A stretch of 59,182 nucleotides of DNA from Candidatus Magasanikbacteria bacterium RIFOXYD1_FULL_40_23 (GCA_001783215.1 MFRA01000002.1:1-59182); one strand, 5' to 3'; positions 1 to 59,182 are shown, counted from the stretch's first letter. Notes: a model not told the origin generated them from the sequence alone. Made by a program: numbers and translations.

Positions 1-140
1 AGGTGTTTGCTGACAAAATGGGGTGATAAAGGGTAGTTGTAAAAAATGGAAAAAATTTAATTTAAAAAAAATAAAAAACGAATGTTTGCCTAACAGTTTG
101 CAATAATATACAATACACACAATAAATAAATTTTAAGCAT

Positions 141-1157
141 ATGCCCAAAAAACTAAAAATTGCTTTCTACGGTGTTTGGCCAGAAATGAAAGATTACGTA
201 CGCTCCAAAATGAGTGGCTTTAGCGTGGCAATTTCCAACGAAAAAATCAGCGAAACAAATGTCAGTACCGACGCAGATGTATTAGCAGTTTTTGTAGAAA
301 TACCTGTAACCAAAAAAATTATAGAAAAAAACACTCATCTAAAAATGATTGCCACCATGAGCACCGGCTTTGATCATATAGATTTAGCCGCGGCTAAAGC
401 CAACAAAATTCCAGTCTGCAACGTACCTACTTATGGCGAAAACACAGTAGCCGAACATGCTATGGCCTTAATTTTAGGCCTTACCCGCAAACTCTTTCCA
501 TCAGTAAAAAGAGTAAAAGAAGGTTTATACGATTTTCATGGGCTGCGAGGCGTAGATCTAAAAGGTAAAACTTTGGGCGTTATTGGCACAGGTCATATTG
601 GTGCCCATCTTATAAAGATGGCTAGCGGTTTTGAAATGAACATAATTGCATACGATGCATTTCCCAACAAAGACCTAGAAAAAAAATTAGGATTTAAATA
701 TACAACCTTGAACAAATTATTAGCTCAATCAGATATTATAAGTCTTCACACTCCATTACTGCCTGCAACTCACCATTTAATAAATAAAGAAAACATTAAA
801 AAAATAAAAAAAGGTGCATATCTTATAAATACAGCTCGCGGAGCTCTGATAGATCCAGAAGCGCTAGTTTGGGGATTGCAAAGTAACCAGTTGGCTGGTG
901 CTGGACTAGACGTGCTAGAAGACGAAAATTTAATCCAAAATTACGAACAAATAATCTCTTGTAGTAATGATGAATGTAAAATAAAAACTACTCTATTAAA
1001 TAATATTATAATCGACCACCCTAACTCTATTGTTACTCCACACAATGCTTTTAACAGTGCCGAAGCAATCCAAAGAATATTAGATGTCACTATAGAAAAT
1101 ATAAAGTCTTTTGCAAAAGGCAAGGTAATAAACGATGTGACTGTATCAAAGAAATAA
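141..1157 (+). CDS. D-isomer specific 2-hydroxyacid dehydrogenase
   Basis: ORF 338 aa; GVIGTGHIGAHLIKMASGF Rossmann motif, INTARGALID and TPHNAFNSAEA motifs of the family. Confidence 0.93.
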   Translation: MPKKLKIAFYGVWPEMKDYVRSKMSGFSVAISNEKISETNVSTDADVLAVFVEIPVTKKIIEKNTHLKMIATMSTGFDHIDLAAAKANKIPVCNVPTYGENTVAEHAMALILGLTRKLFPSVKRVKEGLYDFHGLRGVDLKGKTLGVIGTGHIGAHLIKMASGFEMNIIAYDAFPNKDLEKKLGFKYTTLNKLLAQSDIISLHTPLLPATHHLINKENIKKIKKGAYLINTARGALIDPEALVWGLQSNQLAGAGLDVLEDENLIQNYEQIISCSNDECKIKTTLLNNIIIDHPNSIVTPHNAFNSAEAIQRILDVTIENIKSFAKGKVINDVTVSKK

Positions 1158-1239
1158 TACTGTGATATAATATCTCCACGGTCGATAGCTGCTCAAACAG
1201 CTAAAATAAACTACAACTTTCTTAAATTTATTTAACTTT

Positions 1240-2778
1240 ATGAAAATTATTACAAAAATAATCTCAATTTTTGTCATTTTTGTTTTTATACTTATAGCAA
1301 AACCAGCCCACGCCTTCTACCTCGAAGTACCTCAAAGTGTTAAAAATTTATTCACAGTGTTTAAATCTGACAAAGCCTTGGCCCAAGAAAGCTCTACCAT
1401 AATGCCGCCGCCTCCAACAGACCCCGCTCAACCAGCGCCATACTCTGGCACATATCAGCCCTACCAACCTACAGACGGCACAGTACCTCCCCCTTCTGGA
1501 ATGGACGGTCAACCAATGAACCAACCATACCCTATGCCACCACAAGAAGGCATGGCTCCTCCTTCTGGCAACCAATACCAAGAACAAGGCATGCCAGGTG
1601 GTCAAAATTACCAGGACAACGGCAAACAACTAGACCAGATGAAACGTGGCATAAGCCAGATGTCTCGTCAGGTAAAACAATTTGAACAAATGATTGCTAG
1701 CGCCGAAAAGAAAGGCACCGCCATTCCAGAAGAAATAAAACAAAATCTTGCCAAAATAAAAAGCATCATTGAGAGTGTACAAAACGCCAAAAGCCAAGAA
1801 GACCTACAGGCTGCAGACACAAGTGAGCTGCAAGAATTAATGCAATCTCTAGAAGAATATAGACGAAATGTGATGGAGGCCCAACAAAGACTAGACGGCA
1901 TGAAACGTGGCATGAAAGGAATGGAGCAGGGATTAAAAATGTTTAAAACCCAAATAACACGATTAACAAAACAAAAAATAACCATCCCTTCCGAAATTAC
2001 CGACAATATTGCTAGACTTGAAACAATTATCTCCACAATTAAAAATGCTAAAACAATCGAAGAAATGGACGCTATCGACTTTGACTTCATGCAAGATGTA
2101 ATGGAAAATTTAGATGACGATCGACGTCAATTAGAAATTCTGGCTCGATGGCCAAAAAGTTTAAAGCAAATAAATAGTGAGCTAACCAAGCTAAATCGCG
2201 AACTAACTAAATCAAAAACCATTGTCAGCCGACTAGCTAAAAAAGATATAGATCTCCAGGCTGAATATACAGCTTTTGCCGACGCTGTAAATAAACTAAA
2301 AAGCGTAAGAGATGAAGCTGTGGCCAAAATGGCAGCCGGTGATTCCGAAGAAGCGTTTAGTCTTCTGGAAGATGATTTCTTTGGACAAATGGATGACGTC
2401 TGGCAAAACCAAAAAATCATAATGACCATGAATAACTTGGGTCGTTTTGCTGCAGAGTTTAAACAAAACATGGCCAAAGCAAATTCTATGGTAAAAAATT
2501 TAAAAAGAAAAAAAGTAGATACTGCTAATTTGGAAGCAATAATATCTCAAGCCAATAGTAAAGGCCAAGAGATTCTTACTCTCTTAAAAGCAAAACCTAT
2601 AGACGAAGAAGCCCTAATTGAAGCTTTGGATGAGCTAGAAAACATTAAACAAGAGTTTGAATCTGAGACGTCTGAATTAACCGGACAAGAAGATGCCCTT
2701 CCTTGGGAAAAAGGCCCACAACAATTTAAGCAAGTATCCCTACCTCAAGGATTTGATAAGTACGTACCCCAAAAATAA
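1240..2778 (+). CDS. Secreted/anchored coiled-coil protein with Pro/Gln-rich N-terminal region, unknown function
   Basis: ORF 512 aa; N-terminal hydrophobic signal-like segment, PPPPTDPAQP low-complexity stretch, then long charged helical repeats. Confidence 0.75.
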   Translation: MKIITKIISIFVIFVFILIAKPAHAFYLEVPQSVKNLFTVFKSDKALAQESSTIMPPPPTDPAQPAPYSGTYQPYQPTDGTVPPPSGMDGQPMNQPYPMPPQEGMAPPSGNQYQEQGMPGGQNYQDNGKQLDQMKRGISQMSRQVKQFEQMIASAEKKGTAIPEEIKQNLAKIKSIIESVQNAKSQEDLQAADTSELQELMQSLEEYRRNVMEAQQRLDGMKRGMKGMEQGLKMFKTQITRLTKQKITIPSEITDNIARLETIISTIKNAKTIEEMDAIDFDFMQDVMENLDDDRRQLEILARWPKSLKQINSELTKLNRELTKSKTIVSRLAKKDIDLQAEYTAFADAVNKLKSVRDEAVAKMAAGDSEEAFSLLEDDFFGQMDDVWQNQKIIMTMNNLGRFAAEFKQNMAKANSMVKNLKRKKVDTANLEAIISQANSKGQEILTLLKAKPIDEEALIEALDELENIKQEFESETSELTGQEDALPWEKGPQQFKQVSLPQGFDKYVPQK

Positions 2779-2802
2779 ATTCTGAAAAAACAGAGTACAG
2801 AA

Positions 2803-2836
2803 ATAAAAACATCCCAATTGCTCGGGATGTTTTTAT
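2803..2836. terminator. Bidirectional intrinsic terminator between the 1240 gene and rnpB
   Basis: aaaaacatcccaattgctcgggatgttttt hairpin with A/T runs. Confidence 0.7.
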
Positions 2837-2839
2837 TTT

Positions 2840-3418
2840 GCATAGCGTAAGCCGAATTTTGTTTTATCGCGCCGAAGCCTTAGCGAAGGCGGATCGACGA
2901 ATAATGACAATCATTTATCTAGGATTGGTGTTACCACCAACCTCAAGCGAACGAACTTTTCCAAAAACCGGATTGCTCCGATTTAAGGCTGTTCTTGCAT
3001 TCAAGTAAGGATTTAGCCGTTTCACCTCTTAGCTTGCTACCTCCGCTAAGAGCTAAGCACGGGGGCTGTCATCATATACCATTTCTACTGCAGACTATAA
3101 ATTCCGGCATAATTGTTTCAAAATTTTCTAGTTTACCCGCCAGGTAATCCAGAAAATTTATTCATCAATTCTGACTCGAAATTTATAATCTTCGCTACGA
3201 AAGCGTATATGATGACAGCCCCCTAATTCATGATTCAACACGAATGTAAGGTTTGCTCTCTCTTTCCTTTCGAAAAGAAACGTCTCTGCTCGCACCTCAT
3301 CTCGGTATTACCCGAGGCGACGGGGGTTACCCGCTACTCTTCTCCTCCGGCGTGACTATACAGAGGGAATGTTCGGACTTTCCTCCCCAACTTGCGTTAG
3401 GGCGATTGTCTACTATGC
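2840..3418 (-). ncRNA. rnpB: RNase P RNA, bacterial, with large insertion
   Basis: Minus strand carries GGGGAGGAAAGTCCG (CR-I), AGAGAGCAAACC, CGGCTAAATCC, TAGATAAATGATTGTC and ACAAAATTCGGCTTACG; GCATAG...CTATGC closes the ends. Confidence 0.93.
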
Positions 3419-3424
3419 GGTGAA

Positions 3425-3453
3425 ATTTTAGCATAAAATAAGGGTTTTGTCAA
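3425..3453 (-). promoter_or_regulatory. rnpB promoter, sigma70-type
   Basis: Minus strand TTGACA-17 nt-TAAAAT just upstream of the rnpB 5' end. Confidence 0.75.
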
Positions 3454-3475
3454 TAATATACCGCTGTAAACTTGC

Positions 3476-3504
3476 TTGCGGAAAGTTTAAAACTGGGGTA
3501 AAAT
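3476..3504 (+). promoter_or_regulatory. Promoter of glycan cluster
   Basis: TTGCGG-17 nt-TAAAAT upstream of the 3531 ORF. Confidence 0.55.
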
Positions 3505-3530
3505 ATTAGAAATAATGATAAATAAACTGT

Positions 3531-4952
3531 GTGAAAAAACTAGAACTTTCTCTTGCCTTCATTCAACTTCCTTTAGATTATATTTTAATGGTCCTAGCCG
3601 GCATTACCGCCTACTCTTTGCGTTTTACTTCCATAACCCAAAATATTCGCCCTGTTTTATTTAATCTCGCCTGGGACAAATATTTCCCTCTCATACTTAT
3701 CACCGCTTTAGGCTGGGTAATTATTTTTGCTTTAGCTGGATTATACAGTACAAGTTCCAACCGTAAACTAGCCTCCGACCTCACTCGCGTAATTTTCGCT
3801 TGCTCCACCGGCTTTGCCGCTATTACCATATACGTATTTTTTGCTCTACAAAAATTTGACTCTCGTTTTTTGGTTTTGGCTGGCTGGATACTAGCGATGC
3901 TATATGTTTGTATCGGCAGAATCCTAATGAACGGATTAAAAAAACTAATGCATCGTGCCGGGTATGGACTGCGCAAAACTGTAATTATTGGCAAAGAAAC
4001 TATCGCCGAACAAATAAAAAATGTGCTCAACTCCCGTCCAGGACTGGGATACAAACTTGTTGCTTCTTTTTCTCATTTTAATCTAGAGAGCAAACAATAT
4101 CTTTTGGAAAATCGACCAGATGAAATAATTTTTACCGACCCAAAAGCACACGGTGACGAAGCTATAGACGCCATTGATTTCGCCAACGAACACCATATTG
4201 CTTTCAAATATTCTGCCGACCTATTTTCTACTATATCTACAAATATGGCCGTTAGCACTATTGGCGGTATACCGATTATAGAGCTCCGTCTTACTCGCCT
4301 AACTGGCTGGAGCAGAATAATAAAAAGGCTCGTAGATATTATTGGCAGTTTATTTTTTATAATCCTACTCTCCCCTATATTTATCATAGTTTCTATTATC
4401 GTGGCGCTAGAAAGTGGTTTCCCAATTATCTACAAAAACGAACGTGTAGGCCAAGAAGACAAAAAGTTTTTTGCACTAAAGTTCCGCACCATGCATCAAA
4501 AATTCTCTACTGGCCCTCAGTTTGGCAAACAAGGAGAAGAGGCGCTAAAAAAAGAACAAGAACTAATCGCCACCCAAAGTATAAAGACTGGCCCAATTTA
4601 CAAAATACAAAACGACCCACGCATTACTGGTTTTGGCAGATTCTTGCGTCGCTGGAGCTTAGATGAATTTCCTCAATTCTTCAATGTGCTAAAAGGTGAA
4701 ATGAGTCTGGTAGGACCTCGCCCACACCAGCCGCGCGAAGTACAAGGCTATAAACGCCAGCACAAAATCGTTTTGGCCATTAAACCAGGCTTAACCGGCT
4801 TATCTCAAATCTCTGGCCGTAGCAACCTAAGCTATGAAGAAGAAATAAACCTAGACACCTTTTATATAGAAAACTGGAGCCTATACATGGACATGATTAT
4901 CCTAATAAAAACACCCTTTGTTGTTTTAACCAGTACCGGATCTGTTGTATAG
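3531..4952 (+). CDS. Exopolysaccharide biosynthesis polyprenyl glycosylphosphotransferase (WcaJ/WbaP-like)
   Basis: GTG start; N-terminal TM bundle, KRLVDIIGS, FRTMH, RRWSLDEFPQFFNVLKGEMSLVGPRP motif. Confidence 0.92.
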   Translation: MKKLELSLAFIQLPLDYILMVLAGITAYSLRFTSITQNIRPVLFNLAWDKYFPLILITALGWVIIFALAGLYSTSSNRKLASDLTRVIFACSTGFAAITIYVFFALQKFDSRFLVLAGWILAMLYVCIGRILMNGLKKLMHRAGYGLRKTVIIGKETIAEQIKNVLNSRPGLGYKLVASFSHFNLESKQYLLENRPDEIIFTDPKAHGDEAIDAIDFANEHHIAFKYSADLFSTISTNMAVSTIGGIPIIELRLTRLTGWSRIIKRLVDIIGSLFFIILLSPIFIIVSIIVALESGFPIIYKNERVGQEDKKFFALKFRTMHQKFSTGPQFGKQGEEALKKEQELIATQSIKTGPIYKIQNDPRITGFGRFLRRWSLDEFPQFFNVLKGEMSLVGPRPHQPREVQGYKRQHKIVLAIKPGLTGLSQISGRSNLSYEEEINLDTFYIENWSLYMDMIILIKTPFVVLTSTGSVV

Positions 4953-4972
4953 CCCCTATATACTCACTCACT

Positions 4973-6097
4973 TTGTTTATGCGAATTGCCCTAGTACACG
5001 ATTATCTCGCTCAAGATGGAGGGGCAGAACGAGTTCTAAAGTCCCTGCATGAAATTTGGCCAGAGGCGCCTATTTTTGTTTTGTTCCACGACAAAGAAAA
5101 AATAAAGTTTTTTAATAACAAAAATATCCATGAATCTTTCTTGGCTAAATTACCATTTAAAAATTCGGCCTACCAGTGGTACCTGCCATGGATGCCGCTA
5201 GCTACCGAGCAACACAACCTAAAAGATTTTGATGTGGTAATTTCTACCGCTAGCGTATTTGCCAAAGGCGTAATTACCAGTCCAAACACTTTACATATTT
5301 CTTACTGTCACACTCCTCCTCGTTTTTTGTGGGCCGATAATTATAATTACATTTCCGACCTAAAACAAAATAGGTTTATCAAATTTCTTCTACCTCATTT
5401 TATTCACAAACTACGTATTTGGGACAAAATGAGCGTGGACAGAGTAGACAGTTTTATTGCCAACTCTCGCACCGTACAGCAAAGAATAAATAAATACTAT
5501 CGCAGAGAGAGCGAAGTGATTTACCCTCCGGTAGAACTATTTTCTTGCTCACTACAAAAGACTAGTGATTATTACGCCGCTGGTGGCCGCTTGGTTGGTT
5601 ACAAACGTTTTGATCTAATTGTAAAAGCATTCAACCGACTAAAATGGCCGCTAAAGATATTTGGCGACGGACCAGAACTAGAAACACTTAAAAAAATAGC
5701 CAAAAGCAATATAGAATTTTTGGGACAAATAACCGACGAAGAAAAAGGGGCAATTCTCTCTGGCGCGCGCGCGTTTATCCATCCACAACTAGAAGACTTT
5801 GGCATTACCGCCGTAGAAGCAATGGCTTGCGGCAGACCGGTTATCGCCTTCTCCCAAGGTGGCGCTACGGAAACCATTATCCCCAATGAAACAGGCGTAT
5901 TTTTCCATGCCCAAACATGGGAGTCTTTGTTTGATAAACTACTTAATTTCAACTACGAAAATTGGGATAGCGCCAAAATTCGCGAACATGCAGCCAAATT
6001 TGATGCGCCCTATTTTAAAACTAGTATAAAAAAATACGTTACCGATAGATACGAAGAATTTAAAAAGGGTTTTAATCAACAGGCTCTCATAGACTAG
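4973..6097 (+). CDS. Glycosyltransferase family 4
   Basis: HDYLAQDGGAERVLK N-term; EDFGITAVEAMACGRPVIAF E-x7-E motif. Confidence 0.9.
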   Translation: MFMRIALVHDYLAQDGGAERVLKSLHEIWPEAPIFVLFHDKEKIKFFNNKNIHESFLAKLPFKNSAYQWYLPWMPLATEQHNLKDFDVVISTASVFAKGVITSPNTLHISYCHTPPRFLWADNYNYISDLKQNRFIKFLLPHFIHKLRIWDKMSVDRVDSFIANSRTVQQRINKYYRRESEVIYPPVELFSCSLQKTSDYYAAGGRLVGYKRFDLIVKAFNRLKWPLKIFGDGPELETLKKIAKSNIEFLGQITDEEKGAILSGARAFIHPQLEDFGITAVEAMACGRPVIAFSQGGATETIIPNETGVFFHAQTWESLFDKLLNFNYENWDSAKIREHAAKFDAPYFKTSIKKYVTDRYEEFKKGFNQQALID

Positions 6098-6098
6098 T

Positions 6099-7220
6099 AT
6101 GTCACAAATTGGCATAGATATACGCGCCTTAATGTCCCCTGTTCGCACTGGTGTGGGCGAATATACTTACGAACTTCTAAACGCTATTTTTAAAATTGAT
6201 AAAACAAACCAATACTTTCTTTTTTATAATTCCTACAAAGACGTATCCCAGCACATACCAAAGTGGACACAAGAAAATGTACACTACATACATACCAAAT
6301 GGCCAAACAAACTATACAATGCCTCCATTAAACTTTTTGGTATCCCAAAAATAAACAAGATAAAACTGGATTATTTCTTCTCTCCTAACTTTAACTTTAC
6401 TAATTTATCTACGAACACAAAAAGTGTTCTTACAGTTCACGACCTATTTTTTGAATTTTTCCCACATTTTTTTTCTTTCAAACAGAGGCTCTGGCACTGG
6501 GCTATCAACCCAAAAAGGCAGTGCGAAAAAGCCGACATTATAATTACCCCTTCAGAAAACACCAAGCGAGATATAGTTGATATTTATCATATTAGCCCAG
6601 AAAAAATTAAAGTAATCTATCCTGGAATATCTTGCTTGCCAGAGAGCACTTATCCGGAAACCAAAAACAAACTACAACAAAAATACAATCTCCCCCATAA
6701 ATTTATTCTCTTTCTTGGCACGGTAGAGCCGCGTAAAAATATTATCGGCCTAATAGAAGCGTTTGAACAACTTTGTAAAACAACTCTCAACTACTCGCTA
6801 GTGATAGCCGGACACAAGGGCTGGAACGATAACAAAATATACAAAAAAATCGCATTGTCCCCTGTAAAAGAAAAAATAAAACTTATTGGTTCTGTGGATG
6901 CTGCCGACAAGCCAGCACTCTACACAATATCTGATTTGTTTGTTTACCCAAGCTTCTACGAAGGCTTTGGCTTCCCTGTAGCCGAAGCTTTTGCATGCGG
7001 TGTGCCGGTTATTACTTCCAACCGATCTTCTCTGTCAGAGGTGGCAGGAAATGCCGCTTTTCTTGTTAACCCAAACCGCCCAAACGAGCTGGCGCAAGCA
7101 ATGATAGAGATGACAAAAAATGAAAAGCTAAGAGAGAAATTTAAGAATCTTGGGCTAAAACAAGCCAAAAAGTTTAATTGGGGCCAAGCTGCACAAGAAT
7201 TTATTGGTCTTTTAAAATAA
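6099..7220 (+). CDS. Glycosyltransferase family 4
   Basis: FLGTVEPRKNI, PSFYEGFGFPVAEAFACGVPVIT motif. Confidence 0.92.
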   Translation: MSQIGIDIRALMSPVRTGVGEYTYELLNAIFKIDKTNQYFLFYNSYKDVSQHIPKWTQENVHYIHTKWPNKLYNASIKLFGIPKINKIKLDYFFSPNFNFTNLSTNTKSVLTVHDLFFEFFPHFFSFKQRLWHWAINPKRQCEKADIIITPSENTKRDIVDIYHISPEKIKVIYPGISCLPESTYPETKNKLQQKYNLPHKFILFLGTVEPRKNIIGLIEAFEQLCKTTLNYSLVIAGHKGWNDNKIYKKIALSPVKEKIKLIGSVDAADKPALYTISDLFVYPSFYEGFGFPVAEAFACGVPVITSNRSSLSEVAGNAAFLVNPNRPNELAQAMIEMTKNEKLREKFKNLGLKQAKKFNWGQAAQEFIGLLK

Positions 7221-7223
7221 TAC

Positions 7224-7571
7224 TTAATTTCTTACAGGCTCCTCACTATCTGAATCTAACTGCTCATAAACCAGCACTTCCTTTTTTGGAAAACATTCGC
7301 TTGATACTATAACTTGAACTCCCCCATCAAGAATGAATCCTTTAGCAGTTGTGTAACCCCTGCTCGAATCTATCTTAAATTTTCCTCCTGGTGGAATAAT
7401 CAATGATCCTATATCTCTTCGTTCGCTTCTTTCCTTAATATCCTGCTCCCCGATGTGAACAACTATCTGTTCAGCAGCGACATAACTTTTACCAGGAACC
7501 AAATCATCAAACCGTATTTGCTTAGGTTTTACTTCTTTATTGTCAAAAATTATCTTCGGTCTTTCGGACAT
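7224..7571 (-). CDS. Hypothetical protein
   Basis: 115-aa ORF with its own minus-strand promoter and structured leader. Confidence 0.65.
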   Translation of the reverse strand: MSERPKIIFDNKEVKPKQIRFDDLVPGKSYVAAEQIVVHIGEQDIKERSERRDIGSLIIPPGGKFKIDSSRGYTTAKGFILDGGVQVIVSSECFPKKEVLVYEQLDSDSEEPVRN

Positions 7572-7576
7572 ATTAT

Positions 7577-7636
7577 TGATTTAACGAAATTGATTTAACG
7601 AAATCATGTCGGGCAGCGTCCATTAAAGCCCGACGC
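7577..7636 (-). repeat. Copy 1 of dispersed triple-hairpin leader element
   Basis: GTCGGGC/GCCCGAC hairpin (7608-7614/7628-7634) followed on minus strand by two tandem GATTTCGTTAAATC mini-hairpins directly before ATG. Confidence 0.7.
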
Positions 7637-7653
7637 TTAATTAATTAATAACC

Positions 7654-7715
7654 TTGAATATTTAAAGCTGTCGTGGGATAATTGGGATTATAAACTACCC
7701 TTTAATAAACTGCAA
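7654..7715. promoter_or_regulatory. Divergent promoter pair
   Basis: Plus: TTGAAT-17-GATAAT (7654-7682). Minus: TTGCAG-17-TATAAT (7687-7715). Confidence 0.55.
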
Positions 7716-7716
7716 C

Positions 7717-8808
7717 ATGTCTACGCCCAAAATCCTAATTCTCCACGACTACTTTCTCTACAGAGGTGGCGGAGAACGCTTGGTAATCAGCCTAGCCAAA
7801 AATCTAAACGCCGACATAGCCACCGCTTTTATTGGCAAGGATGCTTTTGACCCCCGCGCCGAAGGTATAAATACCATAGAACTATACAAAGAAAAAGGCT
7901 GGTCAAATATGCCTGGGTTTCGCTATCTGCAAGTGCAATTTTCATTTTTATTCAAAACGGGTTTTGCCAAAAAATACGATACCATAATTTACAGCGGCGA
8001 TTGCTTGATTGCCCTGCTTAGGTTAAAGCACAAAAGAAATATCGCCTACATGCACACCCCTCCTCGCCATCTATACGACACTTATCAAAACCGCCTAAAA
8101 CAGTATCCGTTTTGGAAAAAGGCCCTTTTTATTCCATTTGTTAGATTTAATCGTTGGAGATTTGAAGCTTTGTCCCGAAAACTAGATTTGATTATTACCA
8201 ACTCCCAAAATACCAAAGAAAGAATAAAAAGATATTTGAAACTAGACTCAACCGTTGTCTATCCACCTTGTGATACTTTACCTTTTAAAAACTTGGGATA
8301 CGGAGATTACTTTTTCTCTTGGGCAAGGCTATATGATGTAAAACGAGTAGACAAAATAGTAGAGGCATTTACAACTATGCCAGACAAAAAATTAGTAGTG
8401 GCCTCCGGCGGACCAGAGCTAGAAAAAATACAAAAAATGGCCGAGGGACACCCAAATATCACTATAATTGGCTGGATAGACGACGACCAGCTCTTGGAAT
8501 ATCTGGGGCGTTGTTTGGCCACTATATACATTCCTATACGAGAAGACTTTGGTATGAGCGCTGTAGAGTCTATGCAAGCAGGTAAGCCGGTAATTGGCGT
8601 AGCCGAGGGTGGTTTATTAGAAATTATTGAAAACAATAAAAACGGAATTTTGCTACCAGCAGACTTTACTATGATTGCTCTGCAAGAAGCCATAAAAAGC
8701 ATGACACCGGAAAAATCCAAACAGATGGAAGATTCTTGTTACCAAACCTCTCAAAAATTTAGCGAAAAATCATTTATAGAAGGAATAAAAAAAGCCGCGA
8801 ATCTATAA
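7717..8808 (+). CDS. Glycosyltransferase family 4
   Basis: LHDYFLYRGGGERLV; REDFGMSAVESMQAGKPVIGV. Confidence 0.9.
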   Translation: MSTPKILILHDYFLYRGGGERLVISLAKNLNADIATAFIGKDAFDPRAEGINTIELYKEKGWSNMPGFRYLQVQFSFLFKTGFAKKYDTIIYSGDCLIALLRLKHKRNIAYMHTPPRHLYDTYQNRLKQYPFWKKALFIPFVRFNRWRFEALSRKLDLIITNSQNTKERIKRYLKLDSTVVYPPCDTLPFKNLGYGDYFFSWARLYDVKRVDKIVEAFTTMPDKKLVVASGGPELEKIQKMAEGHPNITIIGWIDDDQLLEYLGRCLATIYIPIREDFGMSAVESMQAGKPVIGVAEGGLLEIIENNKNGILLPADFTMIALQEAIKSMTPEKSKQMEDSCYQTSQKFSEKSFIEGIKKAANL

Positions 8809-8841
8809 CGATAGGCGGCCACCCCTTCAAACTAACAAACT

Positions 8842-9324
8842 TCATTTTATAGGAGAACCGTTTGGTTCAGGTTCTGGGTCAGGTTCGAGCTCAAGCTCTA
8901 ACTCCGGTTCTGGATCAGGGTCAGGATCAAGATCAGGAAGACCCTGCGCGGCTCGATCTGCTGCCTCTGCAGCCTCTGCCAAAAGCTTCGGATCTTCTGG
9001 TTCAACCGGGTCTTCTGCCGCTTTCAATCGTGCTTTCTTTACTCTCTTTCCATAAAGGTAGAGAGCGGGTGCAAACAAAACTTTATCCAAAGCAAATATG
9101 ATTTTCTTCGTACAGAATACAGAAAATTGTCCAAAAACCCACAGCGGTAACATTATCATGCCCGCAAATTGGTCCCACCATTTTCGATTGCCTATCTCAG
9201 GCTTTTCCATCTCCTTTTGGACCAAGTAACGACCAGTATTAAGATAGGCGAGCCCCAAAGCTACCAAGAAAATGGTTGTGAACATCTTTGCCCCCATGCT
9301 GATTGTTGAAAAAGAGCCCCTCAA
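8842..9324 (-). CDS. Small membrane protein with acidic PDPDPEPELELE tail
   Basis: TTG or internal ATG start; hydrophobic segments and long Asp/Glu-Pro repeat at C-terminus. Confidence 0.7.
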   Translation of the reverse strand: MRGSFSTISMGAKMFTTIFLVALGLAYLNTGRYLVQKEMEKPEIGNRKWWDQFAGMIMLPLWVFGQFSVFCTKKIIFALDKVLFAPALYLYGKRVKKARLKAAEDPVEPEDPKLLAEAAEAADRAAQGLPDLDPDPDPEPELELELEPDPEPEPNGSPIK

Positions 9325-9444
9325 CAGCTAAAAGTATACTACAGACCTAGCTCCTACTTTGTCAAAAGTTAAACATGTTTATTCACAGTGCTTGAAAGGT
9401 AAAAATGGTGTATAATATACTCATAATTTAACGTATCTTTTGCA

Positions 9445-11967
9445 ATGGTCAAAGGATCAACCCCACTAAGAAAAATCCAACTTCGGCATTGCGCTATCTG
9501 CCTAAAAGTAGGGCACAACAAATCCACTTGCCCACAACTTTTACATCAAACTAGTCCGCAGACTACTCCAAAAGCAATTCCGGAAGCAAACACCAAATCT
9601 ACGGAACGCCCTCCGCTCAAATTTTTTGTGCACCATGTCCAATATCAAGACCACGAATCCCCTCATTTGGTAGATCTAAAAGAAAACAAAAATCGCTTAT
9701 ACGAAAATATCCAAGCCTCTGCCCCAGAAGAAAACAAAGACGACTTTTATTTCTTTCACGAAAAATCTACCAAGAACGAACCAAAAGTAATCAACCCCTC
9801 TTTTTCACCAAAAAAATCTCTGGCCGAAAAAAATACAGCCCCAGCTCGCCCACTTAGTGCCGCACCAAAAAATAAACAGTCGCTAGGAAGCAAACTATCG
9901 GACAAACTTTCCAACATTAAACTTTCACAATCGGCTTCAGCTATCGCAAACAAGGCGCGCGCAGTTGCCGCCCCCAAGCATCTAGTTGGGGCAATGGCTA
10001 TGATTTTATTTTTGTTGTTTGTACCAGGCAGAGCCCGCACATACTATTTTGATCTTAAATCTACAACCGATAAAGTAGCCGATAGCAGTACGGCTGGCTT
10101 TTCGGCCCTGCACGATTCTACTTCCGCCCTAATGAACGGAAACCTGTCGGGCGCCCAAACATCTCTTACCAATGCTCTACAAAATTTTAATCAGGCTACG
10201 AATATTTTAGACAGCAAATATAGCTTTTTACAAAAAGTAATTTCGGCGGTGCCAATCATGAATAATGAAATGCAAAGCCGACAAAGACTAGTCACTGCTG
10301 GCCAAGAAATATCCCTTGGTAACACATATCTACTAAAAGGACTTTCCGATGTTGGGCAAAGCAAACTTAGTATTACCAAAAACATGGCACTAGTTGGCAA
10401 CCACCTAAACTCTTCTCTACCTCACTACCAAACAGCTCAGGATGATTTAAACAACGTAGACTCCGATGTGTTGCCTTTTGAATACCAAGAAACGTTCAAA
10501 GAATTCCGCGTGCTATTTAATGTCTATGTAAAAGATCTAGAAAATCTGGCTAGACTAAACAACTCTGTCCAAGAAATATTTGGCGGACAAGGCTTAAGAC
10601 GCTATTTGCTTATCTTCCAAAATCCAGCCGAAATACGTCCTACTGGCGGGTTTATGGGTAGTTTTGCCATGCTCGATATAAAAAACGGCGAAATAGTTAA
10701 AATAGATATCCCAGCTGGCGGATCATACGATTTACAAGGACAGCTCTCCGAATATGTAGCCCCCCCTACCCCACTACTACTATCCAATAAACGCTGGGAA
10801 TTCCAAGACGCCAATTGGTTCCCAGACTTTGCCGCAAGTGCCGAAAAAATCCTTTGGTTCTATCGCCATAGCCGTAATATTACCGCCGACGGTGTAATAG
10901 CGATTAATGCCGATGTTCTAAACAGATTACTTTCTATAATCGGCCCTGTAGCCGAAGATAATCGAGGTTTAGTATTAGACAAAGCGAATGCTCTAGTTAC
11001 CATACAAGATATCGTAGAGCACGGACCAGAAAAAAAGGCCAACAAACCAAAACAGATTTTATCGGATTTAGCGCCCGTATTTATAGAAAATTTTAAAAAA
11101 ATAAAACCACAGGCAATTTTACCAATCCTAACTAATCTAGAAGAATCCCTACAACAAAAAGAAATCCAAACATACTTTGTCGACGACAACACTCAAAAAA
11201 CTATAAAAGAATTTGGTTGGAGTGGCGAAATTACAAATACCAACCCAGACCAAGATTATCTTTTTGTCGTAAATACCAATATCCAAGGACAAAAAAGCGA
11301 TGCCAGAATAAAACAAAGCATAAGCCATCAAGCAGTAATTCAACCGGACGGCACTATACTAAATAGCGTAGTTATTACTCGAGAGCATACGGGTGACATT
11401 CAAGAAAAATTATACGGCCAAACCAATATTGATTACCTGCGTATTTATGTGCCAGAAGGCAGCGAACTGGTGCGCGCCAGTGGCTTTACTTGGCCGGAAG
11501 AAAGAATGTTTAGAGCGCCAGATGCTTGGTACAAAACAGACACCACTTTATCTAATTTAGAAAAAGAAATTTCTACAGACAGCGAATCTGGCACACGTGT
11601 TACAAATGAATTTGGTAAAACAGCTTTTGGTAATTGGATTATTACTGAACCTGGCCAAACTACCGAAGTTCAATTTATTTACAAACTACCTTTCAAAGCT
11701 TGGGAAGAAAACATCAACTCCAACCTAGATAATTGGGCAAAAATTTTCCAATCCAAAAATTCTATTTCTAAATACCAGCTAATTATTCAAAAGCAATCCG
11801 GCATAAATAGCAATTTTGAAAGCCAGGTAATTTACCCAGAGGGCTGGCTACCAATCTGGCACGACGGCATAGGCCTTACTGCAGCTGCCAATGGCATGTC
11901 TATAAAGACAACCGAACTAGATACAGACAAGATTTGGGGATTGATGATGAAAAAGAGTGATGAATAA
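9445..11967 (+). CDS. DUF4012-type membrane protein with N-terminal CCHC zinc knuckle
   Basis: CAICLKVGHNKSTC at N-term; single TM; YLLIFQNPAEIRPTGGFMGSFAML typical of DUF4012. Confidence 0.85.
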   Translation: MVKGSTPLRKIQLRHCAICLKVGHNKSTCPQLLHQTSPQTTPKAIPEANTKSTERPPLKFFVHHVQYQDHESPHLVDLKENKNRLYENIQASAPEENKDDFYFFHEKSTKNEPKVINPSFSPKKSLAEKNTAPARPLSAAPKNKQSLGSKLSDKLSNIKLSQSASAIANKARAVAAPKHLVGAMAMILFLLFVPGRARTYYFDLKSTTDKVADSSTAGFSALHDSTSALMNGNLSGAQTSLTNALQNFNQATNILDSKYSFLQKVISAVPIMNNEMQSRQRLVTAGQEISLGNTYLLKGLSDVGQSKLSITKNMALVGNHLNSSLPHYQTAQDDLNNVDSDVLPFEYQETFKEFRVLFNVYVKDLENLARLNNSVQEIFGGQGLRRYLLIFQNPAEIRPTGGFMGSFAMLDIKNGEIVKIDIPAGGSYDLQGQLSEYVAPPTPLLLSNKRWEFQDANWFPDFAASAEKILWFYRHSRNITADGVIAINADVLNRLLSIIGPVAEDNRGLVLDKANALVTIQDIVEHGPEKKANKPKQILSDLAPVFIENFKKIKPQAILPILTNLEESLQQKEIQTYFVDDNTQKTIKEFGWSGEITNTNPDQDYLFVVNTNIQGQKSDARIKQSISHQAVIQPDGTILNSVVITREHTGDIQEKLYGQTNIDYLRIYVPEGSELVRASGFTWPEERMFRAPDAWYKTDTTLSNLEKEISTDSESGTRVTNEFGKTAFGNWIITEPGQTTEVQFIYKLPFKAWEENINSNLDNWAKIFQSKNSISKYQLIIQKQSGINSNFESQVIYPEGWLPIWHDGIGLTAAANGMSIKTTELDTDKIWGLMMKKSDE

Positions 11968-11992
11968 CTTACTAATTTAAAATTTTACTTTT

Positions 11993-13915
11993 ATGTCTGA
12001 AGAGCCATCCTTTTCTACCAAACCACTTTCCGATGAACCAGAAAACAAACCCAAGAAACCAAGCCGTAAAAAACGCTCACCCGAGACAAGCTCTTCTTCA
12101 AGAGAAAACATAAAACAAACTAAAATTTCCAAACAATTAACCCAGATTTACCAAGACGACCAGGGTCATTTGCCAGATATGAAAAAAATTAAAATTAAAA
12201 AGAACCATTCTGGTTTCAAGACATTTTTGGGCGTAATTTTTGTAGGTGGGCTGCTCGCCGCCACCGCTTGGGCTGGATTTTTTTTCATGCCTAGCGATCA
12301 AAAATTTTCAGAAGAAAAAGTTGAACTTCGCGTAAACGGACCTACCTATGTAACTGCCGGCACCACTACCACCTACAAAATATCTTACGAAAACAAACAA
12401 AATTTAACTCTCAAAAAATTAACTCTAAACATACAGTACCCAGAAGGTTTTGTATTCTTATCCAGTGATGTAGAAGCAAAAAACTCCGGCCACACCGAAT
12501 GGAACCTGGGAGAAATCGCTGCTGGAAAAAAGAAAGAGATTTCTATCACTGGTATTTCCTATGGATCCATAAGCCAAAAACAATCCTGGAGATCTTTCCT
12601 AAAATATAAACCGGAAAATTTTGAATCCGAATTACAAAAAGCGGCTATTTTGGATGTAACTGTAGATAAATCCCCTTTTTCTCTGACAGTAAACGGATCA
12701 AACAAAACCTTGGTTGGTAATGCTTCCGAATATACGTTTGCAGTTAAAAGAGAACAAACTTCCGCTATAAACAAACTAGAATTAAAACCATCTTGGCCGA
12801 AAAATTTTGTGATCACCTCTACCTCTCTACCCCTAACCAAAGACTTTAAATGGATCATTGAACCAAATAAAAAATTGTCCGCAACTTCTTCTGCCCCAGA
12901 TAGCTGGACATTCAAACTCACAGGCAACTTTACTGGCAGTGCCAGCGGTACTGTTCTCCAAGATAACTCTGGAGAAATATCCGGATCGCTTATCACTATA
13001 GCTAACAATAAAACCTTTAACCTAACGGACAACAAAATCACTACCCAGTTGGCACAAAACGACCTAAATTTTAACCTTGCTATTAACGGCTCTTTATCCA
13101 ACTTCAACACTCAACCCGGAGAAGACTTAAACATTACCATCTCATTAAAAAACCAAAGTAAAGGCGACCTACAAAACGCCACTCTTAAACTAAGCTTGGT
13201 TGGTCCCGCCATTAAAAAAACAACCTTGCTTGATTGGTCCAAAATAGAAGACCAATACGATGGCGACATCCAAGGAAAACAAATTACTGACAACTTACGC
13301 AAAGGTGAAATTACCTGGGGCAAAAGTAAAATTTCGTCTCTAGCCAAAATAGCTGGCGGTAAAGAAATTAGCTTGGATATTAAGCTGCCAATAAAAGATT
13401 CCTCCTCTATCAACCTATCCGATCTAGCCACCTCTTCTCAAATCACAGTGGTAGCAGACATAAGCTTCAAAGATGAAGCAAATGTTGTTCATAACTTTTC
13501 TAGCAACCAGATAATTATCGCCGTTAATTCTGATCTTAAATTTGATACTCGCGATACTGTCTCACCATCTGGCAAAGGCGAAAAACACCAACTAAATTGG
13601 GTGGTAACCAATAATTTCCATCCTTTGAAAAATCTGGTTCTATCTGCCGAAGTATATGGTGATGTGAATGTAGAATTACCAACTCCAATACCGGCAGGCA
13701 CAGCTAACTTTAACCCACAAACCAAAAAAATTACCTGGACTATTTCGGAAATGCCAGAAAGCGTAGACGTGCTGGCACTGCCAATCACTATTATCCTGAA
13801 TAAAATTAACCCTACACAAGCGCTACTCGTGTCCAAAGTTCATGTAGAAGCCGACGATACTGTTACCAGAGAAAAGCTTGATTTTATGGGAGATGAAATA
13901 AAATTTAGCAGATAA
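11993..13915 (+). CDS. Surface protein with repeated beta-sandwich (DUF11-like) domains
   Basis: N-terminal TM, repeated VNGPTYVTAGTTTTYKISYENK-type modules. Confidence 0.7.
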   Translation: MSEEPSFSTKPLSDEPENKPKKPSRKKRSPETSSSSRENIKQTKISKQLTQIYQDDQGHLPDMKKIKIKKNHSGFKTFLGVIFVGGLLAATAWAGFFFMPSDQKFSEEKVELRVNGPTYVTAGTTTTYKISYENKQNLTLKKLTLNIQYPEGFVFLSSDVEAKNSGHTEWNLGEIAAGKKKEISITGISYGSISQKQSWRSFLKYKPENFESELQKAAILDVTVDKSPFSLTVNGSNKTLVGNASEYTFAVKREQTSAINKLELKPSWPKNFVITSTSLPLTKDFKWIIEPNKKLSATSSAPDSWTFKLTGNFTGSASGTVLQDNSGEISGSLITIANNKTFNLTDNKITTQLAQNDLNFNLAINGSLSNFNTQPGEDLNITISLKNQSKGDLQNATLKLSLVGPAIKKTTLLDWSKIEDQYDGDIQGKQITDNLRKGEITWGKSKISSLAKIAGGKEISLDIKLPIKDSSSINLSDLATSSQITVVADISFKDEANVVHNFSSNQIIIAVNSDLKFDTRDTVSPSGKGEKHQLNWVVTNNFHPLKNLVLSAEVYGDVNVELPTPIPAGTANFNPQTKKITWTISEMPESVDVLALPITIILNKINPTQALLVSKVHVEADDTVTREKLDFMGDEIKFSR

Positions 13916-13916
13916 A

Positions 13917-14843
13917 CTACCTGTTCAAAAATTCTTCAAATACAGATTTGGCTAAATCCAAGTCTGTATTTTTTATCCATTTTATTCTTTTATCACGTTT
14001 AAACCAGGTCATCTGTCTCTTGGCATAACGCTTCGTATCTCGTTTCAACACTTCTACCGCCTCTTCCAAAGTCATTTCTCCTCGCAAATAATACCCAATT
14101 TGCTTGTACCCAATACCGCTCATACTAGGAAGATTCCAGCCCAACCCAAGTTCAACCAACTTTTTAGCCTCTTCTACCAAACCATCTTTAATCTGCCTAT
14201 CTACGCGACTATCGATACGCTTGTCCAATTCTTCTTTATTAATATCTATTCCAATCTGCAAAGCATTGTACAAAGGCTTGGATTGCGTTCTTTGACTAAC
14301 AAAAGACTGGCCGCTAGAAATAGCCACCTCCAATGCCCTTAATACTCGACGCGGATTTTTTAAATCTATTTTTTCTACACTCTCCGGATCTCTTTCTTGC
14401 AACATGGCTACCAATTCTGATAGATCCTTTTTTTCTAAATCACTCCTCAACTCTAAATTTGGTTTTGTTTTTGGTATATCCAAATTATCTACTATCGCCC
14501 ATATATATAAACCTGTTCCCCCAACAATTATTGGCAACTTATTTCTGGCCAAAATATCTTGGATACAATCTGTAGCCATAGCTTTAAAATCTGCCAAACT
14601 AAAATCTTGACCCGGGTTTGCTATGTCTACAATATGGTGGGGCACACCCTCTACCAAAAATACCTCTTTTTTCCACTCTCCCCTTGGTTTAGCTGTCCCA
14701 ATATCCATTTTTTTATACACCTGCCTGGAGTCTGCCGAAATGATTTCTCCATTAAATTGTTTGGCCAACACCAAACCAAGATCTGTTTTACCAGATGCAG
14801 TAGGCCCGAGAATAACAGCTATTTTTGGCAGATTGTTTTGCAT
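13917..14843 (-). CDS. miaA: tRNA dimethylallyltransferase
   Basis: GPTASGKTDLGL, ISADSRQVYKKMDIGTAKP, VGGTGLYI. Confidence 0.96.
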   Translation of the reverse strand: MQNNLPKIAVILGPTASGKTDLGLVLAKQFNGEIISADSRQVYKKMDIGTAKPRGEWKKEVFLVEGVPHHIVDIANPGQDFSLADFKAMATDCIQDILARNKLPIIVGGTGLYIWAIVDNLDIPKTKPNLELRSDLEKKDLSELVAMLQERDPESVEKIDLKNPRRVLRALEVAISSGQSFVSQRTQSKPLYNALQIGIDINKEELDKRIDSRVDRQIKDGLVEEAKKLVELGLGWNLPSMSGIGYKQIGYYLRGEMTLEEAVEVLKRDTKRYAKRQMTWFKRDKRIKWIKNTDLDLAKSVFEEFLNR

Positions 14844-14852
14844 ACACTAGGA

Positions 14853-14887
14853 ATAAAAAACATCCATTTTATACTTAGGATGTTTTT
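14853..14887. terminator. Intrinsic terminator
   Basis: aaaaaacatcc...ggatgtttttt hairpin. Confidence 0.6.
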
Positions 14888-14898
14888 TACCAGCTATT

Positions 14899-15198
14899 TT
14901 AATTTAAATCATCTTCACTTTCCGTAAAGCCTTCATATCCACTTTCGGCTATTTTCAGTGCTTCTTTTGCATCCTCGTTAGTAATTCTAGTTACTGTTTG
15001 ATCAACAATTTCTATTGCATTACTTTTTTTCTTAGCCACAGGCTTTCCGACGTCAGCTTTAAGCTCCGCTCTCGTATCCCTAATTTGTTTTGATCTTTCT
15101 AAACCTGCTCTTATTTGACGACCTTCTGCCATATGCTTAATATAGAAATTAAAAAAACTTACAATAACTATTGTACCATATTTTGGTTGTTTTGTCAA
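14899..15198 (-). CDS. Hypothetical protein
   Basis: ORF up to 99 aa; likely start at internal Met (MAEGRQIRAG). Confidence 0.55.
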   Translation of the reverse strand: MTKQPKYGTIVIVSFFNFYIKHMAEGRQIRAGLERSKQIRDTRAELKADVGKPVAKKKSNAIEIVDQTVTRITNEDAKEALKIAESGYEGFTESEDDLN

Positions 15199-15241
15199 TA
15201 CTTTTTTGCCTTATTTTGGCTAATTTTAGCCTAAATTATAA

Positions 15242-15268
15242 AGGTCTAGGCACTCTCTTTGCCTAGAC
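15242..15268 (-). terminator. Hairpin downstream of the 15305 gene
   Basis: GGTCTAGGCA/TGCCTAGACC 10-bp stem. Confidence 0.5.
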
Positions 15269-15304
15269 CATAAAACCAAGCCCTCCCCTTCATTTGCGGT
15301 CACG

Positions 15305-15550
15305 TTACCTACACCTACGGTTTGGGTTATATTCCCTACATCCCGGATTTTGGCAAAGCCATTTCCGACACTGAAAACATTTTGGCACAAAACGACTATC
15401 CATAGTGCCTGCACACGCTGCGCAAAAAGTATATTTCCATCTAGTATCACACTTGACGCACTGCAATATTGTAAAACCATTCTCTGGAACTTCGTTGCAC
15501 TTTCTTGCCTCACTCCCACACAGGCATACTTTCAATGCTGTACTAGCCAT
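15305..15550 (-). CDS. Cys-rich zinc-ribbon-like small protein
   Basis: 81 aa with several CxxC pairs (CVKC, CAAC, CFQC, CQNPGC); strong SD AAGGGGAGGG. Confidence 0.65.
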   Translation of the reverse strand: MASTALKVCLCGSEARKCNEVPENGFTILQCVKCDTRWKYTFCAACAGTMDSRFVPKCFQCRKWLCQNPGCREYNPNRRCR

Positions 15551-15603
15551 AACCCTCCCCTTTATTTAATACATTCAACCATTCTCAAAACAAAAAGTCA
15601 ATC

Positions 15604-15634
15604 AAAAAACCAACGTAAATTACGTTGATTTTTT
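15604..15634 (-). terminator. Hairpin between 15550 and thrS
   Basis: CAACGTAAattaCGTTG with flanking A/T runs. Confidence 0.5.
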
Positions 15635-15647
15635 TAACCTATTTAAT

Positions 15648-17399
15648 TTAATACTTTCTTTCTTTTATTTCTTCCAAAACTTTCTGCACAAATTCCTCCT
15701 TAGTCATTTTTATCTGATCTTTCTCGCCTCTTACCCGTATCATCCAAGGCTCTCCACCCAACTCTTTATCTCCTACCACTACAATGTAAGGAATCTTTTG
15801 CCCCACAGCTTTGCGAACCTTATTCCCCATAGTTTCGTCGGCCTCATCTATACCCACGCGAATCCCTGCGTCGGATAACTCTTTGAGCAATAACCTGGCT
15901 CCATCTACATGCTTAGATGAAACTGGTGCTAAATGTACCTGCACTGGAGAAACCCAAACTGGAAACGCGCCGGCATGGTGCTCTATAAGAATAGATAAAA
16001 ATCTTTCAATTGAACCCATAATAGCAGCGTGCACCATAACGATTCTTTCTTTTTCTCCTTGCTCGTTTGTGCAAACCAAATCAAACCGCTCCGGTTGATT
16101 ACGATCTATTTGGATAGTAGCCACTTGCCACTGACGACCAATAGAATCTTTGGCCATAAAATCTATTTTCGGTCCATACATAGCAGCTTCACCAATTGCT
16201 TCAAAAGCTTCTACACCTCTTTCTTTTACCAATTCCCGCAATTGCTTTTCTGTACTCTCCCAAACTTCTTTGGTACCTAAATAATTTTCAAACTTAGCTG
16301 GGTCATGCAAAGACAATCTCACTCGCAATTCATTAAACCCAACTGCTTTATAGAATATTTCTATAATATCCCAAATCCTAAACATCTCTTCTTTCACCTG
16401 GGATTCACGACAAAATACGTGCGCATCATCTTGGGTAAACCCGCGCACACGAGAAAGCCCATGAAGCTCTCCACTCTGTTCATCGCGATAGCACATTGTT
16501 GTTTCTGCATAACGCTGTGGCAAATCACGGTAGCTTCGCGCTATATGATTATATATCTGAGTATGATGCGGGCAGTTCATTGGTTTCATCGCAAACTCAT
16601 GCCCTTCACGAGTAGTAATTTTAAATAAATCATTTTTAAATTTATCCCAGTGCCCACTTTTTTCGTACAATTCTTTTTTTGTAATATGAGGAATAGAAAC
16701 TTTTTCATAGCCACGCTCTTTGCGAAGCTGCTGCACAAAATCATCCAATGTATTTCGTAGTAATGTGCCCTTAGGTGTCCACAGAGCCAACCCAGGCCCA
16801 ACCAAATCGGAAAAGGTAAATAAGTCCAACTCCGCTCCCAATTTGCGATGGTCTCTCTTTTTGGCTTCTTCTAACCTTAGTAAATGAGAGTCCAATTCTT
16901 CTTTGGTAGAAAAAAGAAGTCCGTAAATACGAGTAAGAGTGGCATTTTTTTCATCACCTCTCCAATAAGCCCCCGCTACTCTGTGCAATTTTAATGCGTC
17001 GGCTGGAATTTCTTTTGTGTTGTTTACATGGCCACCTCGGCACAGATCCTTAAACGGACCGGATTCATATATAGTTAGTTCTTTGTCTTCGCCCGCGAAC
17101 TCTCGGATTAATTCTAATTTAAACGGCTGATCTTTTTCTTCGGCCTCCGCTTCGGCAGCAGATACCTTTCTGCCCACAAAATTGTGGTGACCTTTTATTA
17201 TACTTTTCATCTTGGTTTCGATTTGTTCTAAATCACTCTCTGACACTACTTGGCCAGCCGGAAAAAGAAAATCATAATAAAAACCATCCTCGATAGTAGG
17301 GCCGATACCCAATTTGGTGCCTGGATACAATTCTAAAACTGCAGCAGCGAGCATATGGGCGGCAGAGTGACGAATACTATCTAAATTTTCTTGATTCAT
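15648..17399 (-). CDS. thrS: Threonyl-tRNA synthetase
   Basis: RHSAAHMLAAAV, FAMKPMNCPHHTQIY, MCYRDEQSGELHGLSRVRGFTQDDAHVFC, C-terminal anticodon-binding domain; no TGS domain at the N-terminus. Confidence 0.97.
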   Translation of the reverse strand: MNQENLDSIRHSAAHMLAAAVLELYPGTKLGIGPTIEDGFYYDFLFPAGQVVSESDLEQIETKMKSIIKGHHNFVGRKVSAAEAEAEEKDQPFKLELIREFAGEDKELTIYESGPFKDLCRGGHVNNTKEIPADALKLHRVAGAYWRGDEKNATLTRIYGLLFSTKEELDSHLLRLEEAKKRDHRKLGAELDLFTFSDLVGPGLALWTPKGTLLRNTLDDFVQQLRKERGYEKVSIPHITKKELYEKSGHWDKFKNDLFKITTREGHEFAMKPMNCPHHTQIYNHIARSYRDLPQRYAETTMCYRDEQSGELHGLSRVRGFTQDDAHVFCRESQVKEEMFRIWDIIEIFYKAVGFNELRVRLSLHDPAKFENYLGTKEVWESTEKQLRELVKERGVEAFEAIGEAAMYGPKIDFMAKDSIGRQWQVATIQIDRNQPERFDLVCTNEQGEKERIVMVHAAIMGSIERFLSILIEHHAGAFPVWVSPVQVHLAPVSSKHVDGARLLLKELSDAGIRVGIDEADETMGNKVRKAVGQKIPYIVVVGDKELGGEPWMIRVRGEKDQIKMTKEEFVQKVLEEIKERKY

Positions 17400-17400
17400 A

Positions 17401-17480
17401 TTTGAAATGAAAGAGGAAATAAATGAGCTTGCTTATTTATTTCCGAATGAATGAAAATATATGTGGCGAAGCCCCTATAC
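17401..17480 (-). repeat. Copy of GGGGCT-hairpin leader element (thrS)
   Basis: Minus GTATAGGGGCTTCGCCACATATAT...TCATTC, then GGAAATAAAT/ATTTATTTCC hairpin, then TTTCATTTCAAATATG. Confidence 0.65.
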
Positions 17481-17500
17481 GATTTAATTTATTATTAATT

Positions 17501-17729
17501 TAAACAAAAAGACCCCGTTGCGCACTATTATAAACAAATAACGCACATCGGGGTCTCTAGCATTTTTGCCAAGGACGGTTCCACCCGAAATTTAACTTTT
17601 TACCCCGTTAAATTCTGCCTTTGGCAGACCCGCTTTGCAGGTATTTAACAGGGTGAATTTGATTTGCAAGCGCTCCGAGAGTGGTACCATATCTTTTCAA
17701 ACTGGGCTGGCTCTCGTACTACCGCGCTA
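17501..17729 (-). promoter_or_regulatory. T-box riboswitch leader of thrS
   Basis: Minus TCGGG-TGGAACC-GTCCTTGGC...GCTAGAGAC-CCCGA antiterminator with canonical TGGNACC bulge (17577-17583); mutually exclusive GACCCCG...CGGGGTC-T5 terminator (17511-17555); Stem I-like 17669-17728 with ACC (Thr codon). Confidence 0.85.
17603..17653 (-). repeat. Copy B of three-way-junction palindrome, inside T-box leader
   Basis: Minus CCCTGTTAAAT-ACCTGCAAAGCGGGT-CTGCCAAAGGCAG-AATTTAACGGGG. Confidence 0.75.
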
Positions 17730-17734
17730 AAACT

Positions 17735-17763
17735 ATACTAAAATAATCCAAATTATTTGTCAA
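17735..17763 (-). promoter_or_regulatory. thrS promoter
   Basis: Minus TTGACA-17-TAGTAT (or TATAGT with 20-nt spacing). Confidence 0.5.
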
Positions 17764-17764
17764 A

Positions 17765-17900
17765 CCCCGTAGAGATACGCCCGAGCAAATTGGCTTATCG
17801 CGAAGTTTGTTTATATTCATTATTAAAATGAGCGCGTACAAATTACAGAGATTCCCTAATTTACAATTTGCACAAGCGATTCGGGCGTACTTCTACGGGG
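17765..17900. repeat. Imperfect long inverted repeat, MITE-like
   Basis: CCCCGTAGAGATACGCCCGA ... TCGGGCGTACTTCTACGGGG. Confidence 0.65.
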
Positions 17901-17905
17901 CAAAC

Positions 17906-19051
17906 TTATTCTACGTTCTTTACTACTACCTGAACCTTTTCGGCTACAGATGGGGCGGATCTCATCCAGCCTGGAGAAAACTTAACATCTACCCCTACCA
18001 CATGTCCTAAACCAAACACATACCTTTCAATCTCATCTTTCTTTTTTCCAAAGAAATTATTTACCATCAATTTTTCTCCGTTAACGTCTAGGGTTACCAA
18101 AACATCTTGGTATACAGATAATTGTCCTTTTTGTTTTTCTATATCATAACTACCCAAAGTAACTTGTGGTTCTTTGCTTACAGACAAGACTTTCTCGGTA
18201 CTTGCATCTACACGATCAGATACTTCTTTGGCCAAAATTGATTTAAGGTCATCTTTGTTATAATAAACAATCACAACTGTGCTGGTGCCAGATAAATTAA
18301 ATTCGGTTATCTCTTCTCCTATTTGTCTATCTACCGCCACATTATTGTCTGGAACAAAAATTAATTTTTGACCAAAAGACCCGGCATCTTCTAAAGATTC
18401 CTCTACTGTTTGTTTCACTTTATTGGCAAAGTCAGATTTTGCAGATTTTAAATCCTCGGCACTTAACACACCTATTGTTCTTACGCCTCCAGACATCTCT
18501 TTGTTGCTGCTAGCATAAATAACTTTTTGTTTATCTTCTGCCAAACCAGGAATAGTAAATTTACTAGCAGATATGTTGCCACTTGCACCTAATTGATCTG
18601 CATAAACAGACGCCTGAACTTGGCCTTTGGCAGGGATAGATACTCTGTCGGACAAACGGAACAGAACTCCTGCTGAAGTGAGTAATCTGGTGGTCTTAAC
18701 TAATGTTTGAGGAGCGTTTGTTTCGTTAAATAATGTAACTTCACCTGTGGCTATGCCATCGGTAGTCTTGTTGCCAGTCGGAGAATACTTTTGTGATAAA
18801 TGAAATTTGGTAGTTGTAACAATACCCACAATAGAAAGGTCGCCAGTTTTTTGATTGGCTACACCAATATCTAAATTTATATTTTTATTGTCTGTTTTTG
18901 CAACTATAACAATAGTAGCTTTTTTGGAAGTAAAAAATATAATAACACCCAACAAAAGAAGGGTAACAATTAAAAATGTAACAGCAATAGTGCGGTAAAA
19001 TCGTACTGGGGGCTCTGGCGCCAATCTGGTGGCAACTCGATGGGTGATCAT
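17906..19051 (-). CDS. Baseplate-J-like domain membrane protein
   Basis: N-terminal TM, GEVTLFNETNAPQTLVKTTRLLTSAGVLFRL and IPAKGQVQASVYADQLGASGNI region. Confidence 0.65.
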   Translation of the reverse strand: MITHRVATRLAPEPPVRFYRTIAVTFLIVTLLLLGVIIFFTSKKATIVIVAKTDNKNINLDIGVANQKTGDLSIVGIVTTTKFHLSQKYSPTGNKTTDGIATGEVTLFNETNAPQTLVKTTRLLTSAGVLFRLSDRVSIPAKGQVQASVYADQLGASGNISASKFTIPGLAEDKQKVIYASSNKEMSGGVRTIGVLSAEDLKSAKSDFANKVKQTVEESLEDAGSFGQKLIFVPDNNVAVDRQIGEEITEFNLSGTSTVVIVYYNKDDLKSILAKEVSDRVDASTEKVLSVSKEPQVTLGSYDIEKQKGQLSVYQDVLVTLDVNGEKLMVNNFFGKKKDEIERYVFGLGHVVGVDVKFSPGWMRSAPSVAEKVQVVVKNVE

Positions 19052-19180
19052 AGGTACAACACAAACTAAACTTAAATAGGAGTTTTTCTTCTAAAAATAT
19101 TATATCACAAAAACGGCAATTCAACTAACCTATCTTTAAGCAAAGGAACTGTGTATAAGTTAGACTGATTTACAAAGATT

Positions 19181-21202
19181 CTAGCGACGGGACGATCGAG
19201 AATCAAATTTTGAATGACTGTCCGATCCAGAATCTTCATCTTTATCATTTTCACCCTTCTCCTTTTCCTTCACAGAAAAAAGAGCAGTATGATTTAAGCC
19301 GGTTATAACCGTCATATTACCTACATGACAAACTGTCTCACCCGGCTTCCAGTTGGCGCACTCACCTATTGCATCAAATTTATTCTTGGTCACACGAACA
19401 CCACCTGAACAACTGTTACCCCTAGTTACAGAAGCTCCTGGCACATCTCTAATACATAAATCATGATTGTACCAAGGCATGCTTATAGTTTTTGTTTCAC
19501 CAGCTGGTAAATCTGCATTGATTGTAACGGCTGGAATATTCCTAATAACATCTGAAACAGAAATAGTAATAGCCGTATTTGGGGCAATAGGCGTAGTACC
19601 ATTTGGGAAAACTACTGCAAAAGTTTGATTGCCATTAGAAGAGATGCTTACAGTATTACCATCTGTAAAACCTACGCCGCCATTTACTACCAACTGTTGA
19701 TCTTCAAAATGAAGGCCGTATATCATTACACGATGATTGAAACTGTCTGCTACATAAATATGATCGGCTAATGCATCATAATAAATATCGTCTACCCCTC
19801 GCATAAGAGATCTTGAGACAGAAGAACTGCTAACATTTAGATCGTAAGCATTGAAAATTGTGGTAAGATTTGGTTGTCCCAAAACATTAACGGCCGCTTC
19901 ACCATTTACAAGAGAAGTATCATCAAAAATTAAAAGGCGGCTATTGCTACCATCGGCCAAGAACATGCGGTTGTTCGCCGTGTCAAAAGACACTCCATAA
20001 GGCTCCCATAAACCACAGGCATTGCCCGCACCATTAGACCCTCCACCACAAGCTGTGTTAGCGGTAGCAGTTGTAAAATCTGGTTGACCAAGCACCTTAC
20101 TGGCTGGAGCACCATTAGAAAAACTAGCTGGATTGAAACTTTCCCAAACCATTACACGATTATTTTGACAATCTGCAACATACAAACGACTCTTAGCTGT
20201 ATCGAAATCTACATCACAAACCAATCCTAATCCAGCTTGAGTTGTTTGAGTTCCTCTAGTAACAAAATCAGCTTTTCCAAGCACACCTACTGCAGATTCA
20301 CCATTAGTAATTGAACCGGTATCAAAAACTAAAACGCGCTGATTGTCATTATCGGCAACAAACAATCGTCCGGCAGCACCACTTACCCCAATTGGATAAT
20401 CAAAACCACAGGAGTTTGTGCTGGTATTATTGCCACCTACTCCACCACCGCAAGGGTTGTTTATAGTAGCAGAAACAAAGTTTGGTTGACCTAATACATA
20501 TGTCCAAGCTGGACCACTTGAAATAGAAGCGTGGCTTGTAGGTAAATCAATACCAACCACACGGTAGTTATTTACATCTGATATCCAAAGACGATTTGCA
20601 GAAGCATCAAACCAAAGAGCTGACGGTCTAGATAATCCACAGGCATTTACAGATCCACTTGATCCTCCACCGCAGGCAGTATTGATTTCACCAGAAGTTA
20701 AACTAGCTTGTCCAAAAACACGATCAGCAGGACGATTGTTAAAATTAGAACCGGGCACAGTGTTTAAGTAAACTAAAACACGATTATTTGCACCGTCGGC
20801 AACAAACAATGTTTTTTGAACAGAGTCAAAAGCTACGCCTTCTGGAAAGTACATTGAGTTTGCAGTTGGAGGTTGAACAGCGCCATAATTTGGATCACCT
20901 ACATTTATACCAGTTGTAAAATCTGGCTGACCAAGCACCCAACCAGCTTCCATACCACTGACTACGGCTAATTTTGCTACAGCGGAAGAAGGAGTGCTTC
21001 TCTGATCAGACGCCACAGTTTCCAAACCAGAATTTCTTTCGCTTACTCTATTTACTAACTTTGCAGATGATTGCTGAGAAACAAATAATAACATTAGTTC
21101 CAACATAACAATCGTACCAACTAAAAAAGACGTAGGGATACTACGAAAAAATTTTAACGGTGATTTGGATGATGATTTAACAACAGCTTTGCGTCTAGGC
21201 AT
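19181..21202 (-). CDS. NHL-repeat beta-propeller surface protein
   Basis: Repeated FVADGANNRVLVY / VLGQPDFTT / PXGVXXD units; N-terminal TM. Confidence 0.88.
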   Translation of the reverse strand: MPRRKAVVKSSSKSPLKFFRSIPTSFLVGTIVMLELMLLFVSQQSSAKLVNRVSERNSGLETVASDQRSTPSSAVAKLAVVSGMEAGWVLGQPDFTTGINVGDPNYGAVQPPTANSMYFPEGVAFDSVQKTLFVADGANNRVLVYLNTVPGSNFNNRPADRVFGQASLTSGEINTACGGGSSGSVNACGLSRPSALWFDASANRLWISDVNNYRVVGIDLPTSHASISSGPAWTYVLGQPNFVSATINNPCGGGVGGNNTSTNSCGFDYPIGVSGAAGRLFVADNDNQRVLVFDTGSITNGESAVGVLGKADFVTRGTQTTQAGLGLVCDVDFDTAKSRLYVADCQNNRVMVWESFNPASFSNGAPASKVLGQPDFTTATANTACGGGSNGAGNACGLWEPYGVSFDTANNRMFLADGSNSRLLIFDDTSLVNGEAAVNVLGQPNLTTIFNAYDLNVSSSSVSRSLMRGVDDIYYDALADHIYVADSFNHRVMIYGLHFEDQQLVVNGGVGFTDGNTVSISSNGNQTFAVVFPNGTTPIAPNTAITISVSDVIRNIPAVTINADLPAGETKTISMPWYNHDLCIRDVPGASVTRGNSCSGGVRVTKNKFDAIGECANWKPGETVCHVGNMTVITGLNHTALFSVKEKEKGENDKDEDSGSDSHSKFDSRSSRR

Positions 21203-21363
21203 AAAATTTATTTAAAATACTAAATTAAATAATTAATAAAAATATTATACCATGTAAATTATTATTTACATAATTTGAATACCTGACACAAAAAGGTTGC
21301 AAAATTTTTCCTCTGGCATATACTACATTATGGCGAATTCCTCTGAAGTATAGGGGGTGGAAA

Positions 21364-22044
21364 ATGCCATTTCAAAATATTAAGCCAATTACGGTGTTGT
21401 GCCAAGACAACACCAAAACAACGGCTTTGTCTACTATTTACTCTGCTATTGTCTGCGTACTATATCATGCAGGCGTTTTGGCAGAGTACAACCGGTTGTT
21501 TAACAACAGTACAGGAGTCTACGCTTTTAAAAAAACTGGCGTAGGTGTTAAGCAACATATTGCTAAAGCACGCAAACAAAGCATGGCTGGAGCGCTCAAT
21601 GCGGCCGCTCTACTAGACTTTATTGCAAACGATACAAGTCGCAGCTCGGAAGATAGGTACGATATCGCTCTTATAACAGAAAGTCTTCATTGGACTTATG
21701 GATCGCCACGACTGGTTGGTGGCGTTGGTATGCAGCACCAAGGGTCCGTTGTAACTTATGCGGACCTGCTCTATATTCTCCAGTCGGTGAACGGAGAATC
21801 CGGACTCACTAAGTTTAATCTTTTTTTGAAAATGCGAACTGTGCATGAGCTTGGCCACGTGTTTGGACTTTGGCCCAACACTGCTCCAATAAACGCCACC
21901 GACGAAGAGATGGCTCAAGCACACTGTCCAAACTACTGCGTAATGTATTGGACATTGAAAGAAGATTTCATAGAAAAAATCCGGACAAGACCATTTTGTC
22001 CTTCGTGCTTGGCACAACTAAAAAGCTTCTTTATAAAACGATAA
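21364..22044 (+). CDS. Archaemetzincin-like zinc metalloprotease
   Basis: RTVHELGHVFGL (HExxHxxG) followed by HCPNYCVMYW and CPSC; SD GGGGGTGG. Confidence 0.7.
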   Translation: MPFQNIKPITVLCQDNTKTTALSTIYSAIVCVLYHAGVLAEYNRLFNNSTGVYAFKKTGVGVKQHIAKARKQSMAGALNAAALLDFIANDTSRSSEDRYDIALITESLHWTYGSPRLVGGVGMQHQGSVVTYADLLYILQSVNGESGLTKFNLFLKMRTVHELGHVFGLWPNTAPINATDEEMAQAHCPNYCVMYWTLKEDFIEKIRTRPFCPSCLAQLKSFFIKR

Positions 22045-22048
22045 AACG

Positions 22049-22075
22049 CCTCGTGTCACCGCACGAGGTTTATGT
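22049..22075 (+). terminator. Terminator of the 21364 gene
   Basis: CCTCGTGtcaccgCACGAGGttt hairpin. Confidence 0.6.
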
Positions 22076-22166
22076 TATTACAAAAAAACAACCAAGTAGT
22101 ATAGCTGTTTTTTTGGAACGTTCGCTTGTGGCACGCTAAGCGTGCCTATAACGACGCTCAGCGTCG

Positions 22167-22239
22167 TGTCCTCGTTAGGAGTCGAACCTAAATTTCCGGC
22201 TTCGCAGGCCAGTGTCCTATCCATTGAACGACGAGGACT
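22167..22239 (-). tRNA. tRNA-Arg (anticodon GCG)
   Basis: Minus GTCCTCG...CGAGGAC acceptor; CTGGC-CTGCGAA-GCCGG anticodon arm; GGTTCGACTCC T-arm. Confidence 0.92.
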
Positions 22240-22245
22240 TGTGTC

Positions 22246-22752
22246 TTAATGCAACTTGAACACTCGGCCTAACCTATCGCTAAGAGGTTCTTCTTCTTGA
22301 TCTACATCCTCCAAGATAAACTGGTTAAGATAATCCCTAACCGGCAATGGATCGATGTCTAGAAGCGGAACCTGCAAACGATGTTTTAAGAGGTTGTTGG
22401 TTACAAAATAGATGTTTTTAACTTCTGGCGGATTATAGACTATCCAATACTTTGTTACCTCTTTAAAAGGATAATAGCTATCTCCTACCACTATTCCCGC
22501 CTCTGTAATGGCAAAGAAAACTTCTAGTGGAGCCTGGGTATCTTGTAGGAACAAAATGATACCAAACAGCACCACTATAAGCGCAAATAGATAATTACCA
22601 GAAATAATGGAAAAAAGCAATAGCGCGGCTCCAATCAAGCCCATCACTAAATACCAACGGCTACTGCGCTCGTGCTGGTTATATTCAGTCACAGACCAAG
22701 AAAAAACAACCTCGCCTGTGTTTGCATCTTCTCTGCTTAAGTTAACTGACAT
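22246..22752 (-). CDS. Membrane protein, unknown function
   Basis: 168 aa, two TM segments, cytosolic PH-like C-terminal part possible. Confidence 0.75.
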   Translation of the reverse strand: MSVNLSREDANTGEVVFSWSVTEYNQHERSSRWYLVMGLIGAALLLFSIISGNYLFALIVVLFGIILFLQDTQAPLEVFFAITEAGIVVGDSYYPFKEVTKYWIVYNPPEVKNIYFVTNNLLKHRLQVPLLDIDPLPVRDYLNQFILEDVDQEEEPLSDRLGRVFKLH

Positions 22753-22756
22753 AAGA

Positions 22757-22844
22757 TTTTGATTTTGCGAAATTAATTCAGCAGAATTATGTCGGGCAGT
22801 GTCATTTGAAGCCCGACCTCGGCGTCCTTTGAAACGCGACGCCG
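22757..22844 (-). repeat. Copy 2 of triple-hairpin leader element
   Basis: GTCGGGC/GCCCGAC (22791-22797/22811-22817), mini-hairpins ATTCTGCTGAAT and ATTTCGCAAAAT, then ATG of the 22752 gene. Confidence 0.7.
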
Positions 22845-22910
22845 TATTATTAACTTTTTGTGATTGTGTTTAGTATATCATAATTCACATACAAGGGTCA
22901 AAGAACAAAA

Positions 22911-22939
22911 TTGCTTTCACGATTATTTTATGTTAAAAT
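22911..22939 (+). promoter_or_regulatory. Promoter of LCP gene
   Basis: TTGCTT-17-TAAAAT. Confidence 0.5.
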
Positions 22940-22974
22940 TAATATTCCTGAATTGATTTAATATTGATGCATAT

Positions 22975-24450
22975 ATGATGGAAGAGCAACCACCAATAAA
23001 TTTACTTCAACCTCAAAATCTTCCTCTTACTCCTCCCCCAACCAACAAAACTAAAAGGGCGGTGTTTTTAATTTTAGGCGTAACCATTATACTGCTTTTG
23101 CTCTTACGCAACTACAACATGACCAGATGGCCAACTAGCGCTTCTGATTATGATCCAACTACTCTCAAACCAAAAAAGATAGGCTTCCTACAGACTGTAC
23201 GAAACTTTATTTTCAAATCGGAAAACGTAATGACTGGCCAACAAGAAGACAGGATAAATATTTTATTACTAGGAATTGGCGGCTCTGGCCACGACGGACC
23301 TTATCTTAGCGATACCAATATCATACTTAGCATCAAGCCTAGCACCAACCAGGTGGCTATGATATCTGTACCCAGAGATCTGGCGGCCAAAATGGGGAAT
23401 TATGGTTTTAGAAAAATAAATAACGCCAATGCTTTTGGCGAATTAGAACAATCCGGCAATGGCGGCGAATATGCTCGCAAAGTTTTTGAAGATACTTTCA
23501 ATATAAGCCTGCCCTATTATGCTCGCGTAGACTTTGCTGCGTTCAAAGAACTAATAGACGCTGTGGGTGGTATAAACGTAGATGTGCAAAGATCTTTTGT
23601 AGATACGGCTTACCCAGGACCAAACGATTCTTTCCAAACAATTTCTTTTGAAGCTGGCCCACAACACATGGATGGCGAACGTGCCCTTATCTTTACTCGC
23701 TCTCGCCACGGCTCAAATGGCGAAGGTTCAGATTTTGCCAGAGCAAAACGCCAACAAATAATGCTAGCTGCTTTCAAGAAAAAATTATTATCTAGCGAGA
23801 CATTCCTAAATCCGATTACTCTGCAAAAAGTTATTTCTTCTCTATCCAAACATATTGTAACCAATATAGACTTTGGACAAATAATGTTTTTGGCTGGCTT
23901 AGCCAAAGAAATAGACAACGAAAATATAAAAACTCTAGTTCTAACCGACGCACCCAACGGATTCTTAAAACCTATTACCGGTGAAGGTGGTGCTTATCTA
24001 CTAGCACCAAAAACTGGAAATTTTGACGCCATATCCGCAGCCATAAATAATATTTTTGATGCAACCAGCACCCCAATAGTTTCTATCCCAGATCAAAAAC
24101 CTACGCAGACCCCATCTATCGCCATACCTAACGCTAAAATAGAAATCCAAAACGGTACTTGGCGTGCCGGACTAGCTGCACTAAAGAAACAACAGCTAGA
24201 AAAAGAAGGTTTATTTATATCTGGCGTAGGAAACAGCGCCAAAAGACCTATTTCTATCACTACTATATATATAGTAAACAAAGACGTGCCACAGGCCACC
24301 ATAGACTCTATAACAAGCAAAATAAAGGCCTCCTCCACTGCCAGCTTGCCAGAATGGCTTACTTTAGCGTATAATGAGCCAAGCTCTTCTACAGGCACCC
24401 CGAAGTCCAAACCGGACATCATTATAATTCTAGGAGAAGACGCTATTTAA
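22975..24450 (+). CDS. LytR-CpsA-Psr (LCP) family protein with LytR_C domain
   Basis: INILLLGIGGSGHDGPYLSDTNIILSI, ISVPRDL, DGERALIFTRSRHG. Confidence 0.92.
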   Translation: MMEEQPPINLLQPQNLPLTPPPTNKTKRAVFLILGVTIILLLLLRNYNMTRWPTSASDYDPTTLKPKKIGFLQTVRNFIFKSENVMTGQQEDRINILLLGIGGSGHDGPYLSDTNIILSIKPSTNQVAMISVPRDLAAKMGNYGFRKINNANAFGELEQSGNGGEYARKVFEDTFNISLPYYARVDFAAFKELIDAVGGINVDVQRSFVDTAYPGPNDSFQTISFEAGPQHMDGERALIFTRSRHGSNGEGSDFARAKRQQIMLAAFKKKLLSSETFLNPITLQKVISSLSKHIVTNIDFGQIMFLAGLAKEIDNENIKTLVLTDAPNGFLKPITGEGGAYLLAPKTGNFDAISAAINNIFDATSTPIVSIPDQKPTQTPSIAIPNAKIEIQNGTWRAGLAALKKQQLEKEGLFISGVGNSAKRPISITTIYIVNKDVPQATIDSITSKIKASSTASLPEWLTLAYNEPSSSTGTPKSKPDIIIILGEDAI

Positions 24451-24458
24451 ACATACAA

Positions 24459-24546
24459 GTATAGGGGCTAAAGCCACATATATACTCATTCGCTCGTATA
24501 AAAAGTTAAATACATTTAACTTTTATACTCACTCATTTCGCATATG
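24459..24546 (+). repeat. Copy of GGGGCT-hairpin leader element (der)
   Basis: GTATAGGGGCTAAAGCCACATATATACTCATTCGCTCG, GTATAAAAAGTTAAA/TTTAACTTTTATAC hairpin, CTCACTCATTTCGCATATG. Confidence 0.75.
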
Positions 24547-25932
24547 GCTACTCCCGCAAAAATCGTTGATCAAGACTTACCTACCGTTGCTTTGGTGGGG
24601 CGGGTTAATGTTGGCAAATCTAGCCTATTTAACAAAATCATAGAAGAAAATAAAGCTATTGTTTCGGATATTCCGGGCACTACTAGAACTAGAAACATCG
24701 GCCTAGTGAGCTGGCGCGGCAAAAACTTTACCCTAGTAGATACTGGTGGTATTACCTTCTCCGAAGACATCCCTTTGGAAGACGAAATTATAAAACAAAC
24801 AGAGCTTGCCATAAAAGAGGCGGACTTAATTATTTTTGTAGTAGATGTACAAACCGGACTTCTGCCTCAAGAAAGAGACTTGGCCAAACGCTTAATAAAA
24901 CAAAAAGGCAAAACTATATTTGTTGCCAACAAAGCCGACAGCGAGAGAATGCGCATGGATGTACACGAAGGCGAGTGGCTAAAACTGGGCTTGGGCGAAC
25001 CTTTCCCTGTTTCTGCAGCTAACGGATCAAACATAGGCAACTTACTAGACGAAATATTTAAACGCTTAGGCAAAACAAGCAAAAAACCAAAACGAGTCAA
25101 AGAAGAAAAACCTGCAATCAAAGTGGCCCTTATTGGTAAACCAAATGTGGGCAAATCTTCTTTGTTTAATGATTTAATCGGCAAAGACGAAGTAATTGTT
25201 AGTCCCTTAGCACATACCACTCGTGAACCGCACGACACTCTAGTAGAAGTAAATGGCCAGCCAATTATCTTTGTAGATACTGCCGGTATCCGCCGCAAAG
25301 CCAAAGTTTCCGGAGAACTAGAAAAAGCCGGCATTGGCAAAAGCATAAACATGATCAAAAAAGCCGATATTGTACTTTTGGTTCTAGATGCTAGCGAAAC
25401 TATAACTACCCAAGATCAACAATTAGCCGGACTGCTCCGAGAAAATACTCGCAGCACGATTATTTTGGTAAACAAATGGGATTTGGTAGAAAAAGAAAAT
25501 ACCGATGAATTTAAAAATAATTTCAAAGCCAGAATTTACGCCGACTTCCCTCATTTGGATTTTGCACCGATTATCTTTATCAGCGCCAAAACCAAATACA
25601 AAGTACACGAAATATTCCCGCTTATTTTCCGCGCTTGGGAGGAAAGGCATCTTATTATTCCCGAAGCTGAACTACAAGCATTTTTCAAAAAAACCATTAA
25701 AGAGCATAGACCTGCTCGTGGCAAGGGTACCCGCCACCCAGATATTATGTCTTTCTACCAACTACACAACAACCCACCTCTTTTTGAAATGATGATTAAA
25801 TTCAAAACTTCTATTCACTTTTCTTACGTGCGCTATTTCGAAAACCGCCTGCGCGAAGAGTTCGGCTTCTTTGCTACCCCGATTGTAATCAAACTTACCA
25901 AACTACGAAGAAATATTACCAACTTGAAATAA
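24544..25932 (+). CDS. der: Ribosome biogenesis GTPase Der (EngA)
   Basis: Two G domains: GRVNVGKSSLFN and GKPNVGKSSLFN; NKWD, KH-like C-term. Confidence 0.97.
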   Translation: MATPAKIVDQDLPTVALVGRVNVGKSSLFNKIIEENKAIVSDIPGTTRTRNIGLVSWRGKNFTLVDTGGITFSEDIPLEDEIIKQTELAIKEADLIIFVVDVQTGLLPQERDLAKRLIKQKGKTIFVANKADSERMRMDVHEGEWLKLGLGEPFPVSAANGSNIGNLLDEIFKRLGKTSKKPKRVKEEKPAIKVALIGKPNVGKSSLFNDLIGKDEVIVSPLAHTTREPHDTLVEVNGQPIIFVDTAGIRRKAKVSGELEKAGIGKSINMIKKADIVLLVLDASETITTQDQQLAGLLRENTRSTIILVNKWDLVEKENTDEFKNNFKARIYADFPHLDFAPIIFISAKTKYKVHEIFPLIFRAWEERHLIIPEAELQAFFKKTIKEHRPARGKGTRHPDIMSFYQLHNNPPLFEMMIKFKTSIHFSYVRYFENRLREEFGFFATPIVIKLTKLRRNITNLK

Positions 25933-25969
25933 ACCCTTATACATACTGATAGATACTTATTCATATCGC

Positions 25970-26055
25970 ATATATGGGCTAAAGCCACATACATGCTCGT
26001 TCGTTCGGAAATAATCAAAAACATTTGATTATTTCTCTCACTCACTTCGCATATG
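25970..26055 (+). repeat. Copy of GGGGCT-hairpin leader element (26053 gene)
   Basis: TATGGGCTAAAGCCACATACATGCTCGTTCGTTCG, GAAATAATCAAA/TTTGATTATTTC hairpin, CTCACTCACTTCGCATATG. Confidence 0.75.
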
Positions 26056-26364
26056 AGCGAAAGAAGCGGCGGAGAAAAAAATATAGAAGAATACCTTTAC
26101 CAAGAATATGATGGTATGATGAATGAAGTCGTATTCAAACTTGTAGAACTAGCGGCCGCAAACGTTAGCGTTAATTTAACGGACAAAGAAATTCGCCGAA
26201 TCAAAGAACTTAATTCCAGAAGAAGCAATATTTTAGAAGTCCAACACGCTGCAAAATCAAAATCTACCGAAGAAAAGATAAAAAGCTACCAAGAAATAAT
26301 CCCAATGCTTAAAGAACTGTTAGATGATATGAAAAAATTCGAGGCAAAAATACTTCCTCGGTAA
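26053..26364 (+). CDS. Small helical hypothetical protein
   Basis: 103-aa ORF in operon position between der and pth. Confidence 0.65.
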   Translation: MSERSGGEKNIEEYLYQEYDGMMNEVVFKLVELAAANVSVNLTDKEIRRIKELNSRRSNILEVQHAAKSKSTEEKIKSYQEIIPMLKELLDDMKKFEAKILPR

Positions 26365-26380
26365 TACATCTATTCATTTT

Positions 26381-26911
26381 ATGAAACTAATAGTCGGTCT
26401 AGGCAATCCAGAACCGGAATATACTAACACACGCCACAACGCGGGGTTTCTGGTAATTGATAAATTAGTACAAAATTTGGAAACAAACACTTCTTTTGAT
26501 AAAAAGGCTAATGCAGAAGTATTTAAAACTACTATAAATAAAAAAAGGGCTATTCTGGCTAAACCACTTACCTACATGAATAATTCCGGCACCGCCGTAC
26601 GGGCACTAATGGATTTTTATAAAATAAAATTGGAAAACTTAATCGTAATTCACGACGACAAAGATATTCCTCTTGGAGAAACTAGGCTGCAAACCAACCG
26701 TGGCCCAGCCGGACATAATGGTATCAAATCAATCATCGAACATTTAGGTACACAAAACTTTACTCGCATTCGCGTAGGTGTCGCTCCAGACAAACAGGAA
26801 AGTATAAAAGATACAGCCGGTTTTGTTTTGGGTAAATTTACTGCCGCGGAAATGCAATCTTTAAAAAAAGTTATAGAAAACATAGCTAAAGAAATTGAAA
26901 CTTTGATTTAG
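26381..26911 (+). CDS. pth: Peptidyl-tRNA hydrolase
   Basis: VGLGNPEPEYTNTRHNAGF, HDDKDIPLGETRLQTNRGPAGHNGIKSI. Confidence 0.96.
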   Translation: MKLIVGLGNPEPEYTNTRHNAGFLVIDKLVQNLETNTSFDKKANAEVFKTTINKKRAILAKPLTYMNNSGTAVRALMDFYKIKLENLIVIHDDKDIPLGETRLQTNRGPAGHNGIKSIIEHLGTQNFTRIRVGVAPDKQESIKDTAGFVLGKFTAAEMQSLKKVIENIAKEIETLI

Positions 26912-27027
26912 GTTGTCATCCCGAGCAAGCCTCGTGGCGACGAGGGATCTATTCAGATTAAAAAATATTTATTTTAGTTTATCGGATTAGGTCCCTCGTC
27001 GGCTACGGCCTCACTCGGGATGACAAC
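26912..27027. repeat. Long palindromic GTTGTCATCCCGAG...CTCGGGATGACAAC element
   Basis: 14-bp perfect outer arms, inner CTCGTGGCGACGAGGGA / TCCCTCGTCGGCTACGGCCTC arms. Confidence 0.75.
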
Positions 27028-27059
27028 AACTCCTTACCACTCACACTTTACTCCCAATC

Positions 27060-28139
27060 ATGAAATATCACGCCGCCCTGGCTCACTTCCCAAAAATAAC
27101 TTACAACCGCTACCAAAAACTGGCGGCTTATTTTTCTGATTTTAAAGATCTTTGGGAAGCGGAAATAAATGATCTTGTGCCCGCCGGACTAGAAGCAAAT
27201 ATTGCCAATGAATTTTTGGCTTGGCGCGAAGTTAACCCGATAGAAAAAATAATGGAAAATCTAAACAAAGAAAATATACATACTATTTCTATAAACGAAC
27301 CTGGTTACCCACGACTGTTGAAAGAAATAAATGATCCGCCACACACTTTGTTTATCCGTGGAATTTTGCCGCCAGACGAATCTCCAACTTTAGGCGTAGT
27401 TGGCACCAGAAAATTTACCGCTTATGGCAAATTGGCTTGCCAAGAAATCGTGGGTCCGCTAGCCAAACAAGGCGTAGTTATTGTAAGCGGACTAGCTCTC
27501 GGCATAGACGGCATAGCTCATCAAACTACATTAGACAACAGCGGCACTACTATTGCGGTGCTAGGTGGGGGTGTAGATAAAAAAACAATTGCACCTCCAT
27601 CTCATAACAATCTAGCAGAAAAAATCATTGCTAACGGCGGAGCGGTGGTATCCGAATACCCGCCTGGATTTGCGCCTACCGCCTATTCGTTTCCCGCCCG
27701 CAATCGTATTATCGCTGGCCTAAGTTTGGGCACGCTTATTATAGAAGCGGCCGAAATTTCTGGCGCGCTTATTACCACCCGTTGCGCCCTAGACTATAAC
27801 CGCGAAGTTTTTGCTGTTCCCCACCCGATTAACTCGCCCACTGGCATTGGCCCAAATAATTTAATAAAAATGGGCGCCAGGTTAGTTGCTGAATCTAAAG
27901 ATATTTTGGAATCATTAAATATCCAGGAGATAAAAGAAATAATAAATAGCAATAAAGGCACACCAACTAACCCTACCGAAGCCAAAATACTAGAGTGTCT
28001 TTCCAAAGAACCTGTGCATATAGATCTTATTATAAAAACGACCGGCTTAGAGAGCCCAACGGTAAATAGCGCCCTGGTACTTATGGAGATGAGGGGGCGA
28101 GTTCGCAACTTGGGAGGAATGAATTATATTATTAAATAA
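27060..28139 (+). CDS. dprA: DNA-processing protein DprA
   Basis: GVVGTRKFTAYG, SGLALGIDGIAHQ, FPARNRIIAGLS. Confidence 0.95.
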   Translation: MKYHAALAHFPKITYNRYQKLAAYFSDFKDLWEAEINDLVPAGLEANIANEFLAWREVNPIEKIMENLNKENIHTISINEPGYPRLLKEINDPPHTLFIRGILPPDESPTLGVVGTRKFTAYGKLACQEIVGPLAKQGVVIVSGLALGIDGIAHQTTLDNSGTTIAVLGGGVDKKTIAPPSHNNLAEKIIANGGAVVSEYPPGFAPTAYSFPARNRIIAGLSLGTLIIEAAEISGALITTRCALDYNREVFAVPHPINSPTGIGPNNLIKMGARLVAESKDILESLNIQEIKEIINSNKGTPTNPTEAKILECLSKEPVHIDLIIKTTGLESPTVNSALVLMEMRGRVRNLGGMNYIIK

Positions 28140-28210
28140 TAGCCACCAAGGTTGACAAATGATATAATTTGTATTAACCTTAATATTTGTAAATCAAAAT
28201 AATTTTTTCC

Positions 28211-30466
28211 ATGAAAAACCTAGTCATCGTAGAATCTCCTACAAAAGCCAAAACAATTTCCAAATTCTTGGGCAGAAACTTTGTCGTAAAGTCTTCTTTT
28301 GGCCATGTGCGCGATCTACCAAAAAGCAAACTGGGGGTAGATGTAGAAAATAATTTTGAACCTCATTATATAGTAAGCCGAGATAAATCCAAAGTTGCCA
28401 AAGAACTAAAAGATGCGGCCAAAAAATGCGATGGCATCCTATTCGCTACCGATGAGGACCGAGAAGGAGAAGCTATCTCTTGGCACTTAGCCAATATACT
28501 GGGAATTGAACCAAAAGATGCCAAACGCATTGTTTTCCATGAAATTACCAAAACCGCCATCATGCACGCTTTAGAAAATCCAAGACCATTGGATTTAAAA
28601 ATGGTAGACGCGCAACAAGCTCGCAGAATATTGGACAGATTGGTAGGCTACGAATTATCTCCGTTTTTGTGGCGCAAGGTAGCCAAAGGTTTATCGGCTG
28701 GCCGTGTACAATCGGTAGCTGTACGATTAATTGTAGAACGAGAAAGAGAAATCAAAGCTTTTAATCCAGAAGAGTACTGGAGCATAGAAGGTGCTTTTAC
28801 CCCAGATTCCAAAGAGATTTTTACCGGTAAACTTTACGCTATAAAAGATAAAAAAATAGACAAGCTAGATATTAAAACCAAGGCCGAGATAGATAAAATT
28901 TTGGCTGATTTAGAAAAAACTACATATAAAGTAGAAAGTGTAGAAGAGAAAAAAACAAAACGCTTACCTTCTCCCCCATTTACTACTTCCACCTTGCAAC
29001 AAGAGGCCAACAGCCATCTTGGTTTTTCTGCCAAACAAACTATGCGTTTGGCGCAACAGCTATACGAAGGTATTGCCCTTGGCACCGAAGGATCCGTAGG
29101 TTTGATTACCTACATGCGTACCGACGCAGTAAATCTGTCCGAGAAATTCTTGGCTGAAGCCAAAGAAGTAATTGGCACTAATTTTGGTAAAAAATACCAA
29201 CTAGCAACCCCTAGATTTTATAATAACAAAAGTAAAAATGCTCAAGAAGCGCACGAAGCCGTACGCCCTACCGAAGCTATACGCACCCCAGAATCTATTG
29301 AGCAATACCTAGATAGACAACAATTTAGACTATACGACCTTATCTGGAGACGCGCTATGGCCACTCAAATGGCCCCTGCAGAGCTTAATGCCACCACCAT
29401 AGACATATCTAGCAGCAATGATTACAAGTTCCGAGCCAACGGCCAAACTATTGTTTTTGATGGTTTCCTAAAGTTATTCCCAGACCGTGCCAAAGAAAAC
29501 CTTTTGCCGGTAATAAAAACCAACGAAACTTTGACCTGTACGGAACTTAAACCAGAACAACACTTTACCGAACCTCCAGCCAGATACTCGGATGCTACTT
29601 TGGTAAAAGCGATGGAAAATTATGGCATTGGCCGCCCTTCTACTTACGCTCCTACTATTTCTACTATAGAAGACCGAGGCTACATAGAACGCAACGAACA
29701 AAAACGCTTTGCTCCAAAAGATATCGCCTATATTGTAAACGATTTACTTGTTGAACACTTCTTCCACGTGGTGGATTATCAATTCACTGCCGAGATGGAA
29801 AACAACTTAGACGAAATTGCTCACGGCAAAAAAGAATGGCGTCCGGTAATTAGCGCTTTTTGGAAACCATTCAAAGAAAATTTGGATAAAAAAGAAATAG
29901 AAATAGACAAAAAAGTTCTCACCGAAGAGAAATCCGATGAAAAATGCAAGAAGTGCAATTCGGATATGATTATTAAAACTGGACGCTTTGGTAAATATTT
30001 GGCTTGTACCAAATATCCAGAATGCAAAACAACCAAATCTTTAAACGCCGAAGAAGCCAAACAACAAGAAGCGATAGAAGAAGCCAACGAAAAGTGTGAA
30101 AAGTGTGGTGAACCAATGACTCTACGCCGCGGACGATTTGGCCCATTCTTGGGCTGTTCCGGCTACCCAAAATGCAAGAACATAAAAAACATAGAAGTAA
30201 AAATGAACATGAAGTGCCCAAAGTGCGGCCAGGGCGATATTGTGCAGCGCCGCAGCAAGCGAGGCAAGCCGTTCTATAGCTGCAATCGTTACCCGGATTG
30301 TGAATATGCATTGTGGGAAAAACCAACTGGCGAATTCTGCCCAACCTGCAAACAACCACTTACCTACGCACCAAAAGGTGTAATCAAATGCTCCAGCAAA
30401 GAATGCGACTTCAAGAAAAATACAGAGGAATCAGCTCCGTCTGAATCGGCACCAACAGAAGAATAA
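28211..30466 (+). CDS. topA: DNA topoisomerase I, with C-terminal zinc ribbons
   Basis: VESPTKAKTISKFLG, DEDREGEAISWHL, LITYMRTDAVNLS, three CxxC...C zinc modules. Confidence 0.97.
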   Translation: MKNLVIVESPTKAKTISKFLGRNFVVKSSFGHVRDLPKSKLGVDVENNFEPHYIVSRDKSKVAKELKDAAKKCDGILFATDEDREGEAISWHLANILGIEPKDAKRIVFHEITKTAIMHALENPRPLDLKMVDAQQARRILDRLVGYELSPFLWRKVAKGLSAGRVQSVAVRLIVEREREIKAFNPEEYWSIEGAFTPDSKEIFTGKLYAIKDKKIDKLDIKTKAEIDKILADLEKTTYKVESVEEKKTKRLPSPPFTTSTLQQEANSHLGFSAKQTMRLAQQLYEGIALGTEGSVGLITYMRTDAVNLSEKFLAEAKEVIGTNFGKKYQLATPRFYNNKSKNAQEAHEAVRPTEAIRTPESIEQYLDRQQFRLYDLIWRRAMATQMAPAELNATTIDISSSNDYKFRANGQTIVFDGFLKLFPDRAKENLLPVIKTNETLTCTELKPEQHFTEPPARYSDATLVKAMENYGIGRPSTYAPTISTIEDRGYIERNEQKRFAPKDIAYIVNDLLVEHFFHVVDYQFTAEMENNLDEIAHGKKEWRPVISAFWKPFKENLDKKEIEIDKKVLTEEKSDEKCKKCNSDMIIKTGRFGKYLACTKYPECKTTKSLNAEEAKQQEAIEEANEKCEKCGEPMTLRRGRFGPFLGCSGYPKCKNIKNIEVKMNMKCPKCGQGDIVQRRSKRGKPFYSCNRYPDCEYALWEKPTGEFCPTCKQPLTYAPKGVIKCSSKECDFKKNTEESAPSESAPTEE

Positions 30467-30512
30467 GCCCGACTTTCTGCCTATAACAGAAAGTACCTGG
30501 GCGGGCTTTTTA
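30467..30512 (+). terminator. topA terminator
   Basis: AGCCCG-ACTTTCTG...CAGAAAGT...CGGGCTTTTT compound hairpin. Confidence 0.65.
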
Positions 30513-30581
30513 GACAAAGTATCAGCTCCGCCGATATATACCGCATTTCGCCCTTCATTTCATTACGGACACTAATAAATA

Positions 30582-30614
30582 AAAAATCCCCTAATGTTAG
30601 GGGATTTTTTATTA
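30582..30614. terminator. Bidirectional intrinsic terminator
   Basis: AAAAATCCCCTAAtgTTAGGGGATTTTTT. Confidence 0.75.
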
Positions 30615-30619
30615 CAAAT

Positions 30620-31120
30620 TTATTTTTTAACAGAATAAGCAACCATGCTAAGACCGTTTTTTATATATTCTTTTTGCAATTTCATACCAATTTTTTCTGC
30701 CACCTTTCTAGAAGCAAAATTTTCTGCCCTAATATCTCCACCTAACTCTTCAAGCCCCAACACATTAAAACCATAATCTCTGCAAGCAGTCGCCGCTTCG
30801 GTGGCATATCCCATTTTCCAATAGCCCCGTCGGATATGATATCCGATCTCCGGTTTTTCTTCACCATCAATATTTTGAATAGTTATTCCACAATCACCAA
30901 TAAATTCGTCTGTGTCTTTGCGCACCACAGCCCACAAACCAAAACTATTCTTTTTATACCGTTCAATATTTTTTTCTATCCACTGTTTTGTTTCCTCTCT
31001 AGTTTTAACTGACGGATAAAATTGCATGGTAATTGGATCCGCAAAAATTGTAGCCAGGGCATCTACATCGTCTAAAGTAAATTCTCTTAATTGTAGCCGC
31101 TCTGTTTCTAAAATATGCAT
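30620..31120 (-). CDS. GNAT N-acetyltransferase (RimJ/RimL type)
   Basis: ETERLQLREFTLDDV, IGYHIRRGYWKMGYATEA, ENFASRKVAEKIG. Confidence 0.9.
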   Translation of the reverse strand: MHILETERLQLREFTLDDVDALATIFADPITMQFYPSVKTREETKQWIEKNIERYKKNSFGLWAVVRKDTDEFIGDCGITIQNIDGEEKPEIGYHIRRGYWKMGYATEAATACRDYGFNVLGLEELGGDIRAENFASRKVAEKIGMKLQKEYIKNGLSMVAYSVKK

Positions 31121-31132
31121 ACTTAATGTAAT

Positions 31133-32146
31133 TTAAAACAATCTGCGCAGTCTTCTCAAAATATTATAAATAATATATTTATTTTTATTTATTAACAAAT
31201 CAAACGTCCCTGGTGCTTGGCGCGGAGCACCGCCAAAACCAAGCTTAAATCTGGTTACACCAGCATACTGATGTTTTAAATCATAATTGTATTCTATTTT
31301 CTGTATTCTATTTTCTAAATTCTTACTTGGAGCCACCCCAAAAAAATCATATTCTTTACAGCCAAAAGATTTACCCATTTTGACCCCTTCCCATTGCAGC
31401 AAATACGGCGCCATTAGATTTCTGTATTCATAATCTGACGCGCCATAAAGATATGTAAACGTATTACCAAAACGCACAAACACAGCGCAGGCTACAGCAT
31501 TTTTGTCTTCATAGGCTGTTAACTGATTTATAATTGGAGATTGCAAAACTTTGGCATAATGCTCTTTGTGATGCAAGCCAAACTTGTCGCGACTGCCGGT
31601 TTTATTCATCAGACCCCAAAATACTTCTAAATTTTTGTCTTGGCTAATCTTTAAATTCTTTTTTTCTGCCAAATGAATATTGTATCTGGTTTTTGAGTGC
31701 ATGCCGGCGAGAAGCTGATCCTCTGTTTTATTTAAACCCAAGATTAGCGTGGCGGAAGGGTTAATATCAATACTTTTTTGAAGCATGAAGCTTGAATTAT
31801 GAATGATAGAAGATGGTTCAGTCCTAAAAAATATAACATTTTTTTCTTTCAAAAAATTCGCAATTGTTTCGTATATTCTTACTTCCTGATTCTTACTTCC
31901 TGATTCATCGCTCGTCGGTCCTTTTGGACAAAAAGCATACTGCCAACCAAAAAATATAGGAGTATAGATAAGCTGTGCTTGTGCCAAAACCCTGCCGCCT
32001 TCCACCACAGCCAGCCTCTCTACATTTTTTCCTTCTGCAATTAAAACATCACCCCATGCCCATGATTGGAGAAAGTTACTTGTGCCCTGACCTCGCAAAA
32101 ACCATCCATCCCACTCTTCTTTATTTTGTATTATTTTTATTTCCAT
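31133..32146 (-). CDS. FemAB/FemX-like aminoacyltransferase (peptidoglycan bridge)
   Basis: SNFLQSWAWGDV, SKTRYNIHLAEKKNL, YDFFGVAP. Confidence 0.85.
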   Translation of the reverse strand: MEIKIIQNKEEWDGWFLRGQGTSNFLQSWAWGDVLIAEGKNVERLAVVEGGRVLAQAQLIYTPIFFGWQYAFCPKGPTSDESGSKNQEVRIYETIANFLKEKNVIFFRTEPSSIIHNSSFMLQKSIDINPSATLILGLNKTEDQLLAGMHSKTRYNIHLAEKKNLKISQDKNLEVFWGLMNKTGSRDKFGLHHKEHYAKVLQSPIINQLTAYEDKNAVACAVFVRFGNTFTYLYGASDYEYRNLMAPYLLQWEGVKMGKSFGCKEYDFFGVAPSKNLENRIQKIEYNYDLKHQYAGVTRFKLGFGGAPRQAPGTFDLLINKNKYIIYNILRRLRRLF

Positions 32147-32237
32147 GTGCGTATCTTACCTAAGACTAGATGAAAAATCAAATTAAAAAGACCCCGCTAA
32201 TTTCAAGGTCTTTTCAATTTTTTATTAATTTAAATTT

Positions 32238-33203
32238 TTACGAAGCTTCTACTTCGTCGTTATATTTCTTTATTGCTTCTTGAACTTTTCCATACACATC
32301 TCGCAGCTGCCTGCCTTTGGATGAAAAAATTGCTCGTAGTGGCGGAGGTGTAACAGTAGTCAAATCCAACGCTGCCACAGCATCTTCCGCACCTTTATGC
32401 AGCTTGCTTATAGCTTTTGGATCATACTCTATATAAAGTTTGGAGTAAGCGAGAATTGCGTTCTCGGCAAAAATTTTGGCATTTTTTACCTTGTCTGTTT
32501 CTGCCGGCGCTTCTCTTTTTTGAACCGAAGTTTCTTTGGCGGAAACTGATTTTTTAACCCTGCTTCGGCTAACACTATCTTCATTAGCAGATTTAAAGCC
32601 CGCTTTTATTTCTTCATCTAATTTTTTTACTTCTGCTTGTTTAGCAGAATTGGCAATAGAGTCTCTTATCCTATCAAGGTCGTTCACTTCCTCTGCTTCG
32701 TCTATAAAATTTTGTCTGGCGTTATTCAAATCTTCTCGAGCTTGTTCCAGCTCACTTTTTGCATTTTTCTTAGATTTTTCACGCTCAGCCACCACTTCTG
32801 GATCGTTATGGCTTTCAGACAAAGCCCTCACCTCTGCTAGAGCTTCTCCTGTTGGAGTAGATATGTCTCTTACCATTTGCAAAGCATCTTTTGTATCTTG
32901 CGAAGGTTCGACTGCTTTCCGAGAATTTTCCACTCTTTTACGACTATTCTCCTTATGGTCTTCTGGGGTTAATAATTTTGCCTTTGGTTTTCTTTTAAAA
33001 ACTTTTGTTGGTTCATCCGAAAAATCATCCTCTGGAAGAACGGCTTTTTCTGCTTTTATTTCTGTAGGAGGAACTACATCTTTTGTTTTTGCCTTCAATC
33101 TAACCACATCTCCCGGCTCTAACCCGGCTTTTTCTAAAGGGCTCAAATCTACCGCTTCGTACCCATTATTTTGTTGGCCTGTCTCGCTTGTACCTCTGCG
33201 CAT
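32238..33203 (-). CDS. Coiled-coil hypothetical protein
   Basis: 321 aa, highly charged helices. Confidence 0.6.
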   Translation of the reverse strand: MRRGTSETGQQNNGYEAVDLSPLEKAGLEPGDVVRLKAKTKDVVPPTEIKAEKAVLPEDDFSDEPTKVFKRKPKAKLLTPEDHKENSRKRVENSRKAVEPSQDTKDALQMVRDISTPTGEALAEVRALSESHNDPEVVAEREKSKKNAKSELEQAREDLNNARQNFIDEAEEVNDLDRIRDSIANSAKQAEVKKLDEEIKAGFKSANEDSVSRSRVKKSVSAKETSVQKREAPAETDKVKNAKIFAENAILAYSKLYIEYDPKAISKLHKGAEDAVAALDLTTVTPPPLRAIFSSKGRQLRDVYGKVQEAIKKYNDEVEAS

Positions 33204-33447
33204 ATAGACTAAGTTAAAAAATATAAATTTACCTAAATATTATACCATATTTTTGAGAAAAAGTAAATAATAAAAATGGGGTTTTACCTTATTTTCAAGT
33301 CAAACTAGCATGGAGAAAACTCGCTTTCTTCCCTAGATAAACGAAGAAAATGCGTGCAAATCCCATGTTTTAGCCTATCTCTTGCCAAAATAATCAATTT
33401 GGTGTAGTATATGACTTATTAATTACCTTGCTTTAAACTAAAATTAT

Positions 33448-33663
33448 ATGGGCTTACCTGGTCATAGACGTACGTCTTCTCACAAACGCCGCCGCGCCGC
33501 ACACTTTGCTTTGACAGAAACCACCTTCAACGCCTGTCCAAAATGCAAAAAACCTCTTCGCCCACACCGAGCTTGTGCTTTTTGTGGCACCTATAAGGGC
33601 AAAAGCGTAGTCAACGTAGACAAGCGCACCGCTCGTACTGGCCGAAAAACAAAGGCCAAATAA
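33448..33663 (+). CDS. rpmF: Large ribosomal subunit protein bL32
   Basis: GLPGHRRTSSHKRRRAAH, CPKCKKPLRPHRACAFCG. Confidence 0.92.
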   Translation: MGLPGHRRTSSHKRRRAAHFALTETTFNACPKCKKPLRPHRACAFCGTYKGKSVVNVDKRTARTGRKTKAK

Positions 33664-33721
33664 TCAATCCCCCTCTCCAATAACTGATAAGTAGCATTAT
33701 CTTTAAATTCTTCGTGGTTCT

Positions 33722-34180
33722 ATGTCTAATCGCCATTTAGCAAGAAGCATCGCCATGCAAGCTCTATTTGAATGGGATTTCCGAGGCAAATCGGAGAGTA
33801 GTTTGCCAAATATAATGGAAAGAGACCTAAAGGAATTCGGCCCGGGCTTGGCAGAAACAGAGTTTGCCAAAAAAATTATAGACGAAGTAAAAGAACACAT
33901 GGAGGAAATAGATAAGATTATTGAACAGTACGCTCCTCAATGGCCAATAGATCAAATTACTATCATTGATCGCAACGTGCTACGCATTGGTATTTACGAA
34001 CTAAAACTAAACCGCGAAGTTCCTCCAAAAGTGGCTATAAACGAAGCTATAGAACTAGCCAAAAACTTTGGCGGGCCATCTTCCGGAAAATTCGTAAACG
34101 GAGTGCTGGGAGCAATATACAAAGATTTACTAGGTGAAGATCACCAAGAAACAACGAGCACAGATAAGGCACAACAGTAG
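33722..34180 (+). CDS. nusB: Transcription antitermination factor NusB
   Basis: [55 protein letters not shown]. Confidence 0.95.
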
Positions 34181-34182
34181 CT

Positions 34183-34956
34183 ATGTCAAAAGAAATTTAT
34201 AGCACACCAGAAATAAAAGAAAAAGATTTTCCTGGTTTGCAAGAAAAATTAAATATTAAATTTAAAAAACCCGAACTTCTAGTTCAGGCTTTTGTGCACC
34301 GTTCTTACCTAAACGAACATCACGATTTTGTAGTCGGGCACAATGAACGCTTAGAATTTTTGGGAGACGCAGTACTGGAATTAATCGTTACTGAATTTCT
34401 TTTCAAAGAATTTGGCAACCCAGAAGGCGAACTTACCAACTGGCGCGCTGCGCTGGTTAACGCCAAAATACTCGCAAGTATCGCTTATGAAATTGGCATG
34501 GAAGAATACCTTTTCCTAAGCCATGGCGAAGCCAAAGACGCTGGCACAAAAGCCAGAGATTACATTATGGCCAACGCTATAGAGGCTTTGATTGGGTCTA
34601 TTTATTTGGACCAAGGATACGAAGTTACCCAACAATTTATCGGCCAATGGGTTTTACCAAAACTACCCTACATTTTAGAAAATGGATTATATCTAGATGC
34701 CAAAAGCCGCTTTCAAGAATCTGCTCAGGAAATAGAAGGCATTACCCCTACCTACAAAGTTTTACATGAAGAAGGCCCAGACCATATCCGATCGTTCAAA
34801 ATCGGCGTATACTTGGGCAAAGATTTGGTAGCAAGCGGAGAAGGTACAAGCAAACAAGAAGGCCAAACCGAAGCAGCCGAAGCAGCCTTAAAAATAAAAG
34901 GTTGGAAGGGTCCAAAGGTAAATATTATAAAAAGAAAAGAAGGAGACCCGCTTTAG
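34183..34956 (+). CDS. rnc: Ribonuclease III
   Basis: NERLEFLGDAVLELIVTEFL; C-terminal dsRBD. Confidence 0.96.
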   Translation: MSKEIYSTPEIKEKDFPGLQEKLNIKFKKPELLVQAFVHRSYLNEHHDFVVGHNERLEFLGDAVLELIVTEFLFKEFGNPEGELTNWRAALVNAKILASIAYEIGMEEYLFLSHGEAKDAGTKARDYIMANAIEALIGSIYLDQGYEVTQQFIGQWVLPKLPYILENGLYLDAKSRFQESAQEIEGITPTYKVLHEEGPDHIRSFKIGVYLGKDLVASGEGTSKQEGQTEAAEAALKIKGWKGPKVNIIKRKEGDPL

Positions 34957-34964
34957 TCATACCA

Positions 34965-35037
34965 GGGTCGGTAGCTCAGCTGGTAGAGCAGATCCCTCTT
35001 AAGGATAAGGTCCTGGGTTCGATCCCCAGCCGACCCA
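34965..35037 (+). tRNA. tRNA-Lys (anticodon CTT)
   Basis: GGGTCGG/CCGACCC acceptor, CTCTTAA anticodon loop, CTGGGTTCGATCCCCAG T-arm. Confidence 0.93.
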
Positions 35038-35044
35038 CTAAACT

Positions 35045-35074
35045 AGAACTCCCGCAAGGGAGTTTTTAGTTTTG
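35045..35074 (+). terminator. tRNA-Lys terminator
   Basis: ACTCCCgcaaGGGAGTTTTT. Confidence 0.7.
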
Positions 35075-35140
35075 TGGGTCGAGCGAGCAAACTGCTTTGC
35101 TTAAAAAAATCCACCCAATTGTCAGTTGAGTGGAAGCCGC

Positions 35141-36223
35141 CTAAAGATAAAAGGGCCAATAGCGCTTTTGAGCCGACGGATCGGCATCATAAACCAAGAA
35201 CTCACCAGTTGTGGCACACATGGCCACCGTGGCCAACGTCACACTTGCACCCGCCTTACGAAACAGTACTGGATGATTCGCAAAAAGATAAATTCCTTCT
35301 TGGAGGTTTTTCGGCAACTCGTTCGGCTTAAAGTTTGCCAAAACATCGTACCGCTCAAAGCTGTTGGGTGAAGCTGCAATAGCTGGATCAGGCAAGTGCA
35401 AACCCAAGCGCCCGGGTGGAACGTGGTTCGTGCAATAGAACACGTCTTGGATTGGAAGCAAATCCATCTCCAATTTAGCTGTCTTGAGGTTAGAAACCAT
35501 CAAAGAAACTGCCTCGCCAGTTCGTCCACATACCACCACATAACCAGTGGTCACAGCATTGGGCTGCAAACTCAGCCAAGTCTTGGCTCCACGCATACTT
35601 TGGGTAAGCGAAGCGCGACAATGCAAGACCTGCTTAGGCCATCCAGGCTGTGCCAATGGATGAAACCCATTATTGGTGATACCAATACGAGCGGCATTAA
35701 GAGATCCTGCCAGATTAAATAGCTGGCCCGAATAGGTCAAACCGACCGATCGCAGAAAGCCATCAAATACCACATCCAGAAGCACCATATTACTACGATT
35801 ATGCTCTTCAAAATCTTCATTATGAACATGTCTGATAGCACCGTCGGAAAAACGCCCAACCCAAGTTGAACACTTATCTGGCGGAATGATACCAGCTTCG
35901 GAAGAAACCTCTTCCGTAAAAGATGTAACGGCAATTACACTTTCATCAACGCTGGCACCTTTTGCTTGCGCACGAAGATATATACCGCTAGGCTTCCATA
36001 TCTCTTCACCCTTACGCAGATAAAACTGCGCCCGATCGTGAATAAGAGACCTTCTCTTCTCTATCTGCATCCCATGTCCAACCATAGTATGCTTAAGCAG
36101 ATACTCCATACCGCGATTGTACACCTCTGGGATATCGCTTCTACACTCTTCTCCTACTTGAAGAGCTACCTCGTAGAACGAGCCACGAGCTTGAACAAAA
36201 CGCATGACACGCTCCTTTGTCAA
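35141..36223 (-). CDS. C45-family (acyl-CoA:6-APA acyltransferase-like) Ntn hydrolase
   Basis: CSTWVGRFSDGAIRHVHNEDFEEH (Cys nucleophile, N.D motif); SD AAAGGAG. Confidence 0.65.
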   Translation of the reverse strand: MTKERVMRFVQARGSFYEVALQVGEECRSDIPEVYNRGMEYLLKHTMVGHGMQIEKRRSLIHDRAQFYLRKGEEIWKPSGIYLRAQAKGASVDESVIAVTSFTEEVSSEAGIIPPDKCSTWVGRFSDGAIRHVHNEDFEEHNRSNMVLLDVVFDGFLRSVGLTYSGQLFNLAGSLNAARIGITNNGFHPLAQPGWPKQVLHCRASLTQSMRGAKTWLSLQPNAVTTGYVVVCGRTGEAVSLMVSNLKTAKLEMDLLPIQDVFYCTNHVPPGRLGLHLPDPAIAASPNSFERYDVLANFKPNELPKNLQEGIYLFANHPVLFRKAGASVTLATVAMCATTGEFLVYDADPSAQKRYWPFYL

Positions 36224-36364
36224 AAAACGTCTACTTATTTAATGGAACCATACAAACAAATTTACTGTCAAATAAATCACCAAATTTGCATAGGTTTAGC
36301 AGGGTTGAAATTTAATTCATTAAATGATATATTGACCCTATTCTAAACAGACAAAAGATTACTC

Positions 36365-36436
36365 GCCCCTATAGTTTAATGGATAGAATGTCAGGCTTCG
36401 AACCTGAAGATGGGAGTTCGATTCTCTCTGGGGGCA
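36365..36436 (+). tRNA. tRNA-Arg (anticodon TCG)
   Basis: GCCCCTA/TGGGGGC acceptor, TCAGG-CTTCGAA-CCTGA anticodon arm. Confidence 0.93.
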
Positions 36437-36440
36437 CAAT

Positions 36441-36476
36441 AAATAACGACCCAATAGTTTGGGTCGTTATTTATTT
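36441..36476 (+). terminator. tRNA-Arg(TCG) terminator
   Basis: AAATAACGACCCaatagttTGGGTCGTTATTT. Confidence 0.75.
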
Positions 36477-36486
36477 GGTTACCTAG

Positions 36487-36645
36487 GAGAATCGAACGCC
36501 GGAGCGATGTTCGGCGACGCAAGCGAGCGAGCCGAACCGCGAGGCGGCCCGCCCGGATGAATCCGTTTGGACGGGTGGCTAGACAAAATTTTCGGAAGAA
36601 AATTTTAGTCGAAGCCGATTCTTCCACAGAGGGGCACCACGCTTA
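36487..36645. other. Multi-hairpin region of unknown nature downstream of tRNA-Arg
   Basis: Outer GGAGAATCG/CGATTCTTCC arms enclosing several GC-rich hairpins. Confidence 0.5.
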
Positions 36646-36797
36646 GCGTCCCACGCACCAAACATAGCACAAATTAACAACCTAAAAAACGATTTAAAAT
36701 TACAAATCGTTTTTTTGTTGGCATAGATAAAAATTACTGATACACTAACTTATGGTTAGATCATTGACAAAAAATCTCAAACAAGGGGAGGTTTACC

Positions 36798-37646
36798 TTG
36801 AAAGAGAAAACAGGAAAGATCACCAGCTATCAGGACTTGATTTTTGGATACAGACATACAGACCATCGCCTTCATACTTATGGCAAAGTAAAAGAAGACG
36901 ATAAAAAATATACCCTTTACAAAATCATAGCCAATGCACGCTACAAAAAAACCTTGCTTATCACTACCGGTTTCCATGGCGAAGAATTCAATGCACCGAT
37001 CGCGCTTTTACATACTTTTGACAAAATAGTTACCTACGCCAAAAAAAGGCGCGTGCGACTAATTGTGTATCCATGTGTTAATCCTTCCGGGTTTGATTTG
37101 CGCCAGCGCTACAATGCCAGCGACGAACAACCCAACAATGACTTCATGCGCTATGTAATGGAAAATGGAGAAGAGCTAGGTGTTCTAGAAAAAGACGAAC
37201 ATTTTGTTCACTATAATATCGTAGATTCTCCAGCTAAAGAAGTTAAGCTACTCAAAAAAGATATTTTGAAATATCTACTTATTCCCCCTGACGGAATGAT
37301 AGATCTTCATCAACAAGAGGGATCGCTGGAAAACGGCGAAATTTATGCGTACGTTTTTGATCGCACACCACTTTACCGACGCATTATGAGAAAACTAGGA
37401 AAAATTGCTCCCATAGCTAAGAATGACTTATGTACAAGCAACGAAGATAGACGAGAAGTGTTTTATCGGATAAATGAAGATGGTTTGATTGTTTTGCATG
37501 ATGGAACTATTACCGACTTGTTCTACCAGAAAGGTTCCAAGTTTGTAGTAACCTCCGAAACTAAAACAACTATGCCCTTAGAAAAAGTTGCTGCCATCAA
37601 CTTAATTTGGATAAAAGAGCTAATCAACCTCATAGCCAGCAAATAA
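36798..37646 (+). CDS. M14/AstE-like zinc carboxypeptidase or deacylase
   Basis: TTG start after GGGGAGGT SD; GFHGEEFNAP, NPSGFDLRQRYN, DLHQQ. Confidence 0.7.
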   Translation: MKEKTGKITSYQDLIFGYRHTDHRLHTYGKVKEDDKKYTLYKIIANARYKKTLLITTGFHGEEFNAPIALLHTFDKIVTYAKKRRVRLIVYPCVNPSGFDLRQRYNASDEQPNNDFMRYVMENGEELGVLEKDEHFVHYNIVDSPAKEVKLLKKDILKYLLIPPDGMIDLHQQEGSLENGEIYAYVFDRTPLYRRIMRKLGKIAPIAKNDLCTSNEDRREVFYRINEDGLIVLHDGTITDLFYQKGSKFVVTSETKTTMPLEKVAAINLIWIKELINLIASK

Positions 37647-37647
37647 T

Positions 37648-37678
37648 GCCCCACTTTCACAAAAGGTGGGGTTCGTTA
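37648..37678 (+). terminator. Terminator of the 36798 gene
   Basis: CCCCACtttcacaaaagGTGGGG. Confidence 0.5.
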
Positions 37679-37725
37679 ATTTTATTGAAATTTCTATAAA
37701 GTGAATAACTCATTTTTAAAAACAA

Positions 37726-37754
37726 TTGACAGTCAACGAAGATAGGAATAAAAT
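37726..37754 (+). promoter_or_regulatory. Promoter
   Basis: TTGACA-17-TAAAAT. Confidence 0.7.
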
Positions 37755-37785
37755 CTTATTTAGTCTGTAACAAGGGGGCTCTGCA

Positions 37786-37881
37786 ATGCACCGAGGGAAG
37801 CTGGCACCAAAACTTGAATTCTACTGCTATGGTACCATCGCTTATTTCGCCTACAGATTTTTTCAAGGCTTGGGGCTATAG
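37786..37881 (+). CDS. Candidate 31-aa microprotein MHRGKLAPKLEFYCYGTIAYFAYRFFQGLGL
   Basis: AAGGGGG SD 8-14 nt upstream, consensus promoter, stop TAG; not in supplied ORF list because short. Confidence 0.45.
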   Translation: MHRGKLAPKLEFYCYGTIAYFAYRFFQGLGL

Positions 37882-37965
37882 GCAAGGCACTAGCCATACC
37901 CGTCACACAACGGACACGGCATCTTGCTGAAACCATTTCTTAACTAGGCCCACCAAGGGCGCCAA

Positions 37966-38002
37966 ACACGATGACAGGGTTGCTCGGCCTGTCGTGTTTC
38001 TC
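37966..38002 (+). terminator. Hairpin downstream of the 37786 ORF
   Basis: AACACGATGACAGG...CCTGTCGTGTTT. Confidence 0.5.
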
Positions 38003-38025
38003 TACTATATTTACCGAGCAACATA

Positions 38026-38061
38026 AAAATACCCAGATTAATTTCGGGGTATTTTTATTTT
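38026..38061. terminator. Intrinsic terminator
   Basis: AAAAATACCC...GGGTATTTTTATTTT. Confidence 0.65.
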
Positions 38062-38074
38062 AGAGTTAAATTGA

Positions 38075-38123
38075 CCATGTTAAATACGGCAAAGCCGTCT
38101 GCCTTTGGCAGAATTTAACATGG
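38075..38123 (+). repeat. Copy A of three-way-junction palindrome
   Basis: CCATGTTAAAT-ACGGCAAAGCCGT-CTGCCTTTGGCAG-AATTTAACATGG. Confidence 0.75.
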
Positions 38124-38152
38124 TTGACAAAATGCCAAAATAGGAGTAAAAT
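38124..38152 (+). promoter_or_regulatory. Promoter abutting palindrome copy A
   Basis: TTGACA-17-TAAAAT. Confidence 0.7.
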
Positions 38153-38229
38153 TGGCCTTGTCAGGCTTGAAATATGCCTCTTTCCCCTCATTACTTAGCC
38201 AAAATGAGTCATGGGGGGAGGGAAACTAT

Positions 38230-38349
38230 ATGAAGACCATTCTCCGGGTTCTGCTGGCCGCCCTGGCCATCTGGATGATCATCGACAAGTTCGGCCTGTA
38301 CGACTACAAGCCCATGCCGGCTGCCGGCGCCGACGTGATGCCATATTAG
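38230..38349 (+). CDS. Candidate 39-aa single-TM microprotein, GC-rich
   Basis: GGGGGGAGGG SD; MKTILRVLLAALAIWMIIDKFGLYDYKPMPAAGADVMPY; GC-rich against AT-rich surroundings. Confidence 0.6.
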   Translation: MKTILRVLLAALAIWMIIDKFGLYDYKPMPAAGADVMPY

Positions 38350-38423
38350 GCATCTACCCCAACGATGTGACCGCTCGACACATCATTGGGCAACAACCCA
38401 CCCCCACCCATCGAGCCATACTA

Positions 38424-38458
38424 AAAAACCCCGACTTGATCGGAGTTTTTTTGTTTTT
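38424..38458 (+). terminator. Terminator of the 38230 gene
   Basis: CCCCGActtgaTCGGAGTTTTTTTG. Confidence 0.6.
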
Positions 38459-38521
38459 CTCTTTCGCAAGAGAAAAAGCATGTCTGAGTGAGCCGCAGCG
38501 AGCGAAGGCGATTCCTACCTA

Positions 38522-40090
38522 CTAAACATCATGACCAGAGTATGACAAATTAAAACTCTTGTTTATCAAAGGAAAATCTGGAACCACATTGCCTTTACCA
38601 GCATAACCTAATACAGCCCAATTGATAAATGATGGATCACGCACATCTACTCTGGTGATTTGCCCTTCATTATCGGTAACCACAAAATAAAAAACTTCAC
38701 CTCTCCAACCTTCGGCCGAACCTACACCATAAGAATTTTTTCTTAATTCTACTTTTCCTTCAAAAACTAATTTTCCACTTGTTGGCATGCTAGCTAAAGC
38801 CTGTTCAATAATACTAAAAGAAGCAAAAATTTCTTTAATGCGAACATACAGTCTAGATCGCACATCACCATTTTTCTCTAAAGCTATATTAAATTTAATT
38901 TTGTTATAAGCAGCATACGGATAATCAATTCTTGAATCACTAACTATTCCCAAAGCTCTGCCGGCCACACCCAACACCCCGTGATCTGTAGCTATTTGAT
39001 AATCAAGTTGACCAGTACCTTCCAAACGATTTAAAAGCGAAGCGCTATCTTCAGAAATATCTATAAACTCGCGGAAATCTTTTTGGATTTTTTGCAAATC
39101 TTGAAGAAGTGCTTTAGATGTATCTGCAGAAATATCTTTGGTCACTCCGCCAATAGTATTAACACCGCGCAAAAATCTGCTACCAGTTAGACGTTCGTGC
39201 CATTGCATAATCTGCTCACGAAGACGAGTACCGTTGGCACCACCAAAACTAAAACCAGTATCTAACATTACAAAACCAACATCATTAAAATGATTGGCCA
39301 ATCTTTCTAGTTCGGAAAATATAACTCTAAGATACTTGGCTCTTTCCGGCACTTCGAAACTAGACAAACTTTCTATAGCCTGGCAAAAAGCCAGTGAGTG
39401 AGTAAAAGAAGTATCACCGGAAACTCTTTCTGATAATTTTACTTTATCTTGTAGTGGCAGAATTTCGAATAGTTTTTCTGTACCTTTGTGAACATAGCCC
39501 AATTTTGGCTCCAACAAAACTATCTCTTCGCCTGCAACACTGAACCTGAAATGTCCTGGCTCAATAATACCAGCATGCACTGGACCTACAGGGATTTCAT
39601 AAATACCCTCCCCTTCCACTGTTTGGAATTGGTAGGTATTGTGCGCCTCTTCTGGTCTTTGTTGCCAATTAAAATCTTTGCGTAAAGGAAATAAATTTTC
39701 TGGCCAATTTTCGTGGAGTATTAACGGTTTATGATCTGGGTGACCAACTGGTTCCAAACCAAAAAAGGTTTTAATTTTTCTTTCGTGCCAAGCTGCCTGC
39801 TGAATTTGTTTGGTAATAGAAGGAAACTCTTCTGTGCCAGACAAAGTTATGTACGGCACCAAAAAAACACTACTCCCCGGAACTCCAAATACATATAGTA
39901 TTCTAAATCTGCCGTGTTCTTTTCTTTCGTCAACGGCCGTAATGGTTTTGAGTGGTAATTTTTGTTCAAAATACAAAGTAGTAGCTACTTTTAAAATATC
40001 ACTAGATGGCACTTCATATATCAAAACATTACCGTCAGTTTTAACTTGATAGTTTTTGGAGATATATTTTTCTACTATTTCTTGATACAT
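38522..40090 (-). CDS. Hydrogenase-4 component G / NuoCD-like large subunit lacking NiFe cysteines
   Basis: EPGHFRFSVAGEEI, LGYVHKGTEKL, ERVSGDTSFTHS in place of RxCGxC, SFNLSYSGHDV in place of DPCxxCxxH. Confidence 0.88.
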   Translation of the reverse strand: MYQEIVEKYISKNYQVKTDGNVLIYEVPSSDILKVATTLYFEQKLPLKTITAVDERKEHGRFRILYVFGVPGSSVFLVPYITLSGTEEFPSITKQIQQAAWHERKIKTFFGLEPVGHPDHKPLILHENWPENLFPLRKDFNWQQRPEEAHNTYQFQTVEGEGIYEIPVGPVHAGIIEPGHFRFSVAGEEIVLLEPKLGYVHKGTEKLFEILPLQDKVKLSERVSGDTSFTHSLAFCQAIESLSSFEVPERAKYLRVIFSELERLANHFNDVGFVMLDTGFSFGGANGTRLREQIMQWHERLTGSRFLRGVNTIGGVTKDISADTSKALLQDLQKIQKDFREFIDISEDSASLLNRLEGTGQLDYQIATDHGVLGVAGRALGIVSDSRIDYPYAAYNKIKFNIALEKNGDVRSRLYVRIKEIFASFSIIEQALASMPTSGKLVFEGKVELRKNSYGVGSAEGWRGEVFYFVVTDNEGQITRVDVRDPSFINWAVLGYAGKGNVVPDFPLINKSFNLSYSGHDV

Positions 40091-40091
40091 A

Positions 40092-41537
40092 CTAATAAAC
40101 TAAAGTTGCAGATGATATTAAAAATTTAATGGCGCCAGGAAATACAAAACCGGAAATCAGTAAAGCTACTGCCAACAGCACGATGGGAGCAACTAACCAA
40201 ACACTACCTTCTCCAGCAGTAATTTCTGAATCAGCTTCTCCAAACATCATAGCAATTACATGTCGAAGAAAACCAATAAACACTAGCCCAATACCTAATA
40301 ATGCAGCCATGGTTACTATTGGGTGGCTACCGATACCGGCAGATAAAATAGAAAGTTCGGTGACAAAAATACCAAACGGTGGCACACCAGTTACAGCCAA
40401 AAATCCAAGGATAAAAATTGCACCAGTTACTGGCAAAGTAGACATTACACCTCTTACATTTTTCATTTTTGTTGAGCTGTACTTTAAGAATATATTACCG
40501 GCTGCCAAAAACAACATTGATTTGGCTAGAGCGTGATAAACCATATGAAGCAGAGCTGCAAAGGCGCCCACTCCCCCAAAACCAAAACCTAAAGCCATTA
40601 TGCCTGCATGCTCAATACTAGAGTAAGCCAATAAACGCTTATAGTTTTTCTGCGCAAAAATGCTAAAGGCCGCCACAACTATAGATATTAAACCGAAAAA
40701 TACAAGCAAATCTTGAGAAAAATCTTTACCTACAGCAGAGTCAATAACTAATTTGAATCTTAAAATCGCCAAAAAAGCTACGTTTAGAAGGGATCCAGAA
40801 AATAATGCAACTACAGGCACCGGTGTTTTGCTGTAAGCGTCTGGGCGCCAGGTGTGCATAGGCACAAAACCAACTTTCGTACCGTAACCAATTAAAACAA
40901 AAATAAATGCCATCTTGGCTATAAACGGATCTAAGTTTGGACCACTTGCAAGCAAGTTACTCCATGTTATAAGTTCAGTATGACCGCCGTTTAAAGCTGG
41001 ATACAAGAAAAGCAATGTACCAAAAAATGCGAATAATAAACCTAGGGAGTTTATAATAAGATATTTCCAAGCGGCTTCCATGGCTGATGGTTTATTGTAA
41101 AAACCGATCAAAAAAGCAGTAGAAAGAGTGGTAGCTTCAATACCAATCCACATCAAAATAGAACTGGTAGTGGTAATGGCAAAAAACATTGCCAAAATAA
41201 ATAAATGAAAAAGAATAAAGTATTGTTTTATTTTTTTAAAATCTATAATCCCTTTGGCCATTTCTGCCTTAAGGTAACCAACAGAATACAAAGCAATTGG
41301 AAAACCAGTGGCAGCCAAAGTAAGCAAGACAATTGATCCCAAATAATCAACGGAGAAATCATGACCCCAAGAATATGATCCACTTTTTAAAACAGCCAAA
41401 ACTATCAAAATGGCAAAAATTAATTCTAAAGCCGAAGCAATGATTGCAATAAAATTTAACAAGCTTGTTTTCTTTCTGATTAACAGCGACAAGCCTGATG
41501 CGACAAATGGTATTGCTAAAATTAAAAATATATACAT
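40092..41537 (-). CDS. HyfF/NuoN-like proton-antiporter subunit
   Basis: WIGIEATTLSTAFLIG, GYGTKVGFVPMHTWRPDAYSKTPVPV, SSIEHAGI. Confidence 0.9.
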   Translation of the reverse strand: MYIFLILAIPFVASGLSLLIRKKTSLLNFIAIIASALELIFAILIVLAVLKSGSYSWGHDFSVDYLGSIVLLTLAATGFPIALYSVGYLKAEMAKGIIDFKKIKQYFILFHLFILAMFFAITTTSSILMWIGIEATTLSTAFLIGFYNKPSAMEAAWKYLIINSLGLLFAFFGTLLFLYPALNGGHTELITWSNLLASGPNLDPFIAKMAFIFVLIGYGTKVGFVPMHTWRPDAYSKTPVPVVALFSGSLLNVAFLAILRFKLVIDSAVGKDFSQDLLVFFGLISIVVAAFSIFAQKNYKRLLAYSSIEHAGIMALGFGFGGVGAFAALLHMVYHALAKSMLFLAAGNIFLKYSSTKMKNVRGVMSTLPVTGAIFILGFLAVTGVPPFGIFVTELSILSAGIGSHPIVTMAALLGIGLVFIGFLRHVIAMMFGEADSEITAGEGSVWLVAPIVLLAVALLISGFVFPGAIKFLISSATLVY

Positions 41538-41541
41538 ATAT

Positions 41542-42201
41542 TTACTCTTCTTTTAAGTTCTTCATCATACTCACATCGAGTGAGCCGAATTGTTTATAAA
41601 TCATAGATGCAAATACTGTTGCGATTATCACCCAAACCAAGATATCAAATACTATACCTAGTTGCGGACCGGCGTTCTGTTCTAATCCGGATAAGAAAGC
41701 AAAGGAAACAATTGCATTTTCCAAAGACAATATACCAATCATCTGAGACAAAGCACCTTTACGATTGATTATTACAAATACAGATATAAGCATGGTAGAG
41801 AGTGCCAAAAGCAGAGCGTTGAAATTTTCTTGAGAAAGAATAGATAGCGGTTGAAAAAAGCTAGAGAAGGTAAAAGCTGTCAACATAGCCAAAATTACCA
41901 AGGTCATTGGCCCGTTTAAATAGGTGCTTACGCTAAATTTTAGTTGGTGCTTGTTTATAAGATTGCGGAAGAAATAAGGCGCAACTATAACTTTAACTGC
42001 AAAAACTGAAAGCGCTACCAACATTAAAGTAAAAGATGATTCTTTTAGAGAAGAGTTGAACAACAAAAATGCCACGACAAAAGACTGGGCCATGTAAAGA
42101 AAAACTGCAAAAGAATTTTTCTTGGCAATGTTAATAAAAATAACGGAAGCAAAAATTAAAGCTTCTAAAAAAAATAAGGTTTGTGGGCTCTCAATAAACA
42201 T
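41542..42201 (-). CDS. HyfE-like (NuoK-type) membrane subunit
   Basis: 219-aa polytopic protein; IGILSLENAIVSFAFLSG typical of HyfE. Confidence 0.8.
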   Translation of the reverse strand: MFIESPQTLFFLEALIFASVIFINIAKKNSFAVFLYMAQSFVVAFLLFNSSLKESSFTLMLVALSVFAVKVIVAPYFFRNLINKHQLKFSVSTYLNGPMTLVILAMLTAFTFSSFFQPLSILSQENFNALLLALSTMLISVFVIINRKGALSQMIGILSLENAIVSFAFLSGLEQNAGPQLGIVFDILVWVIIATVFASMIYKQFGSLDVSMMKNLKEE

Positions 42202-42203
42202 AG

Positions 42204-43139
42204 TTAAATAAAAATAATCAAACTAATAGCAATTACGCTCAAAATAAATGAGGTAAACAATAAATCCGGTAATCTAAAAAATCTAAACTTTGCGATACTA
42301 GATTCCAAAACCGCTATTAATAAACTTAACAATAAAACCTTGATAACAAACCATCCCAAAGCTGCCAAAATTGGCATTAACCCTACAGTAGTAGCAATTC
42401 CCCAAGGGAAGAATAGATTAGCGCCTAAAGCCAAAAATATTAACAATTTATTAGCCGCTGCCCATTCTACCAAGGCCAATCTTTTGCCTGAGTACTCCAG
42501 AATCATCGCTTCGTGAATCATGGTAAGCTCCAAGTGTGTGGCTGGATTATCAAAAGGAAAGCGAGCAGTTTCGGCCAACATCGCAATCAAAAACCCTGCA
42601 AAAGCTAACATTATAGGCATCATAGCCACAAGCGGAAAGGCAGATACAGCTTCTGATATTTTGAAAAGGTTGGCTGAATCAACTGCAAAAACTAAAGCCA
42701 ACATAGAAAATATCAAACCACCTTCTGTTAAAGAAGCCACTGTCATTTCTCGGCTTGAACCAAAACCACCAAAAGCACTACCTGTATCCATACCGGCCAA
42801 AGCCAAAAAGAAGGTGCTTAAAGCTAAAAGATAAACTATAACAAGTAAATCACTCAGGCTATTATTAGCAAACACTGTAGCAAAAAGCGGAATACTAGCT
42901 CCTACAATGACAGTAACTGCAAAGATAATGTATGGCGCAAATCTAAAAACCCAAGAGGCATCCTCGCTTATTACTTCATCTTTATGAAGCAATTTCCACA
43001 AATCGTTGTATGGCTGGAATATGCTAGCCCCTACTCTATTTTGAAACCTAGCCTTTATCTTGCGAATTACACCAACAAACAAAGGTGATAAGGCAGGTAC
43101 GAGTGCTAATTGAATTGTCCAAATAATTATTGAAGTCAT
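42204..43139 (-). CDS. HyfC/NuoH-like membrane subunit
   Basis: FQNRVGASIFQPYNDLWKLLHKDEV, AETARFPFDNPATHLELTMIHEAMILEYSG. Confidence 0.92.
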   Translation of the reverse strand: MTSIIIWTIQLALVPALSPLFVGVIRKIKARFQNRVGASIFQPYNDLWKLLHKDEVISEDASWVFRFAPYIIFAVTVIVGASIPLFATVFANNSLSDLLVIVYLLALSTFFLALAGMDTGSAFGGFGSSREMTVASLTEGGLIFSMLALVFAVDSANLFKISEAVSAFPLVAMMPIMLAFAGFLIAMLAETARFPFDNPATHLELTMIHEAMILEYSGKRLALVEWAAANKLLIFLALGANLFFPWGIATTVGLMPILAALGWFVIKVLLLSLLIAVLESSIAKFRFFRLPDLLFTSFILSVIAISLIIFI

Positions 43140-43147
43140 ATTAAGTT

Positions 43148-45193
43148 CTAAAAAGCCAAAAGTATCAATAAGGCAAATAAAGTTAAAAATATATACAAGA
43201 CATAAACATTCAAATTACCCAATTGAATTTTTCTAACATGCGCAGCCAAACGTGCTACTAAGGCCTGCAACGGTTTATACAGATTATTTAAATAAATATC
43301 TTCTATTCCCAAATGCACTGCACTGCTTTTGGCAAAGTAACGCATATCAGCATCGTGGTACTCCACGTCGGTTTGTTTGGTTGGTTTGAGCAAACCACGG
43401 AAAACAGTAATTATAGATCTAGAAAATCCAGTGGCAGTTATTTCCATTCTTCCATTTAAATTTGTACCACAATCCCAAGTGCGTTCAATCTTAATTTTTG
43501 CCTGTCTGTTTATAATTTTCAAAACAATCCATGCCAGCACAAGCGCAGCTACTATACTAAATAAAATAGTGGGCATAGACACTGTGGCAAACCCATCTTT
43601 TAAACTAAAGGCACCCGCAGCAGATGAAAACACAGGCTCGGCAAATCCCAAAGCTCTTACACTGCTGGCTACTGTTGCTAGTACAGAAGTAATATAACTA
43701 GCGAAGAACCCAATAACTAAAGTGAGTGCCGCTAAGATTGCCATAGCAATTCTAAGGGTGACGGCAGACTCTTTGGCATGCTTTGCCTCTTCACTTCTAG
43801 GTCTGGCCAAAAATATTGCGCCAAATGCTTTGACAAAACAAGCCGCTGCCAAACCACCTGTAAATGCCAACGAACCTGCACCTAACAAAAATACCCACTG
43901 TACGGAAACGCTTAAAGATTTGATACCATAAAAAAGAGATTGGAATGTTGCCCATTCACTAAAAAATCCATTAAAAGGCGGAAGAGCCGAAATCGCCATC
44001 GCGCCAACCAAAAAGAAGAAGGCGGTTTGTGGCATATGTTTTATTAAACCACCATATTCTTCCATATTTCTGGTATGAGTCTGAGAAATTACTGAACCAG
44101 CACCCATAAACAATAGGGCTTTAAAGGTTGCGTGGTTTAAAGTATGGAAAAGCGAAGCTACTAGCCCTAACACAGCTAATGATTTCATATCTGATGCCCA
44201 GAATACAAGCGAACTTCCCAATCCTAATAAAATAATACCGATATTTTCTATACTGTGATAAGCCAAGAGTCTTTTGATATCGTGTTCAGTAAGAGCATAA
44301 AGCACACCCAACAAAGAAGAGACTGATCCTATAACTAGAACTACTACCCCCCACCAAACTGGGATACCAGTCATCATATCCATAAAAATTCTGATAAACA
44401 TGTAGATACCGGTCTTGATCATAACTCCAGACATTAGCGCAGAAACATGAGTTGGGGCAGCGCTGTGAGCGCGAGGCAACCAAATATGAACTGGAATAAT
44501 ACCGGCTTTGGTACCGAAACCAATAAGCGCCAAAACAAAAACAAGGTTTTTTACCAAAAGAGAAACCTCTCCCATACTGTTTTTAATCACAGTAAAATCA
44601 AAGGATCCTGTAGACCTATATAGAAGCAAAAAGGCCATGATAATAAAAGCAGTACCTATATGAGTCATGATAAAATATAAGTAACCGGCTCGTAGATTAC
44701 TCTTTTCTTTGTTTTCAAATATAACCAAAAAGAATGATGCCAAAGACATTGTTTCCCAAACTACCAGGAAGAAAATGGCGTTGTGCGCACTGACAACCAT
44801 TAGCATGCCGGCCAAAAAAAGATTGTAGAAAAATCCAAGCGCACCGATATTGTATTTGTTATAGAAGTGTTTTACATATCCCAGACTATATATAGATGCA
44901 ACTAGAGCAATGAGGGATATTACAAAAATAAAAAAAGCGGATAATCTATCCACCCTAAACGAAACTGACAAAAGCGGAGCAAGCAAATCGAAGTTAAAAG
45001 AAAATACAGAGTTCTTTATAAGTACGGATAAAGAAGATACTAGACCTGAGATCGAACCAGATACTGCAAAAACGCTTCCTGCAACATTGGCCCACTTGTC
45101 GCTTTTGGCTAAAACCAGAGATCCTACAGCCCCGATTCCAAATAGCAATAAAGATATAAAAAATATAGTTGATGAAGAGATGGTAGTAAGCAT
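43148..45193 (-). CDS. HyfB/NuoL-like antiporter subunit
   Basis: VWETMSLASFFLV, GFGTKAGIIPVHIWLPRAHSAAPTHVSALMSGVMIKTGIY. Confidence 0.92.
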   Translation of the reverse strand: MLTTISSSTIFFISLLLFGIGAVGSLVLAKSDKWANVAGSVFAVSGSISGLVSSLSVLIKNSVFSFNFDLLAPLLSVSFRVDRLSAFFIFVISLIALVASIYSLGYVKHFYNKYNIGALGFFYNLFLAGMLMVVSAHNAIFFLVVWETMSLASFFLVIFENKEKSNLRAGYLYFIMTHIGTAFIIMAFLLLYRSTGSFDFTVIKNSMGEVSLLVKNLVFVLALIGFGTKAGIIPVHIWLPRAHSAAPTHVSALMSGVMIKTGIYMFIRIFMDMMTGIPVWWGVVVLVIGSVSSLLGVLYALTEHDIKRLLAYHSIENIGIILLGLGSSLVFWASDMKSLAVLGLVASLFHTLNHATFKALLFMGAGSVISQTHTRNMEEYGGLIKHMPQTAFFFLVGAMAISALPPFNGFFSEWATFQSLFYGIKSLSVSVQWVFLLGAGSLAFTGGLAAACFVKAFGAIFLARPRSEEAKHAKESAVTLRIAMAILAALTLVIGFFASYITSVLATVASSVRALGFAEPVFSSAAGAFSLKDGFATVSMPTILFSIVAALVLAWIVLKIINRQAKIKIERTWDCGTNLNGRMEITATGFSRSIITVFRGLLKPTKQTDVEYHDADMRYFAKSSAVHLGIEDIYLNNLYKPLQALVARLAAHVRKIQLGNLNVYVLYIFLTLFALLILLAF

Positions 45194-45197
45194 ATGA

Positions 45198-45764
45198 TTA
45201 GCGGTTTGTTTTATTGCTAGACTCTACTCCTTCCAAAATTTTAAGCAAGTTACAAAGAATAGTTTTGGGTGATGGCGGATCGCCAGGAATTTGGAAATCA
45301 ACTGGAATTACTTTGTCTACTCCATCTAAAACCGCATAAGATCCTTTAAATATTCCACCACTGATTGCATCGTCTCCTACGGCCACTACAATTTTTGGAT
45401 CAGGAGTGGCTTTGTAAGTACGAATAAGAGCCTCTTTCATGTTTCTAGACACTGGTCCGGTTACCATTAGCATGTCGGCATGACGAGGAGAAGCTACAAA
45501 ATGAATACCGAATCGCTCTACATCATAGTAGGCATTGGTGAGAGCGGTAAGCTCTTGTTCACATGCATTGGTAGAGCCGGCATCTACTTCTCTGATGGCT
45601 AGGGATCCATTAAATAATTTTTTAATTTTTGTTTCTAGCTGTTTTCCTATTACTTCAACACTCTCGTAGCCTAGAAGGTTCGTATCAATAACTGTTTTAG
45701 GGGTACAAAAAATTTTTTTATAAAACTTAAACATATTTTGAAATTTGAACAGATAAGGAACCAT
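45198..45764 (-). CDS. HyfI/NuoB-like small subunit with degraded Fe-S ligand set
   Basis: REVDAGSTNACEQEL, SPRHADMLMVTGPVSRNM, AVGDDAISGG, IPGDPPSP; probable start at internal Met (MFKFYKK). Confidence 0.85.
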   Translation of the reverse strand: MVPYLFKFQNMFKFYKKIFCTPKTVIDTNLLGYESVEVIGKQLETKIKKLFNGSLAIREVDAGSTNACEQELTALTNAYYDVERFGIHFVASPRHADMLMVTGPVSRNMKEALIRTYKATPDPKIVVAVGDDAISGGIFKGSYAVLDGVDKVIPVDFQIPGDPPSPKTILCNLLKILEGVESSNKTNR

Positions 45765-45835
45765 AGTACCTCGAACACCTATCTAAGGTGTGCGAGGCGC
45801 TATGGCAAGTAAAGAACTAATATGGTGCAGTCTAA

Positions 45836-46426
45836 TCAGGCTGCGCGACGGACGATGCCCGGGTGCTTGACCAGAATATCCGGTCGGAACTTCTGACACC
45901 AGGTCTCGAACTCGTTGGCCTTGAGATGCCGTGGATGGCAAGGATCGGTCTCCTGCTCTTTGACGTCGAAGATGATCGCCGCGTCAATCCCCATGGTGTT
46001 GAGCCATCGCTTGGCCACAACGAGTAGGGCCACATTGTGAATCAGGTCAATCCCGAACTTCTGGCCGCCCAGACACGGGTAGTGACCAATGAGAGTGGCG
46101 TGACGACAGCCATTGACTGTGGCCGTTTCCACGTTCAGATTCACCATTCCGCGATGATCGCACGTCTCGTGGATTGGTGACGAAGGCGCCACAACCAGTG
46201 GACCACCCGCACAAATAACCGGGAAAAGAGCCGGGAGGGCTCGCTCCTGCTTCTGCGCAGCATTTTTGTTGATAACATCCAACCACTGAGATACATAACG
46301 CTCGTCAAAACAAGAGAATACCAGTGCCTTTGAGGCCAATGGAAGGGTTTCAGGGTTAATTTCCCGAAGGACCCCAGCTTCTTCCCAGCTACCCACAAGT
46401 TGCTTTTCTTCGTTGCTGGTGAACAT
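45836..46426 (-). CDS. Beta-carbonic-anhydrase-like protein
   Basis: CFDER (CxDxR) and GHYPC (HxxC) zinc-ligand motifs; SD GGAGAGGAGG. Confidence 0.55.
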   Translation of the reverse strand: MFTSNEEKQLVGSWEEAGVLREINPETLPLASKALVFSCFDERYVSQWLDVINKNAAQKQERALPALFPVICAGGPLVVAPSSPIHETCDHRGMVNLNVETATVNGCRHATLIGHYPCLGGQKFGIDLIHNVALLVVAKRWLNTMGIDAAIIFDVKEQETDPCHPRHLKANEFETWCQKFRPDILVKHPGIVRRAA

Positions 46427-46650
46427 GAAGTCCTCCTCTCCCTATCTTTGATAGGGTTGACATTGGTTGGAAAAACTATTGAAGATGAGTAACGAATTGA
46501 CAGGCTTAATAGGCTGTCTTTCAACTCTTTACTCACCCCCAATAATAAGACCAGCCAATATTATATACCCATTTTTGTTTCCTGGTCAACCCCCTTTAAA
46601 ATTTAAAAAGTGGGTAAATTTTTAGAACAAATTAAGCTTAAAAAAAATAT

Positions 46651-46728
46651 TTGATTCAACAGAATTGACTTAACAGAATCATGTTGCGTAACGTCCATTG
46701 AAACGCGACCATTAAAATGCGGCGCTTC
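46651..46728 (-). repeat. Copy 3 of triple-hairpin element
   Basis: GTTGCGT/ACGCGAC stem (46683-46689/46703-46709) with same loop core and tandem mini-hairpins. Confidence 0.65.
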
Positions 46729-46989
46729 TTAAACGAAATTTTAAAATTAAAATAAAATAATTTAAAAAAAATTACCATACTTACATGAGAATAAAATTTA
46801 TTTTACTACCCTGTGCATAACTTTTGCTTTTACTATTCCCAATTTAAAAAAAACATTCTATAATAAATATGTCGAGATAAATTTTTACAGCAATGCTTGT
46901 CTTGTAAAAATTTCTTCAGTAGGTTTTTTCTTTCCTCGCGAGTAGAAAAAACTTATTACAAATTTAAAAAACGAGAGGAGGTGCACAAT

Positions 46990-47058
46990 ATGGCAAAAGC
47001 TAAAAAAGCAAAAAAGAAGGTAGCTAAAAAGAAATCTAAAGCTAAGAAAGCTAGATAG
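46990..47058 (+). CDS. Candidate 22-aa basic peptide MAKAKKAKKKVAKKKSKAKKAR
   Basis: SD GAGAGGAGGT, ATG, TAG, then terminator. Confidence 0.65.
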   Translation: MAKAKKAKKKVAKKKSKAKKAR

Positions 47059-47065
47059 TCTTCAA

Positions 47066-47094
47066 AAAATCTCTCCGCAAGGAGAGATTTTTGT
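47066..47094 (+). terminator. Terminator of basic peptide gene
   Basis: AAAATCTCTCCgcaaGGAGAGATTTTTG. Confidence 0.8.
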
Positions 47095-47127
47095 TTACAA
47101 ATAAAGTCTATTTTAAAACAACCTGCT

Positions 47128-48459
47128 CTATTTTTTATTTATTTTTTGTTCCGGCAAAACTACCTCTACAGAGCCAAATACACCATCATACCCTGGCTTA
47201 ACCTTTACCTTGCCGGATCTCATACTTGCTATAGCTACAGCGATATTTTTATCACTTACAGCACTTTCAATTTCTTTTATTTCTCTGTGGAGCAAAACAG
47301 AAAATTCGTTTCCTAATTTTTTAATTATCGCTTCGTATTCTTTAACCACTTTTTTACTAGATACCCCCACACCAAATACTTTGGCAATAATTTCTTTAAG
47401 CGGCACAATATATTTGTGAGGTATAAATTTTTCTTTTATATTTTTTCTTCCTTTGCCCGTCGAAGCTTTAGCGAAGTCGGGTTTTCTATCTGCTAAATCC
47501 TCTACTCTATGTAACACACCCACGGTTACATTTTTTTTACACTTAGGACAAATTAATTTTTTGGCTTTAGATTCTATCGGCGATAAACATACGCCACAAA
47601 CTGCATGACCGTCATAGTGGTATTTACCTTCTTCCGGATAAAATTCAATTGTATATAAAAACTTTTTCTTATCACCGCTCTTTATCACTTCTATAATCTC
47701 ATTATAAGTAAAATTATCGCTCAACTTTAAAACATTAGCTTCTCTACCTAAATTATTTAAACTGTGCGCATCGGAATTAGAGACCAGAGTAATATTATCT
47801 AACGCAGACAAACGATGGTTCATGGTTGGATCGCTAGATAAACCTGTCTCTATTGCCCTAATATGCGAAGTTAATTCTTCAAAACACTCTTCCAATGAAT
47901 TGTACCCAGACTTGGAACCAAAAACTGCAAACCACGGAGTCCACGCATGAGCCGGAATCATCATAAATCTTGGGTCTATGTCTAAGATTATCCGCAAAAC
48001 ATCTTTGGCAGAAAGCCCCATAATTGGACGGCCATCGGAACGTATATTTACCCCTTTACTCTCCAAAATGGCATTGAACTTTTCTACTGCCTCTATACTA
48101 GGAGCCAAAATAAGCAAATGCACACGCCGAGTAATACCTTTATGTTTGTATATACAAGAAATCTCTGTACCTAAAATAAAACGGGTAACACTACTGTCGT
48201 CTTTTAGTTTAAAAACTCCTTGAGCGCTCTCGCTCAAATTCTCTTTAATATGCCTAATCCAAGCTGGATGAGTAAAATCACCCGTTACTACAATGTCTAT
48301 ACCCTTTTGTTCGCAGGCCTTGGCAATTTTAGGCAAATCCAAATCTGGCGAACAAGCACGCGAATAACGGGAATGAATATGCAAATCAACAATTTTTTCA
48401 GGCATACTGAAAGTTGTATTACTGGGTGTAATATTTTGCCCACTCCTTTGGAGCAGCAA
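47128..48459 (-). CDS. PHP-domain endonuclease Q (EndoQ) family protein
   Basis: VDLHIHSRYSRACS PHP motif, CGVC...CPKC zinc finger, likely start MPEKIVDLHIHS. Confidence 0.8.
   Translation of the reverse strand: MLLQRSGQNITPSNTTFSMPEKIVDLHIHSRYSRACSPDLDLPKIAKACEQKGIDIVVTGDFTHPAWIRHIKENLSESAQGVFKLKDDSSVTRFILGTEISCIYKHKGITRRVHLLILAPSIEAVEKFNAILESKGVNIRSDGRPIMGLSAKDVLRIILDIDPRFMMIPAHAWTPWFAVFGSKSGYNSLEECFEELTSHIRAIETGLSSDPTMNHRLSALDNITLVSNSDAHSLNNLGREANVLKLSDNFTYNEIIEVIKSGDKKKFLYTIEFYPEEGKYHYDGHAVCGVCLSPIESKAKKLICPKCKKNVTVGVLHRVEDLADRKPDFAKASTGKGRKNIKEKFIPHKYIVPLKEIIAKVFGVGVSSKKVVKEYEAIIKKLGNEFSVLLHREIKEIESAVSDKNIAVAIASMRSGKVKVKPGYDGVFGSVEVVLPEQKINKK
47456..47481. repeat. Palindromic repeat inserted in-frame in EndoQ-like gene
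   Basis: CCCGTCGAAGCTTTAGCGAAGTCGGG, encodes PDFAKASTGKG; near-identical to rnpB 2870-2892. Confidence 0.7.
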
Positions 48460-49090
48460 CTTCTATTGTCTTTCTTTCTTGACCAGTGGCCAAATTAAAA
48501 CTAAGAGACGTGGCCGCAAGCGCAATAGCCTGATCTGGCAACTTCTCTGTGCTGCCGTACTTGGCATCCCCCAAAATAGACCCGCCTACAAATGCCAACT
48601 GAGACCGAATTTGGTGCGACCGACCTGTACCAAGCCTAATTTTGAGCAATGAATATTTATTATTTGATTCTACAACTTCGTAAAACAGCTCAGCTTGTTG
48701 GCTTCCAGCCACCTGATGATCATAAACGGTAGTTTTATTTTTATTTTCATCTTTTACGAGCCAGTGCACCAACCTATCTTTGTCTCTGCTTGGCCTACCC
48801 ACAACCACTGCATGGTAAATTTTTTCTACTGTATGTTCGCGCCACTGCTCCGATAGCCGACTAGCTCCTTTGGTCGTTTTAGCAAAAAGCACAATTCCTT
48901 GTACATTCCTATCTAGTCGGTGAATAAGGCCTAAAAAAACATTACCTGGTTTATTATATTTATCTTTCAAATATTCTTTTACTTCATCCATCAAGCATCT
49001 ATCGCCGCTCTTGTCTCCCTGCACCAAAACTCCGGCCGGTTTGTATACAGCTACTAAATGATTGTCCTCATAGAGAACTTTAAGTGACAT
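48419..49090 (-). CDS. RluA-family pseudouridine synthase
   Basis: GLIHRLDRNVQGIVLFAKT, RLGTGRSHQIRSQLA. Confidence 0.94.
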   Translation of the reverse strand: MSLKVLYEDNHLVAVYKPAGVLVQGDKSGDRCLMDEVKEYLKDKYNKPGNVFLGLIHRLDRNVQGIVLFAKTTKGASRLSEQWREHTVEKIYHAVVVGRPSRDKDRLVHWLVKDENKNKTTVYDHQVAGSQQAELFYEVVESNNKYSLLKIRLGTGRSHQIRSQLAFVGGSILGDAKYGSTEKLPDQAIALAATSLSFNLATGQERKTIEVAAPKEWAKYYTQ

Positions 49091-49111
49091 AAAAAATTAT
49101 TATCTATAAGG

Positions 49112-49999
49112 CTACAAGCTCCAACGAGCAAAAATTCCCGCCGGTAGAAGACGTTCACTGTTTTTCTCGGCAATAGTTAATTCTCCAATTTCAATTTCAC
49201 CACCAAATTGTTTCATCAGATCTCCCAAACTATTTCGATAAGCTACAGCCGAATACCCAGAAGCATATCCATTGATAATAAAAAACAACGGCTTATCACT
49301 TAATATTTGTTTGCAAGATTCTAGCAATGGCAACAAATCTTGTTCGATTTTCCAAACTTCTCCTTCGGCGCCATGGCCAAAGGCCGGCGGATCCATAATA
49401 ATGCCTTCGTATTTTTTACCGCGCTTAATTTCTCTAGCCACAAATTTTTGTGCATCATCCAAAATCCAACGTACGGGTTTCTCTGATAAACCAGATAGTT
49501 CAGCATTTTCTCTAGCCCAACCAATGGCCACTTTGGATCCATCTACATGCACTACTTCGGCTCCAGCTTGAGCAGCAGCAAGCGTAGCACCGCCGGTATA
49601 ACCAAAAAGATTTAAAACCTTAACAGGTTCTACCCTCTTGGCTTTGGTAATTTTTTCTCTAATCCAATCCCAATTCCCGGCTTGCTCCGGAAATACTCCA
49701 GTGTGCTTAAATGCCGAAAGTTTAATCCAAAATTTAAGGCCGCCCAACTCTATTGGCCAACGCTCTGGTAGCTGTTCGCGCACACTCCAATTAGCATCAA
49801 AACTGGCGCGCTTAAAGTAAGCATCACCCTTGTCCCATTCTGATTCGGATAAATTTTTATTCCAAAGAGCCTGGGGATCAGGTCTGGCTACCACCACGTC
49901 TCCATAACGCTCTAACTTTTCTCCATTACCACTATCAAGCAACTCGTAATCTTTGCCTACGGGTGTTGTCAAAATTTTATATTCCGGCATATTTTTCAA
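49112..49999 (-). CDS. Class I SAM-dependent methyltransferase (RlmI-like)
   Basis: VLNLFGYTGGATLAAAQAGAEVVHVDGSK, IIMDPPAFGHG. Confidence 0.9.
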   Translation of the reverse strand: MKNMPEYKILTTPVGKDYELLDSGNGEKLERYGDVVVARPDPQALWNKNLSESEWDKGDAYFKRASFDANWSVREQLPERWPIELGGLKFWIKLSAFKHTGVFPEQAGNWDWIREKITKAKRVEPVKVLNLFGYTGGATLAAAQAGAEVVHVDGSKVAIGWARENAELSGLSEKPVRWILDDAQKFVAREIKRGKKYEGIIMDPPAFGHGAEGEVWKIEQDLLPLLESCKQILSDKPLFFIINGYASGYSAVAYRNSLGDLMKQFGGEIEIGELTIAEKNSERLLPAGIFARWSL

Positions 50000-50330
50000 T
50001 TAAATCCATTCTAAATTCTACTCCATGTTTTTTAAAACCAAACTTCTCATACCAAGCACATACTATCTCTTTTGAACTTCTGGTATTGGCAATTAATTTA
50101 TAACAGCCTATTTTTTTGGCTTCTTCAATGGCCGCTTGCACCACCTGCTTACCCACACCTTTGCCTCTTTGTTTTTCATCTACAAACACATCCTCTAGCA
50201 ATCCAAACGGTTCTTTGTGTAAGTTATTATATAACACATATAACCAAACTCGACCAATTTCTTTATCTTCTTCTACTACCGTAATTCTTATACCATAACT
50301 ATCGTTCTTTATCTCTCTTTTGACTTGCAT
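49977..50330 (-). CDS. GNAT N-acetyltransferase
   Basis: LLEDVFVDEKQRGKGVGKQVVQAAI. Confidence 0.88.
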   Translation of the reverse strand: MQVKREIKNDSYGIRITVVEEDKEIGRVWLYVLYNNLHKEPFGLLEDVFVDEKQRGKGVGKQVVQAAIEEAKKIGCYKLIANTRSSKEIVCAWYEKFGFKKHGVEFRMDLIEKYAGI

Positions 50331-50339
50331 ACTTACCTA

Positions 50340-51125
50340 TTATATTTTATACCTTGATAAAATTTGAATAATTTTTTTGATAATTTCATCTGGCTTGCCC
50401 GAAACAATTGCTTTTTCTATTTCTTGCTTTGCTCCCACCAGATATTGAATACTCTTATCAATTTCTTCGGCAGGTCGCCACGGACCATCCTCAATTTTTA
50501 AAGGTCCAGATTTCTGAGCTAACAACCTATTAATTGAAGCGGTCAACTCTTTGCCATTGCCAAAAAAGCCTGGCTTATGATTTTTTAATTCATTTTGAAT
50601 AAGTAATAGTATATTTTTTAATTCTGATTCTAAAAGTGCTTTGTCAGCGCGCTCTTTTAACAGAGCTTGTTTTTCGGCTTGAATCTGCGCTGGGTCTTTC
50701 CACGACTCTAAACCATTTAGCACTGGATGTTCTTGCACCAACCGCTTTGCATGCTCTACAAATCTTTCTATATTTTCAAAAATATTTTTGTCTTCATTAC
50801 CCGTCGCACCTGCGTGTGTTTTAGAAAAATTTTCCGGAGGCGTAATCCTACCTAAAAAAACTTTAAGCGGCTTGGCCACAACTGTATCCCAGGCCTTTTT
50901 ATCGGCCACTGTTAGCTCATTTGTTTTTTCAAAAACCTGATCAGCCAATTCTAACAGTTTGGCCAGCTCTTCATTGGCCATTTCTAGATTATCTTCATTA
51001 GACAAGTCTGCCAACTGATATTTATCTAACTTTGTGATTATCTGGAATCCTTCCCCCACTAGCGGACTTACAACTTCTTTTTCTTCTGGATTACCAGACC
51101 CGCTTTCACGACTAACCATATGCAT
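50340..51125 (-). CDS. Hypothetical charged helical protein
   Basis: 261-aa ORF; overlaps end of upstream yvcK. Confidence 0.6.
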   Translation of the reverse strand: MHMVSRESGSGNPEEKEVVSPLVGEGFQIITKLDKYQLADLSNEDNLEMANEELAKLLELADQVFEKTNELTVADKKAWDTVVAKPLKVFLGRITPPENFSKTHAGATGNEDKNIFENIERFVEHAKRLVQEHPVLNGLESWKDPAQIQAEKQALLKERADKALLESELKNILLLIQNELKNHKPGFFGNGKELTASINRLLAQKSGPLKIEDGPWRPAEEIDKSIQYLVGAKQEIEKAIVSGKPDEIIKKIIQILSRYKI

Positions 51126-52069
51126 TTTTTTAGAGTAAGACCTAATTTTTTTACATTTAAACCCCCACCAACTGCTTCCAAATCTAAACTCTTAATTTTT
51201 TTATTCTTCAAATTTTCTTTATCAAAATGGAAAACTCCCCACTTCTTAGATTTATAAAAATCTTTCTGTGCTTTGTGTAATTTGTGATTATTATAAATTA
51301 CCAAATCAATCGGCCTTGGTAAATACTTTTCCAACTGAGATACCATTTCGCTTAATTTTTCTGGCCCAGTTTCTCCGTCTACGCGATACGCATTGCCAGC
51401 CACATATATTATTTTGGCTCTGGATTTGGCAATGGCCTTTTTAACGCCACTAGGAAGGAGCGCCGCAACCAAGCTGGTATATAAGCTACCTGGGCTTAAA
51501 ATAATAGTATCGGCTTGCTCCAAGGCTTTGACTGCCTTTGGGTACACTCTAGCATTTGGCTCCAGCCAAACTTTTTTTATCTTCCAACCTCTATTATACA
51601 CTGGGTTATCTATGAAAGCTTCTGTTTTTATTACCTTGCCATTTTCCAATTCGGCTACCAAATTTATATTTTCCAAAGTAACTGGATAAACACGTCCTTT
51701 GGCTTCTACACTATGCGACATAGCTTCTATGGCATGAATAAAATTACCAGTAAATTGGCTAGTTAGAGTTAAAAATAAATTTCCTAAATTATGAGTATCT
51801 AACTTACCCAAACCGCTGAACCTTGGCTGATAAAAAATTTTACGCAAAGATTGATAGTCATATTTTGAAAGAGACAAAACTGCGCGCATAATATCTCCGG
51901 GTGGCAATGTATTAAATTCTTTGCGAAGTTTGCCAGAAGACCCACCAGAGTCACTCATAGAAATAACTGCGGAGATATCAAAAATATTGGTATAGGTTTT
52001 TAACCCTTCCAAACAAACGGCTGAGCCATTGCCCCCACCAATGACTACTACATTTTTTTTATGAGCCAT
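51068..52069 (-). CDS. YvcK/CofD-like gluconeogenesis factor
   Basis: VVVIGGGNGSAVCLEGLK, SDSGGSSGKLR, PPGDIMRAVLSLS, LSPGSLYTSLVAALLP. Confidence 0.92.
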   Translation of the reverse strand: MAHKKNVVVIGGGNGSAVCLEGLKTYTNIFDISAVISMSDSGGSSGKLRKEFNTLPPGDIMRAVLSLSKYDYQSLRKIFYQPRFSGLGKLDTHNLGNLFLTLTSQFTGNFIHAIEAMSHSVEAKGRVYPVTLENINLVAELENGKVIKTEAFIDNPVYNRGWKIKKVWLEPNARVYPKAVKALEQADTIILSPGSLYTSLVAALLPSGVKKAIAKSRAKIIYVAGNAYRVDGETGPEKLSEMVSQLEKYLPRPIDLVIYNNHKLHKAQKDFYKSKKWGVFHFDKENLKNKKIKSLDLEAVGGGLNVKKLGLTLKKCIWLVVKAGLVIQKKKKL

Positions 52070-52730
52070 ACTTAATGCCTAAAAAATCATAAATCTCTTT
52101 GTCTTCTAGTGATTTTACAATCAAATCTGCAGCTGAATAGTCGCCAATAGACCAACGGTCGTCATGCCTTACCACACATTTCATTCCCGCTCTCTTGGCA
52201 GCGGAGAGTCCATTTTCCGAATCTTCTACTACCACGCAGTCTTCTGGTGCCACTCCCAACACTTCGGCTGCATACAGAAATACTGCCGGATCTGGCTTAC
52301 CTGCATAATTTACGTGATCAGTAGAAGCTAACGTATCAAAATAATTCTGCCAACCAAACCTGTTTACAATAGTTTCTATTCTATTCAAACTAGCACCAGA
52401 AGCCACCGCTGTTTTTTTATTATCCTGAATTTTGATTTGCTTTAACAAATCTGTCGCACCAATTAGCGGAAGGGCGTGTACTTTGTATACGTCTTCACTG
52501 GTAAGAAGTTTATGTTCCAAAATTTCTTCTACAGAATGGGGCAAGTTGTATAAATCCTTAAAAATCTGTGAAGATTCTAATAAACTTTTTCCATCTACCA
52601 GTTTTACATGCTCCCGCACATACGGCACATTAAATTTTTCTATAAATTTTTGATACGCAGTTAACCAATGCAAGCTGGTATCCACCAGCGTGCCATCCAT
52701 ATCAAAAAGTATTGCTTTAAAATTACTCAT
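52059..52730 (-). CDS. HAD hydrolase, beta-phosphoglucomutase-like
   Basis: LFDMDGTLVDT, GKPDPAVFLYAAEVLGV, VVEDSENGLSAAKRAGM. Confidence 0.92.
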   Translation of the reverse strand: MSNFKAILFDMDGTLVDTSLHWLTAYQKFIEKFNVPYVREHVKLVDGKSLLESSQIFKDLYNLPHSVEEILEHKLLTSEDVYKVHALPLIGATDLLKQIKIQDNKKTAVASGASLNRIETIVNRFGWQNYFDTLASTDHVNYAGKPDPAVFLYAAEVLGVAPEDCVVVEDSENGLSAAKRAGMKCVVRHDDRWSIGDYSAADLIVKSLEDKEIYDFLGIKYGS

Positions 52731-52738
52731 ACATTATA

Positions 52739-54595
52739 TTATTCAACCGTTACTGATTTAGCCAGATTTCTAGGCCTGTCTACATCGCGCCCCAGAGCTA
52801 CCGCTGTATGGTAGGCAAAAAGCTGTAACGGCAGGGTGTTGAGCAAGGGTTCCAAAACTTCCATAGTTGGTGGCACAAATATCACATCTTGGGCCAGCTC
52901 AGCTGCTCCCAAATCGCCTTCGGTAGCTACCAAAATTATTGGCGCTTTGCGAGCTTTTACTTCTTCTATATTGCTGCGCATCTTATCGTATAATTGGTTT
53001 TTTGTCATGATGGCAAACACTGGAAACATTGGCGAAAGCAAAGCGATTGGACCATGCTTCATCTCTCCGCCAGCTACTGCTTCGCTATGAATATAAGTGA
53101 TTTCTTTTAACTTCAGCGAACCTTCTAGGGCTACGGGAAAATTAACTCCTCTCCCCAAAAATAAAAAGTTCGGATTATTTTTGTATTTATTGGCCAACTC
53201 TTTTATCTTTTCATTTTGTGCCAAAACTAATTTCATTTTTTCTGGAATTTCGGCTAGTGCAGCGAGCAATCTTTGGCCGGTCGCCACGCTTAATTTATTT
53301 AAGCGACCAAATTGCAATGCATACAAAAGCAAAATTGCAGTCATGTTGGTAAAGGCTTTGGTAGAAGCCACAGCGAGCTCGGGACCAGCGTGAATATATG
53401 TTCCACCATCTGTCTCTCTGGCAATTGTGGAACCAACCACGTTTACTATTCCACGCACAAACGCGCCTTTTCTTTTGGCTTCTTTAATTGCAGCCAAAGT
53501 ATCGGCCGTTTCTCCAGATTGAGAAATACCAAACACCAATGTCTGGTTATCTATGATCGGATCACGATAACGAAACTCACTAGCCACATCTACCTCTACC
53601 GGAATACCAGCTAATCGTTCAAACATATATTTTCCCGCCATAGCGGCATACGAAGCTGTGCCACAAGCAATGAGAATAACTCTTTTTATACTACGCATTT
53701 CGGCATCTGTCATATTGAGCCCTGCCAAATGCGCAGTACCTTCTTCTGTTTTATACCTACCACGAATTGCATCTTGCAGCACAGTAGGCTGATCAAAAAT
53801 TTCTTTCAACATAAAATGATCGAACCCCTGCTTTTGTGCACTAGCTTCATCCCACTCTATCTGACTAGTCTGCTTAGTTATATTTTGATCTTTCAAATTT
53901 ACAATATGCAAATTTTCTCTACTAACCTCGGCCACTTCACCATCTTCTAGAAAAATAACTTTTTTAGTATAAGCAAGCATCGGCGTGGCATCACTAGCAA
54001 CAAAATATTCTTGTTCGCCCAACCCAATGACAAGCGGGCTGCCCAAACGAGCAGACACAAGCAAGCTTGGATGATCACCGTGCATAACTACCAAACCGTA
54101 GGTACCGCACACTTGTGCCAATGCTTCTAGCACAGCTTTGCGCAAATCTCCACGGTAATAAAACTCAATTAGGTGCGCCAAAACTTCGGAATCTGTTTCC
54201 GATTTATATATATGACTTGAACCCAGTTTTTCTTTTAACTCACGATAATTTTCTATGATGCCGTTGTGAGCCAAAATAATTTTGCCCGAGCAATCTGAAT
54301 GCGGATGAGCATTGCTTTCGGTAACTCCGCCATGAGTAGCCCATCTGGTATGCGCAATACCAAATGTACTATCAAAACTTTGACCTTTTAGCTTTTCTGA
54401 AAGGTTGTCTATCTTACCAACCGCTCTCACACACTGAATGCTGGCTTCTGGATTTCTACTTTCTGTACTCTGACTTCTATTTTCTATTAAAGCTACCCCA
54501 GCACTGTCGTAGCCACGGTACTCCAAACGACGCAAGCCATTTACAAGAATTGGCAAGGCCTGTTTGGAACCAATATAAGCAACAATACCACACAT
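52739..54595 (-). CDS. glmS: Glucosamine-fructose-6-phosphate aminotransferase
   Basis: MCGIVAYIGSKQA, RRLEYRGYDSAGVA, two SIS domains, C-term PRNLAKSVTVE. Confidence 0.98.
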   Translation of the reverse strand: MCGIVAYIGSKQALPILVNGLRRLEYRGYDSAGVALIENRSQSTESRNPEASIQCVRAVGKIDNLSEKLKGQSFDSTFGIAHTRWATHGGVTESNAHPHSDCSGKIILAHNGIIENYRELKEKLGSSHIYKSETDSEVLAHLIEFYYRGDLRKAVLEALAQVCGTYGLVVMHGDHPSLLVSARLGSPLVIGLGEQEYFVASDATPMLAYTKKVIFLEDGEVAEVSRENLHIVNLKDQNITKQTSQIEWDEASAQKQGFDHFMLKEIFDQPTVLQDAIRGRYKTEEGTAHLAGLNMTDAEMRSIKRVILIACGTASYAAMAGKYMFERLAGIPVEVDVASEFRYRDPIIDNQTLVFGISQSGETADTLAAIKEAKRKGAFVRGIVNVVGSTIARETDGGTYIHAGPELAVASTKAFTNMTAILLLYALQFGRLNKLSVATGQRLLAALAEIPEKMKLVLAQNEKIKELANKYKNNPNFLFLGRGVNFPVALEGSLKLKEITYIHSEAVAGGEMKHGPIALLSPMFPVFAIMTKNQLYDKMRSNIEEVKARKAPIILVATEGDLGAAELAQDVIFVPPTMEVLEPLLNTLPLQLFAYHTAVALGRDVDRPRNLAKSVTVE

Positions 54596-54600
54596 ACAAT

Positions 54601-55005
54601 TTATCTATATGGTTTTTCTTCTTTTCTTGCTTCATTTATAATATTATTGGCTTCCTCCACCAACACTGCTAAATCATCTATATTTTTACCGTTTTCATCT
54701 TTCAAAAATTCACTTACCCAAACATTTATTTTATCTACCAAAATATCCATTGCTTCAATTTTTTCTTTATATTCCAACGGCACGGGCAAATGATACTTAT
54801 CACTAAATTTTAACACTAAATAGCCATTTTTATTTTTAGCAAATTTTACGCAATAATCTTTGAAGGTTTGGATATCAAGCACCCCACTCTTTAAAGACTG
54901 CAATGACAAATCCAGTCCACCAAATTCATTAATATAGTCATTATTAAATAAATACTTTATTTTTTCTAAACTAGACAACTCTACTCTATCTTTAGATTCT
55001 GACAT
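54601..55005 (-). CDS. Hypothetical protein
   Basis: 134-aa ORF in operon. Confidence 0.6.
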   Translation of the reverse strand: MSESKDRVELSSLEKIKYLFNNDYINEFGGLDLSLQSLKSGVLDIQTFKDYCVKFAKNKNGYLVLKFSDKYHLPVPLEYKEKIEAMDILVDKINVWVSEFLKDENGKNIDDLAVLVEEANNIINEARKEEKPYR

Positions 55006-55014
55006 AAATAAAAA

Positions 55015-55770
55015 TTAAATACTATTTTTTCTTTTATTTGCTTCCTCTAATTCTGCCGGCGTATTTACCCCAAACCACTCTTTGTTGTCCTTTAGTTTTA
55101 CCACCTGGGTTTTTAAAGATGCATTTATAGCCATTGCTAGCGCCGTAGGCAAACCATACTCCCCTAATTTACGTAGTGGTGGCATAGACGGAAACATACC
55201 CTCAAACCATTTTCTATCAAAACAAAAAGTTCCGGTGCTAATTTCTTTTAATTTTGCCTGCTCTTCGGTTAGGTATTCTTTTTCAATTATTTCTACTCTG
55301 CCATCTGCGTGCCGTACCATTCTTCCCAAACTAACCGGACTATCTATTTCGGCAGACAATACGGAAATCACCGCTTTATTTTCCAAATGCCTTTCAATAA
55401 AATCTGAAATTGTTTGCGCAGAATAAAACGCACTATCGTCGCCGTTTACAACCAAAACTGTACTTATATTTTCTGGAAGCTGCTTCATTCCGGTAAAGGC
55501 GGCGTGGGCAGTGCCTTTTAGTTCTTCTTGCACCACATAACTAACTCTATCTCCAAAATATTCGGTAATTTTTTCTTTATAAAATCCAACAACCATCACA
55601 ATTTGCGCCGGCGAAAAACCTATATTTTCCAACGTAGCCACAAAATAACTGGCAATCGGACGACTACCGATCTCGCACATAACTTTGGGTTTATCTACAC
55701 AATTTAGGCGGGTGCCTTTACCAGCGGCAAGGATTACCACTCCAACATTATTTAATTTGCTGCTCAACAT
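55015..55770 (-). CDS. Nucleotidyltransferase (GlmU N-terminal-like)
   Basis: VVILAAGKGTRLNCVDKPKVMCEIG, VVNGDDSAFY. Confidence 0.9.
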   Translation of the reverse strand: MLSSKLNNVGVVILAAGKGTRLNCVDKPKVMCEIGSRPIASYFVATLENIGFSPAQIVMVVGFYKEKITEYFGDRVSYVVQEELKGTAHAAFTGMKQLPENISTVLVVNGDDSAFYSAQTISDFIERHLENKAVISVLSAEIDSPVSLGRMVRHADGRVEIIEKEYLTEEQAKLKEISTGTFCFDRKWFEGMFPSMPPLRKLGEYGLPTALAMAINASLKTQVVKLKDNKEWFGVNTPAELEEANKRKNSI

Positions 55771-56386
55771 ATTGTTTAATTTCGCTTAAAGTTTTAAAGT
55801 ATGGCGCGCCTACTTGCTTGGCTTCTTCCTCGGAGTAGCGTGAGGTGTTTAGCTTTGTTACTACTAGCGCAGCCGGCACCTCTTGCTTTACCGACAAATT
55901 TTCTCGCAAATTGTCATTTATAAAAAATATTTTGTTATTATTATAATTATCCCCCAGATATTTTTCTTTGTTCCCGCTTAGTATTACCAACTCATCAAAC
56001 CTGTCCGAGATCCCACTATCGCGAATCTTGTTTAGTTGAAATGTTTTGTCGCCGGCAGAAAGTAAAACTACTTTATCGGAAACACTTTTTAAAAACTGCA
56101 AAAACATTTCTGTGTCTGGAAAAAGATAATTCTTGGAAAACAGAGCATTTAATTCTGCCTCCACGGTATCTGGCAGATTATAACCCAAGTCACGCAAAAA
56201 TTGCGTATGCTCTTCGAATGTATAGTCGTACTGGTGCGGCGCTACTGTACAAAGAGATTTAAGAAATGTTTCTTTTATATCTTTTTCATTGGCGCCATGT
56301 TTGGCAAAAATACCAAAGATATCCGCCTTAAACGCAACTGTGTTATAAACCGTATCGTCCCAATCTACAAAAGTGTGGCTAAACAT
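55748..56386 (-). CDS. HAD-like hydrolase
   Basis: DWDDTVYNT, LLSAGDK, INDNLREN. Confidence 0.75.
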   Translation of the reverse strand: MFSHTFVDWDDTVYNTVAFKADIFGIFAKHGANEKDIKETFLKSLCTVAPHQYDYTFEEHTQFLRDLGYNLPDTVEAELNALFSKNYLFPDTEMFLQFLKSVSDKVVLLSAGDKTFQLNKIRDSGISDRFDELVILSGNKEKYLGDNYNNNKIFFINDNLRENLSVKQEVPAALVVTKLNTSRYSEEEAKQVGAPYFKTLSEIKQYVEQQIK

Positions 56387-56407
56387 AATATCACCCTTTA
56401 AATTAAG

Positions 56408-57232
56408 TTACTTACCCAAAACAATCTCGGAAATTATTTTAAATCTTTGTACGACTTCTGTATCCAAGTAGACTTGCTTCTCTTCTTTGGTTTTATAATT
56501 ACCTACTTCTTGCCACAAGGCCCTACCAGCCAAAAACCCAACTGCTCCCGCCTCTACAGCCTCTGTTAGTTGAGCAGCAAACCCTTCAAACTTTTCGCCT
56601 CTGGTAAGCAAAATCCACGGTGTGCTTCCAACGAGCTCGGTAATTTTTTTACATGACTCTAAATCTCCAGGGTACTCTAATTTCCAAACATCGGGAACAA
56701 TATTTTTTTCTAACAACATCTGGATAGAACGCAAAACCCATTCAGCTCGACTCTTCCCAAGCTCTTCGTTGCCATAGGTAACAATTTCCAAAAATAACGG
56801 CAGATTGTTTGCGCGAGAATCGTCCAAAGCTTTTTTAGCCACGGCGATTTGAGAATCACAATTGCTGGCTTCGGGATTAAAATATAATAATAATTTTGCT
56901 CCACCTGCACCCAAATCCTTTAATTGCTTGGCCGAGTATTCTAGTTCGGTATTTCGTTCTCCGGCACTATCTGTATAACCGCTTTTTTCGAGCGGCAGAA
57001 GATATGGCTTGCTTTTGGATTCATAGCCAGCCAAACCCCAACCTACATCTATAAGAACACCGCTAAATTGATCCTGCAAAGCAGAGATAATCATGCCTTT
57101 TATCTCTATCATTTCGGCATCGGTAGCCGATTCCGGATCGGCTGGTTTTACATATTTTTTAAAACTACCGCGATGGTCTAAAGCGAGCATTAAATACTTG
57201 CCCCTATCTTGAAAACTAGATAAATCAGACAT
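56408..57232 (-). CDS. LacD/DUF2090-like class I aldolase
   Basis: MLALDHRGSFKKYV, GAGGAKLLLYFNPEA, VWKLEYPGD, GFLAGRALWQ. Confidence 0.75.
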   Translation of the reverse strand: MSDLSSFQDRGKYLMLALDHRGSFKKYVKPADPESATDAEMIEIKGMIISALQDQFSGVLIDVGWGLAGYESKSKPYLLPLEKSGYTDSAGERNTELEYSAKQLKDLGAGGAKLLLYFNPEASNCDSQIAVAKKALDDSRANNLPLFLEIVTYGNEELGKSRAEWVLRSIQMLLEKNIVPDVWKLEYPGDLESCKKITELVGSTPWILLTRGEKFEGFAAQLTEAVEAGAVGFLAGRALWQEVGNYKTKEEKQVYLDTEVVQRFKIISEIVLGK

Positions 57233-57302
57233 AAATAATTATATTTTAAGCTAAAAAAGTACCTCTAGAATAACATACGAAAAATTGAGCGTCAATCAAA
57301 CA

Positions 57303-57337
57303 AAAAAGCCGGCCACCACATTGGTGATCCGGCTGGC
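57303..57337 (-). terminator. Terminator of the 58913 gene
   Basis: Minus AGCCGGATCACCaatGTGGTGGCCGGCTTTTTTG. Confidence 0.8.
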
Positions 57338-57345
57338 TGACTCCA

Positions 57346-57373
57346 GTCTGCTCTGTATTGCTACAGAGCAGAC
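57346..57373. repeat. Perfect 11-bp hairpin
   Basis: GTCTGCTCTGTattgctACAGAGCAGAC. Confidence 0.7.
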
Positions 57374-57380
57374 ATGGTTA

Positions 57381-58913
57381 CTACGACTGCTGGCCCGCCT
57401 GCTGACGAGCCTTCTTGCGCTCGCTCTTGCTGGGCTTCTTGTCGCCCTTCTTGCCGCCCTTGTTCTTCTCGCGCTTCGCAACCGTCTCGGGCTTCTCCGC
57501 GCCGAAGTTGGGATCGTTGCGATCAACGACCTTCTTCTCCGGCTTGTTGACCTTCTGCGGCGGCGTGGGCTTCACCTGGGGCTGCTCCACCTTCTTGACG
57601 ATCGGCGGAGCAACCGGCGGGTTCTCGACGACCTGGGTCGTCTTGGCACCCTCGTTGCGCAGCTTGTCGACGCCCTCGGCCAGGGCCTGCTCGTCCATGC
57701 CAGCGGCACGGGCGTAGTACATGGCCGTGTTGTGATCCGACACCATCGTGTCGACCTCACCCGGCTTGCCTTCACCCTTGGCGAACTTCTCGGCCTTGTT
57801 GAGGGCGAAGCTCTCACGAGCGATGGCCATCTCCGCGAAGATCGTGGTGACCACACCCTTGTCGTTGAAGTCCGACGTGGCGTACTTCTCCTTCTTCATC
57901 ACCTTGTCGGCGGTGCGCCCAGCCAAGGTCTCGGCCAGCGTCTCACTCATGCCGGAGTTGGAGTCGTTGGACTCCAGCAACCGGGCCTTGAGCACCTGCT
58001 TCAGCTGAAGCAGACGCGCCGCCTGCTTCTCCTTGTTGCTGATGGCCTGCTGCTCACGCCGAGCCTTCTCTTCCAGGTCCTCCAGCTTGGGCAGCTGGTG
58101 CAGCTTGTAGATCTCGGGGAAGTGATCCTCGAGCGTGTGCCACACCCACGTCTCCTGCTTCGGCGAAGCCCAGTCCATATCGCGGTGTTCGCGATCCCAG
58201 CGCAGACCCCAGGCCTTGATGACCTGCTGGCACATGCCGATCCACCGCGAGATCTCACCATTGCGCGCGCTGTACAGATCGAACAGCGCCTGGTTCTTGG
58301 TGCGATCCAGCTGACGGCGAGCCTGCTGCACCGCGCATGCCGACTTCACGAAGTGGGCACGCATGGCCTGGGCGAGGTAGCCATCCTCGAACATGAAGTC
58401 GGGGAGCTCCGACAGGGTGTGCCGGAGACGGAGAACCGCCTCGGGGACATCCGAGCTGGACGAATCCTCGTGCCGCACATTCTGGACGGTCTGCTGCTTC
58501 GGCTTGTCCGAACTGGCAGCCAGGCTCCGCTCCATCTTCTTGATGCTCTCGGGAGAGAGCGGGTCGAAACCAGCCATCTTCACGGCCGTCGCACGGAGAC
58601 GCTCCGCCTTCTCCTTCTTGATCCGCCGCTGCTCGATCTGGATCGCGGCTTCCTTGGCCTGCTTGGCCGCGCGCTGTTCGCGCTGACGGTTCTCCAAGGC
58701 CTGCTTGGCAAGGGACCGAATGTCCTTGAACACCTCATCGTGCAAGACCTCGTCGACGGTCACATCGTCGAGATCGGGGGTGGAGCTGATCATCTCCTGG
58801 ATGACCAACTCCAGGGTCCACTCCGTATCGTCACCGGCAGGCGACGAGTCGTCGTCGCTGGGAACGAGGGAGAGAACGCTAGAGGACGAAACGGGGTTGG
58901 TCGGGTTGGACAT
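57381..58913 (-). CDS. GC-rich, highly charged helical hypothetical protein (510 aa)
   Basis: Promoter TTGACA-17-TATAGT, SD AAGGAAGG, intrinsic terminator all on minus strand. Confidence 0.75.
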   Translation of the reverse strand: MSNPTNPVSSSSVLSLVPSDDDSSPAGDDTEWTLELVIQEMISSTPDLDDVTVDEVLHDEVFKDIRSLAKQALENRQREQRAAKQAKEAAIQIEQRRIKKEKAERLRATAVKMAGFDPLSPESIKKMERSLAASSDKPKQQTVQNVRHEDSSSSDVPEAVLRLRHTLSELPDFMFEDGYLAQAMRAHFVKSACAVQQARRQLDRTKNQALFDLYSARNGEISRWIGMCQQVIKAWGLRWDREHRDMDWASPKQETWVWHTLEDHFPEIYKLHQLPKLEDLEEKARREQQAISNKEKQAARLLQLKQVLKARLLESNDSNSGMSETLAETLAGRTADKVMKKEKYATSDFNDKGVVTTIFAEMAIARESFALNKAEKFAKGEGKPGEVDTMVSDHNTAMYYARAAGMDEQALAEGVDKLRNEGAKTTQVVENPPVAPPIVKKVEQPQVKPTPPQKVNKPEKKVVDRNDPNFGAEKPETVAKREKNKGGKKGDKKPSKSERKKARQQAGQQS

Positions 58914-59057
58914 GACGCGTTACCTACCTTCCTTACATTGTCAACGAAACAAAGTTCTTTTTCTCACTTCTGCGATATGCAGGGCGAGAGAACCTTCCGT
59001 CACTGGGCGCCAAAATTGACGCTAAATGACCAAAAATCCTCTAAAAACTAACCACGC

Positions 59058-59086
59058 ACTATACCACAAAATATAGGTTTTGTCAA
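59058..59086 (-). promoter_or_regulatory. Promoter of the 58913 gene
   Basis: Minus TTGACA-17-TATAGT. Confidence 0.75.
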
Positions 59087-59169
59087 TAGTTAAATTGACC
59101 TAGCAGTAATCTAAACTACTGGAACCACCTAAATGGTAAAATATGGCTTTATCCATAAAGGTGGTATAT

Positions 59170-59182
59170 ATGTCAAATGACC
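59170..59182 (+). CDS. Start of a gene truncated by the window edge
   Basis: AAAGGTGG SD then ATGTCAAATGACC. Confidence 0.4.

Follow-up and report, generated by a model that had tools for sequence, protein, structure and literature searches.

Can a machine with the architecture of complex I move ions when no redox centre is left in it? The question is raised by an operon in a Candidatus Magasanikbacteria genome (RIFOXYD1_FULL_40_23, GenBank accession number MFRA01000002.1). The whole stretch of DNA that was analysed, 59,182 nucleotides long and referred to here as the window, corresponds to contig C2 in a genome of 1.07 Mb whose completeness is rated at 100%, and the host is a Patescibacterium (CPR) in the order of Candidatus Magasanikbacteria. 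How complex I couples electron transfer to distant antiporter-like pumps is a long-standing question, and natural coupling machinery without a redox centre separates electron transfer from pumping and is directly testable. Proof of non-redox transport would establish a new way for the complex I fold to operate. The operon also bears on a second puzzle. ATP synthase is frequently retained across the Patescibacteria phylum (PMC13293708), and why it is kept in cells that do not respire, where the source of the proton motive force is not obvious, is unresolved (PMC8080830; touched on in PMC13293708). The evidence presented here is all computational and comes largely from MAGs.

Gene content and lost cofactor sites of the operon

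A first-pass annotation of the window had described a six-gene Hyf-like order on the minus strand, and this was borne out by Pfam and NCBIfam matches. Positions 38522–45764 hold six intact head-to-tail open reading frames in the order I-B-C-E-F-G, with products of 188 (I), 681 (B), 311 (C), 219 (E), 481 (F) and 522 (G) aa. The arrangement is not a chance one, because the same order and the same losses are seen again in over 20 further loci. The features are as follows.

45198–45764, minus strand: I gene, HyfI/NuoB-like small subunit with the N2 site stripped (PF01058, 2e-25)
45570–45572, 45561–45563, 45369–45371 and 45279–45281, minus strand: N2 ligand positions 65, 68, 132 and 162 of I, respectively
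43148–45193, minus strand: B gene, HyfB/NuoL-like antiporter-type subunit (PF00361/PF00662; NCBIfam hydrogenase 4 subunit B, 1.6e-207)
42204–43139, minus strand: C gene, HyfC/NuoH-like subunit (PF00146, 2.9e-47)
41542–42201, minus strand: E gene, HyfE (NuoK-containing) (PF00420, weak; NCBIfam hydrogenase 4 membrane subunit, 1.4e-17)
40092–41537, minus strand: F gene, HyfF/NuoM/N-like antiporter-type subunit (PF00361; NCBIfam hydrogenase 4 subunit F, 7.7e-125)
38522–40090, minus strand: G gene, HyfG-type NuoC-NuoD fusion, large subunit without NiFe ligands (PF00346 and PF00329)
39398–39427, minus strand: L1 loop of G, residues 222–231 (RVSGDTSFTH), RxCGxC replaced
38528–38557, minus strand: L2 motif of G, residues 512–521 (SFNLSYSGHD), DPCxxC replaced

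The motifs reported earlier for the large subunit, ERVSGDTS at L1 and NLSYSGH at L2 with no NiFe cysteine, were confirmed. G has S/T/S/G at the four NiFe-ligand positions, lacks the CxxC motifs of group 4 NiFe hydrogenases and satisfies the criterion for energy-converting hydrogenase-related (Ehr) complexes. The quinone pair of complex I, H38/Y87 in Thermus Nqo4 numbering, corresponds to I176/G225 in an ungapped alignment. An AlphaFold model of G (pLDDT 91.5) matched subunit 5 of formate hydrogenlyase (FHL) with a TM score of 0.93, and the conserved features of G include D226 and the NLSY motif.

The small subunit was aligned with E. coli HyfI and NuoB, using HyfI C44/C111/C141 and NuoB C63/C129/C158 as the reference cysteines. 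The four N2 positions of I are occupied by T65, C68, D132 and D162, in agreement with the earlier reading of GSTNACE, GDDA and IPGDPP as motifs retaining one of the four N2 [4Fe-4S] cysteines. Cysteines at shifted positions would have refuted that reading, but this alignment and a scan for conserved cysteines ruled them out, as none had moved. The six proteins contain six cysteines in 2402 residues in total. When all six subunits were scanned across the Patescibacteria clade, no subunit had two conserved cysteines at cluster-ligand positions, and those that are conserved in most rows (I C68, G C236 and B C452/C575) do not form a cluster site. The absence of any visible redox centre was thereby upheld, with neither a ligand set nor cluster-forming conserved cysteines in any subunit. 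The AlphaFold model of I (pLDDT 89) had FHL subunit 7 and MbhJ as its best matches (TM 0.89 by target).

The membrane arm is preserved. B keeps E147, K229, K260, H354, K358 and E413, and F keeps E134, K158, K221, H228, H335 and E394, among which are the transmembrane glutamates and lysines to which the annotation had drawn attention (E147/K229/K260/E413 and E134/K158/K221/E394). Acidic residues are kept in C (E139, D197, E204, E210 and E215), and E161 and D186 are kept in E. Across the Patescibacteria loci, retention of the complex I proton-channel residues is as complete as in Ehr that bear N2. These residues support the proposal that an ion-translocating arm has been retained, while the ion moved and the driving force remain inferred. 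In F of one sub-branch, the TM12 glutamate is replaced by lysine together with a change of His310 to Asn.

Loss of the N2 cluster within the Ehr group

The comparison set consisted of 80 loci found with a large-subunit profile, including Ehr of Nitrospira, Geobacter, Burkholderia, Rokubacteria, Thaumarchaeota and others as well as some Cys-bearing group 4 hydrogenases; 19 Ehr-bearing Patescibacteria genomes were examined alongside them. Motif comparison across these loci and the large-subunit tree both supported the affiliation with Ehr suggested by the annotation. Other Ehr, such as those of Geobacter and Nitrospira, have the same kinds of subunit and the same loss of NiFe ligands (SGD.. and NLSY.G), and are the nearest relatives of the window G in the tree. 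They differ in keeping the N2 cysteines and, in some cases, in carrying a ferredoxin domain or subunit. Where gene order was read, I lies downstream of G in the other Ehr but comes first in the Patescibacteria operon. Among solved structures, I and G have their nearest counterparts in formate hydrogenlyase and hydrogenase 4 (Hyc, Hyf; 7z0s). These have the same membrane subunits, but the window operon lacks their NiFe site, N2, the HyfA/H ferredoxins and a HyfD gene.

Loss of the same residues in all Ehr would have undermined the case made from the window, but this was not found. Leaving aside loci without a recovered small subunit, Ehr from outside the Patescibacteria lack the NiFe cysteines and keep C-C-C-C in I. 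Among their small-subunit rows, cysteine is present at position 65 in 48 of 49 and at positions 132 and 162 in all 49. The sole exception is L077, where the residues are P-C-C-C and two cysteines stand in tandem. None of the 23 Patescibacteria rows has cysteine at 65, 132 or 162, and the replacement residues found there on comparing relatives were T/D/S, C/E, D/G and D/N at the four positions in turn. Of 39 columns conserved at 90% or more in other Ehr small subunits, three have a changed majority residue in the Patescibacteria, and all three are cluster cysteines (p 4e-4); the 35 non-cysteine columns keep theirs. Loss of N2 is thus not common to all Ehr, and because the others lose NiFe yet keep N2, it is specific to the Patescibacteria clade.

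In the large-subunit tree, which was built without the L1 and L2 columns, the N2-less Patescibacteria rows formed one branch (support 95/80) on the Ehr side of the Cys-bearing hydrogenases, though the split between Ehr and the outgroup was weakly supported. Judged from the sequences, loss of both N2 and NiFe is a clade trait of this one Patescibacteria branch. The window complex is, by the same alignments, a variant derived from Ehr rather than a standard Ehr, because it does not have the set of N2 cysteines kept in the other Ehr sampled. The Patescibacteria Ehr described by Jaffe et al. in 2020 are monophyletic and lack the metal-binding cysteines in the large subunit (PMC7304191), and the window operon very probably belongs to the same clade. 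One further locus, L030 in genome G228, has also lost N2 (D-A-D-N), but its I protein is fused to a ferredoxin domain. The hypothesis of one N2 loss shared with L030 was not rejected (p-AU 0.42), and an independent second loss was neither shown nor excluded.

The operon is patchily distributed within the order (9 of 86 genomes), with a matching copy in genome G447. When 380 genomes drawn from the phylum were searched with the small subunit, 14 matched, of which ten have the operon (in G276 as a fragment only), one has the odd L030 type and three have small subunits with all four cysteines. The operon is hence found in about 3% of sampled Patescibacteria (10/380).

Together, the loci form a graded series of cofactor content, from NiFe and N2 (with or without ferredoxin), through N2 (with or without ferredoxin) and N2 only, to no cofactor. 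Such a series suggests that a redox pump evolved into a non-redox translocator, in which case the ancestor would have been an Ehr complex that had first lost its NiFe site, the N2 [4Fe-4S] cluster being lost second, on the stem of the Patescibacteria clade. Stepwise loss of cofactors is also what a decaying relic might display. However, dN/dS is 0.06–0.17 in all six genes (three close relatives), the six genes are intact in many lineages, and I and G have well-predicted folds. The operon is held under purifying selection; a pseudogene or decaying relic was ruled out on the dN/dS values and gene integrity, and decay is scarcely credible as an explanation.

Possible electron partners in the host genomes

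No ferredoxin subunit adjoins the operon, as the annotation had stated, and a separate one encoded elsewhere with conserved ligands would have counted against it. The entire 1.07 Mb window genome was therefore searched, and a hidden 4Fe-4S ferredoxin was ruled out by motif (no CxxCxxCxxxC protein of credible length), by PF12838 and by tblastn. Beyond the window genome, 15 of the 19 Ehr-bearing Patescibacteria genomes had no PF12838 match. The statement that no NADH module lies next to the operon likewise holds, and E. coli NuoF, NuoG and NuoI had no match anywhere in the window genome; nor did HyfA, HyfH, Fdx, Ndh, CydAB or CyoABC. NuoE gave one partial match (28% over 77 residues, E 1e-7) to an unidentified protein at C1:163392–163616, which adjoins a SufS-like match and is far from the operon. 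The window genome showed no UbiA-family enzyme, and the same was true of 14 of the 19 Ehr-bearing genomes. For the window genome, whose completeness is estimated at 100%, these absences depend on searches by motif, Pfam and BLAST. A general inability to build Fe-S clusters was ruled out by SufBD, SufC, SufS and NifU homologues in the window genome; the cell should therefore be able to assemble such clusters, and the loss of N2 is specific.

Respiratory complex I has a homologous core and shares the channel residues, but the window operon lacks its N2 cluster, NuoI, the NADH module (NuoEFG) and the quinone His/Tyr pair. That the complex has no internal electron path, and so is unable to pump by the redox mechanism known for complex I, is well supported. 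It might still transfer electrons through an unseen cofactor, flavin or other, or by way of a soluble partner from outside with direct access to the cavity. N2 is retained in other Ehr, for which a redox link is suspected (PMC6349859), and the linkage to ATP synthase genes described below would suit a generator of proton motive force. Yet such a route would have to operate without an N2 relay or any cluster-forming cysteines, with the quinone residues gone (H38 to I176 and Y87 to G225), and in a genome whose searches yielded neither UbiA nor a 4Fe-4S ferredoxin nor a complete NADH module. We consider it decidedly unlikely.

The emptied N2 site could instead bind a single metal ion, such as Fe2+ or Zn2+, at the D/C/D/D residues and serve as a sensor or catalytic centre. 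Many Patescibacteria rows do offer three or four possible ligands there (DCDD, TCDD), but in deep-branching members the residues are TEGD, SEGD or TEGN, with one or two ligands left, and hence no metal site is common to the clade. A shared metal site replacing N2 is unlikely for the clade as a whole, and we give a metal-based role very little weight.

Association with ATP synthase genes and a putative ion exchanger

The only genes that recur widely beside the operon, when a conserved seventh gene was looked for, are those of ATP synthase. The sequence retrieved around the operon also contains atp genes in 12 of 24 distinct Patescibacteria loci; for the other Ehr, which are not linked in this way, an atp gene was in range in 1 of 53 loci (Fisher p 8e-7). 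In L028, L040, L042, L044, L045, L087 and L089 the operon stands immediately behind atpC in the same orientation, about 0.1–0.9 kb away, while the Daviesbacteria operon (L051) sits in reverse orientation between atpC and atpD. The 24 loci were required to have usable flanks and were chosen after the link had been noticed; four very short contigs were excluded and a short atp-linked contig (L054) was included. The atp-linked loci are partly related and the p-value accordingly overstates their independence, though the arrangements vary among lineages. The window genome has a complete F-type ATP synthase, with its atp operon on contig C1 and not linked to the Ehr-like operon.

The c subunit was found in 18 of the 19 Ehr-bearing Patescibacteria genomes. 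In ATP synthase c subunits, Gln/Ser/Thr form the Na+ signature. Most of these c subunits have AEAIAIY or a close variant, without this signature, which is also lacking in that of the window genome, and the ATPase is therefore predicted to be proton-coupled. Its regular presence, and the recurrent position of the operon beside atp genes, would also suit roles other than cation exchange, namely a regulated proton leak, a valve or a partner in F-ATPase assembly. An operon found in so small a fraction of sampled Patescibacteria can however be no general partner of ATP synthase, and both antiporter-type channels are fully preserved; the chance that this explanation is correct appears slim.

Precedents exist for ion movement by related subunits. 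The Mrp Na+/H+ antiporter and the DAB inorganic-carbon pump contain PF00361-type subunits that move ions without redox chemistry, although neither, to our knowledge, has NuoB- and NuoD-like peripheral subunits. B and F resemble the Mrp subunits in being antiporter-type with a transmembrane glutamate and lysines, but the small subunits MrpC, E, F and G are absent, the operon consisting of six Hyf-type subunits only, and it includes no DabA.

The explanation we favour is a proton-coupled ion translocator, most likely a multi-subunit exchanger of protons for a cation (Na+ or K+); this is inferred without transport or expression data, and we hold it with no more than middling confidence. The charged channels of B and F, with the NuoH- and NuoK-like subunits, would carry proton-coupled ion movement. 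The drive is inferred to be the proton motive force built by the F-type ATPase from fermentation ATP, or the process may run in reverse and supply a cation gradient to the ATP synthase. The stripped peripheral arm of I and G may act as a structural and gating cap, with the acidic or polar replacements at the cluster ligands helping the vacant site to retain its charge and fold. The inferred function would thus be Mrp-like, that of a non-redox translocator coupled to the proton motive force of the F-ATPase. More broadly, a machine of complex I architecture that moves ions without electron transfer, tied genetically to the ATP synthase of non-respiring Patescibacteria, could contribute to the way in which these cells generate, trade or consume proton motive force, a joint reading that is evenly poised on present evidence.

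Several points weigh against an exchanger. An ordinary PF00999 antiporter in the window genome offers another route of exchange; in the order, most Ehr-bearing genomes have one but so do most others, giving no clear signal. The atp operon of the window genome is on another contig, and linkage to ATP synthase fits a role in generating proton motive force equally well. Sequence alone cannot rule out that a soluble redox partner whose cofactor is not Fe-S binds in the G cavity, and the partial NuoE-like match to an unidentified protein must also be kept in mind.

Ehr complexes (PMC6349859) and Patescibacteria Ehr without NiFe cysteines (PMC7304191) were already known. What appears to be new here is the loss of the N2 cluster and the linkage to ATP synthase of the Patescibacteria Ehr. 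The main text of PMC7304191 does not mention small-subunit cluster loss in Ehr, ATP synthase or antiporters, and keyword literature searches, in which subscription journals were thinly covered, found no paper on either the N2 loss or the atp linkage of Patescibacteria Ehr.

Just upstream of the window operon is a gene with a carbonic-anhydrase-like CxDxR...HxxC pattern, whose sole homologue within the order is in another Ehr-bearing genome. This gene lends something to the idea that the binding or conversion of a non-redox ligand or substrate in the former NiFe/quinone cavity, at the I-G interface, drives ion movement in the way that redox chemistry drives it in complex I, making the complex a chemically driven pump or transporter. 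I and G are moreover intact and conserved (D226, NLSY) beyond the needs of a pure antiporter, and we know of no peripheral arm like I and G in Mrp antiporters. Against this, the upstream gene has no Pfam or NCBIfam family match and is not conserved beside other operons, and there is no known ligand; the idea is unlikely but conceivable. On the other side of the operon, genes for a CBS-domain protein and an ArsB/NhaD-like protein are found downstream of G in three related loci.

Variants among the homologous loci

In one sub-branch the TM12 glutamate of the antiporter-type subunit F was replaced by lysine, together with replacement of His310 by asparagine (residues 394 and 310 in the window protein). 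The loci with this Lys/Asn310 combination were L020, L025, L040-L044, L048, L050, L052 and L053, and position 65 of the small subunit (I), an N2 ligand position, was aspartate in those where that subunit was recovered. Two further loci had unusual small subunits:

L030 (genome G228), 10659-17753: divergent Ehr locus, gene order B-C-E-F-G-I
L077 (Rokubacteria), 3900-4406: Ehr small subunit, reads GSPNCCEI

In L030, a ferredoxin domain is fused in front of I and the N2 positions are D-A-D-N; this locus is a possible intermediate, or possibly a second loss of N2. In L077, CxxC is replaced by a tandem cysteine pair. The L049 operon, on a contig labelled Thermoleophilia (Actinomycetota), fell within the Patescibacteria clade with Daviesbacteria as its neighbour. 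This is either a misbinned contig or a transfer.

Iron-sulphur-related matches elsewhere in the genome

Two adjoining partial matches (C1:163392-164808) were found outside the window in the same genome:

C1:163392-163616: partial match to E. coli NuoE, protein unidentified
C1:163642-164808: partial match to E. coli SufS

The genome as a whole has Suf machinery, yet no protein of credible length in it carries a 4Fe-4S ferredoxin motif.

Genes next to the operon

Window 45836-46426, minus strand: 196-aa ORF upstream of the I gene, approximately 70 bp away
L041, 12644-14425: CBS-domain gene and ArsB/NhaD-like transporter, directly behind G

The 196-aa ORF had no match in Pfam or NCBIfam but contains CxDxR (SCFDER) and HxxC (GHYPC), a pattern shared with beta-carbonic anhydrases. 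Within the order, only G050 carries a homologue; this genome also carries the operon, which the homologue does not adjoin. The same CBS-domain and ArsB/NhaD-like pair straight after G was found in L042 and L044. These genes, named by eye from sequence, again suggest ion homeostasis.
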